Shown here: in pieces, positions 1 through 64,000 of the stretch
How positions within the stretch are numbered: position 1 is the stretch's first letter
Layout: every line of letters starts with the position of its first letter
Assembly: GCF_028737205.1 (NCBI RefSeq)
Contig: NZ_JAQZAL010000009.1
Coordinates: forward strand, 1 to 64,000
DNA length: 64,000 bases
Direction of reading: 5' to 3'
Source: Actinomycetospora lutea
GTDB lineage: Bacteria; Actinomycetota; Actinomycetes; Mycobacteriales; Pseudonocardiaceae
Position numbers and translations under genes: made by a program
Notes under the pieces: generated by a model
Told to the model about the DNA's origin: nothing
Databases searched by the model: none
The model's input: only the letters and a program-made list of their open reading frames with translations

Positions 1-286
1 GCTCCACCGGACCCGCCTCCGGGTCCTCGGCGTGGAAGAGCCGGACGAACTCCTCCGCCGCCCGCGGGTCGACCCACGTGAGCTCCGCGAGATCGACCCC
101 CGGGCGTCGGACCGGCCGGCGAGCCGCTCGGGACGGGCCGACGTCACCACCGACGCGCTGGAGCGGGATGACGTCGGCCGTGGGCTGCCCCGATCGTGGT
201 GTCGGGAGGACGCCGGGGGTGGGACCCGGTGGGGGCGGCGGACCGTGCCGCCCGGCCTGCTCGGTGTCCGCGGCGTCTGCGCTCAT
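1..286 (-). CDS. N-terminus of possible nitric-oxide synthase (partial)
   Basis: An open frame runs leftward from an ATG at 286 off the window edge, giving 95 codons without a stop. The first 50 or so residues are a proline- and glycine-rich, low-complexity leader. They are followed by DPRAAEEFVRLFHAEDPE, which resembles the short helix preceding the oxygenase domain in actinobacterial nitric-oxide synthases (AEEFLRLFHAEHP-like). NOS makes NO from arginine using haem and pterin. The haem-ligand cysteine region lies outside the window, so the assignment rests on one short motif. A GGGGTGG sequence precedes the ATG. Coding is well supported; the function is tentative. Confidence 0.45.
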   Translation of the reverse strand, partial: MSADAADTEQAGRHGPPPPPGPTPGVLPTPRSGQPTADVIPLQRVGGDVGPSRAARRPVRRPGVDLAELTWVDPRAAEEFVRLFHAEDPEAGPVE

Positions 287-716
287 GCCACCCCAACTGT
301 CTCGAAGGACTACACCGGTCCCGCGCGCCCCGGAGCGCGAGCGCGTTCATGGTGCGTGGCGGCCTCGGGCAGGAAGACCCCCGAACGGTGCGACTTCGTG
401 GTCACCACGACTCCGCTGCGTGGCGATCCGCCCGAGACCGGCGTCGTCGTTGCCCGGTTCGAGAGAGACCGCGACTACCGCGCGTTCCCTGCGGCGGGCG
501 ATGGCACTGCATCCGCTGCGCCGTCCCCGTACCCCTCCCGGCGGTCACGTGGCGGGATCTGGGTGTCGGATCGTGGTGCGGCCGAGACCGCAATCGACGG
601 TCCGGCATGAACGGCCGGAGGCGACAGCGTCCGGCATCCGGGTGACCGGGCCCGCGGTGGGAACGTCCCGCGGTCGCCGGTGGCACCGGCCGGCAGACCG
701 TCCTCGACCGCCGGCG
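287..716. other. Intergenic region, 430 bp
   Basis: This is the gap between the leftward partial gene at the window start and the SOUL gene. Open frames here are arginine- and proline-rich shadows with no recognisable domain. The one structure I see is a 15-bp palindrome at 396-410. It presumably holds the promoter of the leftward partial gene. Confidence 0.5.
396..410. promoter_or_regulatory. 15-bp palindrome, possible operator
   Basis: TCGTGGT-C-ACCACGA is a perfect inverted repeat with a one-base centre, about 110 bp upstream of the leftward gene that starts at 286. Its position suits a repressor or activator site. No regulator gene is adjacent, so the partner is unknown. Confidence 0.35.
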
Positions 717-1376
717 TCACGTCGAGGACCACTCCTCGTCGCCTCCGGAGACGTCCTGCACCGGCACGGCGATCTCGTTGCGACGCCGGAACGGCAGGGT
801 CCAGGGCGGGTCGTAGAACCACGCCATCGCCTCCCCGACCGTGGCGATGCCGTGGTCGCGCAGCGTCGTCAGCAGCTCGTCGGTGCGGGCGGCGACCGCA
901 CGCGGGCCGCGGTCGCCGCGGAAGCGCAGCACGGCGACGGTCTCCCCGGGCACCGTCACCAGCCTGACGTCGGCGTCGTCGGGAGCGGGCAGGGTGTCCA
1001 TCGTCCACCGCGAGGGCATGAAGAACCGGATCCGCCACCCGCCGTCACCCTCGCGGGACTGGGCGACCGGGGCGGTCATGGCGATCTCGTCGCCGCCGGT
1101 CGGCTGCTGGGCCACCGGTGCCGTCATGGCGATCTCGTCACCCCGGTGGTTGGCGCCGAAGATGTAGCGCGCCAGGCGACGGAACCCCAGGTTGCGCGCC
1201 TGCTCCTCGTCGGCCGAGACCACGGTCTCCGCGGCGATCCGCGGTCCGTACCGCCGCAGCTCGACGCCCTCCGTGAGTGGTCGGCGCAGGAAGTGCGGCT
1301 CCTCCGTGCCGACCCGGATGCCCCCGACCGAGAGCACGGACTCGACCACTTGCACCCCGAGCTTGCGCAGCTCCAT
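717..1376 (-). CDS. SOUL family haem-binding protein
   Basis: The 219-residue protein matches the SOUL/HBP fold: an N-terminal strand with GVELRRYGPRIAAET, then RLARYIFGANHRGDEIAMTAPV, and a C-terminal AWFYDPPWTLPFRRRNEIAV that is typical of the family. Members bind tetrapyrroles; the physiological role in bacteria is unclear. GDEIAMTAPVAQ occurs twice in tandem (about residues 78-103). No signal peptide is obvious, so it is probably cytosolic. A GGAGGGACAG ribosome site lies just upstream of the ATG. It stands alone, transcribed leftward, upstream of the partial gene at the window edge. Confidence 0.88.
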   Translation of the reverse strand: MELRKLGVQVVESVLSVGGIRVGTEEPHFLRRPLTEGVELRRYGPRIAAETVVSADEEQARNLGFRRLARYIFGANHRGDEIAMTAPVAQQPTGGDEIAMTAPVAQSREGDGGWRIRFFMPSRWTMDTLPAPDDADVRLVTVPGETVAVLRFRGDRGPRAVAARTDELLTTLRDHGIATVGEAMAWFYDPPWTLPFRRRNEIAVPVQDVSGGDEEWSST

Positions 1377-1470
1377 CTGTCCCTCCGGGTCCCGGGATCG
1401 CCACGAGCGCGTGACCGCCCCATCGTCCGTCCCGGCCGTCGTTCGCGCTCGCCCCGACGCCCCGGGGCGG

Positions 1471-2718
1471 TCACGTCGGCGTCGGCTCCCCGAGACGCCG
1501 CCGGCGGCGGCGCAGGTCGTCCCGGCGGGCCGCGTTCGTCTCGGCGGTGATCGCGAGGCCGAAGGCGTCGTCGGCCTCGCCGGTCCGTCCGAGTCGGGCG
1601 AGCAGGACGGCGCGCGAGGCGAGCCAGGGGGCGTGGTCCTCGAGGTTCTCGACGGCGTCGACGGCCGCGAGACCGGCCGCGGGCCCGTCGCGCTCCCCGA
1701 TCGCGACCGCCCGGTTGAGTCGCTCGACCGGCCCGTCGCGCACCGTCAGCAGGACGTCGTACCAGGACACGACCGCGACCCAGTCGGTCGTGTCCGGGCT
1801 CGGGGCGAGCGCGTGGCAGGCCGCGATGGCGGCCTGGACGAGATAGGGGTCGGGCCGCTCCGGGCAGCGGCGCAACCCCCGCCCGATGAGGGCGACGGCC
1901 TCGACGATCTCGTCGTCGTGCCAGCGGTCCCGGTCCTGGTCGGCGAGCAGCACCGGCCGTCCCTCGGCGTCGACCCGGGCGTCGCGCCGGGAGTGCTGGA
2001 GCAGCAGCAGGGCGAGCAGGCCGATGGCGGTCGGCTCGTCGGGCAGGAGAGCGTGGACGAGCCGGGCCAGCCGCACCGCCTCCGCGGCGAGCTCGCCGCG
2101 CAGCGGCGCGTCACCGGACGTGGCCGAGTAGCCCTCGTTGAACAGGAAGTACACCGTCGCCGCCACGGTGAGGAGGCGGTCGGGCAGCTCGTGGGCCGCC
2201 GGCACCCGGTACGGGATCGCGGCGCGGGCGATCTTCTGCTTGGTCCGGGTGATCCTCTTGCTCATCGTGGCCTCGCTGACCAGCAGCGCGCGGGCGACCT
2301 CCTCGGTGTTCAGCCCGCACAGCGTGCGCAGCGCCAGCGCCACCTGCGCCGGGGGCTCGAGCGCGGGGTGGCAGCAGGTGAACACGAGCCGGAGGAGGTC
2401 GTCGTCGATCGTGTCGACATCCCGGTCGTCCCCCGGGAGGTGCATCTCCACCGCGGACGCCTCCTTCTCGGCCCGCCGGCTCTCCCGGCGGAGCAGGTCG
2501 ACGGCGCACCGCCTCGCGGTCACGATCAGCCAGGCCCGCGGTTGCTCGGGCACGCCGGTGCGGGGCCACGTCGCCAGGGCCCGCTCCACCGCGTCGGCGA
2601 CGGCGTCCTCGGCCACCTGCCAGTCGCCGACGGTCCGGATGAGGGTGGCCAGCACACGCCGGCCCTCGTCGCGCACGACGCGGACGAGGGCGGCGTGGCC
2701 GTCGTCGGGCTCGGTCAC
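1471..2718 (-). CDS. ECF42-type RNA polymerase sigma factor
   Basis: The protein (415 residues from GTG 2718) has an N-terminal sigma-70 region 2 (GDWQVAEDAVADAVERAL, then PRAWLIVTARRCAVDLLRR) and region 4 (LCGLNTEEVARALLVSEATMSKR). These are followed by a long alpha-helical TPR-like domain (about residues 180-415, with YFLFNEGYSA) that defines the ECF42/DUF6596 group. ECF42 factors lack a classical anti-sigma factor and sit beside YCII/DGPF proteins, as here. The GTG start overlaps the stop of the upstream YCII gene (GTGA), so the two are translationally coupled. A longer frame to 2808 exists, but it would overlap the upstream gene. Confidence 0.9.
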   Translation of the reverse strand: MTEPDDGHAALVRVVRDEGRRVLATLIRTVGDWQVAEDAVADAVERALATWPRTGVPEQPRAWLIVTARRCAVDLLRRESRRAEKEASAVEMHLPGDDRDVDTIDDDLLRLVFTCCHPALEPPAQVALALRTLCGLNTEEVARALLVSEATMSKRITRTKQKIARAAIPYRVPAAHELPDRLLTVAATVYFLFNEGYSATSGDAPLRGELAAEAVRLARLVHALLPDEPTAIGLLALLLLQHSRRDARVDAEGRPVLLADQDRDRWHDDEIVEAVALIGRGLRRCPERPDPYLVQAAIAACHALAPSPDTTDWVAVVSWYDVLLTVRDGPVERLNRAVAIGERDGPAAGLAAVDAVENLEDHAPWLASRAVLLARLGRTGEADDAFGLAITAETNAARRDDLRRRRRRLGEPTPT

Positions 2719-3059
2719 ATCGGGATGACGGGCCGGACCTCGACCGCCCCGTGCCGGGCGGCGGGGATCCGGGCCGCGGTGGCCACGGCCTCGTCGAGGT
2801 CGCCGCACTCGAGCAGGTAGAAGCCGGTGAGGACCTCCTTGGTCTCCGCGTACGGGCCGTCCCCGGTGACGACGTCACCGCCCTTGCCGCCCGCGACGCG
2901 CACGGTGGTGGCCGTCGACGTCGGGTACAGGGCGGCCCCGCCGCGGATGACCGCCTCGGCGCCGCGGCCGAACTCCCCGTACGCCGCCATCTCCTGGGCG
3001 TGCTCGGGGGCGGTCCAGTCCACGTCGGCGGTGTAGATCAGCGCTGCGTACATCGTCAT
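2715..3059 (-). CDS. YCII/DGPF-domain protein, ECF42 partner
   Basis: A 114-residue protein with the YCII ferredoxin-like fold: MYAALIYT at the start, then DGPYAETKEVLTGFYLLEC, which contains the DGPF-type signature, and an EVRPVIPM end. YCII-like proteins are small dimeric enzymes or sensors. In ECF42 loci they are co-transcribed with the sigma factor and are thought to be linked to its regulation. GAGGAGCGATC precedes the ATG at 3059; a second ATG lies two codons in. Its stop overlaps the sigma-factor GTG, which supports an operon. Confidence 0.88.
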   Translation of the reverse strand: MTMYAALIYTADVDWTAPEHAQEMAAYGEFGRGAEAVIRGGAALYPTSTATTVRVAGGKGGDVVTGDGPYAETKEVLTGFYLLECGDLDEAVATAARIPAARHGAVEVRPVIPM

Positions 3060-3158
3060 GATCGCTCCTCGGGCTCGGGGCCGCCTTCATCCTGCGGCCA
3101 CACCCGATGGACGAACAGAACGGGCCGGGACGGACAACCCGGCGGAAGATTTCCCCGA

Positions 3159-4124
3159 CTACGCCGTGAGGTCCACGACGACCTTGCCGCGGCCCTCGGA
3201 CTCGGCGAGCTCGTGTGCGCGCGCCACGTCGCCGAGGCCGACGACGTGCTCGACGGGCACCCGCAACCGTCCGGTGGCGACGAGGTGCAGCAGCGCCGCC
3301 AGGTCCGCGCTGCGGGCCGCGGTCCGGACGGCCGCGAAGTCGGCACGACCCGGTCGCAGGGCGCGCAGCACGTCCGGGTGCAGCGGCCGGACCGACACCA
3401 CGATCCCGCCCGGCGCCAGGTACGGCGCGAGCTCGCGGTGCCGGGAGCGCCCGGCCGCGTCCAGCACGAGCTCGAACGGACCGGCGACGCGCAGCTGCGC
3501 GGCCAGGTCGTCCGCACGGCGGTCGAGCACCCGGTGCGCCCCCAGGTCCCGCACCCACCCGGTCTTCGCCGCGCTGGTCGTCCCGGTCACCTCCCCGCCC
3601 GCGAGGGCGGCCAGCTGCACCCCGAACGACCCGATACCCCCGGCCGCGCCCGAGACGAGCACCCGCGGGGGCCGCCCGCCGGGGCGCTGCCGGGCCCGGA
3701 GCCGCCCGTGCCGGTGCAGCGCCTGCAGCGCCGTGAGGCCCGCCAGCGTGACCGCCGCGGCGTCGGTCGCCGCGACGGCGTCGGGGATCCGGGCCGCCCG
3801 GTCCTGCGCGAGGAGGACCTGCTCGGCGAGGCCGCCGCCGCGGTGTGGCAGCAGCGCCGCGACCCGGTCGCCGACGGAGAACGCCGTGACCGCCGGCCCG
3901 GTCGCGAGCACCCGCCCGGCGACGTCGAACCCCGGCACGAACGGCATCCGCCCCCACGTCAACGGCGGGAGATCGCCGCGACGGAGCCCGAGGTCGGTGC
4001 CGTTGATGCTGCTCGCGTCCACGCCGACGAGCAGCTCCGCACCGCACGGCGCGGCCGGGGCCGCACGCCGCTCGATCCGCATCACCGATGCGTCGCCGAA
4101 CGACGCGAAGCACCCCACCCGCAT
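3159..4124 (-). CDS. Zinc-independent MDR / quinone oxidoreductase-like protein
   Basis: A 321-residue medium-chain dehydrogenase/reductase of the QOR type. It has an N-terminal GroES-like domain (SSINGTDLGLRRG, FVPGFDVAGRV) and a Rossmann NAD(P)H site at RVLVSGAAGGIGSFGVQLA. There are no structural zinc cysteines, as expected for NADPH:quinone reductase relatives. The substrate is unknown. I chose ATG 4124 because GGGGAGGTGG lies 8 bases upstream. A longer frame to 4181 has a proline- and glycine-rich start with no family resemblance. It is a single gene between the YCII gene and the divergent malate synthase. Confidence 0.85.
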   Translation of the reverse strand: MRVGCFASFGDASVMRIERRAAPAAPCGAELLVGVDASSINGTDLGLRRGDLPPLTWGRMPFVPGFDVAGRVLATGPAVTAFSVGDRVAALLPHRGGGLAEQVLLAQDRAARIPDAVAATDAAAVTLAGLTALQALHRHGRLRARQRPGGRPPRVLVSGAAGGIGSFGVQLAALAGGEVTGTTSAAKTGWVRDLGAHRVLDRRADDLAAQLRVAGPFELVLDAAGRSRHRELAPYLAPGGIVVSVRPLHPDVLRALRPGRADFAAVRTAARSADLAALLHLVATGRLRVPVEHVVGLGDVARAHELAESEGRGKVVVDLTA

Positions 4125-4355
4125 CTCGTCAGCCACCTCCCCATGCTGCCGGGCCGCCCCGGCGCCCGGGCCGACGTCCACGGCGTCGAGGAGGCCGGCC
4201 GGATCGTCACGGTCGGCCGTGCGGACACCGACCCGCGGGGGAGCACGTTTGCCGTCACACGGTCGCGGTCAGATCCTGGCGTGAGCAGGGCAGCCGACGG
4301 CGACGTCCTCGTCGTCGCGAGTCCGAGGGTCCAGTAGGCGAGGGGCGGTCCGTCA

Positions 4356-6518
4356 GTGTCCGAGATGTCCGAGCGGTCCGGGCTGCAGGTCGACGAGCAC
4401 CTGCGAGCGTTCGTCGAGGACGAGCTGCTCGCGCAGGTCGAGCTCACAGCCGAGGAGTTCTGGTCCACCCTGGCGCGCCTCCAGGAGCGGTTCGCACCCC
4501 GGATCGCGACGGCCCTGGCCGAGCGCGACGACCTCCAGGGCAAGATCGACGCCTGGCACGCCGAGCACGGCGCGGGCTCCCGGGACGACTACGAGAAGCT
4601 GCTGACCGACCTCGGGTACCTGGCACCGGAGCCGTCGAGCGTCCAGACGATCGACGTCGACCGGGTCGACCCGGAGATCGCCGAGGTGCCCGGCCCGCAG
4701 CTGGTGGTGCCGTCCACGAACGCGCGCTTCTCGCTTAACGCCGCGAACGCCCGCTGGGGCTCGCTGTTCGACGCGTTCTACGGCACCGACGCGCTGCCCC
4801 AGGACCACGAGCTCGCCCGCGGCTACGACGAGCAGCGCGGCGCCCAGGTGATCGAGGCCGCCGACCAGCTGCTCGACGAGCTGTTCCCGCTCGAGCGCGG
4901 CAGCCACGCCGACGTCACCGCCTACCGCCCGTCGACCGACGGGCTCGCGGCCGACACCGCGGACGGCACGGTGGGTCTCGCCGACCCGTCGGCGTTCGCC
5001 GGGTTCAACGCCCCGGACGCCGACGGCCGGGGCAACGTGCTGCTCGTCCGCCACGGCCTGCACGTCGACCTGGTGATCGACCCGTCCACGCAGGTGGGCC
5101 GCCAGCACCACGCGGACGTCAGCGACGTCGTGCTCGAGTCGGCGGTGACCACGATCGTCGACCTCGAGGACTCGGTCGCCACGGTCGACGGCGAGGACAA
5201 GGCCCTCGCCTACCGCACGTGGCTCGGGCTGATGACCGGCGACCTGGTCGCGGAGTTCAGCAAGGGCGGCGAGACCGTCACCCGGCGGGTCAACCCGGAC
5301 CGCGAGTACACCGCCGCCGACGGCAGCTCGCTGACGCTGCCGGGGCGCTCGCTGATGCTGGTCCGCAACTGCGGCCACCACATGACCACGAACGCGGTGC
5401 TCACCGCCGACGGCGAGGAGGTCGCCGAGGGCGTGCTCGACGTGCTGGTCTCCGCCGTCGCGGGCCTCTACGACCTCAACGGCGTCGGCCCGCACACGAA
5501 CTCCCGCGCGGGCAGCGTCTACATCGTCAAGCCCAAGCAGCACGGGCCGGCGGAGGTCGCGCTCTCCGTCGAGCTGTTCGCGGCCGTCGAGGAGGCGCTC
5601 GGCCTCGCCACCAACACGCTGAAGATCGGCATCATGGACGAGGAGAAGCGGACGACGGTCAACCTGTCGGCCTGCATCGGTGAGGCCGCGCACCGCGTCA
5701 TCTTCGTCAACACCGGGTTCCTCGACCGGACCGGCGACGAGATCCACACCTGCTTCGCGGCCGGTCCGGTGCTGCGCAAGGGCGACATGAAGTCGACGGT
5801 CTGGCTGCAGACCTACGAGGACCGCAACGTCGACGTCGCCCTGGCGGCCGGGTTCTCCCACCGCGCGCAGATCGGCAAGGGGATGTGGGCCAAGCCCGCC
5901 GCGATGGCCGAGATGCTCGAGCAGAAGATCGGGCACCCGAAGGCCGGTGCGAACACGGCCTGGGTGCCCTCGCCGACCGCGGCGACGTTGCACGCGCTGC
6001 ACTACCTGCGTGTCGACGTGCACGCCGTCCAGTCCGAGCTCGCGCAGCGCGAGACGGCCGACCGCCGCCACCTGCTGGAGCTCCCGCTCTCCGACGCGAG
6101 CACGCTGTCGGACGACGACGTGCGCCGGGAACTGGAGACCAACGCCCAGTCGATCCTCGGCTACGTCGTGCGCTGGGTGGGGATGGGCATCGGCTGCTCG
6201 ACGGTGCCCGACCTCGACGGCGTCGGGCTGATGGAGGACCGCGCCACCCTCCGGATCTCCAGCCAGCTCATCGCCAACTGGCTGGAGCACGGCGTCGTCG
6301 ACGCCGACACCGTCCGGGAGACGTTCGCGCGCATGGCCGCGCTGGTCGACGAGCAGAACGAGGGGCAGGCGGGCTACCCGCCGATGGCGCCGGACCTGGA
6401 GAACAGCGAGTCGTTCCAGGCTGCCCTCGAGCTCGTTTTCACCGGCGGGACCGAGCCCAACGGCTACACCGAGCGCCCCCTGACGCAGTGGCGCCGGAAG
6501 GCCAAGGCCCGCGCCTGA
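4356..6518 (+). CDS. glcB: Malate synthase G
   Basis: A 720-residue protein with the full length and features of malate synthase G, which condenses glyoxylate and acetyl-CoA to malate in the glyoxylate shunt. Diagnostic stretches are ARFSLNAANARWGSLFDAFYGTDA, VDLEDSVATVDGEDK (acidic catalytic region), GLMTGDL, VGPHTNSRAGSVYIVKPK, and KIGIMDEEKRTTVNLSACI. It is monomeric and cytosolic in known cases. The start may be GTG 4356 (GAGGGG upstream) or ATG 4365. It is monocistronic, ending at a hairpin (6525-6548) between convergent genes. It would supply carbon skeletons during growth on C2 compounds or fatty acids. Confidence 0.96.
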   Translation: MSEMSERSGLQVDEHLRAFVEDELLAQVELTAEEFWSTLARLQERFAPRIATALAERDDLQGKIDAWHAEHGAGSRDDYEKLLTDLGYLAPEPSSVQTIDVDRVDPEIAEVPGPQLVVPSTNARFSLNAANARWGSLFDAFYGTDALPQDHELARGYDEQRGAQVIEAADQLLDELFPLERGSHADVTAYRPSTDGLAADTADGTVGLADPSAFAGFNAPDADGRGNVLLVRHGLHVDLVIDPSTQVGRQHHADVSDVVLESAVTTIVDLEDSVATVDGEDKALAYRTWLGLMTGDLVAEFSKGGETVTRRVNPDREYTAADGSSLTLPGRSLMLVRNCGHHMTTNAVLTADGEEVAEGVLDVLVSAVAGLYDLNGVGPHTNSRAGSVYIVKPKQHGPAEVALSVELFAAVEEALGLATNTLKIGIMDEEKRTTVNLSACIGEAAHRVIFVNTGFLDRTGDEIHTCFAAGPVLRKGDMKSTVWLQTYEDRNVDVALAAGFSHRAQIGKGMWAKPAAMAEMLEQKIGHPKAGANTAWVPSPTAATLHALHYLRVDVHAVQSELAQRETADRRHLLELPLSDASTLSDDDVRRELETNAQSILGYVVRWVGMGIGCSTVPDLDGVGLMEDRATLRISSQLIANWLEHGVVDADTVRETFARMAALVDEQNEGQAGYPPMAPDLENSESFQAALELVFTGGTEPNGYTERPLTQWRRKAKARA

Positions 6519-6524
6519 CGCGGC

Positions 6525-6548
6525 TCGGCCGGCGTCGCGGCCGGCCGA
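6525..6548. terminator. Hairpin between convergent genes
   Basis: TCGGCCGGC and GCCGGCCGA form a perfect 9-bp stem around a 6-base loop. It lies 7 bp after the malate synthase stop and just outside the stop of the convergent hydrolase remnant, consistent with a bidirectional terminator. It has no T-tract, as is usual in actinobacteria. Confidence 0.6.
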
Positions 6549-7370
6549 CTATCCCGCACAGCACGAGACCAGGCTGTACCACGTCTCGGGGTCGCAGACC
6601 CCGGTCACGACCTGGCGGATCGATTCCACCACGAGTGCCGGCTCATCCTGATAGATGTCGTGTCCGCTGCTGGCTGCGACGGTGTGGCGGGCGCCCGGGG
6701 TGAGCGTGACGAGGTCGTCCTGCAAGGCGTGCCAGCTCTCTTCCAGTTCCGCGACCGGGAACCCCGGGATGGGCACATCCACCGGCTTCCCCCGGGTGAG
6801 CACCGCCAAGGGCATCGGCCGCAGTGGCAGGTCCGCGCGGGCTCGGGCCACCGAGGCGTCGGTGCGGTCGGCGTCGACCTGTTCGAAGTCGGGATAACTC
6901 TCCCGCAGCGAGGAAGCACCGTTCTGCACGTTGGCGAGCAGTGCGGGAGTCAGCAGGCGCCGCAGCTCGGCGTCGTACCGCTCGTGCGCGGCGTCGACGA
7001 GGACCAACCCGGCGACGTCGTCGGGATGGGAGGCGGCGTAGAGGCGGGCGTACTGACCGCCGAGGGAGTGAGCGGCGAGCACGTAGGGTCCGGGGATCCG
7101 GGCCGCCCGGAGCAGCGCGTGGAGGTCGGCGACCGTGTCCTCGACGGGGCGCGGCTGAGGGACGGGGTCGCTACGGCTGCGTTCCGCAGGATCATCGACC
7201 GACTCGCCGACGGTGCCGGGCCGGTCGTACGCGCAGACCCGGGCGAACCCGGATACGCCCGCGAGGACCGCCATCGGCGGCACGTGGGGACAGCGCGCTC
7301 CACGCGCTACCGCGATTGCCGTATCCGGCGATCAGGACGACTGTCGGCCATGGTGGCGTCTTCGACGGAT
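6549..7370 (-). pseudogene. Alpha/beta hydrolase, frameshifted and 5'-truncated
   Basis: The downstream frame (6549-7283) encodes the bulk of an alpha/beta hydrolase: FARVCAYDRPGT, the nucleophile elbow AAHSLGG, GLVLVDAAHE, and a C-terminal GHDIYQDEP with the catalytic His. The missing first strand and oxyanion loop (TVVLIAGYGNRGSAWS) lie immediately upstream in another frame, at about 7297-7344. One extra base near the G4 run at 7286-7289 would rejoin them. The upstream frame has no start codon before the TGA of the preceding gene, so the 5' end also looks lost. It is either a true pseudogene or a sequence error plus an unusual start. Confidence 0.75.
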
Positions 7371-7371
7371 C

Positions 7372-7968
7372 TCAGTACAGCCACGGCTCCCGCAGGTCGA
7401 TGAACTCGATGTTCGCCATCATCTCCGCGAACTCACTCATCTCCGCCGCGAGCTCGGCCGGCGGCTCCTTCGCCTCGTTGGCCCGTGCTTCGGCCTCGCT
7501 GGTGAAGTAGGCGACCTCGGTGTAGGTGCTCCCGCCCGTCCAGACCCGGATGCCGCCGATGAGGTCCGGCCGGTAGGCGGCCGCATGTTCGGCGAGCCGG
7601 GAGTCCAGGTGGCGAAGCCGCTCGCGGTCCGAGGCGCTCCCCTTCAGAAGCTGGACGAAACCCGCGTCGTCGGAGCCGCCGGCCAGGAACGTATCGACCT
7701 CCTCGGAGTCGACGAACGTGACCTCCCCGTCGAAGCACTTCTCGGCCTCCGCCCACCAACGGCCCTGCTCCGCTCGCTCACTGTTCGCCTTCGCCGCGGC
7801 GGCGGATTCGAAACGCGCCAGGGCGAAGCCTCGGCCGTCGTCCGCGATCCCGGCGGTCGTTCCGAGATAGCCCGGAGCACTCGGCCGAAGCTCGGCCATC
7901 CACCGATCCATCTGGCGGCGCAGGCCCTCACGATCACCCACGCGGCCCTCGATCACCTGAACGAACAT
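7372..7968 (-). CDS. Duplicated ABM-like (dimeric alpha/beta barrel) protein
   Basis: A 198-residue protein built of two similar halves. MFVQVIEGRVGDREGLRRQM (1-95) is matched by GFVQLLKGSASDRERLRHL (about 102-198), and each half ends in a strand containing FVD or FID. This is the ferredoxin-like fold of ABM/antibiotic-monooxygenase-type domains fused head to tail, which would form an intramolecular dimer. The function is unknown; no haem or substrate residue can be named. GGGAGGTGCAGG precedes the ATG. Its stop lies next to the remnant of the hydrolase gene, so the two may once have formed an operon. Confidence 0.75.
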   Translation of the reverse strand: MFVQVIEGRVGDREGLRRQMDRWMAELRPSAPGYLGTTAGIADDGRGFALARFESAAAAKANSERAEQGRWWAEAEKCFDGEVTFVDSEEVDTFLAGGSDDAGFVQLLKGSASDRERLRHLDSRLAEHAAAYRPDLIGGIRVWTGGSTYTEVAYFTSEAEARANEAKEPPAELAAEMSEFAEMMANIEFIDLREPWLY

Positions 7969-8277
7969 CCTGCACCTCCCAGGAATGCCTTGTGGAACTC
8001 AGCATCCTCGGGTGATCTTCGGAACGGAACGAGCATCACGGACGGGCTCGGCACGACGACACCGGGTGAGCCGAGCGACCGCGTGCCCGCCTCACGATGA
8101 TCCACCGCGGGTCGCCCGTCGCGCTGAGCAGCCGGTCCGCGGGGCCGCCGTCGCATCGCGCCAGGAGGCCGCGACCGCGCCACCCGGGTCGTGACCCGGC
8201 CGACCGCCCGAGGCGACAGCCGGCGCCGCGGTACCGGAGCGTTCCCCTTCCGCGGTGACCCGTCGCATAATCGGCAG
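7969..8277. other. Divergent intergenic region, 309 bp
   Basis: This is the gap between the leftward ABM-like gene and the rightward LuxR-type regulator. Frames in it are arginine-rich shadows. The only feature I can support is the -10-like CATAAT close to the regulator start. Confidence 0.5.
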
Positions 8278-8280
8278 GTG
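8266..8280 (+). promoter_or_regulatory. -10 element with leaderless GTG start
   Basis: CATAAT at 8266-8271 is followed 7 bases later by the GTG at 8278-8280, the spacing expected between a -10 hexamer and +1. No Shine-Dalgarno sequence precedes this GTG, so the LuxR-type mRNA probably begins at its start codon. Confidence 0.5.
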
Positions 8281-11067
8281 GCCGTCGCCCGCCTCGTCGG
8301 TCGCGCCGGGGAGCTGTCCGCGCTGCTCGCCCGGTGCGTATCGGAGCCGGCGGGGGCGGTCCTCGTCACCGGGGAGGCCGGCGTCGGGAAGACGCGTCTG
8401 CTCGACGAGCTCGCCGGCCGGATGCGCTCGGGCGGGGCGTTGGTGCTGCGTGGCCACGGCGTCCGCGGCGGCGGACCGTTCCGGCCGCTCGCGCACGCGC
8501 TCGTCCGGGTGTCGCCGCCGGAGCTCGCCGAGGCGCCGGAGCTGCGCCCCTACGCGGCCGTGCTCGCCCGCCTGCTCCCCGGGTGGCCGTCGGCGACGCC
8601 CGAGGCGGGACACCTCGTCGACCCCGTCGTCGTGCTCGGCGAGGCCGTCCGCGCACTGCTGCACGTGCTCGCCGGGGGCCGGCGGGCGGTGCTGGTGCTC
8701 GACGACCTGCACTGGGCCGACCGGGACACGCTCGGCGTGCTGGAGTACCTGTCCGCCGACCCGCCGATGCCGCTCGTGCTGGCCGCCCGCGACGACGAAC
8801 GCGGACCGCCCGGACTGGACGTCGTCGGCAGGCGCTCCACCCGGATGTCGCTGGACCGGCTCGACGCGACGCACGTCGGGGTCCTGGCTGCGCAGCGCGC
8901 CGGCGCTGCGGTCGACGGCGACGTCGTGACGTTCCTGACCGCAGCCTCCGGCGGGCTGCCCTTCCTGGTCACCGAACTGACCGGTGATCTGATCGACTCG
9001 GGTCAGCTGCAGCGCGACCACGGCCGGTGGCGTGCCGACGGGCCGCTGCGAACGCGGGTGCCGGACGCGTACACGCGGCTCGTCGAGACACGGGTCGCCG
9101 CGCTCGGCGCGAGCGAGCGGACTCTGGTCCGCACGGCCGCGTTGCTGGGCGACGAGCTGGACTGGCAATTCGTCGCGGCGGCCACCGGGGACGACCCCTC
9201 GCCCGGAGTGCGTGCGGCCATCGACGCGGGGTTGTTCCACACGAGCGAGCCCGACGCCCTGCACTGGCGACACGCGCTCACCCGCGACGCCGTGCTGGAC
9301 GGGCTGAACCCACCGGAGCGCGTCGAGCTGTCGCGCCGGGCCGCGGCGCGGCTGCGGGGGGTCGAGCTGGCCGGGGCACAGCTCGCGGCCGCGGCGGACC
9401 TGTGCGCAAGGGCGGGCGACCGGTCCCGCGCGGCGCAGCTGCTGCTCGACCTCGGTCGCGAGCATCTCGCGGCGGCCGCGCTCACTGCGGCCGGAGACGC
9501 GCTGGCCTCCGCGGCCGCGCTCGTCGATGACGGCGCGGGGCCGGCCGCGCAGATCGCGGGCGAGCGTCTGCGCGTGCTCGCGCTCGCCGCCCGGACCGAC
9601 GACGCGCTCGCGCTCGGGGAGCAGGTCCTGCCCGGCCTGCCGGTCGACGGCGCAGCCGGGGTCCGACTCCAGCTCGCGCGCGCCTGCGTCGTCGCCGAGC
9701 GGTGGGACCAGGCCGCCGACCACCTGGACGCCACGTCCCGTGGGAGCGCCGAACGGCTCGCCATCGCCGCGCACGTCGCGCTCGGGCGGCGCGACGTCGA
9801 CGGTGCACTCCGCGTCGCTGCCGACGCCGTCGCGGTCGGTCGCCGGGACGGTGTGCCCGAAGCGGTCTGCGAGGCCCTCGAGATCACCGGGCGGGCTCTG
9901 CGCCGGTCCGATCCGCCGGCCTCCCGGGCGGCGTTCGCCGAGGGCGAGCGGCTGGCCGCCGAGCACGGCCTCGTGGTGTGGCGAATTCGCGCGCTGGCCG
10001 AAATGGGCACGCACGACATGCTGGCGTCGGCGGACCTCCGGCGGCTCCGGCAAGCACGCCTGCTCGCGGAAGAGTCCGGGCTGCTCGGCACGGCCATGAT
10101 GCTGGACCTGCAGCTCCTGGCCGCGACCGCCGGCATCGACGGGTACGTCGCGACCCTCCCGTTCGCGCGCCGGTGCGCCGAGACCGCCGCCCGGCTCCGG
10201 CTGCCGGGCCCGGCCGCGCACGCCATGCTGTTCGTCGGTCGCGGGAGATTCTGGAGCGGCGACACCGAGGGCGCCCTGGCCGCCCTCGAGGAGTACCTGC
10301 GCACCAGTCCCGACCCGGTGCCTTCCACCTTCGCGCGGGCGCCGACCCAGGCCTACGACGCGTGGCTGTCCCACGACGGCATCCGGGCAGCGGAACGCCT
10401 GTCGATGGCGGTGGAGGCCCTGCGCGCCAGCACGGTGTCCAGCCCGGCTCCGTTCTGGGGGCACTGGGCGCTGCTCTCGACGGTCGTGCACCCGGACGAC
10501 CCGGCACCACTGGAGGAGCTGCGGGACTCCGACGTGCTGGTCCAGGCCGCCAACCATGCCGCGTTGCACTACGGGGACGCCGTGCTCGCCGCCCGGGCCG
10601 GCGCTCCCGACCGGTCGCGCGAGCTCGTCGAGGCCGGGGACGCGATCCTCTCCGGACGCAACCACGAGCGGTTGTTCCAGCGAAGCCTGATGATCACCTC
10701 CGACGGCGCCGCCGCCGCGTTCGACGCCGAGGTGCTCCTCCGGGAGGCGCTGACCCGCTGGGAGCCGGCCGGGGAGGTCCGTCTCGTGCGCTGGTGCCGC
10801 GAGCGTCTGCGCATGCTCGGGCTTCCGGTGCCCCGGCCGGGCCGCGACCACACCGCGGTCCCGCCGGCGTTGCGCGCGATCGGCATCACCGGCCGCGAGC
10901 TGGAGGTCCTGCGCCTGGTGGCCGACGGCGCGACCAACGCCGAGGTCGCGACCCGTCTTCACCTGTCCCCGCGCACCGTCGAGACGCACGTGAGCAATCT
11001 GCTCGCCAAGACCGGCGCGACGACCCGCGGCCAGCTCGCGGGATGGCTCCCCGCGCCAGGTCCGTAA
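8278..11067 (+). CDS. LuxR-family regulator with AAA-type ATPase domain (LAL type)
   Basis: A 929-residue large ATP-binding LuxR regulator. Its N-terminal AAA domain has Walker A GEAGVGKT (residues 32-39) and a Walker B-type LDDLHWAD (141-148). The long middle is helical and TPR-like. The C-terminal 65 residues form a LuxR helix-turn-helix (ITGRELEVLRLVADGATNAE, then SPRTVETHVSNLLAKTGA). LAL regulators activate catabolic or secondary-metabolite genes in response to a ligand. The likely target is unclear; a SnoaL-like gene follows. GTG 8278 was chosen over an upstream start at 8191 because the domain begins there. A 1160-codon antisense frame over this gene is a codon-bias artefact. Confidence 0.9.
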   Translation: MAVARLVGRAGELSALLARCVSEPAGAVLVTGEAGVGKTRLLDELAGRMRSGGALVLRGHGVRGGGPFRPLAHALVRVSPPELAEAPELRPYAAVLARLLPGWPSATPEAGHLVDPVVVLGEAVRALLHVLAGGRRAVLVLDDLHWADRDTLGVLEYLSADPPMPLVLAARDDERGPPGLDVVGRRSTRMSLDRLDATHVGVLAAQRAGAAVDGDVVTFLTAASGGLPFLVTELTGDLIDSGQLQRDHGRWRADGPLRTRVPDAYTRLVETRVAALGASERTLVRTAALLGDELDWQFVAAATGDDPSPGVRAAIDAGLFHTSEPDALHWRHALTRDAVLDGLNPPERVELSRRAAARLRGVELAGAQLAAAADLCARAGDRSRAAQLLLDLGREHLAAAALTAAGDALASAAALVDDGAGPAAQIAGERLRVLALAARTDDALALGEQVLPGLPVDGAAGVRLQLARACVVAERWDQAADHLDATSRGSAERLAIAAHVALGRRDVDGALRVAADAVAVGRRDGVPEAVCEALEITGRALRRSDPPASRAAFAEGERLAAEHGLVVWRIRALAEMGTHDMLASADLRRLRQARLLAEESGLLGTAMMLDLQLLAATAGIDGYVATLPFARRCAETAARLRLPGPAAHAMLFVGRGRFWSGDTEGALAALEEYLRTSPDPVPSTFARAPTQAYDAWLSHDGIRAAERLSMAVEALRASTVSSPAPFWGHWALLSTVVHPDDPAPLEELRDSDVLVQAANHAALHYGDAVLAARAGAPDRSRELVEAGDAILSGRNHERLFQRSLMITSDGAAAAFDAEVLLREALTRWEPAGEVRLVRWCRERLRMLGLPVPRPGRDHTAVPPALRAIGITGRELEVLRLVADGATNAEVATRLHLSPRTVETHVSNLLAKTGATTRGQLAGWLPAPGP

Positions 11068-11172
11068 CGGTGCCCGGCTGACTCCGTGGCCGGCACGGAT
11101 CCGCGCGTCGGTCGGCCGGGCGATGCTCGTCGCACGAGGCGGGAGCCCGCCGAGCAACCCGAGGAGCGCACC

Positions 11173-11628
11173 ATGACGATCACCGCCACCGACGCCCGCA
11201 CAATGGCAGAGGCCCGGTTCACCGACATGTCGACCGGCGACCTGGACGCCTTCACGCGGACGTTCCACCCGACGGCGAGCGACCGCATCGTGGGTGCTCC
11301 GCCCGCCTGCGCCACACCCGGACCCGAGGGCTTCCACGCGGCCGCGCTCTGGCTGCGCGGCATGTTCTCCGACCTGCGCTGGGACGTCCACGAGGCGATC
11401 GCCCAGGACGACCTCCTCGTCGCCTACACGACCATGCGCGGCCGACACACCGGCCCGATGACGAAGTACTCGCCGGACGGCGACCTGGTGATGGACGTGC
11501 CCGCGACGGGCAACGAGGTCGCCGTCACCCAGACCCACTGGTACCGCTACCTCGACGACCTGATCGTCGAGCACTGGGCCAGCCGCGACGACCTCGGCAT
11601 GCTGCGCCAGCTGGGCCTCGTCGGCTGA
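11173..11628 (+). CDS. SnoaL-like polyketide-cyclase-fold protein
   Basis: A 151-residue protein with the SnoaL/NTF2 cone fold: ARFTDMSTGDLDAFTRTFHP near the N-terminus, GPEGFHAAALWLRGMFSDLRWDV in the middle, and VTQTHWYRYLDDLIVEHWASRDD at the end. SnoaL-like proteins act as ester cyclases or isomerases, or have unknown small-molecule roles. CCCGAGGAGC precedes the ATG at 11173 by about 6 bases. It lies 105 bp after the LuxR-type regulator in the same direction and could be its target. Confidence 0.8.
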   Translation: MTITATDARTMAEARFTDMSTGDLDAFTRTFHPTASDRIVGAPPACATPGPEGFHAAALWLRGMFSDLRWDVHEAIAQDDLLVAYTTMRGRHTGPMTKYSPDGDLVMDVPATGNEVAVTQTHWYRYLDDLIVEHWASRDDLGMLRQLGLVG

Positions 11629-11819
11629 GCTGGACCACCTCCTGCCTCACCGGAAGGTCATTCCAGGCCGCGTCGGGGAAGCATTCGGGGACCTGACACA
11701 ACGAAGGAATGATTTCGGCGCTGCCGGTCAGCACGACGCCGCGGCCGTCTCGCTCGGCGGCATCGCCCCGCCGCAGGAGGCTTCGCGGGAACGGGCCCGA
11801 GGCGTGCCAGACTGGGCTG

Positions 11820-12557
11820 ATGGTGAGCGTGGGCACGGTCCAGATCGAGGCGGCGCGCGTCGCTGCGCGGACCAAGAAGATGCTTCGCGAGGATGGCGTT
11901 CGGGCGACCGGCCGCTTCTTCGCGCTGCAGGCCTGGGAGCACGCCACCCTGCCGATTCTTCGGCGCCGCCGAGCCGGCGACAGGTTCCCCTTCGACGGCA
12001 CCGAGCTGGAGTACGAGTATTCGCTCTACGGTCAGACCTGGCGTAACGAACGCACGATCGAGATCGCCATCGCCCGATATTTCCTCGCCGATGCGCCGGG
12101 TCGGATGCTCGAGGTCGGAAATGTGCTCAGCCATTACGGGATGCGCGGCCACGACGTCCTCGACCGGTATGAGCGGGGACTTCCCGGAGTCCTGAACGAG
12201 GATGTCCTGACCTTCGACCCGGACTCACGCTACGACACCATCGTCTCCATCTCCACCCTGGAACATGTGCGATGCGACGAGGACGAGAAGGACCCACGAG
12301 GGTCGATGAAGGCCCTGACCAATCTCCGACGGTTGTTGGCGCCCGGCGGTCGGATGCTGGTGACCGTTCCCATCGATTGGCATCCGGGCCTCGACGAGGA
12401 CATCGCGGCGGGCCGGTTCACGCTCGGACGCGACGTCTTCTATCGGCGCGACTCCCGATACGACTGGTCGAGGACCGATCGCGACGGAGCCCTCGAGGCC
12501 CGTTACGGCACTCCCTACGAGGCCGCGAACGCGCTACTCGTCACCACGACGCTCTGA
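11820..12557 (+). CDS. SAM-methyltransferase-like protein of a glycan cluster
   Basis: A 245-residue protein with a degenerate class I methyltransferase core: RMLEVGNVLSHYGMRGHDVLDRYE as the SAM-binding strand-loop, then YDTIVSISTLEHVRCDE and a GGRMLVTVPIDWHPGLD strand. This variant, with VGNVLSHYG in place of the usual GxGxG, is common in bacterial surface-polysaccharide clusters. The neighbouring membrane protein, flippase and glycosyltransferases fit that. The start is ATG 11820 or GTG 11823. The substrate is unknown. Confidence 0.75.
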   Translation: MVSVGTVQIEAARVAARTKKMLREDGVRATGRFFALQAWEHATLPILRRRRAGDRFPFDGTELEYEYSLYGQTWRNERTIEIAIARYFLADAPGRMLEVGNVLSHYGMRGHDVLDRYERGLPGVLNEDVLTFDPDSRYDTIVSISTLEHVRCDEDEKDPRGSMKALTNLRRLLAPGGRMLVTVPIDWHPGLDEDIAAGRFTLGRDVFYRRDSRYDWSRTDRDGALEARYGTPYEAANALLVTTTL

Positions 12558-12600
12558 GCTGATCGAGACCGAGCGGCGGGGCCGGGAGTTCGGATCGCAC

Positions 12601-14628
12601 TCAGAGGCCGGCGACCACGACCGGGTCGAGGCGGTAGACAGTGACCGTCCCGGCGCGGAAGGCCGGGGTGAGACCGGGAAGGCCCGTGAGGTCCTCGAAG
12701 CCGCGGGGCACGGTCAACCGGTCGACCCCGGGCCATCCCGACGGGGCTCCGCCGACCCCGATGGGAGGGGCCTCGGAGTCGACGTACAGCCAGGCGACGC
12801 GCAGATCCAGAAGGTCCCGACGGATCACGGGATCCGTCGGATAAGTGCGGAAACCGGCCAGCAACCGGTAGGTGTACGGCGCCGCGGCGCTCCCGAGGCT
12901 CGCCAGGTTCACGACCGGCAGACCGTGCTCGGTGTAGAGGATCGTCGAACCGTCGTTGGCCGAGTTCAGCACGCGCTGGCCGCTCTGCACGTGACCGGCG
13001 AGCCACGCCGCCGCCGCCTCGTCGTCCCCGTTCACCCGAGTGAAGTCCGGCGTCGCGAAGCGTGAGGCGACGGCGTTCTCGTTGACGCGCGCGTAGCCGT
13101 AGCCGGGTCCGACGAGATACGCGGCGACGACGAGCAGCAGCAGTCCCGCCGTCACCCACGGCACGACCGGGCGACCCACGTGGGGAAGCCGCCGTGCCGC
13201 CCACCGAGCCGCGATGGCGACGCCCAGCGCTCCCGCCGGAACGGCCACGAGGGACAGCTGCGACCACACCCGCGGCTCGGAGTTGTAGAAGAAGGACGTG
13301 ATCACCCCCGGAGCTCCTCGTCCCGGCGCGACGAAGTAGGAGACGACGATGGCGAACCATCCGGCGACGGCTGCCAGGAGAGGGAGACAGCGCCGGGTCG
13401 CCACGAGCACGAGGAGCCCACCGACGATCAGGACGGCAGCGCCGACCTGTGCGCGCGTGCTGTCCGGGTCGAGGTAGCCACCGTAGGCGAACGTCAGGGC
13501 CTTACCGACCGCCTGAGCGACGGGCCGGTCCGGGGTCTCCGAGTCGAACGACGTCGTCGCGGCGACCGCGCGGGCCCCGATGATCAGGGTGGGAAGAGCG
13601 ACGAGGAGAGCGAGAGCCGCCGGGGCCGCCAAGGCACGGACGACGCGACGGAGATCCCGCCGACCACGCCGCGCCACGTCGACGATGAGATAGATGCCCA
13701 TCGTGAGCCCGAGCGTCACCACGGCGCTGGGGTGGGCGATCACCGCTCCGGCCGTGGCGAGCCCGGCGGACACCAGGACTGCGCGAGGCGCCCGGCGCCA
13801 GGAGACCAGCGCGGCGAGGACACCGGCGCACAACGCGAGGGCGACCGAGTTCGGCAGCACGCCGCCGTCGTGCGCGAGCTGCACTCCGGGTCGGTAGAGC
13901 GTGGCCATGAGGACGCAGGCGACGCCGGCCGCTCCCACTGCGGTGTCCGGCGCACAACCGTTCGCCCGAGCGAGCGCCCACGCCAGACACGCGGCGGCGA
14001 GCGGCATACCGAGGCCCACCAGGACGAGCGCGAGCGCATTGACCGAGACCACGACGTCCCCGGTGACCTGCGCGACCGCTCCCGCAAGGAGGTGGAAACC
14101 AGCTGGGTAGAAGATCGTGTCGGAACCTGAGAGCACGTCGGTCGGCGCCAGCGCCCACGGCGCGCCCACGCCTGTCCGCGCGACGTAGGACGACACCGCG
14201 AGGTGGTAGATCATGTCGTGTTCTTGCGGGTAGGTCCGCAACGACCACCCCATGCCGCCGAGCCAGGTGAGGACACTGACGCCGAGCCCGGCGCCGATCG
14301 CGGCCGTGCCCGCGAGCATCGGCACGGTCCGCACGGACGTGGCGCGGGATACCTTGCCGGGTGCCGCTCGACCTCGGCGCAGGAGTGCCCGGCGCACCAC
14401 TGCGGCTCCCGCGAGAACGACGCTCACGACCGCGAGGGCGACGAACCCGAACGACGCACCCACGGCCGTCGTGATCAGTCCGGTCAGGGACGCGACGGCG
14501 ACCGAGCACGGTGCCGAGAGAGCCAGGTACCACCACGGCCCTCGGACGCCGATCAACAGCATCGCGCACGTGCCCGGGACCAGGGCCAGACAGACCCCGA
14601 CGACGAAACCGGCGACGTCGAGGAGCAC
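12601..14628 (-). CDS. Large multipass membrane protein (DUF6541-like, GT-C-like)
   Basis: A 675-residue integral membrane protein. Many hydrophobic helices begin at residue 1, and an acidic motif after the early helices, TYPQEHDMIYHLAVSSYVARTG, recalls GT-C glycosyltransferases. The C-terminal soluble segment (about 530-675) contains SGQRVLNSANDGSTILYTEHG. This matches the architecture of actinobacterial DUF6541 proteins, thought to act on cell-envelope glycans. The GTG at 14628 is preceded by AAGGAGAGCG. A longer frame to 15225 would overlap the flippase gene and is rejected. Confidence 0.8.
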   Translation of the reverse strand: MLLDVAGFVVGVCLALVPGTCAMLLIGVRGPWWYLALSAPCSVAVASLTGLITTAVGASFGFVALAVVSVVLAGAAVVRRALLRRGRAAPGKVSRATSVRTVPMLAGTAAIGAGLGVSVLTWLGGMGWSLRTYPQEHDMIYHLAVSSYVARTGVGAPWALAPTDVLSGSDTIFYPAGFHLLAGAVAQVTGDVVVSVNALALVLVGLGMPLAAACLAWALARANGCAPDTAVGAAGVACVLMATLYRPGVQLAHDGGVLPNSVALALCAGVLAALVSWRRAPRAVLVSAGLATAGAVIAHPSAVVTLGLTMGIYLIVDVARRGRRDLRRVVRALAAPAALALLVALPTLIIGARAVAATTSFDSETPDRPVAQAVGKALTFAYGGYLDPDSTRAQVGAAVLIVGGLLVLVATRRCLPLLAAVAGWFAIVVSYFVAPGRGAPGVITSFFYNSEPRVWSQLSLVAVPAGALGVAIAARWAARRLPHVGRPVVPWVTAGLLLLVVAAYLVGPGYGYARVNENAVASRFATPDFTRVNGDDEAAAAWLAGHVQSGQRVLNSANDGSTILYTEHGLPVVNLASLGSAAAPYTYRLLAGFRTYPTDPVIRRDLLDLRVAWLYVDSEAPPIGVGGAPSGWPGVDRLTVPRGFEDLTGLPGLTPAFRAGTVTVYRLDPVVVAGL

Positions 14629-14804
14629 CGCGCTCTCCTTCCCCCCGGGCGCCGCGGGGGCCGTCGTGCCCGCGTCGGTGGACGTGGTGACCTCAAGTCG
14701 GGAAGAGCCCGGAGGAACGGAGTTGCGACATCGACAGGCCCCGTCCGGGTCTCCGGTCGCCCACCGTAGTGCCGGCCGGGTCCCGGAACGTGGCTCGCCG
14801 CCCG

Positions 14805-16217
14805 TCAGGCGTGTCGAGGATCGACGGCGGTGGGTTCCGCACGGGATCCGTCGGCGTCCGACGCCTCGTGCACCGACGGCGCGGACAGCCGCCCCTCGTC
14901 GTGGGTGCGGCCGATGCGGCTGTCGGCGACGAGCACCCCCACCAGGACGACCACGGCCGCGGCGAGCTGCGCGAGGGCACCCCACAACCGGGGATCGCCC
15001 GGCACGGCGGACACGAGCCCGAGCACGCACAGGCCGGAGAGCCAGGCAAGACCGACGTCGCGGTGACGGCGGAAGGCCAGCGCCCGCGTCTGCAGCACGA
15101 AGGCGGCGGCCCCGATCAGGGTCGAGGCCGCGAGTGTGGTCGTCGCCGACCACGGGGGAACCTCCTGCACCGCGAACACCGTGCGCGCCAGACCGGGCAC
15201 GATGAGCGTGGCCGCGAGCAGCCACGGGATCGACGCGGCGCCCAGCAGGAGCAGTGGGGGCCGCAGTGCGCGTCTCGTGCCGTCCCGGTCGTCGTGCTCA
15301 GCCGCAGCCGCGACCGACGGCAGGAGGACCGCCTGGATGGCGGGGAAGACGAACACCGGCGCCCGGAGAATCACCGCGACCGCGACGAAGCCGGCGGCCT
15401 CGGAGGGGGCCGCCGCCAACGCCGAGGTCACCGAGACGGGGGCCAGGTTCCACACGCCCTGTGAGGAGAGGTAGAAGAGCGACGTCCAGATCAGAGCGGT
15501 CATGACGACCCGGTGCTCGCTCCCGCGCGCGGGCTCCCGCACTCCCGCCGACCACACGGTGCGCATCCGTACGAACAGCCCGACACCTGACGTCCGGAGT
15601 GCGACGAGGACCGCGGCGACTCCGGGGGACAGGACCAGCACGGCAGCCCACCCGACCACCGAGTCCACGCCCGCAAGAGCCAACACCGCAGCGCCGAGCA
15701 GGGTGGACGCTGCCTCGACGAGGAACGTGAGGCTGTACGGACGGAACCGGCGCCGCGCCGCGAGCGGACCCCGGACGCAGTAGGAAGCCGCCATCGTGCA
15801 CGAGCCGAGCGCGAGCGCGAGCGCGACGTCCACGCCGGGAAGCAAGGGTGTCGCCGCGAACGACAGGGCGATGGCGACGGCGAGGAGCACAGCCGCGCGA
15901 CGCACCGCGCTCGCGAGAACCGGACGCCCGTTCACGCCGGCCGCGTCGGCGGCGGCGAGAACTCGACTGGTCTCGAGCTCGACGGATGCGAAGACTCCGC
16001 GGCCGATGGTGTTCAGCAACAGGTAGAAGGCACTGATCACAGCGAATCCGGCGGCCGGCATCGTGCGTGCCGCGAGCGCGAGCAGCACGTATCCCGCTCC
16101 CGCCAGGAGCACTTGGCTGATCGGCACACACACCGCGGCCCGAAGTCCGGCATCGCCCACCTGCCCGAGACGGAGAGATGCCACGAAAGGGAGGCTACGG
16201 CGCACGACACCGGGCAC
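14805..16217 (-). CDS. Polysaccharide flippase (Wzx/MATE-like)
   Basis: A 470-residue protein with about 12-14 hydrophobic helices and the pattern of Wzx-type lipid-linked oligosaccharide flippases. Examples are YVLLALAARTMPAAGFAVISAFYLLLNTIGRG near the N-terminus and FVFPAIQAVLLPSVAAA in the second half. It would move undecaprenyl-linked glycans across the membrane. The C-terminal 50 residues are polar and probably cytosolic. It is transcribed leftward, upstream of the DUF6541-like gene (176-bp gap), and divergently from the glycosyltransferase at 16301, leaving an 83-bp shared promoter region. Confidence 0.82.
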   Translation of the reverse strand: MPGVVRRSLPFVASLRLGQVGDAGLRAAVCVPISQVLLAGAGYVLLALAARTMPAAGFAVISAFYLLLNTIGRGVFASVELETSRVLAAADAAGVNGRPVLASAVRRAAVLLAVAIALSFAATPLLPGVDVALALALGSCTMAASYCVRGPLAARRRFRPYSLTFLVEAASTLLGAAVLALAGVDSVVGWAAVLVLSPGVAAVLVALRTSGVGLFVRMRTVWSAGVREPARGSEHRVVMTALIWTSLFYLSSQGVWNLAPVSVTSALAAAPSEAAGFVAVAVILRAPVFVFPAIQAVLLPSVAAAAEHDDRDGTRRALRPPLLLLGAASIPWLLAATLIVPGLARTVFAVQEVPPWSATTTLAASTLIGAAAFVLQTRALAFRRHRDVGLAWLSGLCVLGLVSAVPGDPRLWGALAQLAAAVVVLVGVLVADSRIGRTHDEGRLSAPSVHEASDADGSRAEPTAVDPRHA

Positions 16218-16300
16218 TTCCTCACGCCCTTCGACACGCCGAAGTCGATGGTGACTCCGGCGTTGCTACGTTGTCCGGCGACCGCCATCGGGGAGGGTGT

Positions 16301-17428
16301 GTGACCGAGCTCCGGATCTGCGCGTTGACCAGCTATGGCGAGCACACCGCCCTGACCGGCGGACGGCTCCGGCGCGACAACCTGCTGCGTGCCCTCGCGA
16401 AGCGCGGGCACCACGTCGCCCGCTTCGACGTGCCGAGCAGGCCCGGCCCCCGATCGGCGGTCGGCGCCGTCCGGGTGGTCGCTCAGCGCGCGTTCCGTGA
16501 CGCTCTCGCGCGTTCCGACATCGTCCTTCTCGGTGATGTGTTCTGCTTGCCGAGCATTCCCCTGATTCGACGTTCAGGGATCCCGATCGTCCTCGATCTC
16601 GTCGACAGCCCCTATCGGCTCGTCAGCTCCGGCCCGCGTCGCACCGTGGCACAGAAGTGCTCCACACTCGCCGGCGCCGCACAACTGGTGCCCGTGATGC
16701 AACTGCTCTACCCACTCGTCTCCGCCGTCACCTACATCTCCGACGACGATGCGTCCTGGGACACGGCACGGGTGCGCCGTGGTCCCCGCACCCACGTCGT
16801 GCCCAACGGGATCGCCGCACCCCTCTTCGAACTGGACCTGTGTGCCCCACCGGACGATGGATATGTCGCCTGGTTGGCCGACTGGACGTACGCGCCCAAC
16901 CGGGACTCGCTCCGCTGGTTCGTCGAGGAGGTGGCACCGCGCCTCCCCGACACCGTTCTCGAACGGATCACCCTCTTCGGCGCCGGCGACCCGTGGACCA
17001 TCAGCGCCGAGGGCGGCGCGCTCGAACGCTCGCGATCACGCATGGCGTTCGCCGGCTTCGTGGACCGGCTCGCCGACGTCTACCGGGGAGCCCGGGCGGT
17101 CGTGGCACCGGTCACCAGAGGCGCCGGGGTCAACAACAAGGTCCTCGAGCCGCTCGCCGCCGGACGTCCGCTGGTGACCACCGTGGTGGGAACACGAGGA
17201 CTGCCTCCGGCCGTCCTCGACAACATCCGGTACGCGGCCGACGGAGCAGGCTTCGCGGCCGAGCTCCGTGCGCTCCTCTCCGCGACCTGGGAACCCGCAT
17301 CGGCCCGTGCCGCGCGCGCCTCGGTCGACTCGCTCAGCTGGGACCGGGCCGGAGCCCTGATGGAGAACGTCCTGGTGGGCGTCGCGCAGCGGCACGGCAC
17401 GACGGCGAGTCACGGACACGCTCGCTAG
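16301..17428 (+). CDS. GT-B glycosyltransferase (GT4-like)
   Basis: A 375-residue GT-B fold glycosyltransferase. The N-terminal domain starts with RICALTSYGEHTALTGGRLRR, and the linker strand is VVPNGIA. The C-terminal donor domain has WLADWTYAPNRDSLRWFVEEV, FAGFVDRLADVYRGARAVVAPV and GAGVNNKVLEPLAAGRPLVTT, with the glutamate of the EPLAAG nucleotide-sugar site. GGGGAGGGTGT lies directly upstream of the GTG. It presumably builds the cluster's surface glycan at the cytosolic face of the membrane; donor and acceptor are unknown. Confidence 0.88.
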   Translation: MTELRICALTSYGEHTALTGGRLRRDNLLRALAKRGHHVARFDVPSRPGPRSAVGAVRVVAQRAFRDALARSDIVLLGDVFCLPSIPLIRRSGIPIVLDLVDSPYRLVSSGPRRTVAQKCSTLAGAAQLVPVMQLLYPLVSAVTYISDDDASWDTARVRRGPRTHVVPNGIAAPLFELDLCAPPDDGYVAWLADWTYAPNRDSLRWFVEEVAPRLPDTVLERITLFGAGDPWTISAEGGALERSRSRMAFAGFVDRLADVYRGARAVVAPVTRGAGVNNKVLEPLAAGRPLVTTVVGTRGLPPAVLDNIRYAADGAGFAAELRALLSATWEPASARAARASVDSLSWDRAGALMENVLVGVAQRHGTTASHGHAR

Positions 17429-17446
17429 CCGTCGGATGACGACGAG

Positions 17447-17878
17447 TCAGTGGGGACGGATCCCGTCCGGGCGCACGTGGGGCTCGTCGACGTCCGTCTC
17501 CGATCCGCGCGACGAGCCGACGTCCGTCCCGGCGCGCCACTCGACCTCCTCGAGACGCAGCCGGAGGGCACCGACCTCCTCGGCCAGCCGCCGGGCCTGC
17601 TCCTCCAGCACTCCGACCTCGATCGAGAGCTGCAGGGAGACCCCGAAGAGGATCAACAGGGAGACCAGGAAGAGCAGATTGCTCGGGACCGCGATGCCCA
17701 GGAGGGCCGAAGCGCGCTGGAGCAGCGTCGGGGAGACCGAGATCACCACGGTCGCACCGGCGACGACCACCCACAGGAACGCGTACTTCTGACGCAGTCT
17801 GCGCCCGCGCAGGAGCTCGACGACCAGCACGACGGCGGTGATCGCCACGACGATCGTGACGATCGTGAGGCGGGCCAA
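17447..17878 (-). CDS. DUF2304 small membrane protein
   Basis: A 143-residue protein with three hydrophobic segments (LTIVTIVVAITAVVLVVELL, KYAFLWVVVAGATVVISV, LLFLVSLLILFGVSLQLSI). They are followed by a coiled-coil-like tail (EEQARRLAEEVGALRLRLEE). This is the DUF2304 layout, and these genes are typically paired with GT2 dolichol-phosphate-mannose-synthase-like enzymes, exactly as here. The TTG at 17878 is favoured because GAGGTGG lies 7 bases upstream and the start abuts the GT2 stop (TGA-G-TTG). An upstream start at 17932 would overlap the GT2 gene. Confidence 0.8.
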   Translation of the reverse strand: MARLTIVTIVVAITAVVLVVELLRGRRLRQKYAFLWVVVAGATVVISVSPTLLQRASALLGIAVPSNLLFLVSLLILFGVSLQLSIEVGVLEEQARRLAEEVGALRLRLEEVEWRAGTDVGSSRGSETDVDEPHVRPDGIRPH

Positions 17879-17879
17879 C

Positions 17880-18656
17880 TCAGACCACCTCGACGGTCGA
17901 TCCCGGACGCAGGGTCGGTGCCCGCCGGGCAACCGCGAGCAGGATCGCCGTCACGACCCGCAGGAGGTAGGCCGACGACCGGAAGGCGTTCTGACTCGGC
18001 GTCCCGGCGGTCCGCTCGCGCATCGCCACCGGGATCTGCGCGATCCGCAAGTCCGCGCGGCTCGCCAGGACGAGTGCTTCGACGGTGTCTCCGAGGTACT
18101 CCTCGGGAAAGTCGAACGCGAACAACGACAGCGCACGACCATTCACCATCCGGAACCCGGAGGTCGGATCGGTGAGCGGAGTTCCGACCAGCCGGGAGAG
18201 GGTGGAGGCCAGCAAGCACATCGCCCAGCGGCGGGGACCGCGGACCACGTACTCGCCCATCCCGGCGAACCGGGCACCGACGACGACGTCGGCCTCATCG
18301 AGGGCGGAGCGCAGGCGTGCGATGTCCGCCGGGTCGTGCTGACCGTCCGCGTCGACCTGGACGACGCAGTCGTATCCCTCCTCGTAGGCGAATCGGTACG
18401 CGGCTCGCATCGCACCACCGACCCCGAGGTTGAACGGGAGGGACATGACCCTGGCACCGGCCGCGCGGGCGACCTCAGCGGTTCGGTCGGTGGAGCCGTC
18501 GTCGACGACGAGAAGATCCGCCAACGGCTGGGACGCCCGGACCTCCGCCACCACTCGAGCGATCGACTCGGCCTCGTTGAGAGCAGGCAGGACGACGAGC
18601 AGCGAAGCCGCTCGCACCTCCCGGTGACCCCGATGTGCGGGCGCTGCGAGCGTCAT
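17880..18656 (-). CDS. GT2 glycosyltransferase (polyprenyl-phosphate sugar synthase-like)
   Basis: A 258-residue GT-A enzyme: LLVVLPALNEAESIARVV, VVDDGSTDRTAEVAR, GVGGAMRAAYRFA, the DXD-type VQVDADGQHDP, and GSRF-like VGARFAGMGEY. It resembles dolichol/polyprenyl-phosphate mannosyl- or glucosyltransferases and would charge a lipid carrier with a sugar for GT-C enzymes, such as the membrane protein at 12601. It is translationally adjacent to the DUF2304 gene. ATG 18656 fits the family start; an upstream frame to 18716 is less likely. No strong ribosome site is visible. Confidence 0.87.
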   Translation of the reverse strand: MTLAAPAHRGHREVRAASLLVVLPALNEAESIARVVAEVRASQPLADLLVVDDGSTDRTAEVARAAGARVMSLPFNLGVGGAMRAAYRFAYEEGYDCVVQVDADGQHDPADIARLRSALDEADVVVGARFAGMGEYVVRGPRRWAMCLLASTLSRLVGTPLTDPTSGFRMVNGRALSLFAFDFPEEYLGDTVEALVLASRADLRIAQIPVAMRERTAGTPSQNAFRSSAYLLRVVTAILLAVARRAPTLRPGSTVEVV

Positions 18657-19056
18657 GATCGGCCGCGTCCGCCGTGGCGGGCTGCCTCGATGGCCGCTGT
18701 CCTCCGTCGACCGCAACCGCAGATCCCCACTGTGCCCATCCCCACGTTTCGGAGGCTAGTGCGGCGAATCCCGTCGACGAGTGCGACACCCCGGAAGGAG
18801 TCACGCCGTCGGCCACGATCCGCGCGGGACGTCGGGATCCTGCTCCACCCGTGCACAGTCGGGGCCGCCTCGGACCTGCTGCGGCTGGTCAGGTCTCACG
18901 GATGGCGTCCGGACAGCCACCCACGACTCCCCCGCCGGGGGTTGTCTCCCCACGGCGGGGGGCGCACCCGATCGTCGCGGTGCCCCGTCCGGCGCACCCT
19001 CGACCCCTCACGACCCGACGTCGGAACGGGTCCCGGTATCCCCGGAGGCGGTCGAG
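18657..19056. other. Divergent intergenic region, 400 bp
   Basis: This is the gap between the leftward GT2 gene and the rightward dioxygenase-like gene. The last 112 bp (18945-19056) are duplicated at 23396-23507 in front of the decayed gene copy. It contains no convincing gene; the frames spanning it are shadows. Confidence 0.55.
18945..19056 (+). repeat. Upstream repeat, copy 1 of 2
   Basis: This stretch, from TCTCCCCACGG to GGAGGCGGTCGAG, recurs nearly identically at 23396-23507 in the same orientation. It ends exactly at the ATG of the dioxygenase-like gene and includes its ribosome site GGAGGC. It is part of a larger duplication covering the gene itself. Confidence 0.85.
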
Positions 19057-20118
19057 ATGATCGAGCCCCGCGACCTCGCCACCCCCGCGGAGGGCCTGGC
19101 CCTCGCCCGGCTGGTCACCGGCGAGATCCGTCGGATCGGCCGCCACGCGCTCCCGGACACGGTGCTGGACGCTCTCGCCGAGATCGCCGATCAGCACCGG
19201 GGCCGGGACCCGTTCCTCGACGCGTTCCTCGACGCCGTCCTCGCCCGGCACCGCGACCGGTTCCGGAACGCCGGGTATCTCGCGCTCCCCCTGCTCGAGG
19301 AGATCCTCCGGGACACGGCGCTCACCGCCGAGCGCCTCTCCGCGCTGCTGCTCGCCGACGTCGTCCGACACGAGAACCGCCACCCGGGGGCGGTCGATCC
19401 CGCGCTGCGCCGCAAGCGCATCCGCCAGGCGATGCGGTTCGTCGGGACGGTCGAGCGCTCCCCGGCCGACGACGCACCTCCGCCGCGGACCCTCGCCGGC
19501 GACTGGTTGGAGCTCACCGTCCTGCCGGTGTCGACCGAGCACGACGAGTACTTCTTCATCCGCGCCCTGCAGGCCCACGAGCTCGTGTTCACCACCCTGA
19601 CCGGGCTGGTCCGCTCCGCCACCGACGCGGTCCGGGCCGGGCGGCACGACGAGGCGACCGCGCTGCTGCGTCGCGCGTCGAGCGTGTTCGAGCGGGCGAG
19701 CCTGCTGTTCCGCCTCGTGGCCACGATGCGCCCCGCGGCGTTCCACGCGTTCCGCCGGTTCACCGAGGGCGCCAGCGCCATCCAGTCCGAGTCCTACAAA
19801 CGGTTCGAGCTGGCGTGCGGCGAGCCGGGCCCGGCGCGCCTCGACTCCGAGGCGTTCGCCGGGGTCCCCGCCGTCCGCGCGGAGGCCGGCCACCACGACA
19901 ACCTCGCCCGTGCCCTGGCCGACGGGCCGCGCTCGCAGGTCCTCGACGCCGCCGCCGCGGACCTCGAGCAGGCCCACCAGCGGTGGAAGACCACCCACCA
20001 CGGCCTCGCGGCCCGCATGCTCGGCGACGCCACGGGCTCGGGCTACACCGCCGGCGTTCCCTATCTGGCCGCGTGCCGCGAGAACCGGCTGATGGTCGTC
20101 CGCGACCACGCGGCCTGA
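19057..20118 (+). CDS. Divergent tryptophan 2,3-dioxygenase-like haem protein
   Basis: A 353-residue protein. Residues 160-340 follow the tryptophan 2,3-dioxygenase family: EHDEYFFIRALQAHELVF (161-178), RPAAFHAFR (225-233), SAIQSESYKRFE (240-251), and KTTHHGLAARMLGDATGSGYT with GVPYL (311-337). H314 or H315 would be the proximal haem ligand. The distal histidine of the canonical FIxxHQxxELWF is leucine here (L171), with a histidine three residues on (H174). It carries an N-terminal extension of about 115 residues. It may be a dioxygenase of other aromatics or a monooxygenase. No kynurenine-pathway neighbours are present. GGAGG lies 8 bases before ATG 19057. Confidence 0.72.
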   Translation: MIEPRDLATPAEGLALARLVTGEIRRIGRHALPDTVLDALAEIADQHRGRDPFLDAFLDAVLARHRDRFRNAGYLALPLLEEILRDTALTAERLSALLLADVVRHENRHPGAVDPALRRKRIRQAMRFVGTVERSPADDAPPPRTLAGDWLELTVLPVSTEHDEYFFIRALQAHELVFTTLTGLVRSATDAVRAGRHDEATALLRRASSVFERASLLFRLVATMRPAAFHAFRRFTEGASAIQSESYKRFELACGEPGPARLDSEAFAGVPAVRAEAGHHDNLARALADGPRSQVLDAAAADLEQAHQRWKTTHHGLAARMLGDATGSGYTAGVPYLAACRENRLMVVRDHAA

Positions 20119-20278
20119 GCCGGCACCCAGCACGCGGGCAGGCCGAGGTCACCGACCCCGGGCGCGCATCGCGCATCGACGGTGGCTCTCGTCCCGATCC
20201 CGTGCGGGTCGCCAGGTAGGGCTCGCCGCGGGCAGGTGGTCGTCCAGGTACTCGAGCGCGAGCGCCTCGTCCCCGTGC

Positions 20279-20668
20279 CTAACGGGTGCTCCCATCGCCC
20301 GACCTCTCGGTGCGCAGTCGGGCCTCCTCGCGCTGCACCTCGGCGCGAAGGCTGCGCTCGCGACGCAGCCACTCCGGCTGTTCTTCCTTCAGCGCCGTGA
20401 TCTGTACGGTGGTCAGCGGCTCGGTGATCTCGGCCCGGGCCAGACCGGAGATCGACACACCGAGCCGGTCCGCGACGACCGGGCGCGGGTGCGGGCCGTC
20501 GCGCCGCAGCTCGCGCAGCCAGGCCGGCGGATCGGCCTGCAGGGCGTCGAGCTGGTCGCGAGACACGACACCGTCGCGGAACTCGGCGGGGGTCGCGTGG
20601 AGGTGCACGCCCAGTTTCTTCGCCGCCGTCGCGGGCTTCATCGTCTGCGTCGCCCTCTGCCGAGTCAT
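20279..20668 (-). CDS. DUF5997 family protein
   Basis: A 129-residue, charged, cytosolic protein with MKPATAAKKLGVHLHATPAEF near its start and ADRLGVSISGLARAEI in the middle, a helix-turn-helix-like stretch. This matches the actinobacterial DUF5997 family, typically found divergent from or beside an HTH-less LysR-like protein, as here. It may supply the DNA-binding function missing from that partner; this is inference. A GATAAT element ends 8 bases before the ATG at 20668 with no ribosome site, suggesting a leaderless mRNA. Confidence 0.75.
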   Translation of the reverse strand: MTRQRATQTMKPATAAKKLGVHLHATPAEFRDGVVSRDQLDALQADPPAWLRELRRDGPHPRPVVADRLGVSISGLARAEITEPLTTVQITALKEEQPEWLRRERSLRAEVQREEARLRTERSGDGSTR

Positions 20669-20672
20669 CGGC

Positions 20673-20685
20673 CCAGATTATCTGG
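20673..20685. promoter_or_regulatory. Inverted repeat in the DUF5997/LysR-like divergent promoter
   Basis: CCAGAT-T-ATCTGG is a perfect 6-1-6 inverted repeat in the 42-bp gap between two divergent starts. It overlaps the leftward -10 candidate (GATAAT on the minus strand), a position suited to autorepression of both genes. Confidence 0.55.
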
Positions 20686-20710
20686 CCCGATCGGCCGATA
20701 GCCTGAGCCC

Positions 20711-21406
20711 GTGACCGATCCCGGCGAGCCCGCGCCCTTCCGGCTCGGCTACGTCCCGGGTGTCACACCGGGCAAGTGGGCGCGGATCTGGGCCGAGCGT
20801 CGTCCCGACGTTCCCCTCGATCTCCTCAGCGCGACCACGGGCGAGGTGGTGGACCACATCCGGGCCGGTGCGGTGGACGCCGGTGTGGTCCGGCTGCCGA
20901 TCGACCGTGCCGGGCTGCACGCGATCCCGCTCTACACCGAGACCACGGTGGCCGTCGTGCCGAAGGAGCACGAACTCACCACCGTCGCGGAGGTAGAGCT
21001 CGACGATCTGGCGGACGACATCGTCCTCCGTCCGCGGGACGACACCCTCCCCTGGCCCGGCGACAGGCCGGGCCGAGCGGCGGCATTCGACCCCACGACG
21101 ACGGCCGAGGCGATCGAGCTCGTCGCCGCAGGAGTCGGGCTGCTGGTCCTCCCCCAGTCGCTGGCGCGCCTGCACCACAGACGGGACCTCGCTCACCGAC
21201 CGGTGACCGACGCGCCCCGGTCCGGCGTCGTCCTCACCTGGCCGGACCCGGACAACACCGAGCTGATGGAGGAGTTCATCGGAATCGTCCGCGGACGCAC
21301 GGCCAACAGTTCCCGCACCCCCCGCCGTCGGGACGGCCCGCCACCAGGCACCCCCACCCCCTCGAAGAAGGGATCCACCGCGCGCCGGGCGGCCCGCCGT
21401 CGGTGA
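20711..21406 (+). CDS. LysR-type effector-binding domain protein lacking HTH
   Basis: A 231-residue protein that starts directly in the LysR substrate-binding fold (FRLGYVPGVTPGKWARIWAE). It continues through IRAGAVDAGVVRLPID, LYTETTVAVVPKEHEL and ELVAAGVGLLVLPQSLARL. The winged helix-turn-helix of about 60-90 residues that LysR regulators carry at the N-terminus is absent. The C-terminal 35 residues are a basic proline- and arginine-rich tail. It is divergent from the DUF5997 gene, the usual pairing. It probably acts as a ligand-sensing partner rather than a DNA binder on its own. Confidence 0.82.
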   Translation: MTDPGEPAPFRLGYVPGVTPGKWARIWAERRPDVPLDLLSATTGEVVDHIRAGAVDAGVVRLPIDRAGLHAIPLYTETTVAVVPKEHELTTVAEVELDDLADDIVLRPRDDTLPWPGDRPGRAAAFDPTTTAEAIELVAAGVGLLVLPQSLARLHHRRDLAHRPVTDAPRSGVVLTWPDPDNTELMEEFIGIVRGRTANSSRTPRRRDGPPPGTPTPSKKGSTARRAARRR

Positions 21407-21528
21407 CCACCGGGGACGAGATCCCGGGTTGCGGGTTCGGGTCCCTGACCGCGCACGCTCAGCCCCACTGGACGGGGTCACCGTCGCCCGTCAACCGGGA
21501 TCATCGGTCCGTTCCTAGGCTGCCGCGC

Positions 21529-21939
21529 ATGCGCACGCTCCATCTCGGACTCCGCGTCACCGACCTGGAGCGCTCGCTGGCCTTCTACACCGCTCTCGGT
21601 GACGCCGAGCTCGGCCGCGTCCCCGACACCCCGTTCGGCAGCCTCACCATGCTCGCGCTGCCCGACGACCCGTTCGTCGGCCTCGAGCTCGTCCACGACC
21701 CCGCCCGACCCGTGACCAGCACCGAAGCCGTCAATCACCTCGTCGTGCAGACCGACGACCTCGACGCCACGGTCACCGAGCTCGCCGCCCGGGGCGTCCC
21801 TGCCGAACCGCCGACCGAACCCGGGCCGGGGCTGCGGACGGCCTGGCTGACCGATCCGGACGGGTACCGGATCGAGCTCGTGCAGTGGCCGGCCGGACAC
21901 CCCGCCGGCATGACCGCCGCCGACTTCGAGGGCGGGTGA
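21529..21939 (+). CDS. VOC/glyoxalase-fold protein
   Basis: A 136-residue protein of the vicinal-oxygen-chelate superfamily with two paired beta-alpha-beta-beta-beta modules: LHLGLRVTDLERSLAFYTALG, then VNHLVVQTDDLDATVTELAARG and WLTDPDGYRIELVQW. Likely metal ligands are the early His and the late Glu (IELVQ). Members include glyoxalases, extradiol dioxygenases and resistance proteins; the substrate is not predictable. TAGGCT seven bases before ATG 21529 suggests a leaderless start. It converges with the SnoaL-like gene 10 bp away. Confidence 0.82.
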   Translation: MRTLHLGLRVTDLERSLAFYTALGDAELGRVPDTPFGSLTMLALPDDPFVGLELVHDPARPVTSTEAVNHLVVQTDDLDATVTELAARGVPAEPPTEPGPGLRTAWLTDPDGYRIELVQWPAGHPAGMTAADFEGG

Positions 21940-21949
21940 GCCGATCCCG

Positions 21950-22360
21950 TCAGCCGTTCGCCGCGTCGACGGCCTCGATCACACGGAGGTCGTCGCGGAC
22001 CGCCCAGTGCTCGGTGAGGTGCTCGCCGTCGGTCGCGAAGACGTGGAGCTGCTTCCAGGCGATCCGGGCGCCGCTCGGCGCCCGGTCCCCCAGCCAGGGC
22101 ATCCCGCGGCCGACGTGCCGGCCGTGCAGGGTCACCCACACCGCGATCCGCCCGTCGTCGAGCCTGCCCCAGCCGTGCAGCTCCGCCCGGCGCTCCTCGA
22201 AGCTGGAGGCGATCCAGCCCCAGACCTCGTCCCAGGTCCCCGGCCCGCGTTGCCCGCTGACGTGGTCGTGCAGATCGCGCCGCATCATCGCCTGGAACTC
22301 GGGCTCGCCGTGCGCGATCCACCCGGCGTAGGCCTGCGCGACCTGCTCTGCGTCGAGCAC
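21950..22360 (-). CDS. SnoaL-like / NTF2-fold protein
   Basis: A 136-residue NTF2-fold protein: VAQAYAGWIAHGEPEFQAMMRRDLHDHV near the start, then WKQLHVFATDGEHLTEHWAVRDDLRVIEAV at the end, typical of the SnoaL-like group. The function is unknown. GTG 22360 is preceded by AAGGTGGGTCC. The longer frame to 23404 overlaps the acetyltransferase gene and is a shadow. Confidence 0.75.
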   Translation of the reverse strand: MLDAEQVAQAYAGWIAHGEPEFQAMMRRDLHDHVSGQRGPGTWDEVWGWIASSFEERRAELHGWGRLDDGRIAVWVTLHGRHVGRGMPWLGDRAPSGARIAWKQLHVFATDGEHLTEHWAVRDDLRVIEAVDAANG

Positions 22361-22431
22361 GGACCCACCTTGGCACGGGGACGACGTCGTGGTCACCGTC
22401 GCGACCCACGCGTCACGGTCGGCCGAGCCGC

Positions 22432-23283
22432 TCACGGCCGCCGCACCAGGGTCGCGCGGGTGTAGAGCAGGTCGAAGCCGCGACGCTGGGCGTTGCGGTG
22501 GGACCGCGAGCCGGGCTGGGTGACGATCACCGCCACGTCGCAGCCGGCGGCGCGGGCGTCGGCCAGCCGAGCGGCGAGAAGGGCGGACTGCACGCCGCGA
22601 CGCCGGTGGGCCGGGGCGGTCCCGGCGCCGGCGAACTGGGCGATGCCCTCGGTGGCGCGGAGCTCGGCGCCGCCGGCGAGGACGCCGTCGAGCAGGGCGG
22701 CGTAGCGGACGAGGCCGGCCGCGGCGGAGTCGCGCTGGGCGGCCTCGATGGCCTCGGCCGGGAACTCGTCGTGCGACGGCACGCCGTCGACGTCGGGGTG
22801 CGTGGACGCCTCGACGACGACCGGCAGCCACGCCTCGAACTCGTCGTCGCCGCTGCGGCGGACCTCGACGCCCTCGGGCGCCACCGGGTCGTCGGTGGCC
22901 GCGAGGTCGCGTCCGAGGACGTTCTCGAACCCCTCCAGCCGATAGCCCCGGTCGCCGAGCATCGCGGCGAGGTCCGGGTCGCCGAGGTGGGCGAGCTCGA
23001 TCGAGGTGGGCGCGCCGTGCGCGGTGTAGGCCCTCTCGACCGCGGCCAGCTCGCCCGGTGACGGCACGCCGCCGAACCCGAGCCCGACGACCTTGGTGTA
23101 GGGCGACCCGGCGCCGGCGAACACCGCGGCCCCGCCGGCCAGCGGCGTCACGAATCCCGGGACCCCGGAGCGGGCCGCCGAGGCGCGTGCGACGGTGCCG
23201 ATCAGGTCGACCTCCGCCCGCTCGATCCGGGCCGCGAGCGCGGTGTCGCAGAACAGGGATGTGCGGGGGTGCGCGGTGGTCAT
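22432..23283 (-). CDS. GNAT family N-acetyltransferase
   Basis: A 283-residue protein whose C-terminal half is a GNAT domain. The acetyl-CoA-binding loop is AGAGTAPAHRRRGVQSALLAARLADARAAGCDVAV (motif A, with the R-R-x-G-V/A signature), followed by SHRNAQRRGFDLLYTRATL. The N-terminal half (1-130) is an additional degenerate GNAT-like region, as in two-domain GNATs. The substrate is unknown. The ATG at 23283 fits the family start; the ribosome site is weak. Confidence 0.85.
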   Translation of the reverse strand: MTTAHPRTSLFCDTALAARIERAEVDLIGTVARASAARSGVPGFVTPLAGGAAVFAGAGSPYTKVVGLGFGGVPSPGELAAVERAYTAHGAPTSIELAHLGDPDLAAMLGDRGYRLEGFENVLGRDLAATDDPVAPEGVEVRRSGDDEFEAWLPVVVEASTHPDVDGVPSHDEFPAEAIEAAQRDSAAAGLVRYAALLDGVLAGGAELRATEGIAQFAGAGTAPAHRRRGVQSALLAARLADARAAGCDVAVIVTQPGSRSHRNAQRRGFDLLYTRATLVRRP

Positions 23284-23395
23284 GGCCGGCCTCGGGTGCG
23301 TGCGGGCGTGTCGCCCCGACCGTAGGGACGGCCGCCCGCGGCGCCCACCGGTTTCCCCGGTATCGCCGGGTGGAGACCCACCTCCGCCGAGGGGG

Positions 23396-23692
23396 TCTCC
23401 CCACGGCCGGGGGCGCACCCGATCGTCGCGGTGCCCCGTCCCGCGCACCCTCGACCCTCCACGACCCGACGTCGGAACGGGTCCCGGTATCCCCGGAGGC
23501 GGTCGAGCGTGTTCGAGCGGGCGAGCCTACTGTTCCGCCTCGTGGCCACGATGCGCCCCGCGGCGTTCCACGCGTTCCGCCGGTTCACCGAGGGCGCCGG
23601 CGCCATCCAGACCGAGTCCTACACACGGTTCGAGCTGGCGTGCGGCGTGCCGCGAGAACCGGCTGATGGTCGTCCGCGAGCACGCGGCCTGA
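23396..23692 (+). pseudogene. Decayed copy of the tryptophan-dioxygenase-like gene
   Basis: 112 bp of upstream sequence (23396-23507) followed by 185 bp (23508-23692) match the locus at 18945-20118 with only about five differences in the coding part. Relative to the intact gene, 626 bp are missing between two GTCGAG hexamers (19051-19056 and 19677-19682). Another 251 bp are missing between short GCG repeats (19820-19822 and 20071-20073). What remains covers FERASLLFRLVATMRPAAFH to RFELACG, joined to REHAA. The start codon and haem-ligand region are lost, so it cannot make the enzyme. Confidence 0.92.
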
Positions 23693-23743
23693 TCTCGGCG
23701 TGGCGGACGGACGCTCCGTGGTGTGGTCGACGACGCGCACGCG

Positions 23744-24358
23744 TCATGGTGGCGCCCGGCGGATCCCGTGGCAGACGATGTCGACGAGTCCGTCGAGCCA
23801 GTCGCCCGTGGGTTCGGCACGCTCGAGCAGTGTTCGGTGGATGATGGCGCCGACCAGGGTGAAGATTGCCTGTCGTGGTTCGACTCCCTCGCGCCACTCC
23901 CCGCGGGCGCGGGCGCGGTCGGCGATGGAGAACACCGTGTCGGCGCGACCACTGACCCGCCGTGAGGCATCGGTGCTCACGTCGTTCCCGGCGGTGGTCG
24001 ACAGGGCGGCCCTGAGGAGCGCGATGCCGTCGGGCCGGGCCGCGAGCTCGGCGATGGGCAGGGCGAGCGCATACAGGTCGCCGTGCAGGCTGCCGGTGTC
24101 GGGGCTCTCGACGAACTCGTCACGCAGCCCGTCCATGGCTGCCGCGACCAGTGCTTCCCGGGTGGGCCATCGTCGGTAGACGCTGGTCTTGTTGACCTCG
24201 GCGCGGCGGGCGACGCGCTCGACGCTGAGCCCCTCGAACCCGGTCTCGGCGAGCTCTGCGCGTACCGACGCGAGCACAGCGGCGGTGACCGCGGCGCCGC
24301 GCGGGCGCCCGGCGTCGCGCCGCCGAGGTGAGCCGGGTGGCGTGGAGGTCGACGTCAC
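23744..24358 (-). CDS. TetR family transcriptional regulator
   Basis: A 204-residue TetR repressor. The N-terminal HTH (about residues 25-70) reads AVLASVRAELAETGFEGLSVERVARRAEVNKTSVYRRWPTREAL in outline. It is followed by an all-helical ligand domain ending in IFTLVGAIIHRTLLERAEP, typical of TetR_C domains. The start is GTG 24358. It lies 61 bp downstream of the P450 gene in the same direction, so it is probably co-transcribed. The palindrome upstream of the P450 gene (25686-25708) is the obvious candidate operator, giving autoregulation. Confidence 0.9.
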   Translation of the reverse strand: MTSTSTPPGSPRRRDAGRPRGAAVTAAVLASVRAELAETGFEGLSVERVARRAEVNKTSVYRRWPTREALVAAAMDGLRDEFVESPDTGSLHGDLYALALPIAELAARPDGIALLRAALSTTAGNDVSTDASRRVSGRADTVFSIADRARARGEWREGVEPRQAIFTLVGAIIHRTLLERAEPTGDWLDGLVDIVCHGIRRAPP

Positions 24359-24397
24359 GCGGTCATGCTCGTCGTCCCGACAGGCTGTTTCAATCCG

Positions 24398-24407
24398 GTC
24401 CCGGGAC
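24398..24407. promoter_or_regulatory. 10-bp palindrome between P450 and TetR genes
   Basis: GTCCCGGGAC is a perfect 10-bp palindrome in the 61-bp gap between the two genes, with a CGGTCCCG direct repeat beside it. It could be a weak regulatory or processing site, but in DNA this GC-rich it may be chance. Confidence 0.2.
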
Positions 24408-24419
24408 AGGCGGTCCCGC

Positions 24420-25673
24420 TCACAGGATCACCGGCAACGACTCGAGCCCGCGCACGATCGGTCCACCCCGCCACGCGGCAGGAGCCGTGGGGTCGGGACG
24501 TCGCAGCGTCGGCGCCCTGCGCAGCAGGGCCGGGATCGCGATCTGGGCCTCGAGCCGCGCCAGCGATGCGCCCAGGCAGTAGTGCGGGCCCTTGCCGAAG
24601 GCCAGGTGCGGATTCGGCCAGCGGGTCAGGTCCAGGCGGTCGGGGTCGGGGAAGATCGAGGGGTCGCGATTCGCCGACGCGATCACGGCCAGCACCAGGG
24701 ACCCCCGGGGAACGGTGTGATCGGCGATGACGACATCGCGGTCGACCCAGCGCTCGGTCGCGGTCTCCACCGGGCTGGTGAAACGCAGCAGCTCCTCGAC
24801 CGCGGTCCTCATCGCCTCGGGATCATCACTCCGGGCGCGAAGCAGGTCGGCGTGCTCGGGGTTCTCCAGCAGGGCCAAGGTACCCACGCCGATGAGGTTG
24901 ACCGTGGTCTCGTGGCCCGCGGTGAGCAACAGGACCAGCATCGCCACGATCTCGTCGGTCGTGAGCCGGTCACCTCCATCACGGGCCGAGACCAGCGCGG
25001 AGACCAGGTCGTCCCGCGGGTCCCGGCTGCGCACCGTGATCAGCCGGCGCAGGTAGCGCATGAACACCAGGACCGACCCGATGCTGCGCAGCGGACGCTC
25101 GCCGATGGAGAGCAGAGCCCGGGTCCAGCCGCGGAAGCGCGAGACGTCCTTCTCGGGCACGCCGATGATCCGCGCGATCATGATCAGCGGGAGCGGTACG
25201 GCGTAGTCGTTGATCAGGTCCATCGAGCCGTGTCGCGCTGCGATGTCGAGCAGCGAGTCCGAGAGGCACGCGGCCTGGTCGCGCATCTGCTCGATCCGGC
25301 GCGGGGTGAACGCCTGGTGCACGAGGCGACGCAGGCGATCGTGGTCCGGTCCGTCGACGCTGAGCAGCCCTCGCTCGAGCGACGCCAGCGCCTTCGGCAC
25401 CCTCGGGGTGGCCGGCGGCTGCTGCGTGGTCAGGGCGTCGTGGCGGTTCTTGCGCATCCGCGGATCGCGGAGTGCCGCCTCGACGTCGCCGTACCGCGTG
25501 ACCGCCCAGGCCGTGCTTCCTCGAACCCACCGCACCGGCTGCACCGGTGCGTCGGCCCGCAGCCGCTCCCAGAAGCCGAACGGGTCGACCGCGAACTGCC
25601 TGCTCGTGATGTCCACCGACGCCAGCTCGCTCGCCGGGACACTGCTCCAGGCCGGCGTCGGTGTCCTGCGCAT
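24420..25673 (-). CDS. Cytochrome P450
   Basis: A 417-residue class I bacterial P450. The I-helix oxygen-activation motif TAGHETT is at 251-257, the ExxR motif is within EELLR (293-297), and the haem-thiolate loop FGKGPHYCLGA has Cys366. It has no membrane anchor, so it is soluble and needs a ferredoxin and reductase, which are not encoded nearby. The substrate is unknown. I favour ATG 25673 because GGAGG abuts the earlier ATG (25679) but is correctly spaced from this one. Transcription starts near an 9-5-9 palindrome and continues into the TetR gene. Confidence 0.93.
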   Translation of the reverse strand: MRRTPTPAWSSVPASELASVDITSRQFAVDPFGFWERLRADAPVQPVRWVRGSTAWAVTRYGDVEAALRDPRMRKNRHDALTTQQPPATPRVPKALASLERGLLSVDGPDHDRLRRLVHQAFTPRRIEQMRDQAACLSDSLLDIAARHGSMDLINDYAVPLPLIMIARIIGVPEKDVSRFRGWTRALLSIGERPLRSIGSVLVFMRYLRRLITVRSRDPRDDLVSALVSARDGGDRLTTDEIVAMLVLLLTAGHETTVNLIGVGTLALLENPEHADLLRARSDDPEAMRTAVEELLRFTSPVETATERWVDRDVVIADHTVPRGSLVLAVIASANRDPSIFPDPDRLDLTRWPNPHLAFGKGPHYCLGASLARLEAQIAIPALLRRAPTLRRPDPTAPAAWRGGPIVRGLESLPVIL

Positions 25674-25685
25674 GTCCATCCTCCA

Positions 25686-25708
25686 CTTTGCAACGACTTG
25701 TTGCAAAG
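25686..25708. promoter_or_regulatory. TetR-type operator upstream of the P450 gene
   Basis: CTTTGCAAC-GACTT-GTTGCAAAG is a perfect 9-bp inverted repeat with a 5-bp spacer, AT-rich against its surroundings. It starts 13 bp upstream of the P450 ATG. On the minus strand a -10-like TATCTT borders its outer edge, so the site would cover the start of transcription. The adjacent TetR gene is the natural ligand-responsive repressor. Confidence 0.75.
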
Positions 25709-25874
25709 ATAGCGGGTGGTCCTCCCTCCGGCCAGCTCGTGAGGTGACCGGCCGCGGGCGCCGAGCTCCGGCCGGCGAGGCGGCGTCAGGTCGTGAGGTC
25801 CACCACGGCGGGCTGGTCGCCGGATCGAGACCCGTTCGGCGGCCCCGCCGACGAGGGCCACCCACCCCGCACCG

Positions 25875-26480
25875 TCACGTCGGCACCTCCTCGCCTCCGC
25901 GGCGCAGCTCGACGACGACGTCGACAGCGTCGGTGCCGTTCACCGGACGCAGCACCTCCACGCCCCGGACCAGCTCCAGCCCGGCGTCCGCGAGGTCGTC
26001 CACCACGTCCTGGGCGGTGTAGAGCACGGACGCGTCGCGGGGCCCGCCGACTCCGCGGGTGAGGTTGGCGGCATCGTGCCCGATGACGAGCAGCGTGCCG
26101 CCGGGAGCCAGGGCGGATGCGGCGGTGTGCAGCACGCGGCGGCGCTCGTCGGCAGGGATGTGCAGGTAGGCGATGAGCACGAGGTCCACCGGCCGCGGCG
26201 GGGTCCACGTGGTGACGTCGGCGTGCACCCACTGGACGTGGACCGCGCGCCGGATCTCGGCGGCGGCGGCACGCTCGAGGGCGGCCGCGGAGTAGTCGAC
26301 CGCCATGACCTCCCAGCCCTGCTCGGCGAGCCACACGGCGTTGCGGCCCTCCCCGCAGGCGAGATCGAGCGCGCGGCCCGGCGGGCGGTGGGCGAGCACC
26401 TCGTGCACCCAGCGGCTGGGCGTGTCGGGCCACAACCGGTCGGGATCCGCGTAGCGGGCATCCCACGCCGCGGCGTCCAT
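25875..26480 (-). CDS. Class I SAM-dependent methyltransferase
   Basis: A 201-residue methyltransferase: SAM motif I ALDLACGEGRNAVWLAEQGW (about 36-55), motif II VMAVDYSAAALE, VDLVLIAYLHIP in the motif IV position, and a GGTLLVIGHD strand. It resembles TehB/UbiE-like small-molecule methyltransferases. The substrate is unknown. The ATG at 26480 overlaps the stop of the upstream DUF302 gene (TGATG), so the two are coupled, suggesting a joint role in detoxification. Confidence 0.88.
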   Translation of the reverse strand: MDAAAWDARYADPDRLWPDTPSRWVHEVLAHRPPGRALDLACGEGRNAVWLAEQGWEVMAVDYSAAALERAAAAEIRRAVHVQWVHADVTTWTPPRPVDLVLIAYLHIPADERRRVLHTAASALAPGGTLLVIGHDAANLTRGVGGPRDASVLYTAQDVVDDLADAGLELVRGVEVLRPVNGTDAVDVVVELRRGGEEVPT

Positions 26481-26884
26481 CACGACCTCCCCGCCGGGGC
26501 GCCCGCCAGCGCTTCGCGCACCCGGGCGAGGCGGACGCCGGCCTCGTCGGCGACGGGCCCCAGGTCGGCGATCCCCGTCGTCTCGACCATCACGTGCGGG
26601 TCGAGCACGTCGACGAGGCTCCCGCCGCCGTCGCCCAGCTCGGCCCGCACCGTGACGGTGCAGGGCAGCAGCATGCCCACCGACCGGTCGACCTCGAGCG
26701 CCCGGTGCGCGAGCGCCGGGTTGCAGGCGCCGAGGATCACGTAGTCCTCGAACTCGACACCGAGCTTCGCGGCCATCGTGGCCTTCACGTCGATCTCGGT
26801 GAGGACGCCGAACCCCTCCGCGGCGAGCGCCTCGCGCACCCGCGCGACGGCCTCGGCGTAGGGCAGGTCGAGCCGCATCTCCAT
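26480..26884 (-). CDS. DUF302 domain protein
   Basis: A 134-residue DUF302 protein: LDLPYAEAVARVREALAAEGFGVLTEIDVKATM, then YVILGACNPALAHRALEVDRSVGMLLPCTV, the family signature including the conserved GACNPxxA. DUF302 proteins are small alpha-beta dimers of unknown function that often accompany redox or metal-stress genes. The ATG at 26884 has GAGAGGGACGACG upstream. It is the first gene of a two-gene unit with the methyltransferase. Confidence 0.9.
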   Translation of the reverse strand: MEMRLDLPYAEAVARVREALAAEGFGVLTEIDVKATMAAKLGVEFEDYVILGACNPALAHRALEVDRSVGMLLPCTVTVRAELGDGGGSLVDVLDPHVMVETTGIADLGPVADEAGVRLARVREALAGAPAGRS

Positions 26885-27135
26885 CGTCGTCCCTCTCGTT
26901 CGCCGTGCGTCGTGCCTCCGTGGTGGTCGGCGGTGTCCCGGCCGAGACCTCCGTCGAGCCCGGCATCCATCGACCCGAGGAGCGGGCAGGAGACGATGGC
27001 GGCCACGCTCGTCACGCTCGGTCGTGCGCCGGGGTGGTGGCAGGGCCGTCCGAACGTCGCGGGCCGGGCCCTTCGACGCTCGGTCGACGACCAGCGCCCC
27101 TGCCCCGCGGTGGACGTCGGCGCCAGCCTGCGGTC

Positions 27136-27552
27136 ATGCGCACCGACAGGGACGTCGCGACGGATCGGCCCATCCCGCCCGAGACGGAGCCGCAGCGCCG
27201 TCACGGCGACGAGGACCTCCAGGCCCAGGGCCGCGCGCTGCGCCGCGCGATCCCCGACGTGTACCGCGGTTTCGCCGGACTGCGCAGCGCCGCACTCGCC
27301 GACGGTGCCCTCGACGCGCGGACCAAGGAGCTGCTCGCGCTGGCGCTGTCCGTCGCCGAGCAGTGCGACGGGTGCATCGAGGCCCACGCGGACGGCGCCG
27401 CACGCCGGGGCGCCTCGGAGGAAGAGGTGGCCGAGGCCCTCGGCGTCGTGGTGATGATGGGTGGCGGCCCGGCGACCTCCTACGCCCCTCACGCGTTCGC
27501 TGCCTTCCGTGACGCCCGGGCCCGCCACGACGCGGTCACCGGCCGCCCGTGA
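27136..27552 (+). CDS. AhpD-like carboxymuconolactone decarboxylase family protein
   Basis: A 138-residue CMD-fold protein: DVYRGFAGLRSAALADGALDARTKELLALALSVAEQCDGCIEAHADGA. The E-x-C-x-x-C-x-x-x-H peroxidase-type redox motif (EQCDGCIEAH) points to an AhpD-like thiol activity rather than lactone decarboxylation. It probably reduces peroxides or related electrophiles. No strong ribosome site precedes ATG 27136. It is divergent from the DUF302-methyltransferase pair across about 250 bp and convergent with the AraC gene 11 bp away. Confidence 0.85.
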   Translation: MRTDRDVATDRPIPPETEPQRRHGDEDLQAQGRALRRAIPDVYRGFAGLRSAALADGALDARTKELLALALSVAEQCDGCIEAHADGAARRGASEEEVAEALGVVVMMGGGPATSYAPHAFAAFRDARARHDAVTGRP

Positions 27553-27563
27553 GCGCCGGCGCC

Positions 27564-28577
27564 TCATGTCCGCCCTGTGCTCGTCCGCCAGTGGCTGGGC
27601 GACCTGCCCTGTTCGCGCTTGAACGCGCGGCTGAACGCCTCTTCGGAGTCGTAGCCGAGACGTCGGGCGATCGCCGCCACGGCGAGCGTGGTCGTCGCCA
27701 GCAGCTCCACGGCGAGGTGCATGCGCCACGCGGTCAGATAGCGGATCGGCGAGCGGCCGAGCACGGCGCGGAAGTGCGCGTCGAGCGCTGAGCGGGACGT
27801 GGACACCGAGCGCGCGAGCTGCGCCACGGTCCACCGCCGCTCGGGGTGCCGGTGCAGCAGGGCCAGAGCGGGTGCGAGCACCGGGTCGTGCAGGGCGGCG
27901 AGCCAACCGTGGTCGACCGCGGGCGCGCTCGCGAGGTGTGCGCGCAGCACCTCGCGCAGGACGAGCTCGGGGAGGCGCTTCACGATCACGTCGGGCGACA
28001 GGTTCGACGGCGAGGCGGCGTTGGTCATCGCGTACTCGATGCTCGCGGTGACCCAGCGGGTCGCGGGACCACCGGTCAGGCGCACGACGAACAGCGGGGG
28101 CAGTGCCCGCAGCGTCGGATCGAACAGCGGGTCGGTGCTGTGGAGGTAACCGCACACGATCTCGGTGCGTCGTCCACCACCTCCGTGGCGGAGCACCGGC
28201 ATCACCGCCCACGGCAAGGGATCCAGCAACGAGAGGATCGGGACGCACTCGCTGGTGCCCTCGCTCCCCAACACGTAGTGGTCGCCGTACGGCAGCACGA
28301 TCACGTCACCCTCGTCGGCCCGGTGACGCACGCCGTCGTCGACCGCGACCCAGCACGACCCGGACGCGACGATGTGGAAAAGGATCAATCGCGTGGCCCC
28401 GGGCACCAGCGCGTCGGCGAGGGCGAGCGGGCTGGATTCGAATTCGAACGGATCGGTGAGCTCGGAACGGAAGAACAGCGCCCCGTCGAGGCGCAGGTGA
28501 TCGAGCGCCGAGGACAGGGCGTCACCCGTCGGGACGTTTCCCGGGGTCTCGGCTATGACCCGCGGTTTCGCGGTCAT
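27564..28577 (-). CDS. AraC family regulator with cupin sensor domain
   Basis: A 337-residue AraC/XylS-type activator. The N-terminal cupin-6-like domain (about 25-200) carries FHIVASGSCWVAVDDG and EGDVIVLPYGDHYVLG. The C-terminal pair of HTH motifs reads RWTVAQLARSVSTSRSALDAHFRAVLGRSPIRYLTAWRM, then AIARRLGYDSEEAFSRAFKREQGRSP. The start is ATG 28577. It is divergent from a VOC-fold enzyme gene across 69 bp that contains a perfect inverted repeat, the likely site of control. Confidence 0.92.
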   Translation of the reverse strand: MTAKPRVIAETPGNVPTGDALSSALDHLRLDGALFFRSELTDPFEFESSPLALADALVPGATRLILFHIVASGSCWVAVDDGVRHRADEGDVIVLPYGDHYVLGSEGTSECVPILSLLDPLPWAVMPVLRHGGGGRRTEIVCGYLHSTDPLFDPTLRALPPLFVVRLTGGPATRWVTASIEYAMTNAASPSNLSPDVIVKRLPELVLREVLRAHLASAPAVDHGWLAALHDPVLAPALALLHRHPERRWTVAQLARSVSTSRSALDAHFRAVLGRSPIRYLTAWRMHLAVELLATTTLAVAAIARRLGYDSEEAFSRAFKREQGRSPSHWRTSTGRT

Positions 28578-28610
28578 GGGGTTTCCCTCTCCGCCCGCAC
28601 ACCATCGGGA

Positions 28611-28627
28611 GTGTCCACGCTGGACAC
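28611..28627. promoter_or_regulatory. Inverted repeat between AraC and VOC genes
   Basis: GTGTCCA-CGC-TGGACAC is a perfect 7-3-7 inverted repeat, 20 bp upstream of the VOC start and 34 bp upstream of the AraC start. It probably binds the AraC-type regulator and controls both divergent genes. Confidence 0.65.
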
Positions 28628-28646
28628 CGACGAAGGAGTGGAAACG

Positions 28647-29051
28647 ATGTCCGAATTCCCGCCGCTGACACACGTGGCGCTGACGGTGCGCGACCTCGCC
28701 GTGAGCGTCCCCTGGTACGAAGCCCTCCTCGCTGCCCGGCCGGTGATCGACGAGGACACCGACCCCGACATGCACCACACCGTCTACCTGCTCGGCAGCG
28801 GCACGCTGCTCGGCCTCCACCAGCACCGCCGCGGCGTCCCTCCCGGGTCCTTCAGCGAATTCCGCATCGGACTCGACCACGTGGCCTTCGGCTGCCCCGA
28901 CCGCGACGAGCTCGAGAAGTGGTCACGCACGCTCGACGAGCTGGGCATCGAGCACGCGGCGATCAAGGACGCGCCGTACGGCTCGGGTCTCGCGTTCCGC
29001 GACCCCGACGGCATCGCGCTGGAGTTCTTCGCCCCGCCGGCCGGAGCATGA
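28647..29051 (+). CDS. VOC/glyoxalase-fold protein
   Basis: A 134-residue glyoxalase/bleomycin-resistance fold protein: LTHVALTVRDLAVSVPWYEALLAARPV, then IGLDHVAFGCPDRDELEKWSRTLDELG and FRDPDGIALEFFAPP. The His in THVAL, the His in LDHVAF and the terminal Glu in ALEFF are probable metal ligands. The substrate is unknown; the cupin-AraC gene next door suggests an inducible detoxification or catabolic role. GAAGGAG precedes the ATG at 28647. Confidence 0.88.
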   Translation: MSEFPPLTHVALTVRDLAVSVPWYEALLAARPVIDEDTDPDMHHTVYLLGSGTLLGLHQHRRGVPPGSFSEFRIGLDHVAFGCPDRDELEKWSRTLDELGIEHAAIKDAPYGSGLAFRDPDGIALEFFAPPAGA

Positions 29052-29056
29052 GCCCT

Positions 29057-29096
29057 GCGGCACCGCACCCGCTGGTGGTCGCGGGCGCGGTGCCGC
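29057..29096. terminator. Hairpin between convergent genes
   Basis: GCGGCACCGC (29057-29066) and GCGGTGCCGC (29087-29096) form a perfect 10-bp stem with a 20-base loop. It starts 5 bp after the VOC stop and lies before the stop of the convergent gene at 29130. Confidence 0.65.
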
Positions 29097-29129
29097 GACG
29101 TCGACGACCGGTCGACCGTCCACGGGCGC

Positions 29130-29546
29130 TCAGCCCGCCCCGGTCCACTCCCACATCGTCCAGCGGTAGCTCCCGTCCTCCTCGACCTCGTACTCGATGA
29201 CGTCGCCGACCTGGCCGAGCCGGGCGAGCTTCTCCGAGCTCGTCTCCGCCGAGCCCCACACTCCGTAGCTGGCCTTGTAGCCCGGGCCGGTGGGCCGGCC
29301 CACCCCGCCTCCGGTCCAGTCGACGACATCCCCGGACGAGGTCATGAACAGCACGTGACCCTCGCCGTAGAGCACACCGCCGGGCCGAACCGTCTGCGTG
29401 TAGGTGCCGGTGTCGGTGATCTCCTGGCCCAGGAGGGTGCCACTCCCCTGGAACGACACCTCGATCTTCACCTGGCCGCCCTCGGTGGGCAGCACCCGAA
29501 CACCGGTGAACTTGCCCGTGGCCTCACCCAATCGATCGCCCAACAC
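29130..29546 (-). CDS. Hypothetical beta-barrel protein
   Basis: A 138-residue protein rich in beta-strand patterns: EATGKFTGVRVLPTEGGQVKIEVSFQGSGTLLGQEITDTGTYTQTV, then GVLYGEGHVLFMTSSGDVVDWTGGGVG and SYRWTMWEWTGAG. The layout recalls small lipocalin-like or DUF3224-like barrels. I do not recognise the family firmly and give no function. It has no signal peptide. GTG 29546 follows GAGGAAGGGAG. It stands alone. Confidence 0.65.
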   Translation of the reverse strand: MLGDRLGEATGKFTGVRVLPTEGGQVKIEVSFQGSGTLLGQEITDTGTYTQTVRPGGVLYGEGHVLFMTSSGDVVDWTGGGVGRPTGPGYKASYGVWGSAETSSEKLARLGQVGDVIEYEVEEDGSYRWTMWEWTGAG

Positions 29547-29886
29547 GATGACTCCCTTCCTCACCGGCGCCGCTCGCGGTGGCACACGAGCCCGGGTTGG
29601 CTCGACCGACCCGGACCGCAGCGATCTGCCACCCGCTCCCCGTGGCCACCGGTGCGTCGAATTCGACAGGCGGGGCGCGACCCACGCACGACCATTTCCG
29701 TCGCGGCGGTCTCCAGGCGCCCTCGACCGGGTGCGCCGTCTTTCCTCCTCCGCCACGGACAATGGTCGGTGCACACCGATGCTGATCGGTAGAGCCATAC
29801 CCGTGAGCAGGCCGACACCGTCCGCACAAGACGAATACGGGCTCTGGACAGGCTCGTTCTTCGACGAGCGCCTCGGGCACCCCACC
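29547..29886. other. Intergenic region, 340 bp
   Basis: This lies between the beta-barrel gene start and the end of the FAD oxidoreductase, both leftward. I see no gene, repeat or clear hairpin. The DNA is less GC-rich than its surroundings and may hold the promoter of the small gene. Confidence 0.45.
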
Positions 29887-31248
29887 TCATCGACCGGGTG
29901 CGATGTTGTGGTTGTGGTGGAAGGCGTTGTCCGGATCCCAGCGTTGTTTCAGCTCGACCAGCCGGTCCCAGTTGGGCCCGTACGCCGCACGGGTGCGCTG
30001 CAGGTCGTCGGCGTCCAGGTAGTTGACGTAGGACGCGTCGCCCAGGTGCGACGCCAGGGCCCCGAACAGGGAGCGCACCCACCGGCGGTTGGCGTCGTCG
30101 TCCTCCGGCGCCAGCCACTCGCCCGCGATGACCATGTTGAACCCGGGCTCGCGGTGCGGGTAGGCCGTCGCCGTGGTGGGGACACGCGTGGCCGCGCCGT
30201 GGTAGTGCTCGAGCAGCACACCGCTCATGATCGACGGTGAGCGCCGGAACGCGTCCACCATCCTGGGGGCCAGGTCGCCGTCCACCGCCTCGACGAACCC
30301 GGACTTCCAGTAGTTGCGCGCGCCGCGGGGGAAGCCGTCGTCGAGCAGCATGTTGACCGCCGGGTAGGGCATCGGCCCGACGGTGTCCATGAGGACGGTG
30401 CCGGCCGAGCGCAGGGGCGCCAGCTCGCGGTCGGCCGTGGCCTGGTCGCCCAGGTGGCACGTGACGACCACGACGAGCTTCGTCCCGGAACCGTCCGGCG
30501 CGTGGGTGAGGACGTAGAAGGCCGACAGCTCGTCGGACGCGTTCACCATGGCGTCGCGGTAGACCGCGAGGACGTCCTCGGCGTCCTCGAGGGGGTACGC
30601 GGTGAGCCCGCCCACGACGGTGGCCTGCGGGTGCGCCCGGTACTCGAACCAGGTCGCGACACCGAAGTTGGCGCCGGCGCCCCGCATCGCCCAGAACAGG
30701 TCCGGCTCGTCGTGCTCGCCGACCGTGCGCACCGTCCCGTCCGCGGTGACCACCTCGACCGACAGGAGGTTGTCGATCGCCAGCCCCTGGGTGCCCATCA
30801 GCCAGCCGACGCCGCCACCCAACGTCAGGCCGGCGATGCCGGTGGTGGACACCGTGCCGCCCGTGGTCGCGAGGCCGTGCACGTGGGCGGCCCGGTTGTA
30901 CTCCCGCCACGTCACGCCGCCCTGCGCGCCCACGGTGCGGGTCCTGGCGTCGACGTGGATGCCCCGCATCGGGGACAGGTCGATCATCAGTCCGCCGTCG
31001 GTGACGGCACGACCCGCCACGTTGTGGCCGCCGCCGCGGACGGACACCTCCATGCCGTGCTCGCGGGCGAAGGTGACCGCGTCGACCACGTCCGCCGTGG
31101 AGCGGCACCGCGTGATGAGACCCGGGCGGCGGTCGATCGCCCCGTTGTGCACCATGCGGGCGGACTCGTAGGGCTCGTCGGCGGGCGAGAGCACGTCGCC
31201 GGAGAAGCCGGCGCGCAACTGGTCGATGTCGGACAGCAGTGCGGTCAT
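29887..31248 (-). CDS. FAD-linked oxidase (berberine-bridge-enzyme type)
   Basis: A 453-residue flavoprotein of the VAO/PCMH family. The N-terminal FAD domain has VSVRGGGHNVAGRAVTDGG, whose histidine is the usual 8-alpha covalent FAD site. TTGIAGLTLGGGVGWLMG follows; the second cysteine attachment site of bicovalent members is not seen there. The C-terminal BBE segment ends YVNYLDADD, then RWDPDNAFHHNHNIAP. Such enzymes oxidise alcohols, sugars or amines with O2. It has no signal peptide, so it is cytosolic. GGGGAGGGG lies upstream of ATG 31248. Confidence 0.92.
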   Translation of the reverse strand: MTALLSDIDQLRAGFSGDVLSPADEPYESARMVHNGAIDRRPGLITRCRSTADVVDAVTFAREHGMEVSVRGGGHNVAGRAVTDGGLMIDLSPMRGIHVDARTRTVGAQGGVTWREYNRAAHVHGLATTGGTVSTTGIAGLTLGGGVGWLMGTQGLAIDNLLSVEVVTADGTVRTVGEHDEPDLFWAMRGAGANFGVATWFEYRAHPQATVVGGLTAYPLEDAEDVLAVYRDAMVNASDELSAFYVLTHAPDGSGTKLVVVVTCHLGDQATADRELAPLRSAGTVLMDTVGPMPYPAVNMLLDDGFPRGARNYWKSGFVEAVDGDLAPRMVDAFRRSPSIMSGVLLEHYHGAATRVPTTATAYPHREPGFNMVIAGEWLAPEDDDANRRWVRSLFGALASHLGDASYVNYLDADDLQRTRAAYGPNWDRLVELKQRWDPDNAFHHNHNIAPGR

Positions 31249-31464
31249 GGGTCGGTCCCCTCCCCGGAGCCGTGTTCGGGGACCCCACGGTGACCTTCGA
31301 CGGTTGCGGGTCGGTCGTGGCGCGGTACCGGCTCGACCCCGTCACCGACGAGCAGGACGAGGCGGCGCAGGCAGGTGGGCGAGTGCGGTCACGGCCGGCG
31401 ACCGAGCGACCTCCGGCGGTCGCCGGCGGGTCGGCCCGACGCCGGCATCACCGACGTCGCGGGG

Positions 31465-32353
31465 TCAGCGCCGCGGCAGGACCGGCTCCGGCGCCGGGCC
31501 ACCGGACGGCTGCCAGCCGGGCGGGCCGAGGACGTACCCGAGCCGGTCGCGCCAGCGACGCGCCGACCGGACGTCGCGGGCGATGTCGACGTAGTGCCCG
31601 TACTGCAGGGTCAGCACGTTGTACGTCCCGACCGGCGTGGTGAGCCCGTACGACGGTCGCCGCTGCTCGGCCGCGAACGTGCCGAACAGCCGGTCCCAGA
31701 CGATGAGGATGCCGCCGTAGTTGCGGTCGAGGTACTCGGGGTCGCGGCCGTGGTGCACGCGGTGGTGCGACGGCGTGTTGAAGACGAGCTCGACGGGCTG
31801 CGGGAGCTTGTCGACCAGCTCGGTGTGGACGAAGAACTGGAAGACGAGGTTGACGCCGAACGCCGCGTAGAGCGTCCAGGGCGCGAAGCCGAGCAGCGGC
31901 AGGGGCAGCCAGAAGAAGAACTCGAACCAGGGGTTCCATTTCTGGCGCAGCGCGGTGCCGAAGTTCATGAACTCGCTGGAGTGGTGCGCCTGGTGGCCGG
32001 CCCAGGCGATCCGGACGCGGTGGCTGAACCGGTGGTGCCCGTAGTAGCCGAGGTCGACCCCGAGCACGACCAGCACCCAGTACCACCAGGTTGTCCGTGG
32101 GCAGGTGGAACGGGGCGAGGTGGACGTACACCGCGCTGAACGCGAAGAACGTCACCACCTTGAACAGCGTCAGGAACACCAGCGACACGACGCCCATGGA
32201 GATGGAGGTCCGCGCGTCGCGGAGGGCGTAGCCGGAGACCGAGTCGTCGTGGTCGAGCCACCGCAGCGCTGCGAGCTCGACGAGGATCGCCAGCACGAAG
32301 AACGGGGCCGCGTAGGTGACCGGGTTCTGCAGGGGGTCGAGCAGTGCGTCCAT
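31465..32353 (-). pseudogene. Sterol-desaturase/fatty-acid hydroxylase, frameshifted
   Basis: Two overlapping frames make one di-iron membrane hydroxylase. The first (from ATG 32353) has three hydrophobic helices and ends in HLPTDN. The second continues WWYWVLVVLGVDLGYYGHHRFSH with the histidine boxes HHRFSH, HQAHH and HHRVHH, and ends with NYGGILIVWDRLFGTF, all hallmarks of the family. The break is at about 32086-32092, where one extra base (or two missing) in the CCAGG context shifts frame. All ligand histidines are present, so a sequencing error is plausible. It is divergent from a TetR gene across a 41-bp palindrome. Confidence 0.85.
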
Positions 32354-32363
32354 GGGCCCTCCA

Positions 32364-32404
32364 GCGATATGACCTCCGGGTAAGTTACCTCAGGGTCATA
32401 TCGC
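32364..32404. promoter_or_regulatory. 41-bp nested palindrome in a TetR divergent promoter
   Basis: GCGATATGACC and GGTCATATCGC (11 bp each) flank an inner GGTAA-G-TTACC, all centred on position 32384. The whole element spans both divergent promoters: the hydroxylase starts 11 bp to the left and the TetR gene 17 bp to the right. The size suggests two overlapping TetR-dimer sites or one site plus a second regulator. Confidence 0.85.
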
Positions 32405-32420
32405 GCGGTAGGGTCGGACC

Positions 32421-33056
32421 GTGGCTGCGCGACCGAACGCCGGGACGAAGGGGGTGCCGCGCGCCGACCGGGAGCAGGAGATCGTGCGGGTCGCCTCGGT
32501 CGCCTTCGGCACCGACGGCTTCGCCGCCACCGGTGTCGCCGACGTGGCGCAGGCCGCGGGGATCTCCAAGGCGCTGGTCTACAGCTACTTCGGCTCGAAG
32601 GAGGGCCTGCACGCCGCGTGCCTCGCGGAGGCGGGCGGCCTGCTGGCCACGGAGATCGAGCGGGTGGCCCGCGACGGGAGCGCCGGCGTCGAGCGGGGGG
32701 TGCGCACCCTGGCGGCGATGTTCGCGGTGCTCGACGACCGCCGCCACGTCTGGCGCCTCCTGCGCGACCGGACGGCGCCGGCGGACGGGCCCGCGGCCGA
32801 GGTCGTCGCGCAGTACTCCGCGCGCATCGAGGCCCTCGCCCGGGAGGGGGTCCTCGAGCTGCTGGGCGCCGCCGGGATCACCGACGACCTCGACGTCTCC
32901 GCGATGGTCCGGACGTGGCTCGGCATCGTCGACTCGTTCATGGACTGGTGGGTCGCCCACCCCGACCAGGGCGCCGAGGAGATGACGCAGCGGGTGACCC
33001 GGCTGATCGCGGCGCTGGTGTCCGACCACACCCGTCGCGGCCCGGTCAGCGCCTGA
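32421..33056 (+). CDS. TetR family transcriptional regulator
   Basis: A 211-residue TetR regulator. The HTH lies at about residues 18-62 (REQEIVRVASVAFGTDGFAATGVADVAQAAGISKALVYSYFGSKEGL in outline), followed by a helical ligand domain with WLGIVDSFMDWWVAHP. GTG 32421 has no ribosome site; TAGGGT ends 6 bases upstream, so the mRNA is probably leaderless. It is divergent from the fatty-acid hydroxylase, which it likely represses through the palindrome between them. Its end overlaps the convergent monooxygenase by 11 bp. Confidence 0.92.
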   Translation: MAARPNAGTKGVPRADREQEIVRVASVAFGTDGFAATGVADVAQAAGISKALVYSYFGSKEGLHAACLAEAGGLLATEIERVARDGSAGVERGVRTLAAMFAVLDDRRHVWRLLRDRTAPADGPAAEVVAQYSARIEALAREGVLELLGAAGITDDLDVSAMVRTWLGIVDSFMDWWVAHPDQGAEEMTQRVTRLIAALVSDHTRRGPVSA

Positions 33057-34227
33057 CGGCCGCGCCGGAGTCCGGCACCCCGGCGTAGTCGGGGAGCTCG
33101 ATCCCGTTGATCGCGCGCTCGATCACCGCCATGTCCCACTCGGCGGGGTCCGTGGTCGGCGGGACGGCGCGGCTCCCCGCGTTCCACCGGCCGATCAGCT
33201 GGTTGGCCTCGACGAACGGGCGCATCCGCGCCTCGTAGGCGGCGAAGCCGGCCTCCGGGTCCCAGTCGGCCGCGGCCAGCTCCCCGGCCAGCACGTAGGC
33301 GCCGACCAGGGCCAGCCCGGTCCCCTGCCCGGACATCGGCGACGAGCTGAACGCCGCGTCGCCGAGCAGGCCCACCCGTCCGCTCGACCAGCGGGCCATC
33401 ACCACCTGGGCGACCTGGTCGAGGTAGAAGTCCGGGGCGTCGTCGAGGTGGGCGAGGATGCGCGGGGTCCACCAGCCGTGGTCGGCCATCCGCTCGCGCA
33501 GCAGCGCCTTCTGGGCCGCGACGTCGCGGTGGTCGACGTCGAGCTCGGGCGAGGGGAACGAGAACATCGCCATCGCCTGCGTGGCGTCCCGGATGGGCCG
33601 CAGGCCCGCGGAGCGTCCGGACTCCTGGTACTCGATCAGCCAGCCGTCCAGGCCGAACACGTTCGGCACGCTGTAGAAGGCCAGCACGTGCCCGAGGTGG
33701 CGGACGTACCGCTCCCGCGCCCCGAAGACCATCGCCCGCAGGCCCGAGTGCAGCCCGTCCGCCCCGATCACCAGGTCGACGCGCCGCCGGTCACCGCCCG
33801 CGAAGGAGACGTCGACCCCGCCCGGGTCCTGGGTGAGCTCGACGATCCGGTCGCCGAAGACGTACTCGACACGGTCCCGGGTGTCGTCGTGGAGCACCCG
33901 GGACAGGTCCCCGCGCAGGATCTCGATCTCGGCGATGAAGCCGTCGCCGCCGTCGTCGTCCGCGCGGTGGGTCTCCAGCACGGTCCCGTCCACGTCCACG
34001 GTGCACGCGCCGACGGTCTCGGTGCAGGCCGCACGCACGGCCGCGTCCAGCCCCATCCGCCGGATGACCTCCTTGGCCACCCCGCGGGCGTCCACCGCCT
34101 GCCCGCCGGGTCGCAGGTCGGGGGCGCGCTCCACCACGGTCACCTCGGCACCCCGCCGGGACAGCCAGTGGGCCACCGCGGGCCCCGCGATGCTCGCGCC
34201 CGCCACCACCACCCTGATCGCGCTCAT
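33046..34227 (-). CDS. FAD-dependent aromatic-hydroxylase-type monooxygenase
   Basis: A 393-residue group A flavoprotein monooxygenase: dinucleotide fold VVVAGASIAGPAVAHWL (4-20), ELVERAP-like end of strand 2, the DG motif IGADGLHSGLRAMVFG, and the GD motif GRVGLLGDAAFSSSPMSGQGTGLAL. It belongs to the NAD(P)H-dependent hydroxylase group that includes tetracycline-inactivating TetX-like and rifampicin-type enzymes. The substrate is not predictable. GGGGA precedes ATG 34227. It follows the DHFR-like gene in the same direction with a 31-bp gap, so they are likely co-transcribed. Confidence 0.9.
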   Translation of the reverse strand: MSAIRVVVAGASIAGPAVAHWLSRRGAEVTVVERAPDLRPGGQAVDARGVAKEVIRRMGLDAAVRAACTETVGACTVDVDGTVLETHRADDDGGDGFIAEIEILRGDLSRVLHDDTRDRVEYVFGDRIVELTQDPGGVDVSFAGGDRRRVDLVIGADGLHSGLRAMVFGARERYVRHLGHVLAFYSVPNVFGLDGWLIEYQESGRSAGLRPIRDATQAMAMFSFPSPELDVDHRDVAAQKALLRERMADHGWWTPRILAHLDDAPDFYLDQVAQVVMARWSSGRVGLLGDAAFSSSPMSGQGTGLALVGAYVLAGELAAADWDPEAGFAAYEARMRPFVEANQLIGRWNAGSRAVPPTTDPAEWDMAVIERAINGIELPDYAGVPDSGAAVRR

Positions 34228-34258
34228 GGTCCCCCTGCCCGATCGACGTGGACGCCCC

Positions 34259-34870
34259 TCAGCCGGCGCCGACCCTGCGGTACCGGATGTGCGTCGCCAG
34301 CGGAGAGTGCAGCACCTCGACGGGCTCGAAGTCGAAGGAGCCGACACCGTCGAACATGCGCTCGCCGGCGCCGAGCAGGGTGGGGGCGATGTCCAGGGTG
34401 AGCTCGTCGACGACGCCGGCGTTCAGCGCCTGCCGCACGGTGGACGCGCCCCCGGCGATGTCCACGCCCCGGTCGCCGGCGGTCTCGGCCGCGCGGGCGT
34501 AGGCGGCGTCGAAGCCGTCGGTGACGAAGTGGAACGTCGTCCCGCCCTCCATCTCGATGGGCTCGTGGGCGTGATGGGTGAGCACGAAGACCGGGGCGTG
34601 GTACGGCGGCTCCGGCCCCCACCAGCCGCGCCAGTCCTCGTCCCACGCGCCGCGGACCGGCCCGAACATGTTCCGGCCCATGACGTAGGCCCCGCGGGGG
34701 CGCATGAGCCACCCGTTCGCCACCCGGTCGGCCTCGTTCGCCCGGGGATCGCCGATGTGCCAGCCGTGCACCTCGACGCCGCGCTTGCCCAGCGGGTCGT
34801 CGCGGCTCTGGTCCGCCCCGGCGACGAAACCGTCCAGCGAGATCGACATGTGGCACGTGGTGTCCGTCAT
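34259..34870 (-). CDS. Dihydrofolate-reductase-like (RibD C-terminal type) protein
   Basis: A 203-residue protein with the DHFR/RibD_C fold: CHMSISLDGFVAGAD at the start, AYVMGRNMFGP, then TTFHFVTDGFDAAYARA, DIAGGASTVRQALNAGVVDELTLDIAPTLLGAGERMF. These actinobacterial proteins are NADPH-binding reductases of unknown substrate, not true folate enzymes. AGGAGGGCCG lies upstream of ATG 34870. An ACTTGCAAGT palindrome sits just upstream, near the promoter. It is probably the first gene of a unit with the monooxygenase. Confidence 0.9.
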   Translation of the reverse strand: MTDTTCHMSISLDGFVAGADQSRDDPLGKRGVEVHGWHIGDPRANEADRVANGWLMRPRGAYVMGRNMFGPVRGAWDEDWRGWWGPEPPYHAPVFVLTHHAHEPIEMEGGTTFHFVTDGFDAAYARAAETAGDRGVDIAGGASTVRQALNAGVVDELTLDIAPTLLGAGERMFDGVGSFDFEPVEVLHSPLATHIRYRRVGAG

Positions 34871-35337
34871 CGGCCCTCCTGAGCGGTTGCGACTTGCAAG
34901 TGGTCGGGACACGCTAGCAGGTGACGCCGGGCCCGCTCAGTGTCGTCGGGCGAGCGCACCACCGACCGCACCCACCACCGCACCGGGACCGAACAGCCCG
35001 GCGGCGGCCCGGGGCGAGGGACCGCGGACGACGCTGACGGCGGCCGGACCACCACCGGCGACGGCTCCGGGAGGACCCGCGCCTCGTTCTCCCGCAGCGT
35101 CGCGGCCCGGGCGGCGACGAAGAGCACGAAGCGGGCGACGACCAGGCCGACGATTCCACCGGGGTCGATCCCAGCCCCCGTGATCGACCCTCACCAGGGA
35201 CCCTCGGTCCGCGCCCCGGGGGTCCACCGGCCCTGCTCACCCCGCCCACGAGCACGGCGACTCCTCCCGTCACCTGCGCTACGTTCACTGCGGCGGCCCC
35301 CCGCCCGGTCGGGAGCCGCGGTGAGGGATGTGGCGAG
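34871..35337. other. Intergenic region, 467 bp
   Basis: This is the divergent gap between the DHFR-like gene and the slipin. The minus strand shows hydrophobic fragments in different frames (GGIVGLVVARFVLFVAARAA and FGPGAVVGAVGGALARRH), which could be the wreck of a small membrane-protein gene. No frame gives a complete, started product, so I call no gene. Confidence 0.4.
34892..34901. promoter_or_regulatory. ACTTGCAAGT palindrome upstream of DHFR-like gene
   Basis: A perfect 10-bp palindrome 22 bp upstream of the start. On the minus strand a -10-like TAGCGT lies just before it, so the site would sit at the start of transcription. The sequence style resembles HxlR or MarR operators; no such gene is adjacent. 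Confidence 0.5.
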
Positions 35338-36297
35338 ATGACCGTTCTCCTTGCAGTCTGTGCCACCGTTCTCGTGGTGGTCGCGATGATCGTCGGGACG
35401 AGCACGCGGGTCGTGCGCCAGTACGAGCGCGGTGTCGTCTTCCGGTTCGGCAGGGTGGAGCCCGGCACGACGAGAGCGCCCGGGATCGTCCTGCTCTGGC
35501 CGATCGCGGACCGGTTGACGAAGGTCAACATGCAGATCGTGACCCTCCCGGTCCCGGCGCAGGACGGCATCACCCGCGACAACGTCACCGTGCGGGTCGA
35601 CGCGGTCATCTACTTCCGGGTGATCGATCCGGTCCGCGTGGCGGTGGACGTGCAGGACTACATGTCCGCCGTCGGACAGCTCGCCCAGACGTCCCTGCGG
35701 TCGATCATCGGGAAGAGCGACCTCGACGACCTGCTCAGCAACCGGGAGAAGCTCAACCAGGGCCTCGAGCTGATGATCGACACCCCGGTGATGGACTGGG
35801 GCCTGCACATCGACCGCGTCGAGATCAAGGACGTCTCGCTGCCCGAGTCGATGAAGCGCTCGATGTCGCGGCAGGCCGAGGCCGAGCGCGAACGTCGCGC
35901 CCGCATCATCACCGCCGACGGCGAGCGCCAGGCGGCGGCGATGCTCTCCGAGGCCGCCGAGACGATGGCCGACCACCCGGCCTCGCTGCAGCTCCGGCTC
36001 CTGGAGACGGTGGTGGAGGTGGCGGCCGAGAAGAACTCGACGCTCGTCCTCCCCTTCCCCGTCGAGCTGCTCCGGTTCCTCGAGCGCATCACCCCGTCCG
36101 AGGGGCGGCCCCCGGACGCGACGACCCGGATCGGCCCGCCGCCGGCACGCCACCGCGCGGTGCCCGGCCCGGCCGGTCCCCCGGCCCCCCGCCGCGCAGC
36201 GCCCCGGATGCGCCCCCGCCCACGCCCGCGAACGCCGCGGAGGGCGCCGGTGGGCGCGACCCGCGCCCGCCGGCGGCGCAGCCGTGATCATCAGTAA
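35338..36297 (+). CDS. SPFH/Band 7 protein (slipin)
   Basis: A 319-residue stomatin-like protein. It has one N-terminal membrane helix (about 3-22), then the Band 7 domain: VVRQYERGVVFRFGRV, PGIVLLWPIADRL, RVDAVIYFRVIDPVRVAVDV, LAQTSLRSIIGKSDLDDLL, and a coiled segment MSRQAEAERERRARIITADGERQAA. These scaffold proteins form oligomers in membrane microdomains. The C-terminal 60 residues form an unusual proline/arginine-rich basic tail ending RRRRSRDHQ, absent from typical slipins. The usual NfeD partner is not next door. Confidence 0.9.
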   Translation: MTVLLAVCATVLVVVAMIVGTSTRVVRQYERGVVFRFGRVEPGTTRAPGIVLLWPIADRLTKVNMQIVTLPVPAQDGITRDNVTVRVDAVIYFRVIDPVRVAVDVQDYMSAVGQLAQTSLRSIIGKSDLDDLLSNREKLNQGLELMIDTPVMDWGLHIDRVEIKDVSLPESMKRSMSRQAEAERERRARIITADGERQAAAMLSEAAETMADHPASLQLRLLETVVEVAAEKNSTLVLPFPVELLRFLERITPSEGRPPDATTRIGPPPARHRAVPGPAGPPAPRRAAPRMRPRPRPRTPRRAPVGATRARRRRSRDHQ

Positions 36298-36303
36298 GCG
36301 CTT
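36296..36303. promoter_or_regulatory. AAGCGCTT LacI-type half-palindrome
   Basis: AAGCGCTT, within GTAAGCGCTTGC, has the CG-centred form of LacI-family operators. It overlaps the slipin stop codon, about 340 bp upstream of the LacI-family gene. It could be an auxiliary operator for that repressor or chance. Confidence 0.3.
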
Positions 36304-36379
36304 GCTGCCACACTCCCGTCACGACACACGGTCGGAGTGAGGTGGCTCCGGAGGCGGACGGCGTGCACTCTCTTGTGCC

Positions 36380-36586
36380 ATGGCCGACACGCCGATCGAC
36401 GCGCGGGCTCGGGACGGGCACGACGAGAGCGCCGACCGAGTCGAAGTGCACCTCGACGACACGTACGACGACGCCGTGCTGAGGGTGTTCCGGACCGCCC
36501 AGTGGATCCCGCCGGCGTACCGCCAGGCGTACCTCGACGGCGCGGCCCGCGTCCTGGGGCGCGCCCCGCTCACCCTCGAGTCCTGA
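36380..36586 (+). CDS. Small hypothetical protein
   Basis: A 68-residue acidic then helical protein (EVHLDDTYDDAVLRVFRTAQWIPPAYRQAYLDGAARVLG). Codon use has the third-position G/C pattern of a real gene, and the start ATG fits. No family is recognised. It lies between the slipin and the LacI gene, with a 55-bp gap to the latter. Confidence is moderate because of its size. Confidence 0.5.
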   Translation: MADTPIDARARDGHDESADRVEVHLDDTYDDAVLRVFRTAQWIPPAYRQAYLDGAARVLGRAPLTLES

Positions 36587-36641
36587 CCGCGACGGCTCGT
36601 CCGTCCCGCCCCGGCGACACCGGGCACGGCATGATGACGGC

Positions 36642-37670
36642 GTGGGCGCACCGAGCATGAAGGAGGTCGCGGCGCACGCCGGGGTCTCGCTCGGCACGGT
36701 CTCCAACGTGCTCAACCGGCCCGAGCGGGTCGCGGCGGCGACGCGAAGCCGGGTCGAGGCGGCCATCACGGCGCTGGGCTTCGTGCGCAACGAGTCGGCG
36801 CGACACCTCCGCTCCGGGCGCAGCCGCACCCTGGCCTTCGTCGTCCTCGACGCCGCGAACCCGTTCTTCACCGACGTGGCCGCGGGCGTGCAGCGCTCCG
36901 CGGACGCCGCCGACCTCGCGACCTACCTGTGCGACTGCGGCGGCGACCCTGACCGGCAGGCCCGCTACCTCGACCTCCTGGCCGAGCAGCGGGTCCAGGG
37001 CGTGCTCGTGACCCCGGTGGACCCGACCGACCCGCGGCTCGAGCAGCTGCCACGGCGGGGAACGCCGGTCGTCCTGGTCGACCGCGGCGCCGGCCCGACG
37101 CACTGCTCGGTGACCGTCGACGACGTCACCGGCGGCGCCCTGGCCGTGGACCACCTGCTGGAGCTGGGGCACGAGCGGATCGCGGTCGTCGGGGGCCCGA
37201 CGTCGCTGGGCCAGGTCGCCGACCGCATCACCGGCGCCCGGTCGGCCCTCGAGCGCGTCGGGCGCGATCCGGCGGACCTCGTGGTCGTCGAGACGACCGG
37301 TCTGACCGTCGCGGAGGGCCGCCGCGCCGGCGACCGGCTCGCGGGCCTGCCGTCCCGGCGTCGGCCGACCGCCGTGTTCTGCGCGAACGACCTGCTCGCA
37401 CTCGGGCTCCTGCAGCGCAGCGTCGGGCGGGGCCTGCGGGTACCCCACGACCTCGCGATCGTCGGCTACGACGACATCGAGTTCGCCGAGGCCGCCGCGG
37501 TGCCGCTGACGTCGGTGGCCCAGCCCCGCGAGCTCCTCGGCCGGACCGCGGTGGACCTCCTGCTCGCCGAGGTCGGCGCCGGCCCGGAGCACGAGCACCG
37601 CCGGGTCGTGTTCGCCCCGGAGCTCGTCGTGCGCTCCTCCACCGCCGTGCCCGGTCCCGCGACGGGGTGA
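36642..37670 (+). CDS. LacI-family repressor, probable rhamnose regulator
   Basis: A 342-residue LacI repressor. The HTH is MKEVAAHAGVSLGTVSNVLNRPERVA with the hinge LGFVRNESARHLRSGRSRTLAF. The periplasmic-binding-type sugar domain follows, with NPFFTDVAAGVQ, LVDRGAG, GHERIAVVGG and VPHDLAIVGYDDIEFAE. Its position beside the rhamnose transporter and catabolic genes makes it the likely L-rhamnose-responsive repressor. The GAAACG-containing sites at 39118-39131 and 39262-39276 are its probable operators. The start is GTG 36642. It ends at a strong hairpin shared with the convergent transporter. Confidence 0.9.
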   Translation: MGAPSMKEVAAHAGVSLGTVSNVLNRPERVAAATRSRVEAAITALGFVRNESARHLRSGRSRTLAFVVLDAANPFFTDVAAGVQRSADAADLATYLCDCGGDPDRQARYLDLLAEQRVQGVLVTPVDPTDPRLEQLPRRGTPVVLVDRGAGPTHCSVTVDDVTGGALAVDHLLELGHERIAVVGGPTSLGQVADRITGARSALERVGRDPADLVVVETTGLTVAEGRRAGDRLAGLPSRRRPTAVFCANDLLALGLLQRSVGRGLRVPHDLAIVGYDDIEFAEAAAVPLTSVAQPRELLGRTAVDLLLAEVGAGPEHEHRRVVFAPELVVRSSTAVPGPATG

Positions 37671-37676
37671 GGCACG

Positions 37677-37717
37677 GCGCCGGCCCGGCCCCGCGGGGTG
37701 CGGGACCGGGCCGGCGC
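37677..37717. terminator. Bidirectional hairpin terminator
   Basis: GCGCCGGCCCGG (37677-37688) and CCGGGCCGGCGC (37706-37717) form a perfect 12-bp stem with a 17-base loop. It lies between the convergent LacI-family and transporter genes, 6 bp after the former's stop. Confidence 0.85.
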
Positions 37718-37736
37718 GGCGCAGCGCGGGAGGCGG

Positions 37737-39065
37737 TCAGGGAGCGACCGGGCTCGCCGGGGCGTGGTCGGCGCGCTCCGCCTCGATCTGCTCGAGGGAC
37801 TTGCCGGTGGTGTCGGGCATGGCGAGGTAGCCGACGATGCCGCTGACCAGCAGGAACAGGGTGAGCAGCAGCGCCACGGGGACGATGCCGATCGAGGACA
37901 GCAACGGCACGACCAGGCTGAAGGCCCCCAGGACCACCCGGGCGACGCCGAAGGTGAGGCCCTGCGCGGTGCCGCGCAGCATCGTCGGGAACAGCTCCTG
38001 GCTGGTCAGCTTGTAGGTGGCCTCGCCGGCGACCGCGCTGCCGACGTAGAACAGCAGGACGCTCGCGATGACGCTCGGCACGGTGAAGTCGACGACCAGG
38101 TAGAGCCCGTAGGAGCAGATCTGCATGACGGCGCCGAGGGCGAACAGGCCCTTCCGGACGCCGTGGCTGCGGTCGTAGAACGGCATGAACAGCGCGAGCG
38201 TGCCGACGATGCCCGCGGCGAAGCCGAGGCACGACAGGGCCACGCCGGCGGCGTTCGAGCCCGCCCCGATGGTCTCGACCATGTACGGGGTGAAGATGCC
38301 CGCGGTACCGGCCGCGAGGTTCCAGAACGTGTAGAAGGTCCCCGTGTAGAGCAGCGCCTTGAGGTGGTTGCCGCGGAAGAGGGCGCGCACCCGCTGGGCG
38401 GCGTTGCCGGGCAGCTCGCTCGCCGTGCGCCAGCGGGCCGACTCGGCGATACCCCGCCGCATCACCCAGGTCACGATCGCGGCGACGAACAGGCTCCCGA
38501 AGACGATCCGCGTCCCGAGCAGGCCCAGCGGGTCGAGGGCGAACGCGAGCAGCAGGACGACGACCGGGCCGACGTACCAGGACACCTGGGTGAACCCGAG
38601 CAACCGTGCCCGGCCCCGGTCGGGCGCGAACTCGCCGACCAGCGCCAGGGAGGTCGGCACGTCGGCGCCGACCGCGACGCCGACGACCACCGTGCCCACG
38701 AAGAGCATCGCGGGGTTCACGGCCAGCGCGATGAGCGCGATGCCCAGCGCGTACACGAGCAGGTCCCACTTGTAGATGCGCTTGCGGCCGACCTTGTCCC
38801 CCAGCCGGCCGCCGAAGATCGCGCCGATCGCGCAGCCGATCGCGTTCGGGCCGATCGCGGCGAGGATGCCCACGCCGGTGTCCGACAGGCCGAACTCCTC
38901 CTGGAACACCGCGAGCCCCGAGCCCAGCGCGACGATCGAGCCCGCGTCGAGGTAGGACGCCATCCCGGCCAGGCCCGTCCACTTCCACTGCTGCCTGCTG
39001 ATGGTGGCGTCGCCCCCGCCGCTGCCCTGCGGGGGACCGGTCTCCGTCGCCGGTGTCTCGGACAT
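37737..39065 (-). CDS. MFS sugar transporter, probable L-rhamnose permease
   Basis: A 442-residue major facilitator of the sugar-porter type with 12 predicted helices. Signature motifs are GGRLGDKVGRKRIYKWDLL between helices 2 and 3, the GRARLLGF-like loop, and PDTTGKSLEQIE after helix 12 (the sugar-porter PETKGKSLEEI equivalent). It is probably the proton-linked L-rhamnose uptake system, inferred from its place opposite the rhamnose operon. The start is ATG 39065 with GAGGAGGG upstream. Its leader carries a 17-bp palindrome and a LacI-type site. Confidence 0.88.
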   Translation of the reverse strand: MSETPATETGPPQGSGGGDATISRQQWKWTGLAGMASYLDAGSIVALGSGLAVFQEEFGLSDTGVGILAAIGPNAIGCAIGAIFGGRLGDKVGRKRIYKWDLLVYALGIALIALAVNPAMLFVGTVVVGVAVGADVPTSLALVGEFAPDRGRARLLGFTQVSWYVGPVVVLLLAFALDPLGLLGTRIVFGSLFVAAIVTWVMRRGIAESARWRTASELPGNAAQRVRALFRGNHLKALLYTGTFYTFWNLAAGTAGIFTPYMVETIGAGSNAAGVALSCLGFAAGIVGTLALFMPFYDRSHGVRKGLFALGAVMQICSYGLYLVVDFTVPSVIASVLLFYVGSAVAGEATYKLTSQELFPTMLRGTAQGLTFGVARVVLGAFSLVVPLLSSIGIVPVALLLTLFLLVSGIVGYLAMPDTTGKSLEQIEAERADHAPASPVAP

Positions 39066-39100
39066 CGGGAACCCTCCTCGTCGTCGTCGACGCGTGTCCG

Positions 39101-39117
39101 TCAGTGACCGTCACTGA
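39101..39117. promoter_or_regulatory. 17-bp palindrome in the transporter leader
   Basis: TCAGTGAC-C-GTCACTGA is a perfect 8-1-8 palindrome, 35 bp upstream of the transporter start and directly beside the LacI-type site at 39118-39131. It could bind a second regulator or form an RNA hairpin in the 5' leader. Confidence 0.55.
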
Positions 39118-39131
39118 TTGAAACGTATTAG
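39118..39131. promoter_or_regulatory. LacI-type operator, transporter side
   Basis: TTGAAACGTATTAG has the CG-centred, GAAACG half-site form of LacI-family operators and shares GAAACG with the site before the isomerase gene. It lies about 53 bp upstream of the transporter start. Confidence 0.55.
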
Positions 39132-39228
39132 TGCGGCAACGTAAGGACGCGTCGCGACGGTCACAAGGGTTCCGGTCCGGACGATCTCGCTGAACCGCTC
39201 CAGGCCGTGCGACCTGGATCGCCGTCGT

Positions 39229-39276
39229 TGACCTCGCGGACGGCGTCTGTCTACCGTCGCGGTGAAACGATCAAAT
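39229..39276 (+). promoter_or_regulatory. Rhamnose operon promoter with overlapping LacI-type operator
   Basis: TTGACC (39229-39234), a 17-bp spacer and TACCGT (39252-39257) form a good housekeeping-type promoter. The operator GTGAAACGATCAAAT (39262-39276) covers the expected transcription start, so a bound LacI repressor would block initiation. The isomerase ATG follows at 39294, with GGGAGG upstream. Confidence 0.7.
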
Positions 39277-39293
39277 CAGTGCGGGAGGCCGCC

Positions 39294-40469
39294 ATGACCG
39301 TCGCCCTCGACAGCGCCGCCGTCCGTCGCGACCTGGCCGAGCAGAGCATCGACACGCCGTCGTGGGCGTACGGGAACTCCGGGACCCGCTTCAAGGTGTT
39401 CGCCCGGGCCGGGGTGCCGCGCGACCCCTGGGAGAAGATCGCCGACGCGGCCGTGGTGCACCGCCTGACGGGGGCGGCCCCGACCGTCTCGCTCCACATC
39501 CCGTGGGACCGGGTCGAGGACTACGGCGAGCTGGCCAAGGCCGCCGCGGAGCAGGGCCTGGGCATCGGCGCGATCAACGCCAACGTCTTCCAGGACGACG
39601 ACTACCGGCTCGGCTCGGTGACGCACCCGGACCCCCGGGTGCGGCGCAAGGCCACCGACGCCCTGCGGCACTGCGTCGACGTCATGGACGCCACCGGCAG
39701 CCGCGACCTCAAGCTCTGGTTCGCCGACGGCACCAACTACCCCGGGCAGGACTCGATGCGTGCGCGCCAGGACCGGCTCGCCGAGGCCCTGCACGAGGTC
39801 TACGACCGCCTCGGCGACGACCAGCGGATCCTGCTCGAGTACAAGCTCTTCGAGCCGGCCTTCTACCACACCGACGTCCCGGACTGGGGCACGTCGTACG
39901 CGCACTGCCTCGAGCTCGGGCCGAAGGCGACGGTGTGCATCGACACCGGCCACCACGCGCCCGGCACCAACATCGAGTTCATCGTCGCGTTCCTCGTGCG
40001 CGCCGGGCGCCTCGGCGCGTTCGACTTCAACTCGCGCTTCTACGCCGACGACGACCTCATGGTCGGCGCCGCCGACCCGTTCCAGCTGTTCCGGATCCTG
40101 AACGAGATCGTCGAGGCCGGCGTGCACACCCCGGCCTCGGGCATCGCGTTCATGCTCGACCAGTGCCACAACATCGAGGCGAAGATCCCCGCGATCATCC
40201 GCTCGGTGATGAACGTGCAGGAGGCCACGGCCAAGGCCCTCGTCCTCGACCGCGACGCGCTGGCCGCCGCGCGCGACGCGGGTGACGTGCTCGGCGCGAA
40301 CGAGGTCCTCATGGACGCCTACGCCACCGACGTCCGCCCGCTGCTGCGCGAGGTGCGCGAGGTGAAGGGCCTCGACCCCGACCCGCTGGGCGCCTACCGC
40401 CGCTCGGGTCACCAGGAGCGCATCGAGACCGAGCGCGTCGGCGGCACCCAGGCCGGCTGGGGCGCATGA
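39294..40469 (+). CDS. rhaI: L-rhamnose isomerase
   Basis: A 391-residue xylose-isomerase-like TIM barrel of the L-rhamnose isomerase RhaI type: IDTPSWAYGNSGTRFKVFARAGVPRDPWEKIADAA at the N-terminus (in outline). Further landmarks are SLHIPWDRVEDY, LKLWFADGTNYPGQDSM, LLEYKLFEPAFYHTDVPDWG, CIDTGHHAPGTNIEFIVAFL and LDQCHNIEAKIPAIIRSV. The Glu, Asp and His metal ligands are all present. It converts L-rhamnose to L-rhamnulose in the cytosol. It is the first gene of the operon; its TGA overlaps the ATG of the aldolase-dehydrogenase gene. Confidence 0.95.
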   Translation: MTVALDSAAVRRDLAEQSIDTPSWAYGNSGTRFKVFARAGVPRDPWEKIADAAVVHRLTGAAPTVSLHIPWDRVEDYGELAKAAAEQGLGIGAINANVFQDDDYRLGSVTHPDPRVRRKATDALRHCVDVMDATGSRDLKLWFADGTNYPGQDSMRARQDRLAEALHEVYDRLGDDQRILLEYKLFEPAFYHTDVPDWGTSYAHCLELGPKATVCIDTGHHAPGTNIEFIVAFLVRAGRLGAFDFNSRFYADDDLMVGAADPFQLFRILNEIVEAGVHTPASGIAFMLDQCHNIEAKIPAIIRSVMNVQEATAKALVLDRDALAAARDAGDVLGANEVLMDAYATDVRPLLREVREVKGLDPDPLGAYRRSGHQERIETERVGGTQAGWGA

Positions 40470-42535
40470 GCACCGAGGAGGACGACACCGTGACCCCCGA
40501 GCCCGTCCGCGACCTGCTCGCCCGCAGCAACCGCCTGGGCGCCGACCCCACCACGACCAACTACGCCGGCGGGAACGCCTCCGCGACGGGCACGGCCCGC
40601 GACCCGGCGACCGGCGGCGACGTCGACCTGCTGTGGGTCAAGGGCTCCGGCGGCGACCTCGGCACCCTCACCGAGGCCGGCCTCGCGGTCCTGCGCCTCG
40701 ACCGCCTGCGCTCGCTCGTCGACGTCTACCCCGGCGTCGAGCGCGAGGACGAGATGGTCGCCGCGTTCGACTACTGCCTGCACGGGCGGGGTGGGGCCGC
40801 CCCGTCGATCGACACCGCGATGCACGGCCTGGTCGAGGCCGCCCACGTCGACCATCTGCACCCCGACGCCGGGATCGCGATCGCGACCGCCGCCGACGGG
40901 GAGGCGCTCACCAAGGAGATCTTCGGTGACCGCGTCGTGTGGGTGCCGTGGCGGCGCCCGGGCTTCCAGCTCGGGCTCGACATCGCCGCGGTGGCCCGGG
41001 AGCACCCGCGGGCGATCGGCGTCGTCCTCGGCGGCCACGGCATCACGGCCTGGGGCGCGACCTCGGACGAGTGCGAGCAGCGCTCGATGGAGATCATCCG
41101 GACCGCGCAGCGGGCCATCGACGCCCGCGGCGGCACCGATCCCTCCGTGGCGTTCGGCGCGGTCCGCCCCGGCTACGAGGCCCTGCCGGAGGCCGAGCGC
41201 CACGCCCGCGCCGCCGCCCTCGCGCCGGTGCTGCGCGGGCTCGCGTCCACCGACCGCCGCGTGGTCGGGCACTACACGGACGCCGACGCCGTCCTGGAGT
41301 TCCTGGCGCGCTCCGAGCTCGGGCGCCTCGCCGCCCTGGGCACCTCGTGCCCCGACCACTTCCTGCGCACCAAGGTCCGCCCCCTGGTCGTGGACCTGCC
41401 CGGGGACGCGCCGCTCGACGACGTCGTGGCCCGGTTGCGCGCGCTGCACGCGGACTACCGGGAGGACTACCGCGCCTACTACGAGCGGCACGCGGACGCC
41501 GACTCGCCCGCGATGCGCGGGGCGGACCCGGCGATCGTGCTCGTCCCCGGCGTCGGGATGTTCTCCTTCGGCGCCGACGCCGCGACCGCCCGGATCGCGG
41601 GCGAGTTCTACGTCAACGCCGTCAACGTCATGCGCGGCGCCGAGACGCTCTCGACCTACGCCCCGATCGACGAGGCCGAGAAGTTCCGCATCGAGTACTG
41701 GGCGCTCGAGGAGGCCAAGCTCGCGCGGCGGCCGGCCCCGAAGCCCCTGGCCGGACGGGTCGCGCTGGTCACCGGCGGCGGCTCCGGCATCGGGCGCGCG
41801 ACCGCGCACCGGCTGGCCGCCGAGGGCGCGTGCGTCGTCGTGGCCGACCGCGACGGCGAGGCCGCCGCGCAGGTGGCGGGCGAGCTCGGGGACGCCGACG
41901 TCGCGGTGCCGGTGACCGTCGACGTCACGTCGTCCGACGCGGTCGCCGGCGCGCTGGACGCCGCCGCGCTGGCCTTCGGCGGGGTCGACCTCGTCGTCAA
42001 CAACGCCGGGCTGTCGATCTCGAAGCCGCTGCTGGAGACCACCGATGCCGACTGGGACCTCCAGCACGACGTCATGGCGCGCGGCTCGTTCCTCGTCTCC
42101 CGCGCCGCCGCGCGCGTGATGGTCGCGCAGGGTCGGGGCGGCGACATCGTGTACATCGCGTCGAAGAACGGGGTGGTCGCCGGCCCGAACAACGTCGCCT
42201 ACGGCGCGGCGAAGGCCGACCAGGCCCACCAGGTGCGGCTGCTCGCCGCGGAGCTGGGCGAGCACGGGATCCGCGTCAACGGCGTGAACCCCGACGGCGT
42301 CGTGCGCGGGTCGGGCATCTTCGCCGGTGGCTGGGGCGCGCAGCGCGCCGCGGTCTACGGCGTCGAGGAGTCCGAGCTCGGCGCCTTCTACGCGCAGCGG
42401 ACCCTGCTGGGGCGCGAGGTGCTGCCCGAGAACGTGGCGGACGCGGTGTTCGTGCTCTGCTCGTCGGACCTGTCCCACACCACCGGCCTGCACGTCCCCG
42501 TCGACGCCGGCGTGGCGGCCGCGTTCCTGCGATGA
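40466..42535 (+). CDS. rhaEW: Bifunctional rhamnulose-1-phosphate aldolase / L-lactaldehyde dehydrogenase
   Basis: A 689-residue fusion. Residues 1-410 are a class II aldolase: NYAGGNASATG, LWVKGSGGDLGTL, a metal site HVDHLHPDA and VLGGHGITAWG. Residues 430-689 are a short-chain dehydrogenase with the NAD site VALVTGGGSGIGRATAHRLA and the family NNAGLSISKP, with S-Y-K replaced by a KNGVV...NVAYGAAKAD catalytic stretch. It would split rhamnulose-1-phosphate into DHAP and L-lactaldehyde and oxidise the latter to lactate. It is coupled by ATGA overlaps to the genes on both sides. Confidence 0.95.
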   Translation: MSTEEDDTVTPEPVRDLLARSNRLGADPTTTNYAGGNASATGTARDPATGGDVDLLWVKGSGGDLGTLTEAGLAVLRLDRLRSLVDVYPGVEREDEMVAAFDYCLHGRGGAAPSIDTAMHGLVEAAHVDHLHPDAGIAIATAADGEALTKEIFGDRVVWVPWRRPGFQLGLDIAAVAREHPRAIGVVLGGHGITAWGATSDECEQRSMEIIRTAQRAIDARGGTDPSVAFGAVRPGYEALPEAERHARAAALAPVLRGLASTDRRVVGHYTDADAVLEFLARSELGRLAALGTSCPDHFLRTKVRPLVVDLPGDAPLDDVVARLRALHADYREDYRAYYERHADADSPAMRGADPAIVLVPGVGMFSFGADAATARIAGEFYVNAVNVMRGAETLSTYAPIDEAEKFRIEYWALEEAKLARRPAPKPLAGRVALVTGGGSGIGRATAHRLAAEGACVVVADRDGEAAAQVAGELGDADVAVPVTVDVTSSDAVAGALDAAALAFGGVDLVVNNAGLSISKPLLETTDADWDLQHDVMARGSFLVSRAAARVMVAQGRGGDIVYIASKNGVVAGPNNVAYGAAKADQAHQVRLLAAELGEHGIRVNGVNPDGVVRGSGIFAGGWGAQRAAVYGVEESELGAFYAQRTLLGREVLPENVADAVFVLCSSDLSHTTGLHVPVDAGVAAAFLR

Positions 42536-43977
42536 GCCGCGACGTCACGGTCGCCGCCGTCGACCTCGGGGCCTCCTCGGGGCGGGTCGTGCGGGCACGG
42601 GTGGGCGGCGGCGACGGCCTCCGGCTGTCCGAGGTGCACCGCTTCGCCAACGGCCCGGTGCGGGTGCACGACACCCTGTACTGGGACGTCGTCGGGCTCT
42701 GGCGCGAGATCCTCACCGGGCTGCGCGAGGCCGGGCCGGTGGACGGCGTCGGCGTCGACACCTGGGCCGTCGACTGCGGCCTGGTCGACGCCGACGGCGT
42801 GCTGCTGGGGACCCCCGTGCACCACCGCGACGGGCGCACCGCGGGCGTGGCGGAGCGGGTGCACCGCACGGTGCCCGCCGCCGAGCTCTACGCCCGCACC
42901 GGGCTGCAGGAGCTGCCGTTCACGACGATCTACCAGCTCGTCGCCGCGTCCGGCAGCGCCCAGCTCGCGGCCGCCCGGGGGCTGCTGCTGATCCCCGACC
43001 TGCTGTCGTCCTGGCTCACCGGCGTCCGGGTCGCCGAGGTCACCAACGCCTCCACCACCGGGCTGCTCGCGGCCGACGGCTCGGCGTGGGACGTCGAGCT
43101 GGCCGAGCGCGTCGGCATCGATCCCGGCCTGCTGCCCCCGCTGCGGGCGCCGGGCAGCACGATCGGAACTCTGCTCGCATCGGTCGCCGGGGACACCGGC
43201 CTCGACCCGGCGACCCCGGTCCTCGCGGTCGGCTCGCACGACACGGCCTCCGCCGTGGTGGGCGTGCCCGCGACGGACGAGCGCTTCGCCTACGTCTCGT
43301 GCGGCACGTGGTCGCTGGTGGGGGTCGAGCTGCCCGGCCCGGTGCTGGGCGAGGCCTCCCGCGCCGCGAACTTCTCCAACGAGCGCGGCGTCGACGGCAC
43401 CGTGCGCTACCTGCGCAACGTCATGGGTCTGTGGCTGCTGCAGGAGTGCCTGCGCGCGTGGGGCTCGCCGCCCCTGGAACCGCTGCTGCAGGAGGCCGAG
43501 GACCACGGCGGCCCGGCCGTGGTGGTCGACGCCGCCGACGAGGCGTTCCTCGCGCCGGGCGACATGCCCGCGCGCATCGCGGCGGCGGTGGCCGCGCTCG
43601 GGCAGCCCGTGCCGGACACCTGGGCGGGGATCGTGCGCTGCGTGCTCGACAGCCTCGCGCTCGCGCACCGCCGCACCGTCCGCGAGGCCGCGGCGCTGTC
43701 GGGACGGGACGTCGACGCCGTCCACGTCGTCGGCGGCGGGGCCCGCAACCGGCTGCTCTGCCGGCTCACCGCCGACGCCTGCGACCGGCCCGTCGTCGCC
43801 GGCCCCGTGGAGGCCACCGCGACGGGGAACGTGCTGGTCCAGGCCCGCGCCCTGGGCGCGCTCGAGGGCGACCTGGCCGACCTGCGGGCGTTCCTCGCGC
43901 AGCACGTCACGACCGAGACGTTCGCGCCGGTCGGGACGACGCGCTGGGACGACCTCGAGGCCGTCCTCGCCCGCTGA
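42532..43977 (+). CDS. rhaB: L-rhamnulokinase
   Basis: A 481-residue FGGY kinase: AAVDLGASSGRVVRARVG (phosphate 1), GVGVDTWAVDCGLVDADG, LQELPFTTIYQL, VGSHDTASAVVGVP, YVSCGTWSLVGVEL, and VHVVGGGARNRLLCRLTADAC (adenosine motif), all typical of RhaB. It phosphorylates L-rhamnulose to rhamnulose-1-phosphate with ATP. The ATG at 42532 overlaps the aldolase-dehydrogenase stop (ATGA). It lies in the order isomerase, aldolase-dehydrogenase, kinase, mutarotase. Confidence 0.96.
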   Translation: MSRDVTVAAVDLGASSGRVVRARVGGGDGLRLSEVHRFANGPVRVHDTLYWDVVGLWREILTGLREAGPVDGVGVDTWAVDCGLVDADGVLLGTPVHHRDGRTAGVAERVHRTVPAAELYARTGLQELPFTTIYQLVAASGSAQLAAARGLLLIPDLLSSWLTGVRVAEVTNASTTGLLAADGSAWDVELAERVGIDPGLLPPLRAPGSTIGTLLASVAGDTGLDPATPVLAVGSHDTASAVVGVPATDERFAYVSCGTWSLVGVELPGPVLGEASRAANFSNERGVDGTVRYLRNVMGLWLLQECLRAWGSPPLEPLLQEAEDHGGPAVVVDAADEAFLAPGDMPARIAAAVAALGQPVPDTWAGIVRCVLDSLALAHRRTVREAAALSGRDVDAVHVVGGGARNRLLCRLTADACDRPVVAGPVEATATGNVLVQARALGALEGDLADLRAFLAQHVTTETFAPVGTTRWDDLEAVLAR

Positions 43978-44002
43978 CCACACCCCGCGAAGGGAGACCG
44001 CC

Positions 44003-44347
44003 GTGCCGCACCACTGCTTCGTGCACCACGTCCGCCGCGACCGGCTCGACGCCTACCGCGACCGCCACCGCGAGGTGTGGCCCGCGATGCTGCGGGCACT
44101 GCGCGACGCGGGATGGCGCGACTACCGGCTCTACCTCGGCGAGGACGGGCTGCTCGTCGGGCATGTGGAGGCCGACGACCTCGACGCCGCGCAGGCGGCG
44201 ATGGAGCGCACCGCGGTTAACGAGCGCTGGCAGGCCGCGATGGCCGAGTTCTTCGACGGCGGCCGCCCGGACACGGCGTTCCGGGTCCTCGAGCCGGTGT
44301 TCCACCTCGAGTCGCAGCTCGCCCGGCTCGACGAGCCGGACCGGTGA
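44003..44347 (+). CDS. rhaM: L-rhamnose mutarotase
   Basis: A 114-residue ferredoxin-like protein of the RhaM/YiiL family: RDAYRDRHREVWPAMLRALRDAGWRDYRLYL in outline, GHVEADDLDAAQAAME, and WQAAMAEFF. The conserved His of the RHREVWP motif is the expected catalytic acid. It interconverts alpha and beta L-rhamnose to feed the isomerase. The GTG at 44003 has GAAGGGAG upstream. It is the last gene of the rhamnose operon, 25 bp after the kinase. Confidence 0.94.
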   Translation: MPHHCFVHHVRRDRLDAYRDRHREVWPAMLRALRDAGWRDYRLYLGEDGLLVGHVEADDLDAAQAAMERTAVNERWQAAMAEFFDGGRPDTAFRVLEPVFHLESQLARLDEPDR

Positions 44348-44360
44348 CGGCCCGCGCCGG

Positions 44361-45188
44361 CTACGACGACCCCGCGGCCACGAGCCTCGCGGCGAGGGGT
44401 TCGAGCACCGCGATCAGCTCGTCGCGCTCGGCGGGGGCGAGGGCGTCGTAGGGCGGGGCGGCGAGCTCGTCGGTCAGGGCCTCGATGCGGTCCTTGGTCG
44501 CACGCCCGGCGTCGGTGAAGCGACCCTCGGCGTCGACGAGCCCGCGCCCGCGCAGGCCGTCCATGACCGCCGCGAGCCGCGGCCTCGGCAGGTGGTGGAT
44601 GCGCCCGAACGACTCGGGCGGGTGGATGCCCATGTCCAGCGCCGACAGCACGTGGGCCTCCGTGCCACCGATGCCCGCGCCGACGAGGGCGGCGACATGC
44701 CCGTCCCCGCGGTGCTCGCGCAGCATGGTCGCGGAGTGCCACAGCCGGGTGACCGGGTCGTCCGGCACCGGCAGGGTGCGCCACCCGGCGTACATGACGC
44801 GACCCGCGGTGGGCGCGCCCCGGGCGGCCTTCGTCGTCAGGTCGGCGGCGCGCACGAGCCCCGGGGAGCCGGCCAGCTCGTCGCCGAGGATCCGCCGCAC
44901 CGAGGCCGCGCTCCCCCGCTCCCACGCGGCGAAGGAGGTCATCGGCGCGACGGTCTCCCAGGCGCTCGGGATGTGCCGCGCGACCTCCCCGTCGGCGAAG
45001 CTGTAGAACGCCGCGTGCACCACCTCCGCCGGTACCCGCCCGAGCGGCGCGGCCCGGCTCGCGAAGTACCCGTCCCAGTAGGTGCGGTGGCCGAGCGCGG
45101 CCAGCTCCTCGTTGCTCTCCTGGGCGAAGAAGGTGACCAGGCAGATCGGCTCCAGGAGCTCGAACATGCGGCGGGCGATGCGGGTCAT
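44361..45188 (-). CDS. SCO6745-like protein with winged-helix-like C-terminus
   Basis: A 275-residue protein beginning MTRIARRMFELLEPICLVTFFAQESNEELAALGHRTYWDGYFASRAAPLG in outline. It is an all-helical N-terminal domain followed by a MarR-like C-terminal winged-helix region (LPRPRLAAVMDGLRGRGLVDAEGRFTDAGRATKDRIEALTDEL). This is the actinobacterial SCO6745 family, whose function is unknown. GAGGGAGGGACCC precedes ATG 45188. It converges with the rhamnose operon and diverges from the DUF2277 gene. Confidence 0.85.
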   Translation of the reverse strand: MTRIARRMFELLEPICLVTFFAQESNEELAALGHRTYWDGYFASRAAPLGRVPAEVVHAAFYSFADGEVARHIPSAWETVAPMTSFAAWERGSAASVRRILGDELAGSPGLVRAADLTTKAARGAPTAGRVMYAGWRTLPVPDDPVTRLWHSATMLREHRGDGHVAALVGAGIGGTEAHVLSALDMGIHPPESFGRIHHLPRPRLAAVMDGLRGRGLVDAEGRFTDAGRATKDRIEALTDELAAPPYDALAPAERDELIAVLEPLAARLVAAGSS

Positions 45189-45270
45189 GGGTCCCTCCCT
45201 CGGGTGGGTCGTCACCGGGGCGACGAACGGAGGCCCCCCGTTTCGACGCCCGCTGGGGCACGATCGCAGC

Positions 45271-45540
45271 ATGTGCCGCAACATCCGGGTCCTCCACAAC
45301 TTCGAGCCCCCGGCCACCGACACCGAGGTGCACGAGGCCGCCCTGCAGTACGTGCGCAAGATCAGTGGTGCGGCGCGCCCCTCGAAGGCCAACGAGGAGG
45401 CCTTCGCCCGGGCCGTCGCCGAGATCACGGCGAGCACCCGCACGCTGCTCGACGAGCTGGTCACCACCGCCCCGCCGAAGGACCGCGAGGTCGAGGCGAC
45501 CAAGGCCCGGGAGCGGGCCCGCGAGCGCTACGCCCGCTGA
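45271..45540 (+). CDS. DUF2277 family protein
   Basis: An 89-residue protein starting MCRNIRVLHNFEPPATDTEV and continuing ALQYVRKISGAARPS, the unmistakable signature of DUF2277. Family function is unknown; the invariant Cys2-Arg-Asn and the LQYVRK helix suggest a compact helical protein. It has no membrane segment. It stands 47 bp upstream of the thioesterase gene in the same direction. Confidence 0.92.
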   Translation: MCRNIRVLHNFEPPATDTEVHEAALQYVRKISGAARPSKANEEAFARAVAEITASTRTLLDELVTTAPPKDREVEATKARERARERYAR

Positions 45541-45587
45541 TTCCGGCCGGGGTTTGCGCGCGGGCCACAGCGCCGATCACCGGCGTC

Positions 45588-46004
45588 GTGACCGACGACT
45601 ACCTCCACCGGCAGGACGTCACGACCCGGTGGAACGACAACGACCAGTACGGGCACCTCAACAACGTCGTGCACCACTCGATCATGGACACGGTCGTGAA
45701 CCGCTGGATGATCGAGAACGGGTGTCTCGACCCGCACGAGGGCGACACGGTCGGCCTGGTGATCGAGGTGCACTGCGAGTACCGGGCGCAGGCCGGCTTC
45801 CCCGACGTGGTCTCGGTGGGCCTGCGGGTCGGGGAGCTCGGCACCACGAGCGTGCGCTTCGAGGTCGGCATGTACCGCGGCGACGGCGAGCTGTTCTTCA
45901 CCGGTCACTTCGTGCAGGCGTTCATCGACCGCGCCAGCGAGGAGACCGTGCCGATCGAGGGCGAGCGCCGGGCGGCGCTGGAGGGCCTGCTGCGGCCCCG
46001 CTGA
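45588..46004 (+). CDS. Hotdog-fold acyl-CoA thioesterase
   Basis: A 138-residue 4HBT-type hotdog protein: TRWNDNDQYGHLNNVVHHSIMDTVVNRWM carries the DxxGHxNN catalytic-loop signature, followed by VHCEYRAQAGFPDVVSVGLRVGELGTTSVRFEVGMYRGDGELFFTGHFVQAFID. It would hydrolyse acyl-CoA thioesters; chain preference is unknown. GTG 45588 is the family-consistent start. A hairpin at 46046-46068 follows its stop. Confidence 0.92.
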   Translation: MTDDYLHRQDVTTRWNDNDQYGHLNNVVHHSIMDTVVNRWMIENGCLDPHEGDTVGLVIEVHCEYRAQAGFPDVVSVGLRVGELGTTSVRFEVGMYRGDGELFFTGHFVQAFIDRASEETVPIEGERRAALEGLLRPR

Positions 46005-46045
46005 GTCGGGGACGGCTCCGATCTGCCGTCGGCACCGGGTGACGA

Positions 46046-46068
46046 GGTGCCCGCCGCCTGCGGGCACC
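46046..46068. terminator. Hairpin after the thioesterase gene
   Basis: GGTGCCCGC and GCGGGCACC form a perfect 9-bp stem around a 5-base loop, 42 bp after the thioesterase stop. Confidence 0.6.
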
Positions 46069-46146
46069 GGCTCGGTCGAAGGACCCGGAGCGAGCAGGTC
46101 GGACGACCCTGGTCGCCCGGGCTGATCCCGGCCGACCCTCCGGTCC

Positions 46147-46596
46147 GTGAGCCCGGCCACCGCTGTCCTGCGCGAGGGCGTCGCCTCCGGTGAGGAGACG
46201 ACCGGCGTCGAGGTCCGCGGGGACCTCGACCGCGGCTGGTGGGCCGCCTTCGAGACCCCCACGCCTGGCGGCCCCGTCGACGGCCCCGCCGTGCTCACCG
46301 AGCACACGGGGACCCGACTCCGGATCGAGGCGAGGCCGGCCACCACGCCTCGCGAGCTCGACAGGGCCCTCGCCGATGTGCGGCCCGTCCTGGGGAGGAG
46401 CGTGCAGCACGTCGTCCTCGACGTGCACCGGCTGGGTGACGGCGACCCCGTCCTCGCGCGCGCCCTGGAGCGACTGCGGACGCGCCTGCTCGTCCACGGA
46501 GTGTCCGTGGAGGTCGTCGGCGTGCCGCCCTCCCTGAGGGCGCGGTGGGGCGACGGGCGGCCCGTGCGCTACCACCTCGAGGAGGACCCGTCCTGA
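46147..46596 (+). CDS. Hypothetical STAS-like protein
   Basis: A 149-residue protein with alternating strands and helices (ELDRALADVRPVLGRSVQHVVLDVHRLGDGDPVLARALERLRTRLLVHGVSVEVVGVP in outline), which recalls the STAS fold of anti-sigma antagonists. The phosphorylatable Ser of active antagonists cannot be placed. The start is GTG 46147 with no clear ribosome site. The function is unknown. Confidence 0.5.
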   Translation: MSPATAVLREGVASGEETTGVEVRGDLDRGWWAAFETPTPGGPVDGPAVLTEHTGTRLRIEARPATTPRELDRALADVRPVLGRSVQHVVLDVHRLGDGDPVLARALERLRTRLLVHGVSVEVVGVPPSLRARWGDGRPVRYHLEEDPS

Positions 46597-46741
46597 CCGG
46601 GACCGGGCCCCGAGCGCCCCGGGAGCGGAGCGGACCGATGCGGGACCCTCGCCTCGCGATCACGGGACCGAAGGCCCCCTGCCGTCGGCTGCGCGGTTCC
46701 TACCGTCCGGAGTCACCACCACCGACACAGGAGGCTCCCCG

Positions 46742-47047
46742 ATGAGCACCGCCAACTCGAAGCCCTGGGCCGCGACCCTCATCGCCCGACTCGTCCGCGC
46801 CCGTGACGTCGATGTCCTCGAGGTGATCGAGGGACGACACGGCGAGTTCACCCGGCGACTGGTCGGCCACCGCGGACCGGTGGCGTCGCCGGTCGAGGTC
46901 CTCGACGCCGACGCGCGCCGCGAGCTGCTGTCGGACCTCCGCGATGAGCTCGCGGCACCGCCCGTCGACGTCGACGCCGCCGACCTGGAGGAGTTCGCCG
47001 CGATGCTCGAGCGTTCCCTGACCGACGAGATGGCCGCGGCGGGCTGA
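46742..47047 (+). CDS. Small hypothetical protein
   Basis: A 101-residue protein, basic at the N-terminus and acidic helical at the C-terminus (RRELLSDLRDELAAPPVDVDAADLEEFAAMLERSLTDEM). A strong ACAGGAGGCTCCCC lies before ATG 46742, which supports a real gene. No family is recognised. Confidence 0.6.
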   Translation: MSTANSKPWAATLIARLVRARDVDVLEVIEGRHGEFTRRLVGHRGPVASPVEVLDADARRELLSDLRDELAAPPVDVDAADLEEFAAMLERSLTDEMAAAG

Positions 47048-47182
47048 TCGTCGAGCCGCGCGGTCCGAAGCCCGTCGCCGCCGGTGAGGAGAGGGAGGCG
47101 CTGCAACGGATGCTCGCCGGCGTCCCGAGTTCGTGCTGGTGACGTCCGAGGGCCCCCACCGCGGCGAGACCCGACGACCGCC

Positions 47183-48400
47183 TCACTCCGGTGGCGGGTC
47201 CCCGAGCGCCGGGTAGCGGCGTATCTCGATCGACTCGTGCAGTCCGAGGTCGCCGCTGCCGAGGGCGATGAGCGGGCGACCCACGGCCCGCGGGAGACGG
47301 GTGACGAGCGCGGTCCCGGTCGCGAGCGCCCACACCCCCGCCCTCGTGCCCGGGACCAGCTTGCGGGCCATCGTCGTCGCGAAGTCCCGGCTGCGGTGGA
47401 CGTAGTCGGCCATCGCGGCCTCGTACGCCGGGTAGGCGGTCGCGGTGTCGCCGCGGGCCTCGGCGAGCTCGCCGGCGAGCGTGTGGGCGCCGACCACCGC
47501 GAGGCTGGTGCTGCCCCCGACTGCGGGCCCGGGGCAGTACCCGGCGTCACCGACCAGCGCGACGCGGCCACGGGACCAGGTGTCGAGCACCAGCTGCGTG
47601 ATGGCGTCGAAGTAGAACGCCGAACTGCGGTCGACCTCGTCGAGCAGACCGGGGACCGGGTCGCCGAGATCGCCGAACGTCTCGTGCAGCAGCTGCTTCT
47701 GGCGTGCGAGGTCGTGGTGCCCGACGTCGAGCTCGGCGGGCGGGCGGAACAGGAAGAACGCGCGGGCGTCGGGCGAGTGGCGGGCGCCGTAGATCCCCAC
47801 CATCCGGTTCGCCCCGAGCACGGTGGTCATCAGGCCCGGTGGCCGCTCACCCGGGATCGTCGCGACGGCGATGTAGCCGCCGAGCCAGCGCGAGTACCCC
47901 GCCTCCGGGCCGAACACGAGCCGGCGGACCCCGGAGTGCAGGCCGTCGGCACCGATCACCGCGTCGAACCGGCGCGACGGCGTCCGCTCGAAGGTGACGA
48001 CGCCGTCGTCGTCGATCGCGGTGATCCGGTCGTCGAACACGTACTCCACGTCATGACGCGTGGCGTCGTAGAGGATCTCGCTGAGATCGTCCCGCATGAT
48101 CTCGACGTGGCGATCGGACAGCGCCCCCATGAGCCTGGCCATGTCGATGGTGACCTCGCGGTCCGAGCCCTCGCGCCGGATGATCATCCGCTCGGTGCCG
48201 GTGGCGCGATCCCGGACCGCGTCCTGCACGCCCATCCGTTCCAGGACGTCCATGGCGGGGGTGAAGAGGTCGACGGCGTGGCCCCCGGTCCTGCGCAGCC
48301 GCGGTGACTGCTCGACGACGGTGACCTCGATGCCGGCGCGGTGCAACCAGTGGGCCACCACCGGGCCGGCCACGCTCGCCCCCGAGACCACGACGTCCAC
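47183..48400 (-). CDS. FAD-dependent monooxygenase
   Basis: A 405-residue group A flavin monooxygenase: VVVSGASVAGPVVAHWLHRAG (FAD dinucleotide fold), DG motif IGADGLHSGVRRLVFG, and GD motif GRVALVGDAGYCPGPAVGGSTSLAVVGAH. It is a paralogue of the enzyme at 33046, sharing the HWL and GADGLHSG patterns. The substrate is unknown. The GTG at 48400 has GGCGGAGGTGG upstream. It is transcribed in the same direction as the downstream-lying MDR gene's partner unit but is separated by 126 bp. Confidence 0.9.
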   Translation of the reverse strand: MDVVVSGASVAGPVVAHWLHRAGIEVTVVEQSPRLRRTGGHAVDLFTPAMDVLERMGVQDAVRDRATGTERMIIRREGSDREVTIDMARLMGALSDRHVEIMRDDLSEILYDATRHDVEYVFDDRITAIDDDGVVTFERTPSRRFDAVIGADGLHSGVRRLVFGPEAGYSRWLGGYIAVATIPGERPPGLMTTVLGANRMVGIYGARHSPDARAFFLFRPPAELDVGHHDLARQKQLLHETFGDLGDPVPGLLDEVDRSSAFYFDAITQLVLDTWSRGRVALVGDAGYCPGPAVGGSTSLAVVGAHTLAGELAEARGDTATAYPAYEAAMADYVHRSRDFATTMARKLVPGTRAGVWALATGTALVTRLPRAVGRPLIALGSGDLGLHESIEIRRYPALGDPPPE

Positions 48401-48526
48401 GGTCCACCTCCGCCACTGACGCTAGACGTCTCCGCCGTCGCAGGGACCGGCAACGACTCGCGGGGCCGACGGGGAACGCCACACTTCCGGCCCCGGTCGA
48501 TCCTCCGTCGACGTCGCTGCGGCGCC

Positions 48527-49471
48527 TCATGGGCGGATGACCACCCGCCCGTCGAGTCCGCCGGCCTCGACCAGCCGGTGGGCACGCCGGACCTCGTCGA
48601 GCGGCAGGATCTCCGCCACGTCCGTGGTGAGTCGGCCCGTGTCGGCGAGGCGCGCGAGCCCGGCCAGGCGTCGGCCGTCCGCGGCGACCTCGTGCACGAT
48701 CACGGTCGTCCCGCGGACGGGGGGTGGCGCGAACGGGCGCACCAGGGCGACGAAGACGCCGCGGGACCGCAGGGCGTCGTGCGCGGCGATCCCGGCGCGG
48801 GCGGCGTCGACCACGGCGTCGACGCCGCCCGGCACCCGGGCGCGGACCTCCTGCGCGAGGGTGTGCTCGGTCAGCTCGTCCGTGGCCACCACGATCCCGG
48901 CGCCCCGTGCTCTCGCGCGCCCGGCGTGGCGGCTCCGCACGGCCGCCACCGTGGCGATCCCCCGGTCACGAGCCAGTTCCAGCACGTATCCGCCGACCCC
49001 GCCCGCGGCTCCGGTCACCAGCAGGGTGTCCCCGATGTGCAGCCCGGTGGCGTCGAGGGCGCCCACCGCGGTCAGACCGTTGAGGGGCAGGGTGGCCGCC
49101 TGCTCCGCGGTCCAGGTCGCGGGGGCCGACGCGACCGCGGAGCGGTCGAGGACGACGAGCTCGGCGTGCGCCCCCGCTCCGGCCAGGAGGTCGCACAGGC
49201 CGATCACCCGCGCACCGACCTGGAGGTCGCCGACCCGGGTGCCGAGCGCGCGGACGACGCCCGCGACGTCCCACCCCGGGCCCACCGGCAACGCCGGCGT
49301 CATCAGCCCGGCCTCCACCAGCAGGCCCGCACGGGCGGACACGTCGATGGCGTTCACCGTCGAGGCGGTGACCTCGACCAGGACCTGGTGGGGCCCCGGC
49401 ACGGGATCCGGGACCTCCCGCACCGCGAGGTTCTCCGCACCACCGAAAGCCGTCACCGCCACGGAACGCAT
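48527..49471 (-). CDS. Zinc-independent quinone oxidoreductase (MDR)
   Basis: A 314-residue NADPH:quinone-reductase-like MDR protein: MRSVAVTAFGGAENLAVREVPDP at the N-terminus, GPGWDVAGVVRALGTRVGD, and the Rossmann site DTLLVTGAAGGVGGYVLELARDRG. No zinc cysteines are present. It is divergent from an HxlR regulator across an 85-bp gap rich in inverted repeats. HxlR proteins of this kind often sense quinones or aldehydes and control a neighbouring reductase, so a role in electrophile detoxification is plausible. Confidence 0.9.
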   Translation of the reverse strand: MRSVAVTAFGGAENLAVREVPDPVPGPHQVLVEVTASTVNAIDVSARAGLLVEAGLMTPALPVGPGWDVAGVVRALGTRVGDLQVGARVIGLCDLLAGAGAHAELVVLDRSAVASAPATWTAEQAATLPLNGLTAVGALDATGLHIGDTLLVTGAAGGVGGYVLELARDRGIATVAAVRSRHAGRARARGAGIVVATDELTEHTLAQEVRARVPGGVDAVVDAARAGIAAHDALRSRGVFVALVRPFAPPPVRGTTVIVHEVAADGRRLAGLARLADTGRLTTDVAEILPLDEVRRAHRLVEAGGLDGRVVIRP

Positions 49472-49484
49472 GTCCACGACGCTA

Positions 49485-49528
49485 GGAAGTGCGGGGGCCG
49501 TCGGGTAGAACGCACTTCCAGGTGCGTT
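49485..49528. promoter_or_regulatory. Overlapping inverted repeats, HxlR operator
   Basis: GGAAGTGCG (49485-49493) pairs with CGCACTTCC (49511-49519). AACGCAC (49509-49515) pairs with GTGCGTT (49522-49528) around 6 bases. Both lie between the divergent starts of the oxidoreductase and HxlR genes, so one regulator could control both. Confidence 0.7.
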
Positions 49529-49556
49529 GGTATCCCCGGGACACGGAGGAGCGACC

Positions 49557-49958
49557 ATGACGACGAGCACGGCGGCGCACCGGCGACAGGAAGCCGCGAG
49601 CGCCTACCTCGCCGAGCTGGCCACCTGCCCCGGCCACCAGGTGCTCGGCATCCTCGCGGGGAAGTGGACGACGCTGCTGGTCGAGGCCCTCGCCGACGGC
49701 CCGGTCCGCTACGGCGAGCTCCGCCGACGCGTCGCCGGTGCGAGCCCGAAGATGCTCACCCAGACCCTGCGTGAGCTGCAGCGGGACGGGATCGTGCGCC
49801 GCGAGGTCGTGCCCACCGCCCCGGTGCAGGTCGAGTACTCGCTCACCCCGCTGGGCGAGCGGTTCCTCGACCTCCAGCGGCACGTCCGCGCGTGGGCCCA
49901 CACCCATGCCGCCGACATCGCCCGTGCCCGCCGGCGGTGGGACGCCGGCGCCTCCTGA
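49557..49958 (+). CDS. HxlR family transcriptional regulator
   Basis: A 133-residue winged-helix HxlR regulator: CPGHQVLGILAGKWTTLLVEALADGPVRYGELRRRVAGASPKMLTQTLREL in outline, then DGIVRREVVPTAPVQVEYSLTPLG, the wing. Cys24 lies where redox-sensing HxlR proteins (HypR/YodB type) carry their reactive cysteine. It is dimeric in known cases. GGAGGAGCGACC precedes ATG 49557. It probably represses itself and the divergent quinone oxidoreductase until an electrophile or quinone modifies it. Confidence 0.92.
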   Translation: MTTSTAAHRRQEAASAYLAELATCPGHQVLGILAGKWTTLLVEALADGPVRYGELRRRVAGASPKMLTQTLRELQRDGIVRREVVPTAPVQVEYSLTPLGERFLDLQRHVRAWAHTHAADIARARRRWDAGAS

Positions 49959-50133
49959 CGACCGCGCGTCGAGGGCGGCACGTCGTTGGGCGACCCGCCG
50001 TGGGGGCGACGCCCCCGCGGACCGAAGTCCCCGGACCGCGGGTCGGCCGACCCTCGCGCGTCCTCGGGTCCCCCGCGATCGTCCCGGGATCGGCCCGTGC
50101 GCCCGCGGGTCCGGGACCGGCAGGAGGCCGCGC

Positions 50134-50712
50134 GTGGCACCGATCGAGGAACGAGCCGGGAGCAGGGCACCGCTCCCCCGCGACCAGGCCGCGCTCGCCG
50201 TCGCGCGCTGCGTGGTCGTGTCGCTGTGTCTCCTGGTCCGGGGCCGACTGCGGTGTCCGCGCACCCGGGTGGGCGTGCGGGTGCGGTTCGGCGACGGCAG
50301 CACCGCCACGATCTACCGCGAGACGACGGTCGCCGACGCGGTCGCCGCCCGGCCCTGCGCGCTGGTCGTGCGCTTCCGCCTGCGGTGGGTGCGGGGCCGG
50401 GGGCACGCCCTGTTCCGTGCCGAGAGCCTGCTCAACACCCCGCTCTTCGCCGGGTTCCCCGGCTTCGTCGCGAAGTGGTGGCTCGCCGCCGACGACAACG
50501 GTGTGTACCGCGGCCTCTACGAGTGGGACGACGCCGCCCGGGCCGACGCCTACGCCCGGGCCCTGTGGCGGGTGCTCGCGCTGGTGAGCGTGCCCGGCTC
50601 GATCGACTACACGGTGCTCCCCGGCCGGCACCGCGACGACCTGCTCGCGGCCGCGGCACCGGGCGCGGTGGAGGCCGCGCCCGGTGAGTGGTGGCGCCCG
50701 GTCGCGGGCTGA
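50134..50712 (+). CDS. Hypothetical ABM/YdhR-like protein
   Basis: A 192-residue protein with one hydrophobic segment near the start (ALAVARCVVVSLCLLVRG) and then a ferredoxin-like domain: NTPLFAGFPGFVAKWWLAADDNGVYRGLYEWDDAARADAYARALWRVLALVSVPGSIDYTVL in outline. The GFxxKWWL and GLYEWD patterns resemble YdhR/ABM monooxygenase-like proteins. CAGGAGGCCGCGC precedes GTG 50134. Its stop is 1 bp from the next ATG, so it is translationally coupled to the FAD monooxygenase and may be its partner. Confidence 0.7.
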   Translation: MAPIEERAGSRAPLPRDQAALAVARCVVVSLCLLVRGRLRCPRTRVGVRVRFGDGSTATIYRETTVADAVAARPCALVVRFRLRWVRGRGHALFRAESLLNTPLFAGFPGFVAKWWLAADDNGVYRGLYEWDDAARADAYARALWRVLALVSVPGSIDYTVLPGRHRDDLLAAAAPGAVEAAPGEWWRPVAG

Positions 50713-50713
50713 G

Positions 50714-52252
50714 ATGTCTCCCGACGTGCTGGTGGTCGGTGCCGGTCCCACGGGCCTGGCGCTGGCGCTGCACGCCCACGCGCACGGCGCGGGGGTGCGC
50801 ATCGTCGACCGGCGGGTCGAGCCGCGGCCCTCGCGGGCGCTGGTCCTGCACCCCCGCACGCTCGAGCAGCTCCGGCCCCTGGGGCTGGTCGACGTCCTGC
50901 GGCGACGGGCCCTCGACGACCCGCAGGCGCTGGTGCACCTGGGCTCCCGGTCGGTGCGCGTCCGGCTCGCCGACCTGGGCGTCGGCGACGGACCCCTCGG
51001 CCATCCGTGGATGATCCGCCAGCAGGACGTCGAGGACGTGCTGGCCGACGCCCTCCACGGGCGCGGCGTGCCCGTCGACCGGGGCACGGCTCTCGAGGAC
51101 CTGGAGATCGGCCGGGAGGGGGCGCACGCGCTGCTCCGTGGCCCGCGGGGCGAGGAGCGTCTCGCCACCCCGTGGGTCGTGGGGTGCGACGGCGTCGACA
51201 GCACCGTGCGCCGCCTGGCGGGCATCCCGGTCGTGTCACGGGCCTACCGCCAGGAGGTCCTCCTCGCCGACGTCGACCTCTCCGCCGATCTCGAAGCCGG
51301 CGTCGCCCACGTCGCCGCCGCCTCCCGCGGGCTGCTGTTCGTCTTCGCCCTCGGGGAACGCGCGCCGTGGCGGGTCCTCGCGACGCGCGGTGCCACCGCC
51401 GCCGGCCGCGACGGGCCGCCCGACCGCGACGAGCTCCAGCGGCTCGTGGATGCGAGCGGCCTCGGGGTCCGGGTCGACCGGGTCGCCTGGTCCGACCGTC
51501 TCCGGCTGGCCCGCCGGCTGGCCGGCCACTACCGGCACGGACCGGTCCTCCTCGCCGGCGACGCGGCGCACAGCCACTCCCCCGCGGCGGCGCAGGGGAT
51601 GAACCTCGGGCTGCAGGACGCGGCCGCGCTCGGCTGGCGGCTCGCCCTCGCGGGATCGGCCCGGCGCCCCGCGGTCCTCGTCGACTCCTACGAGGAGGAA
51701 CGTCGCCCGGTGGCGCGCGCCTCGATCGCCCTCACCGACCTCGTGTTCTGGGCCGAATCGTCCCCCACCGACGTCGCGGGCCTCCTGCGCGGCGTGGTCG
51801 CGCCGCTCGCCGCCCCGCTCGCCCCGGCGCTGCTGCGCCGCCCGGCACTGACCGCCCCGGCGCTGCGGCTGCTCGCGGGCCTGTGGGTGAACCACCGGCA
51901 CAGCGCCGTGTCGCGCGACGACCTCCCGCGACACCGAGGGCTCCGTCCCGGCGACCGGGTCCCGGACGTCACGGTCGTGGCGGACGACGGGCCGGTCCGG
52001 CTGCACGACCTGACCGCCCGACCCGGGCTCCACGTCCTGCTGGCCCGCAACGCCGCGGCGGTCCCGCCCTCGACGGTCGGGCCGGGCGTGCGAGTGCACC
52101 GGCTGTGGGACCGCCCGGGGACGACCGCGGTCGCGGTCCGCCCCGACGGCTACCTCGGCTACCGCGGCACCGACCCCGCACGCCTGCGCGCCTGGCTGGA
52201 GGACATGGGGGCGTTGGCCGGTGCACCGGCGTCGAACGGCCGGAGGTCCTGA
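50714..52252 (+). CDS. FAD-dependent monooxygenase (PheA/TfdB type)
   Basis: A 512-residue flavoprotein hydroxylase: FAD fold VLVVGAGPTGLALALHAHAHG, a RxxxALVLHPRTLEQL active-site strand, DG motif VGCDGVDSTVRRLAGI, GD motif VLLAGDAAHSHSPAAAQGMNLGLQDA, and a C-terminal thioredoxin-like domain (RLHDLTARPGLHVLLARNAAAV) typical of phenol/PCP hydroxylases. It would hydroxylate an aromatic substrate using NADPH and O2. Coupled to the ABM-like gene upstream. It ends at a hairpin (52262-52299) facing the hydrolase. Confidence 0.93.
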   Translation: MSPDVLVVGAGPTGLALALHAHAHGAGVRIVDRRVEPRPSRALVLHPRTLEQLRPLGLVDVLRRRALDDPQALVHLGSRSVRVRLADLGVGDGPLGHPWMIRQQDVEDVLADALHGRGVPVDRGTALEDLEIGREGAHALLRGPRGEERLATPWVVGCDGVDSTVRRLAGIPVVSRAYRQEVLLADVDLSADLEAGVAHVAAASRGLLFVFALGERAPWRVLATRGATAAGRDGPPDRDELQRLVDASGLGVRVDRVAWSDRLRLARRLAGHYRHGPVLLAGDAAHSHSPAAAQGMNLGLQDAAALGWRLALAGSARRPAVLVDSYEEERRPVARASIALTDLVFWAESSPTDVAGLLRGVVAPLAAPLAPALLRRPALTAPALRLLAGLWVNHRHSAVSRDDLPRHRGLRPGDRVPDVTVVADDGPVRLHDLTARPGLHVLLARNAAAVPPSTVGPGVRVHRLWDRPGTTAVAVRPDGYLGYRGTDPARLRAWLEDMGALAGAPASNGRRS

Positions 52253-52261
52253 GTTACCACC

Positions 52262-52299
52262 CGGCGACGACGCCCGAGGGACCGCCGCGGTCGTCGCCG
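52262..52299. terminator. Hairpin between convergent genes
   Basis: CGGCGACGAC (52262-52271) and GTCGTCGCCG (52290-52299) form a perfect 10-bp stem with an 18-base loop between the convergent monooxygenase and hydrolase genes. Confidence 0.65.
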
Positions 52300-52319
52300 A
52301 GCAGGCCCTCGGCCCGGCC

Positions 52320-53264
52320 TCACGTCGGCGTCGGACCGAGGTGCCGCTGCAGGAACGCGAGGTGCTCGTCGGCGACCTCGTCGAACGTGCCGCCGTGGTA
52401 GACGTCGAAGTGCCCCACCGGAAAGATCTTGATCTCCGCCCGCGGTGCGCGGACCGCGCGGTCGGCGACGAAGCGCCAGGAGATCTCGGTGTCGTCGCGG
52501 GCCAGCGTGACGAGCAGCGGTGCGCGGATGCGCTCCATGGTTCCCGACCGGTAGCGCGGGGCGTGGAGGAGGAAGCGCGGAGCCACCCTGTTCTCCCACG
52601 AGGTGCTGTTCGCCTCGAGCTCGCGGAACAACCCGGCCAGGGCCGGGTCGCTGAACATCGCCTTGTTCATCGCGCCGTAGACCGCGACGTACCGCGGGGA
52701 CCGACCCAGGAAGCCGCGCACCTCGTCCACCACGGCTGCTCCGACGAGCTGGACCGTGGCGCTCGCGACCTCCCGGAAACGGAGCCCACGCTGCGCCATC
52801 TCCTCGCGGAGGTCGCCTCCGCCACGCCAGACGTCGAGGGCCGGCACGTTGGCGACGACGGCCGCCAGTCGGTCGTCCGTCGCCGCGAGCTCGACGACGT
52901 GGCTGCCACCCAGCGAGGACCCCCAGAGCGCGATCCGCTCCGCGTCCACCTCGGGAAGGCTCCGAGCGAGCTCCACCGCCCGGCGCAGATCGGCGCGTTG
53001 ACGCGCGCTGTCGACCAGCTGGCGCGGGACCCCCTCACTCTCGCCGAAATGCCGGTAGTCGAAGGTGAGCACGGCGAGTCCGCCGGCCACGAAGCGCTCG
53101 GCGAAGGCCGGGAGGATCCAGTCCATGGTCCCGGAGAAGCCGTGCGCCATGACGACGCACGGCGCGAGGGCGGTACCGGTCGGCCGGTAGAGCCGCCCGC
53201 GGCAGGCGACACCCTCGGAGGCGAAGGAGAGGGGCTGGACGTCGGGCTGCACGTCAACGGACAT
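52320..53264 (-). CDS. Alpha/beta hydrolase (dienelactone-hydrolase/prolyl-peptidase-like)
   Basis: A 314-residue alpha/beta hydrolase: oxyanion strand VVMAHGFSGTMDW, the nucleophile elbow GSSLGGSH, and catalytic Asp and His candidates in TLARDDTEISW and FPVGHFDVYHGG. GVACRGRLYRPTG at the start is typical of this xenobiotic/ester-hydrolase group. The substrate is unknown. It has no signal peptide. The ATG at 53264 was taken as start. Confidence 0.88.
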   Translation of the reverse strand: MSVDVQPDVQPLSFASEGVACRGRLYRPTGTALAPCVVMAHGFSGTMDWILPAFAERFVAGGLAVLTFDYRHFGESEGVPRQLVDSARQRADLRRAVELARSLPEVDAERIALWGSSLGGSHVVELAATDDRLAAVVANVPALDVWRGGGDLREEMAQRGLRFREVASATVQLVGAAVVDEVRGFLGRSPRYVAVYGAMNKAMFSDPALAGLFRELEANSTSWENRVAPRFLLHAPRYRSGTMERIRAPLLVTLARDDTEISWRFVADRAVRAPRAEIKIFPVGHFDVYHGGTFDEVADEHLAFLQRHLGPTPT

Positions 53265-53753
53265 GCGGTCAACGGTCGAGGATCCACGCGGCGGCGAACA
53301 GTGCCGAAGTGCCCGTCGGCAGCAGGACGGGGTTCAGGCGGGGGGCGAGGCACTCGATGACCGCGACCCCGCGACCCACCCCGTCCTCGCCACGGATCGC
53401 CTCAACGAGACGCGGTGGCCACGGGCCTGCTCACCGTGGGGATGCTGGCCGTGGGTGGTGTGCCCGCGCTGCAGAACGCCACGATCATCATGGGCCTGCC
53501 CTTCGCGTTGGTTGGAGTCCCTGCTCGCGGCGAGTCGCGAGTACGGGCCGTGGCCCGTGGCCTCCCGGCCGCCTCACCGCCGACGGACACCACCCCGCGG
53601 GCCCCGGGTGGCGACAGCGGCTCGACCGAACCTTCTCGTTCCCCGACCGGGAGCGGGCCGACCGGACACCCGTTCGACCCCGCGGTCGCTCGGTGGGACA
53701 CGGCAGAGGGAGGATGGTGTGCCGGGCCCGGCGACGTCCTCCGCGCTCCGTGC
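53265..53753. other. Gene-poor region, 489 bp, with transporter remnant
   Basis: No intact gene is visible between the hydrolase start and the small membrane gene. It contains the BCCT-like fragment at 53415-53513. Other frames are arginine/proline-rich and unconvincing. Confidence 0.6.
53415..53513 (+). pseudogene. BCCT-type transporter remnant
   Basis: A 33-codon stretch encodes GLLTVGMLAVGGVPALQNATIIMGLPFALV in outline. This matches the last transmembrane region of betaine/choline/carnitine (BCCT) transporters (GGLxALQNATIIMGLPFAxV). Nothing else of a 500-600 residue transporter is present on either side in any frame, and the fragment runs into non-homologous sequence. It is the scar of a lost osmolyte transporter gene. 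Confidence 0.75.
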
Positions 53754-54206
53754 TCAGCGAACGGCGGCCGGGTGGCGGGACGCCCCGGGCGGGGACGGGG
53801 CGGGCGCGACGCTCGGTCGTGGCGCCAGCGTCGCCGCGTAGCGCCGCACCCGCCGGCACCGCAGCACCGCGAACAGCGCCGCCGCTGCGCCGAGCACCGC
53901 GAGGGGCGGCTCGACCGCCAGGAGCCCGGCGGCGAGCAGCGCCCCGCCGAGCGCGAGCACCTGCCACTTGCGCAGCGCGGCGACGCACCGCGCCCGCTCG
54001 CGCTCGACCTCGCGCGGGTCCACGTCGGCGGGCACCGTCGGGACCCCGGCCCGCGCCTCGCCGCGCAGCGCGAGCCACACGTTGGCCGCGCCCGCGAGCA
54101 CGAAGACCACCGCCCACACGGGCGCCCCCTGGGACGCCCGCACGCCGGCCAGGATCAGGAAGCCCAGCCCGAGCACGGCGTGACGCCACGACACCGAGGT
54201 GGTCAC
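53754..54206 (-). CDS. Small membrane protein, Nramp-like transporter partner
   Basis: A 150-residue protein with two N-terminal hydrophobic helices (HAVLGLGFLILAGVRA and WAVVFVLAGAANVWLAL), a charged linker (EVERERARCVAALRKW), and a second hydrophobic pair (LALGGALLAAGLLAV and AVLGAAAALFAVL). No family is recognised. GTG 54206 overlaps the stop of the transporter gene (GTGA), so the two proteins are made together and probably associate in the membrane. Confidence 0.7.
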   Translation of the reverse strand: MTTSVSWRHAVLGLGFLILAGVRASQGAPVWAVVFVLAGAANVWLALRGEARAGVPTVPADVDPREVERERARCVAALRKWQVLALGGALLAAGLLAVEPPLAVLGAAAALFAVLRCRRVRRYAATLAPRPSVAPAPSPPGASRHPAAVR

Positions 54207-55666
54207 GCGATCGCCCCCACCAGCTCGAGGATCGCGATCACGCCGCAGACGGTGAGGAACACCGAGCCGAGCACGACGAGCGTGCGCAGCGTCCGCCCCA
54301 TCCGGTAGGGCCCGGGCAGGTTGACCTTGTCGATGTAGACCAGCCCGGCGCCGTAGATGCCGCAGGCGAGGACGCCGCCCAGGATCGACGCGGGCGTGAC
54401 CAGGTCGGTGAAGCTCAGGTCGGACACGATCGCGATCAGGGCGATGACGCCGGTCCAGCCGTAGACGAGGGGCCGGATGCCGCGCTGCCCCCGCGCCCGC
54501 ACCCTCTCGGAGACCGCCGCGAGGCTCTCGTAGGCGGTCCACGAGTAGGCCTCCCAGATCGCGTAGATCGTCCCGAAGAGGACCATGACGATCGCGACGA
54601 TGTAGAAGTACTCGAACACCGGCGCCACCACGCCGAAGAACTGCGACTGGTAGGTCAGGACGTCGTTCTCCTCGGGCACCTGCTGCTGCGCTCCGAGGAT
54701 CGTCGCCCCGTTCATCATGAAGGCGGCGGCGATGACACCGAGCGCCAGGAACGCCGCGAGCATGTCGAAGAGGGGCGCGCGGCTCCAGGCCCGGGCGTTG
54801 GCCACGTCCTCGGAGTCGGTGGAGAGCGGGATCGGTGCGCGGTCGTCCTTCGCCGCGAGATCCTCCTCGGTCCGGGCGGCGTCCCGGTGGCCGAGCATCC
54901 CCCACTTCTTCTCGCGCAGCATGCCGGTGTAGCCGATGTAGTCGTACATCCCGCCGCCGAGACCACCCATGAACACCGCGAGCTCGACCCACACCGACGT
55001 CTCCGCGACGTCGGGGTATCGCTCGGCCACGAAGGGGGCGTAGTCGGGGATGATCGGCAGCAGCCCGCGGAGGGCGCCGAGCCAGTCCGGGTTCGACACG
55101 AACACGGCGATGAGCACCAGCAGCACCATGACGCCGGCGATCGCCACCTGGACCTTCTCCAGCACCGCGTAGCCACCGATGTAGGACAGCGCCGCGGCCA
55201 CGACCAGCACGCCGATCGCCCACAGGGTGGCGTTGCCGAGCCCCAGGGCGTCCAGGTAGTCCCCGAGGGCCGTCGCCACACCACTGGCCCACCCCGGGAA
55301 GGAGGCGAAGCAGATCACCACCAGCACGATCGGGAACCAGCCGCGCGGTCCCGGCATCACGCGCGCGAAGCGGCGCATCGGGTGCTCGCCGGTGAGGGTG
55401 ATGTAGCGGTTCGACGCGTAGACCAGCGCGCCCTTGGCGAAGCAGCCCACCACGACGGCCCAGAGGACGGCGTAGCCGAACACGGCGCCCTCGCGGGAGG
55501 CGAGGATGGACTCGCCGCTGCCGATCGTGAGCGACGCGATGATCGCGCCCGGCCCGAAGTACCGCAGGGCGGTCGTGACGCCGACCCGGCGCTGTCGCAG
55601 GGCCGCAGGCGCCTCGGGCAACCGGAGCTCGGGGCCCGTGACCCGTCCTGTCTCGGATGTGGACAT
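54203..55666 (-). CDS. Nramp-family membrane transporter
   Basis: A 487-residue multi-helix transporter. Helix 1 has the Nramp-like FGPGAIIASLTIGSGESILASREGAVFG, where the D-P-G-N metal site of true Mn/Fe carriers is replaced by I-G-S-G-E. Helix 6 lacks the M-P-H motif. Hence it may carry another substrate, as in the proposed sugar-acid or organic-acid Nramp-related group. It lies opposite a GntR regulator and beside sugar-acid genes. The start is ATG 55666 or GTG 55675; the AGGAAATTTCCT palindrome lies just upstream. Confidence 0.82.
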   Translation of the reverse strand: MSTSETGRVTGPELRLPEAPAALRQRRVGVTTALRYFGPGAIIASLTIGSGESILASREGAVFGYAVLWAVVVGCFAKGALVYASNRYITLTGEHPMRRFARVMPGPRGWFPIVLVVICFASFPGWASGVATALGDYLDALGLGNATLWAIGVLVVAAALSYIGGYAVLEKVQVAIAGVMVLLVLIAVFVSNPDWLGALRGLLPIIPDYAPFVAERYPDVAETSVWVELAVFMGGLGGGMYDYIGYTGMLREKKWGMLGHRDAARTEEDLAAKDDRAPIPLSTDSEDVANARAWSRAPLFDMLAAFLALGVIAAAFMMNGATILGAQQQVPEENDVLTYQSQFFGVVAPVFEYFYIVAIVMVLFGTIYAIWEAYSWTAYESLAAVSERVRARGQRGIRPLVYGWTGVIALIAIVSDLSFTDLVTPASILGGVLACGIYGAGLVYIDKVNLPGPYRMGRTLRTLVVLGSVFLTVCGVIAILELVGAIA

Positions 55667-55686
55667 GTCGATCACTCAGATCGTGT

Positions 55687-55698
55687 AGGAAATTTCCT
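55687..55698. promoter_or_regulatory. GntR-type operator palindrome
   Basis: AGGAAATTTCCT is a perfect 12-bp palindrome, strikingly AT-rich here, between the divergent transporter and GntR genes. TAGGGT just to its right is a -10 candidate for the GntR gene. It is the likely GntR binding site controlling both. Confidence 0.75.
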
Positions 55699-55752
55699 GT
55701 AGGGTGCGTGTGAGGCCCCTCACGCGTCAAGGGGTGCACGGGGAGGACGGTC

Positions 55753-56457
55753 GTGAGCACCGCAGCGCCGAGGGCGATCGGCCCGCTACCGCGGCGTCAG
55801 ATGTTGGCCGACGACGTCCACGAGGCGATCAAGGCGCTGATCATGGACAACGCCATCGAGCCGGGCGCCCGGGTCTCGATCGACGGCCTCGCGCGCCAGC
55901 TCGGGGTCTCGCCCACCCCGGTCCGGGAGGCGCTCGCGCGTCTCGAGTCGGCCGAGCTCGTGGTCAAGGAGCCGCTGCGGGGCTACCGGACCACGCCGTT
56001 GCTCACCCGCGAGCAGCTCGACGATCTCTACCAGTTCCGGCTGCTCATCGAGCCGTGGGCGGCGAGGCGGGCCGCCGAGCACAGCGACGCGGAGGGGCGG
56101 GCGCGCCTGGACGCCGAGATGCGCTCCTGCGCGACGCCGGCGGACGACACCTACGACTCCTACAAGGCGCTCGCCGCGCACGACACCCGATTCCACGTCC
56201 TCGTGGCCGAGCTGGCCGGCAGCGCGCAGGTCCGGCGGGCGTTCGAGCGCACCCACTGCCACCTGCACATCTTCCGGCTCCACTACGACCGCGGTCTCGG
56301 CGAGCAGACCATCGCCGAGCACCGCCGCATCACGCGCGCGGTCCTCGACGGCGACCCCGGGGCGGCGGAGGCGGCGATGCGCGAGCACCTCGAGGCCGCC
56401 TGCTACGAGCGCCTGCGCCCGGTGTCCGAGGAGGCCGGCGGCCCCACGCGCGGCTGA
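55753..56457 (+). CDS. GntR/FCD family transcriptional regulator
   Basis: A 234-residue FCD-type GntR regulator. The winged helix is DDVHEAIKALIMDNAIEPGARVSIDGLARQLGVSPTPVREALARLESAELV in outline. The FCD ligand domain follows, with DLYQFRLLIEPWAARRAAEH and metal-ligand histidines in HDTRFHVLVAELAGS and HLEAACYERL. It is divergent from the Nramp-like transporter and convergent with the aldolase gene, so it probably senses a sugar acid. The start is GTG 55753. Confidence 0.92.
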   Translation: MSTAAPRAIGPLPRRQMLADDVHEAIKALIMDNAIEPGARVSIDGLARQLGVSPTPVREALARLESAELVVKEPLRGYRTTPLLTREQLDDLYQFRLLIEPWAARRAAEHSDAEGRARLDAEMRSCATPADDTYDSYKALAAHDTRFHVLVAELAGSAQVRRAFERTHCHLHIFRLHYDRGLGEQTIAEHRRITRAVLDGDPGAAEAAMREHLEAACYERLRPVSEEAGGPTRG

Positions 56458-56465
56458 GCGGCGTC

Positions 56466-57227
56466 TCATCCCATCCGCAGCACCTCCGACGTGCCGAACC
56501 GCTCCGCGACGAGCTGCTTGACCCCGCGGGGGAAGTCGCGCTCGCAGGCGAGGTGGGTCGCGGTGAACTTGCGCATCGCGCCGCCATCGCCGGCGAACGC
56601 GGCCGCGCAGAGCTCGGGGGCGACGTTGGCCAGGGCGAGGATGCCGCCCGCGGCGCCGAGGGCTCCGGCCATGTGGATCAGCGCGGGGTTCCCGGTCCAG
56701 ACGGGTCCGGCGTAGGAGTCGACGGTGGCCAGCAGCCGGGTCGGGTCGCCCGAGGAGTCCTTGCAGCCCGCGACGGGCAGCGCGGGCAGCGTCTCCACCG
56801 GGATGCCGGGCGGTGACACCGCCGGGAAGTGGTAGGCGAGCACGGGGGTCGAGCCGGCGACCTCGGCCAGCTCCCGGTAGTAGCCGCTCGGGTCCGCGAG
56901 CCCCCGGGGCGTCCGGGCGATGACGGCGTCGACGCCGGTGTCGACGGCCCGCGCGGTCAGCCGGGCGGCCTGGTGGGTCGACGCGGCTCCGGTGCCGCCC
57001 ACGACCACGGCGTCACCGACCGCGGCGCGCACGGCGGTGAACAGCCGCAGGCGTTCGTCGTCGTCGAGCGCGTCGGCCTCGCCCGTCGTGCCGGCCACCA
57101 CGATCGCGTCGGCGCCGAGCTCGACCAGGCGCGCGGCCAGCCCGGCGGTGGCGTCGGCGGCGACCGCGCGGTGGTCGTCGAAGAGCGTCACCAGGGCGAC
57201 GCCGATGCCGGTGAAGACGGGATCCAT
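56466..57227 (-). CDS. DHDPS-family class I aldolase
   Basis: A 253-residue dihydrodipicolinate-synthase/NAL-family barrel, shorter than the usual 290. GIGVALVTLFDDHRAVA, GTTGEADALDDDERLRL (the GTTGE signature), Tyr in VLAYHFPA and the Schiff-base Lys in VAGCKDSSGD are present. These cleave or dehydrate 2-keto-3-deoxy sugar acids. In this operon it would act after the IlvD/Edd and fuconate-type dehydratases. It lies 54 bp downstream of the dehydratase, across a tandem repeat. Confidence 0.88.
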   Translation of the reverse strand: MDPVFTGIGVALVTLFDDHRAVAADATAGLAARLVELGADAIVVAGTTGEADALDDDERLRLFTAVRAAVGDAVVVGGTGAASTHQAARLTARAVDTGVDAVIARTPRGLADPSGYYRELAEVAGSTPVLAYHFPAVSPPGIPVETLPALPVAGCKDSSGDPTRLLATVDSYAGPVWTGNPALIHMAGALGAAGGILALANVAPELCAAAFAGDGGAMRKFTATHLACERDFPRGVKQLVAERFGTSEVLRMG

Positions 57228-57247
57228 GTCGATTCCTCTCCGGTGGG

Positions 57248-57288
57248 GTCAGTGGTGGGTCAGTGGTGGGTCAGTGGTGGGTCAGTGG
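57248..57288. repeat. 11-bp tandem repeat (3 full copies and a partial one)
   Basis: GTCAGTGGTGG is repeated at 57248, 57259 and 57270, with a partial fourth unit from 57281. The dehydratase stop codon lies inside the last unit. Each unit carries a stop in the leftward direction, and the 11-bp period cycles it through all frames. Confidence 0.9.
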
Positions 57289-58997
57289 GACTCGCGCGGG
57301 ACCTCGGCCCCGCTCGCGCCGACCAGGAAGTCGAGGTCCGCGCCACGGTCGGCCTGCAGCACGTGCTCGGTGTAGAGGCGGGCCCAGCCGCGGGTGTCCG
57401 GGGCGACGGGGGCCCGCCAGCGCTCCCGGCGCCGGGCCAGCTCGTCGTCGTCGACGTGAAGGACCAGCTGCCGGCCAGGCACGTCGAGCTCGATCTCGTC
57501 CCCGGTCTCCACGAGCGCGAGCGGTCCCCCGACCGCGGCCTCCGGCGCGACGTGCAGCACGACCGTGCCGTAGGCCGTGCCCGACATCCGCCCGTCGGAG
57601 ATCCGCACCATGTCCCGCACCCCGCGCGCGAGCAGCTTGCGCGGGAGCCTGACGTTGGCGACCTCGGGCATGCCCGGGTAGCCCCGTGGTCCGCAGTGGC
57701 GCAGGACCAGGACCGTCGACTCGTCGCAGTCCGGGGCATCGAGCTCGTCGGCGACCGCCCGGTACCGCTCGGGCGAGTCGAAGACCAGCGCGCGACCCCG
57801 GTGCCGCTGCAGGGACGGCGACGCCGCCGACTGCTTGATCACCGCACCGTCCGGGGCGAGATTGCCGCGCAGCACGGCCGTGCCGCTCCCGGCGGGCGCG
57901 AGGGGCTCGTCGAACGGCCGGATGACCTCGCGGTTCCAGCACGCGGCGTCCGCGATGGCGTCCCCGACGGTGCCGCCGGCCACGGTGGGCCGCCCGAGGT
58001 GGAGCAGCTCGGCGATCTCGGCCATCACCGCCGGCAGCCCGCCCGCGTAGCACAGGTCCTCCATGAGGAACCGGCCCGAGGGCTCGAGATCGACCAGCGT
58101 GGGCACGTCGCGCCCCAGCGCGTCGACGTCGTCCAGCGTGAACGGCACCCCCAGGCGGCCCGCGACCGCCGCGAGGTGGATGACGGCGTTGGTCGAGCCG
58201 CCGATCGCCGCGTTGACCCGCACCGCGTCCTCGAACGCCTCCCGTGTCATGATCGCCGAAGGCCGCACGTCGGACCGGACGAGCTCGACGATGCGCTGCC
58301 CCGCCCGCTGGGCGGTCTCGTCGCGGCGGGCGTCGACGGCGGGCCACGTCGCCGAGTACGGCAGCTGCATCCCGAGCGCCTCGGCCAGGCACGCCATCGT
58401 CGATGCGGTCCCCATCGTCATGCAGTGCCCCGGCGACCGCGCCATCGCACCCTCCGCGACGGCGCACTCGGCCTGCGTGATCGTCCCGGCCGCGAGCTCC
58501 TCCTCGAAGCGCCACACCTGCGTGCCCGAACCCAGCTGACGGCCCTGGTAGCGGCCGCTGAGCATCGGGCCGCCGGTGACCATGACGGCCGGGAGGTCGA
58601 CGCTGGCCGCGGCCATCAGCAGGCCGGGCGTCGTCTTGTCGCACCCCGAGAGCAGGACCAGCCCGTCGAGGGGGTTGGCCCGCATCAGCTCCTCGGCCTC
58701 CATCGCCAGGAGGTTGCGGTAGAGCATCGCGGTGGGCCGCAGCAGGGTCTCGCCGAGCCCGGTGCACGGGAACTCCCGCGGGAACCCGCCGGACTGCCAC
58801 ACGCCCCGCTTGACCGCCTCGGCGACGCGGTGCAGGTGGGCGTTGCAGGGCACCAGCTCCGACCACGTGGTGGCGATGCCGATCACCGGGCGGCCGTCGA
58901 AGACCTCGTCGGTGACGCCCTGGTTGCGCATCCAGGAGCGGTGGATCATCCCGGATCGGCCCTGCGCCCCGAACCACGCCGTGCTGCGTCCGCTCAT
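57282..58997 (-). CDS. IlvD/Edd family sugar-acid dehydratase (arabinonate/xylonate type)
   Basis: A 571-residue Fe-S dehydratase. Cluster cysteines are C51 (VPCNAH), C119 (SGCDKTTPG) and C192 (PGHCMTMGT). GGSTNAVIHLAA, DLEPSGRFLMEDLCYAGG and the C-terminal ISDGRMSGTAYG active-site Ser also match. Length and motifs fit the arabinonate/xylonate dehydratase branch rather than the biosynthetic IlvD. It forms 2-keto-3-deoxy acids. ATG 58997 overlaps the GntR stop (ATGA). Confidence 0.92.
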   Translation of the reverse strand: MSGRSTAWFGAQGRSGMIHRSWMRNQGVTDEVFDGRPVIGIATTWSELVPCNAHLHRVAEAVKRGVWQSGGFPREFPCTGLGETLLRPTAMLYRNLLAMEAEELMRANPLDGLVLLSGCDKTTPGLLMAAASVDLPAVMVTGGPMLSGRYQGRQLGSGTQVWRFEEELAAGTITQAECAVAEGAMARSPGHCMTMGTASTMACLAEALGMQLPYSATWPAVDARRDETAQRAGQRIVELVRSDVRPSAIMTREAFEDAVRVNAAIGGSTNAVIHLAAVAGRLGVPFTLDDVDALGRDVPTLVDLEPSGRFLMEDLCYAGGLPAVMAEIAELLHLGRPTVAGGTVGDAIADAACWNREVIRPFDEPLAPAGSGTAVLRGNLAPDGAVIKQSAASPSLQRHRGRALVFDSPERYRAVADELDAPDCDESTVLVLRHCGPRGYPGMPEVANVRLPRKLLARGVRDMVRISDGRMSGTAYGTVVLHVAPEAAVGGPLALVETGDEIELDVPGRQLVLHVDDDELARRRERWRAPVAPDTRGWARLYTEHVLQADRGADLDFLVGASGAEVPRESH

Positions 58998-59716
58998 GCT
59001 CGTCCTCCCGCGGTCGTCATGTGGGCCCGGACCCACTCCTCGACCTCCACGACGTGGGTGGTCGCCGCGGTCCACGCGGCGAGCGAGTCACGCGCGCGCA
59101 GGGCCCGCACGATCGCCACGTGCTGGTCGTGGGTCCAGGACAGGACGTCGTACTCGACGATCGCGCGCCAGATCCGCACCCGGGCCGTGCGCCCGGCGAC
59201 GGCGGCGGTCAGCGACGCGAGCGTCGGGTTGCCGCCCGCGACGGCGATGGCGGCGTGGAAGTCGAGATCCTGGGCGACGAGGCGCTCGGGGTCGCTCAGC
59301 GCCCGCATGTGCTCCAGCCGGTCCTCGAGGTCCCGGAGGGCCGTCTCGTCGATGCGGGTCGCGGCCAGGGCGGTGACACCGGGCTCCAGCACGCGGCGGC
59401 ACTCGAACAGCTCGGCGACGCCGTGCTCGCCGACGAGGTCGAGGAACGTCCCGCCGGCGCGCACCAGTCGATCGGGACGCAGATCGCTGACGAACGTGCC
59501 GTCGCCGCGACGCACCTCGAGCACGCCCGCCCCCGCGAGCGTGCGCACCGCCTCGCGCAGCGACAGGCGCGAGACGTCGAGCTCGGCCGCCAGGTCCGCC
59601 TCCGGCGGCAGGCGCTCCCCCGCCGAGAACTCGCCGTTCTCCACGCGGGCGACGAGCGCCCCGATCACCCGGTCGACGACGCTCCCGGTCCTGGTGCTCC
59701 CCCCGGTCCGCGTCAC
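58994..59716 (-). CDS. GntR/FadR-type transcriptional regulator
   Basis: A 240-residue FadR-type GntR regulator. The winged helix is RLPPEADLAAELDVSRLSLREAVRTLAGAGVLEVRRGDGTFVS. The FCD domain contains DLDFHAAIAVAGGNPTLASL and DQHVAIVRALRARDSLAA with likely metal-ligand histidines. GTG 59716 overlaps the fuconate dehydratase stop (GTGA), and its own stop overlaps the IlvD/Edd start, so it is embedded in the operon and autoregulated. The ACATC-A-GATGT palindrome at 61091-61105 is its likely operator. Confidence 0.92.
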   Translation of the reverse strand: MTRTGGSTRTGSVVDRVIGALVARVENGEFSAGERLPPEADLAAELDVSRLSLREAVRTLAGAGVLEVRRGDGTFVSDLRPDRLVRAGGTFLDLVGEHGVAELFECRRVLEPGVTALAATRIDETALRDLEDRLEHMRALSDPERLVAQDLDFHAAIAVAGGNPTLASLTAAVAGRTARVRIWRAIVEYDVLSWTHDQHVAIVRALRARDSLAAWTAATTHVVEVEEWVRAHMTTAGGRA

Positions 59717-61014
59717 GACCCGGCCCTCCAGGCCGAACCGTGGGGGAAGGCGTACGCGGCCCGGGACGACGGGAGGATCTCGGCGCTGTAGCCGGGACGG
59801 CTCGGCGGCAGGTAGGACGCGCCCCGCATCCGCACGGGGTCGACGAAGTGCTCGTGGAGGTGGTCGACGTACTCGATCATCCGGTCCTCGCGGGAGCCGC
59901 TGATCGCGACGTAGTCGACCATCGAGAGGTGCTGGACGAGCTCGCAGAGACCGACCCCGCCGGCGTGCGGGCAGACGGGCACGTCGTGCGCGGCGGCGAG
60001 GAGCAGGACGGCGACGGCCTCGTCGACGCCGCCAGGCCGCGCCGCGTCGAGCTGGCAGACACCCATGGCGCCGGCGGCCAGGAACTGCTTGAACATCACC
60101 GCGTTGTGCGCGTGCTCGCCGGTCGCGACGCGGGTGGGGGCGATGGCGCGCGCGATCGTCGCGTGCGCGAGGACGTCGTCGGGGCTCGTCGGCTCCTCGA
60201 ACCACCAGATGTCGAAGGGCGCGAGCGCCTCGGCCCAGCGCACGGCGTCGCCGGCCCCCAGGGTCTGGTTGGCGTCGACCATGAGGCGGCGGGCCGGCCC
60301 GATCACCTCGCGCGCGAGCGCGCACCGGCGCACGTCCTCGGCGAGATCCCTCCCGACCTTCAGCTTGACCGCGTCCCAGCCGGCGTCCACGACCTCCCGG
60401 CACAGGCGCGCCAGCTTGTCGTCGTCGTAGCCCAGCCACCCGGCGCTGGTCGTGTACGCCGGGTAGCCCTCCGCACGCAGCGCGACCTCCCGCTCCCCGC
60501 GTCCGGGGACCTGCTTCTCGAGCATCTCGACGGCGGCCTCGGGGGTCAGCACGTCGCGCAGGTAGCGCCAGTCGACGAGGTCGACCAGCTGCCGCGGCGA
60601 CATGTCCGCGAGGACCTTCCACACCGGCTGGCCCGCCACCTTGCCGATCAGGTCCCAGGCGGCGTTGACGACCGCGGCGAGCCCGAGCTGGATGGTGCCC
60701 TTGGCCGGTCCGAGCCAGCGCAGCTGGCTGTCCGCCTGGAGGTGCCGCGAGAAGCCACCCGGGTCGGCGGCGAGCTCGTCGACCGGCCAGCCCCGCGCCC
60801 GGCGGCCGATCGCCTCCGCGGCCGCGAGCGCGAGCTCGTTGCCGCGCCCGATCGTGAACGTGAACCCGTGCCCCTCGAGCCCGACGTCGGTGTGCAGCAC
60901 GACGTAGGCCGCCGAGTAGTCCGGCGCCTCGTTCATGGCGTCCGACCCGTCGAGGGCACGCGACGTCGGGAAGCGAAGGTCCACGGTCTCCACGTCGACG
61001 ATGACCCCGGGCAT
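59713..61014 (-). CDS. L-fuconate dehydratase-like enolase-superfamily enzyme
   Basis: A 433-residue enolase-superfamily dehydratase: FPTSRALDGSDAMNEAPDYSAAYVVL is the fuconate-dehydratase signature. VKLKVGRD holds the KxK base, VDANQTLG, WFEEPTSPDD and GEHAHNAVMFKQF give the metal ligands and catalytic His. It removes water from L-fuconate or a related 6-deoxy acid such as L-rhamnonate. It is the first gene of a four-gene operon. The ATG at 61014 has AGAGGACACC upstream. Confidence 0.93.
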   Translation of the reverse strand: MPGVIVDVETVDLRFPTSRALDGSDAMNEAPDYSAAYVVLHTDVGLEGHGFTFTIGRGNELALAAAEAIGRRARGWPVDELAADPGGFSRHLQADSQLRWLGPAKGTIQLGLAAVVNAAWDLIGKVAGQPVWKVLADMSPRQLVDLVDWRYLRDVLTPEAAVEMLEKQVPGRGEREVALRAEGYPAYTTSAGWLGYDDDKLARLCREVVDAGWDAVKLKVGRDLAEDVRRCALAREVIGPARRLMVDANQTLGAGDAVRWAEALAPFDIWWFEEPTSPDDVLAHATIARAIAPTRVATGEHAHNAVMFKQFLAAGAMGVCQLDAARPGGVDEAVAVLLLAAAHDVPVCPHAGGVGLCELVQHLSMVDYVAISGSREDRMIEYVDHLHEHFVDPVRMRGASYLPPSRPGYSAEILPSSRAAYAFPHGSAWRAGS

Positions 61015-61090
61015 GGTGTCCTCTGATCTCTCGACCCTGCGGCACGGCACCGCCGCCTGCGACCGGCGGAATCCTCACCGTGACAGGGCG

Positions 61091-61105
61091 AGACATCAGA
61101 TGTCT
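61091..61105. promoter_or_regulatory. GntR/FadR-type operator palindrome
   Basis: AGACATC-A-GATGTCT is a perfect 7-1-7 palindrome of the ACATCnGATGT kind used by FCD-type GntR proteins. It lies about 77 bp upstream of the fuconate-dehydratase gene and overlaps the stop of the sigma-factor gene. Confidence 0.75.
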
Positions 61106-62112
61106 AGTCGCGAAGCGGCGCGTGCGGCCACGGGTCCGGGAGGCCGAACACCGTGACCAGCGCCGGGTCGTGGAACTTCGTCACGCGCGCGATCCCCGCG
61201 GCCGTGGGCGCCACGACGACGACACCGTCGGCCCGGAGCACGCCGAGGGCGTCGCGGTGGTAGACGACGGCCGCGGACTGCCCGTTGGCGACGGTCGGGA
61301 CCAGGTGCCAGTCGCCCGGGGTGCCCAGCACGTACGTGCCGAGCACGTGGAGGCACATCGCGCGCCCGGACTGCCAGCCCGGGAACGGCGTCGCCTCCAG
61401 CACCGCGTCGGCGCGCAGCACCTCCTCCAGCAGCGCCGCGTCGGAGCGCGCGAAGGCGGCGACGTACCCGTCGAGCAGCGCGCGCCCGGGGATCGGCCGG
61501 TTCGAGCAGGTCGGCCGGCTGCGGCTCGACCTCGTGCAGGCGGGCGCGGGCGCGCTGCAGGCCGCTCTTCACCGCGGCGACGGTGGTGCCGAGCACGGCC
61601 GCGGTCTCCGCCGCGGAGAACGCGAGGACGTCGCGCAGGACCAGGATCGCCCGCTGGCGGGCGGGCAGGTGCTGCAGGCCGGCGATGAGCGCCAGCCGCA
61701 CCGACTCGCGGTCGACCACCACCGCGGCCGGGTCCTGCGCGGGCGCGGCGACCCACGCCTCGGGCAGCGGTTCCAGCCACGACACCGCGTCGGGGGCCAG
61801 CGGCGTCGGCGGGCCGTGGCCGTCGTCCGGGCCGGCCAGCCCGGTCGGCAGGACCCGGATCCGGCGGGGCTGCAGCGCGGTCAGGCAGACGTTCGTGGCG
61901 ATCGTGTACAGCCAGGTCCGGATCGACGCGCGGCCCTCGAACGACGAGGACGACCGCCAGGCGCGCAGGTAGGTCTCCTGCACCAGGTCCTCGGCGTCGT
62001 GGGCGGAGCCGACCATCCGGTAGCAGTGCGCCAGCAGCTCCCGCCGGAAGCGTTCGGTCTCGGCGGCGAAGCGCTCCGGCTCCAGCACGGCCCCCGCGCC
62101 CGAGGTCACCAC
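61104..62112 (-). pseudogene. ECF sigma factor with SnoaL-like C-terminus, frameshifted
   Basis: The N-terminal frame (from GTG 62112) has sigma region 2 ([27 protein letters not shown]) and region 4 ([45 protein letters not shown]). After [10 protein letters not shown] it runs into an arginine-rich shadow. A second frame supplies the expected rest: [20 protein letters not shown], then [22 protein letters not shown], a SnoaL-like domain ending PHAPLRD at 61104. The switch falls in a GC run at 61478-61486. With a 1-2 base correction it is a normal SigG/SigJ-like ECF gene. Confidence 0.85.
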
Positions 62113-62134
62113 GGCAGCCTACGGCGGGGCCCGC

Positions 62135-63120
62135 TCACGGCAGCAGCGCGAGCTTGCCGACGGTGCTGCGCGCCTCCAGGTCAGTGAGCGCCCGCGCGCC
62201 GTCGGCGAGGTCGTAGACGGTGGGCCGACCCGGGGTCAGCACCCCGCCGGCCAGGAGCGCGGACAGCTCGGCCATGACCTCGCCGAGGACCTGCGGCGCG
62301 GCGCGGATCAGGACGCCGAGGTTGAGGCCGATGACGTGGACCTGGTGCTCGTACACGAGCCCCCAGTTGCTGAGCGAGGCCTCGCCGCCCGCCAGGCCGA
62401 ACACGACGACCCGCCCCGTGACCCGCTTGGCCGCGGCGAGGCTCGCCGCGAAGCCGGCGCCGCCCGCCGACTCGAGCACGAGGTCGACGCCCGCGCCATC
62501 GGTCAGCGCCCGCACCTCGCGGGCGATGTCGTCGCCGCGGGAGTCCAGGACGTGGTGGGCGCCGCGCGCCAGCACGGTCGCGTGCTTGCCCGGCGACGCG
62601 GTGGCGATCACCGTCGCGCCGACGTGCCGCGCGATCGTGACCGCGGCCTGGCCGGTGGCGCCCGCCGCGGCGTGGACAAGCACGGTCCGCCCGGCGGCGA
62701 CGCCGCCGAGGCGCAGGGCGGCGAGCGCGGTCGGCCGGTTCACCACCAGGCCCAGCGCCTGCTCGTCGGTCCACCCGTCGGGCACCGGCATCGCCGCGGC
62801 CGCGGGCAGCACCACGTACTCGGCGAAGGCGCCGTCCCCGACGCCGACGACGCGGTCGCCGAGCCGCGGTGCGGCGACCCCCTCGCCGCGCGCGACGACC
62901 TCGCCGGCCGCCTCGAAGCCGGCGAGGTAGGGCGCGGGCCGTCGCGGAACGTGCCGCGCGCCCGGGAGACGTCGGCGAGGTTCACGCCCGCGGCCCGCAC
63001 CCGGACCAGGAGCTCGCCCGGCCCGGGCCCCGGCACCGGCGCGTCGTCGATCAGCCGCATGTCCTGCGTGCCCGCGAGCGAGGTCTGCTGCAGCGCGCGC
63101 ATGGTGGTCGGAGTGCTCAT
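62135..63120 (-). pseudogene. Zinc-independent quinone oxidoreductase, frameshifted
   Basis: The N-terminal frame from ATG 63120 (MRALQQTSLAGTQDMRLID, then GELLVRVRAAGVNLADVSRARGTFRDGPRP) is followed in another frame by YLAGFEAAGEVVA, the NAD(P)H site VLVHAAAGATGQAAVTIARHVGA, and the C-terminus ending GKLALLP. One base is missing in the GGG run at 62930-62932 (plus strand). Restoring it gives a full-length MDR enzyme with no other defect, so sequence error is a serious possibility. The ATG lies 97 bp from the transporter stop. Confidence 0.85.
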
Positions 63121-63217
63121 CGGTGCATCGGCCCTTCCTCGGCGTCGGCGGGCGTGCCCCGGCGTGGGACCGCCCCGGTGGTCGGACCGGTGCCGGCGCG
63201 GAAAGGAATCGGTCGGG

Positions 63218-64000
63218 TCAGCGGGTGTCGGCCGCGCTCGCCTGCCGGGCCGGCGTGGCGGGCAGGGCGCTCGTCGCCAGCAGGCTCGCCGCGGCGATCG
63301 CGGCCGTCGCGAGCATCCCGGCGCGCAGGGCCTGCAACTGGGCGTCCGCGTAGGCCTCGAGCACCGGGGCGGCCTGCTCGGGCGGGACACCGGCCTGCGC
63401 GAGCGCCGCCTGCGCCTGGCCGAGGGAGACGAAGTCGAGCCCGCGCGAGATCGCGACCCCGACCTGGCCCGCGAGGTCGGCGGAGATCCGGGCGTCGCTG
63501 CCGATCCCGCGCGACGCCGCCGCGCCGAGGGCGCCGATGAGCACCGATCCCACGAAGGCGGTACCGAGGGAGGAACCGAGGTTCTGCGCGGTGTACTGCA
63601 GCCCGCCCGCGGCGCCGCGGTCGTCCTCCCCCACGCTGGACTGGGCGACGTTGCCGAGCTGGGCCGCGAGCAGGCCCATCCCCACGCCGAGCAGGGCGGT
63701 CGCCCCGGCGAAGGCGGCGTCGTCGAGCTCCGGCTCGACGGTCGCGAGCAACCAGAGGATGGCGACCACGAGGATGCCGAAGCCCAGCCGCACGGCCTGG
63801 CGCGGCGCCAGGAACCCGGCGAGCCGGGGAGCGGCGAGCGCGGTGACCAGCATGGTCGCCGAGATCGGCAGCAGCCGCAGTCCGGTCTGGAACGCGTCGA
63901 GTCCGAGGACGACCTGCAGGTAGAGCGGGATCGAGAAGAACAGCCCGAGCAGCACGAGGTTCTGGGCGAGCAGGCACCACAGCGCCGCCCGCAACGGGGG
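63218..64000 (-). CDS. DHA2-type MFS drug transporter (C-terminal part)
   Basis: The frame is open to the right edge and ends at 63218, so only the C-terminal portion of about 260 residues is present. It has hydrophobic helices (VLLGLFFSIPLYLQVVLGLDAFQTGL, PISATMLVTALAAPRLAGFL, GATALLGVGMGLLAAQLGNVAQSSV, and GGLQYTAQNLGSSLGTAFVGSVLIGALG). The last is the characteristic DHA2 family helix. It probably exports drugs or other amphiphiles by proton antiport. It lies upstream of the frameshifted oxidoreductase in the same direction. Confidence 0.88.
   Translation of the reverse strand, partial: PPLRAALWCLLAQNLVLLGLFFSIPLYLQVVLGLDAFQTGLRLLPISATMLVTALAAPRLAGFLAPRQAVRLGFGILVVAILWLLATVEPELDDAAFAGATALLGVGMGLLAAQLGNVAQSSVGEDDRGAAGGLQYTAQNLGSSLGTAFVGSVLIGALGAAASRGIGSDARISADLAGQVGVAISRGLDFVSLGQAQAALAQAGVPPEQAAPVLEAYADAQLQALRAGMLATAAIAAASLLATSALPATPARQASAADTR

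Follow-up and report, generated by a model that had tools for sequence, protein, structure and literature searches.

The Nramp-like transporter gene of the window, which is the whole stretch of 64,000 nucleotides of Actinomycetospora lutea DNA that was analysed, probably encodes an aldonate importer, the likeliest substrate being L-fuconate or a closely related acid, that would act with a dedicated membrane partner and under repression by a GntR protein (Table 1). This assignment is based on gene order, co-occurrence, an alternative transporter in two congeners, conservation of the partner, the lost metal motifs and the predicted fold, and from these we infer what is transported, in which direction and with what coupling, as well as the complex and the repression. 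Nramp is a textbook metal-transport family, and relatives of this kind are labelled divalent metal transporters in RefSeq.

Table 1. Features of the transporter locus and the adjoining sugar-acid genes (positions in the window).
Feature	Position	Strand	Description
Small partner	53754..54206	-	150 aa, four predicted membrane helices; 4-nt overlap with transporter stop
Nramp-related transporter	54203..55666	-	487 aa from ATG; PF01566 and NF037982 above cut-off
TM6 GGLGGGMYDYIGYTG	54923..54967	-	In place of MPH region
TM1 GPGAIIASLTIGSGES	55508..55555	-	GSGE occupies DPGN columns
Palindrome AGGAAATTTCCT	55687..55698	.	Proposed operator of divergent GntR regulator
Promoter-like TTGACG - 18 nt - CACCCT	55701..55730	-	Just upstream of palindrome; inferred from consensus, second hexamer by eye
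GntR/FCD regulator 1	55753..56457	+	Divergent from transporter; PF07729 85.1 bits, PF00392 50 bits
DHDPS-family aldolase-like enzyme	56466..57227	-	PF00701 95.4 bits
IlvD/EDD dehydratase, near L-arabinonate dehydratases	57282..58997	-	NF004784 862 bits, cut-off 539
GntR/FCD regulator 2	58994..59716	-	Scanned as 58994-59698
L-fuconate dehydratase-like enzyme (FucD)	59713..61014	-	phmmer 527.9 bits, E 2.1e-157 to 2hne/1yey

The Pfam Nramp profile (PF01566) matches the transporter at 37.2 bits over residues 58-207 only (cut-off 29.8), and NCBIfam NF037982 matches it at 116.8 bits (cut-off 50). An alternative start of the reading frame is a GTG at 55675; residue numbers used here begin at Ser2, as in the searches, and ATG-based numbers are higher by one. 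In a Foldseek comparison with PDB entries, the AlphaFold2 model (pLDDT 89.4, pTM 0.90) is most similar to DraNramp 6d91 (TM 0.80, normalized to target length), which bears out, at the level of a predicted structure, the Nramp/LeuT-type fold of Slc11/MntH proteins that had been proposed from the sequence. The residues that serve Slc11/MntH proteins in metal and proton transport are, however, replaced. The DPGN columns of TM1 read DPGN in 12 of 12 MntH rows of a 73-row alignment and in 0 of the 61 others, and the window's transporter has GSGE there. The MPH region of TM6 reads GGGMYDYIGY, in which G236-G238, D241, Y242 and Y245 are invariant over 28 rows, and the TM3 TDxAEV columns read SGVATAL, such that the acidic proton-pathway residues of this helix are gone. 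None of the three hallmarks of Slc11/MntH proteins (DPGN in TM1, MPH in TM6 and the TM3 acids) is therefore retained. In a tree built without NRMT, all 12 MntH rows fall on one side of a branch with SH-aLRT 100 and the transporter falls on the other. Because it matches PF01566 but lacks these motifs and lies outside the MntH clade, the protein belongs among the Nramp-related proteins. The loss of D-P-G-N and M-P-H noted in the sequence-only reading is thus real, but it is no peculiarity of this gene, being an ordinary and known mark of PF01566 Nramp-related proteins.

The sugar-acid enzymes that the same reading had placed beside the transporter are indeed present at 56466-61014, in an L-fuconate-type cluster of FucD, IlvD, a DHDPS-type aldolase and two GntR regulators. 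The predicted FucD is a close full-length match to L-fuconate dehydratases and shares their known active-site residues in the alignment, and the assignment as a putative L-fuconate dehydratase follows from these two features. The IlvD/EDD dehydratase matches 8ej0 at 786 bits and the L-arabinonate dehydratase 9evv at 712 bits; no NCBIfam equivalog scored above its cut-off for the aldolase-like enzyme.

How tightly is the transporter tied to this pathway? The cluster is conserved in the window and in 6 of 6 named congener loci, and in 3 of these 7 loci the transporter starts 5-9 bp past the aldolase stop on the same strand. Across 18 genomes of the genus, the transporter gene is found in 7 of the 10 that carry FucD and in 0 of the 8 that do not (one-sided Fisher p 0.004; p 0.019 when restricted to the 15 more complete genomes). 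Two of the three FucD-bearing species that lack it have an MFS transporter inside the cluster, which is closest to sialin (1.6e-32) and the E. coli D-galactonate transporter (2.4e-30), and whose relatives handle galactonate, sialic acid and glutamate. Because these two close relatives keep a sugar-acid-type transporter in the cluster instead, the Nramp-like protein looks closer to an importer of sugar acids than to the metal transporter of its label. Both transporters are present in one congener (L071), and in another (L233) neither was seen, with no multi-membrane gene within the 17 kb fetched; mutual exclusion of the two types is not significant (p 0.18). FucP, the fucose permease, adjoins the cluster in 5 species. 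The operon structure, the co-occurrence with FucD and the DgoT/sialin-type substitute in two species lend support to the earlier suggestion of a sugar-acid carrier built on an Nramp fold.

The palindrome lies between the transporter and its divergent GntR gene. It recurs in every Actinomycetospora locus with this regulator gene (4 of 4) and in none of the three congener loci from which the gene is missing (0 of 3). Since perfect 12-bp palindromes are common in the window (58 in 64 kb), the weight of this one lies in its place and conservation and not in its mere existence. That it tracks the regulator gene favors the GntR control proposed earlier.

The small partner has four hydrophobic stretches and belongs to an unnamed four-helix family that occurs in Actinomycetota, Bacillota and haloarchaea, a conservation that strengthens the earlier proposal of a coupled subunit. 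In 5 of 5 genomes fetched later than the first neighbourhoods, the partner gene adjoins the transporter. Leave-one-lineage-out searches recovered three lineages of the family (E 1.9e-11, 2e-4 and 5.5e-4) but did not recover the Actinomycetota group, for which the best E was 0.84 at rank 2; profile-profile links among the lineages are weak, with hhalign probabilities of 0.5-23%. Foldseek gave no known fold better than E 0.08. An identity with PspM or Rv2743c was rejected, as the scores lie far under both cut-offs (17.9 bits vs 27.7 and 19.8 vs 80).

Outside the genus, relatives in Thermoanaerobacter and some haloarchaea adjoin altronate-dehydratase-type or FucD-type genes, and other relatives do not. 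The L226 locus is a single operon of UxaA-UxaA-transporter-partner-IlvD, the T. wiegelii (Thermoanaerobacter) relative stands beside UxaA and IlvD genes, that of Haladaptatus lies near UxaA and mandelate racemase genes with another MFS gene between UxaA and the transporter, and the L227 relative is near an acid-sugar kinase and PdxA. Transporter and partner occur without sugar-acid enzymes at L229 and L230, as does the GntR-transporter-partner trio in S. daqingensis. Sugar-acid seed genes were found within 6 kb in 12 of 30 clade loci vs 0 of 24 MntH loci, or 4 of 22 vs 0 of 24 by lineage (p 0.045), counts that are not blind because the seed list was drawn up after the first neighbourhoods had been viewed; the 18 clade loci with no seed in this range include several with short flanks. 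These counts cover 79 of the 80 fetched loci, L154 being left out as no transporter gene was called there. A more general rule, by which all Nramp-related clades would carry sugar acids, finds no support: of 19 GAGD-type loci 2 have seeds nearby, as do 6 of the 36 remaining ones, and one clade sits by CoA-ligase and CoA-transferase genes (CoA-transferase III and CoA-ligase-like genes account for 9 and 8 of 139 neighbours in the other Nramp-related clades). Another member of the phylum (L033) carries a contig-end fragment that is 51% identical.

Could the protein instead import a divalent metal (Mn2+, Mg2+ or Fe2+) for the dehydratases of the cluster? FucD, IlvD and UxaA enzymes are metal-dependent, which leaves room for such a supply role, and the fold itself is that of Nramp. 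Moreover, the clade profile has the Mg2+ carrier NRMT (7qia, 46.9 bits, ~207 positions) as its best PDB match, and the related YcsG is reported to raise cell Mn2+ (PMC10448178). However, the canonical metal-site and TM3 proton residues are all gone, the substitute in two congeners is a sugar-acid-type and not a metal carrier, and a need for metal leaves the absence from all 8 FucD-free genomes unexplained. Metal supply is for these reasons less likely than aldonate import, and we regard it as improbable.

We also consider it unlikely that the protein moves some other acid of the pathway, exporting lactate or pyruvate or taking up a different hydroxy acid. The variety of the relatives' neighbours (tetronate-type, altronate-type, LarA-like or none) would suit this idea, as would the CoA-related genes beside other Nramp-related clades, whereas the substrates handled by relatives of the substitute MFS gene argue for an aldonate and the adjoining GntR gene suggests induction for uptake. 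That the GntR gene, transporter and partner are only a mobile passenger near the cluster with no functional tie is very improbable; S. daqingensis carries the three genes on their own and three congeners lack the GntR gene, but the same-strand spacing to the aldolase in 3 species, the strict co-occurrence with FucD and the distinct sugar-acid neighbourhoods of relatives from Bacillota and haloarchaea all count against it.

We hypothesize that the aldonate importer feeds the dehydratase (FucD/IlvD) and aldolase pathway encoded alongside it. The Nramp (LeuT-type) fold would be kept, while a TM1 turn of sequence GSGE and the TM6 motif GGGxYDY would stand in for the metal and proton sites. DctQ and TctB are small subunits of other organic-acid carriers, and by analogy the four-helix protein may serve the transporter as a dedicated membrane partner, with a possible role in its stability or assembly. 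The divergent GntR protein would repress the pair from the promoter palindrome, and this repression would be lifted once the cell contains the acid or an intermediate of the pathway. More tentatively, GSGE/GGGxYDY transporters with an obligate four-helix partner might form a two-component class of Nramp-fold aldonate carriers common to Bacteria and haloarchaea, in which case part of the annotated Nramp divalent metal transporters would carry organic acids and not metals. If the sugar-acid importer assignment is right, other genes labelled metal transporter may be misnamed. The locus offers a clean test case, as it combines a named candidate substrate with a regulator and its proposed operator, a gene for the partner, and congeners in which an MFS carrier of the sugar-acid type occupies the same place. 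It also brings to light a family of small membrane proteins, as yet without a name, whose tie to the transporter extends across domains of life.

Among described systems, PxpT is reported to be an NRAMP-family protein required for growth on 5-oxoproline (PMC13274462), and the Mn2+ import reported for B. subtilis YcsG in another paper (PMC10448178) leaves the substrate of the YcsG/PxpT type in dispute. PxpT/YcsG (MntG) is likewise Nramp-related, and its C. glutamicum gene adjoins genes for catabolic enzymes and a GntR gene in divergent orientation (PMC13274462), an arrangement also seen at the L212 and L215 loci of this type. It differs in having GPGF in place of GSGE, in forming a distinct clade and in its pxpABC neighbours. 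An identity of the transporter with PxpT was rejected on these grounds, as pxp genes are absent nearby; PxpA genes of the source genome lie on other contigs (C13, C21), and no Nramp-like gene lies in the five stretches fetched around PxpA genes. A January 2026 preprint describes the Nramp-related groups beyond the NRMT-like and MntG-containing ones as entirely uncharacterized (PMC12873925), and among the open-licence papers listed by the searches none was seen to assign a sugar-acid role or a small subunit to an Nramp-related protein. NRMT is also Nramp-related but has neither GSGE nor the TM6 motif of the clade in its aligned part. The DgoT/sialin anion symporters, whose MFS relative occupies the same cluster in two congeners without the Nramp-like gene, have an unrelated fold and occur together with it in one species. 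A further Nramp-related clade, with GSGEL (S. albus plasmid L066, L195 and L199), shares the GSGE turn but is separate and has another TM6; no partner-family match was seen in these three loci, and their sugar-acid operons hold four-carbon acid-sugar genes and IlvD with KDPG aldolase.

Encoded next to an L-fuconate dehydratase-like gene (FucD), an IlvD/EDD dehydratase gene (IlvD) and an aldolase gene of the DHDPS family, the Nramp-related transporter of the window is most likely an aldonate importer that operates with a small membrane partner and under GntR control. The source genome is 6.5 Mb in size, and at this locus its closest named relatives belong to Actinomycetospora (90-92% identity). 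FucD scores 528 bits against L-fuconate dehydratase structures, and the alignment reveals that it also carries the KxK, D, E, E and H residues that we take to be the active site of L-fuconate dehydratase. IlvD is matched by sugar-acid dehydratases such as the L-arabinonate dehydratase 9evv (712 bits), and the DHDPS-type enzyme reached no equivalog cut-off in the NCBIfam scan.

Genes of the transporter cluster
Gene	Position	Strand	Placement
FucD	61014-59713	minus	first in transcription order
GntR regulator 2	59716-58994	minus	second, after FucD
IlvD	58997-57282	minus	third, after GntR regulator 2
DHDPS-type aldolase	57227-56466	minus	fourth, after IlvD
GntR regulator 1	55753-56457	plus	divergent, between aldolase and transporter
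Nramp-like transporter	55666-54203	minus	past GntR regulator 1
Partner	54206-53754	minus	last; start inside the transporter stop codon

The sequence-only reading had proposed a sugar-acid carrier built on an Nramp fold, and the fold is borne out by the model. The transporter narrowly passes the Pfam Nramp cut-off and passes that of NCBIfam NF037982 by a wide margin. Its AlphaFold2 model (pLDDT 89.4, pTM 0.90) finds DraNramp 6d91 as best Foldseek match (E 3.0e-10; TM 0.80 normalized to target length). Each of the best 25 rows is an Nramp-family structure, and they include NRMT, NRAT and a YcsG model. In a 73-row alignment, the DPGN motif is present in 12 of 12 rows from canonical metal transporters (MntH) and in 0 of the 61 others, where the same columns read GSGE (33), GAGD (8), ASGE (7) or rarer forms. 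A tree built by a quick method without bootstraps, in which some branches are long, gives SH-aLRT 100 on the branch that splits off the clade of the window transporter (23 rows) and the same for the 12 MntH rows. Positions that are invariant in the clade and differ from MntH include E51 (N in MntH), R57, E93, E227 and D241, counted from Ser2; as a guess, R57 could contact the carboxylate of a substrate. A contig-end fragment from another member of the phylum (L033, G370:C59:5-460) shares 51% identity with the transporter's C-terminal third.

Would such a protein supply metal? We regard this as unlikely. The PF01566 family has two places in the genome, the window transporter and C18:334936-336024 (G000; L001, L030, L206); the latter is of the GAGD type, and therefore neither protein is a DPGN Nramp and canonical MntH was not found among them. 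According to two papers by Cellier (PMC9606685, PMC10606218), PF01566 contains an outgroup without Mn2+ and H+ features, and B. subtilis YcsG is described as a Mn2+ importer in another report (PMC10448178). C. glutamicum is reported to require PxpT for growth on 5-oxoproline; a divergent GntR regulator governs this protein, and the study leaves metal transport open as a function (PMC13274462). A non-metal role of an Nramp-related protein thus has precedent. A January 2026 preprint calls Nramp-related groups other than the NRMT-like and the MntG-containing one entirely uncharacterized (PMC12873925). In the literature searched, neither a sugar-acid role nor a small subunit was found for any Nramp-related protein.

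It is very improbable that the GntR gene, transporter and partner are a passenger module. All seven Actinomycetospora loci with a transporter gene (window, L068-L072, L074) carry FucD, GntR 2, IlvD and the aldolase together with the transporter and partner. The GntR 1 gene is missing from L069, L071 and L072, where the transporter start lies 5, 9 and 6 bp, respectively, downstream of the aldolase stop. Among 18 genomes of the genus (6 of which are, by coordinates, those of named loci), the transporter occurs in 7, FucD in 10 and the aldolase in 11, and all 7 transporter genomes fall within the 10 with FucD. These 10 divide into Nramp-like only (6), both transporter types (1), an MFS transporter only (2) and neither (1), and the exclusion on its own is not significant (p 0.18). 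The Nramp-like gene is missing from L231, L232 and L233; in L231 and L232 a 435-aa MFS gene separates GntR 2 from the enzyme gene that follows (91% identity between the two copies), and the 17 kb read of L233 contain no multi-membrane gene. Among solved structures, the MFS protein comes closest to sialin (1.6e-32) and to the D-galactonate transporter of E. coli (2.4e-30), with vesicular glutamate transporters next. L071 carries both types in a single cluster, which looks like an intermediate state. That the transporter moves another acid of the pathway is rather improbable. L232 retains FucD and the aldolase and has no IlvD within the 18 kb read; the better guess for the cargo of an aldonate importer is therefore the acid on which FucD acts, L-fuconate or a closely related compound. 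Upstream, L231, L068, L069, L074 and L071 carry a gene for a FucP-type fucose permease (cut by the locus end in L071); no such gene was found in the 64-kb window.

The transporter promoter region reads TTGACG, 18 nt, CACCCT and then AGGAAATTTCCT, and the transcription start would therefore fall within this palindrome. All 4 Actinomycetospora loci that carry GntR 1 share an identical palindrome, and none of the 3 lacking this gene has it (one-sided p 0.029). In S. daqingensis the GntR gene is present (83%), and the palindrome read by eye at the same place is a different one, TATCCTATAGGATA.

The partner has four hydrophobic stretches and is modeled as four helices (pLDDT 79.6, pTM 0.52), with no significant PDB match for the model and no Pfam or NCBIfam cut-off reached. 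When per-lineage partner profiles were run against 7987 ORFs, the best non-self match was a small ORF adjoining the transporter of another lineage. Leaving one lineage out, the partner was recovered for Thermoanaerobacter (E 1.9e-11), Halocatena (2e-4) and UBA4845 (5.5e-4), and not significantly for the Actinomycetota group (best E 0.84). A later set of five genomes comprised three more Bacillota (L226-L228) and two more haloarchaea (L229, L230); a fourth haloarchaeal match, G1430, shares coordinates with G753 and was left out. In all five, the sole called gene with E <1 adjoins the transporter, with values of E 1e-8 to 8e-21; L226 closely resembles a sequence used for training. The two genes are convergent in haloarchaea and do not form one operon there. 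Among the 17 loci of the largely metagenomic part of the clade, some ending just past the transporter, no partner match was better than E 0.9. Gene position and homology together argue strongly that the partner is tied to the transporter, and the two may form a physical complex.

Two short peptide patterns, used to scan genome contigs, yielded 29 clade loci. Counting the window, 12 of 30 have sugar-acid seed enzymes within 6 kb, versus 0 of 24 MntH loci. For GAGD-type and other Nramp-related loci the figures are 2 of 19 and 6 of 36, respectively. Counted by lineage, the clade has 4 of 22 versus 0 of 24 for MntH (p 0.045). Many remaining members stem from metagenome assemblies in which the flanks are short, and their neighbors differ. 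The clade is rare, at 4 of 398 Bacillota and 4 of 391 Halobacteria genomes (E 1e-40). All three later Bacillota loci are set among sugar and sugar-acid genes: L226 carries on a single strand an FGGY kinase, DHDPS, a SerA-type and a LarA-type gene, a further FGGY kinase, UxaA small and large subunits, transporter, partner and IlvD; L227 has an acid-sugar kinase, PdxA and a LarA-type gene; and L228 has a SerA-type gene, an FGGY kinase and a 6PGD-type gene. Gas-vesicle and other genes adjoin the haloarchaeal L229 and L230. The IlvD-type gene is split into two ORFs in T. wiegelii (L075:6485-8202) and is a single ORF of 565 aa in the related L226. The GntR, transporter and partner genes of S. daqingensis (L073:9163-11895) are flanked by amino-acid permease genes, with no sugar-acid enzymes within 6 kb and a dgoD-like match about 9 kb away.

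A second Nramp-related clade, with GSGEL (L066, L195, L199), was also found in sugar-acid operons, which contain a four-carbon acid-sugar kinase and PdxA in S. albus, IlvD, KDPG aldolase and aldehyde dehydrogenase in L195, and DeoR and a 2-hydroxyacid dehydrogenase in L199. Neighbors in another Nramp-related set (L127-L145, L187-L205) include CoA-transferase III (9 of 139) and succinyl-CoA-ligase-like proteins (8 of 139), which suggests further organic-acid substrates.
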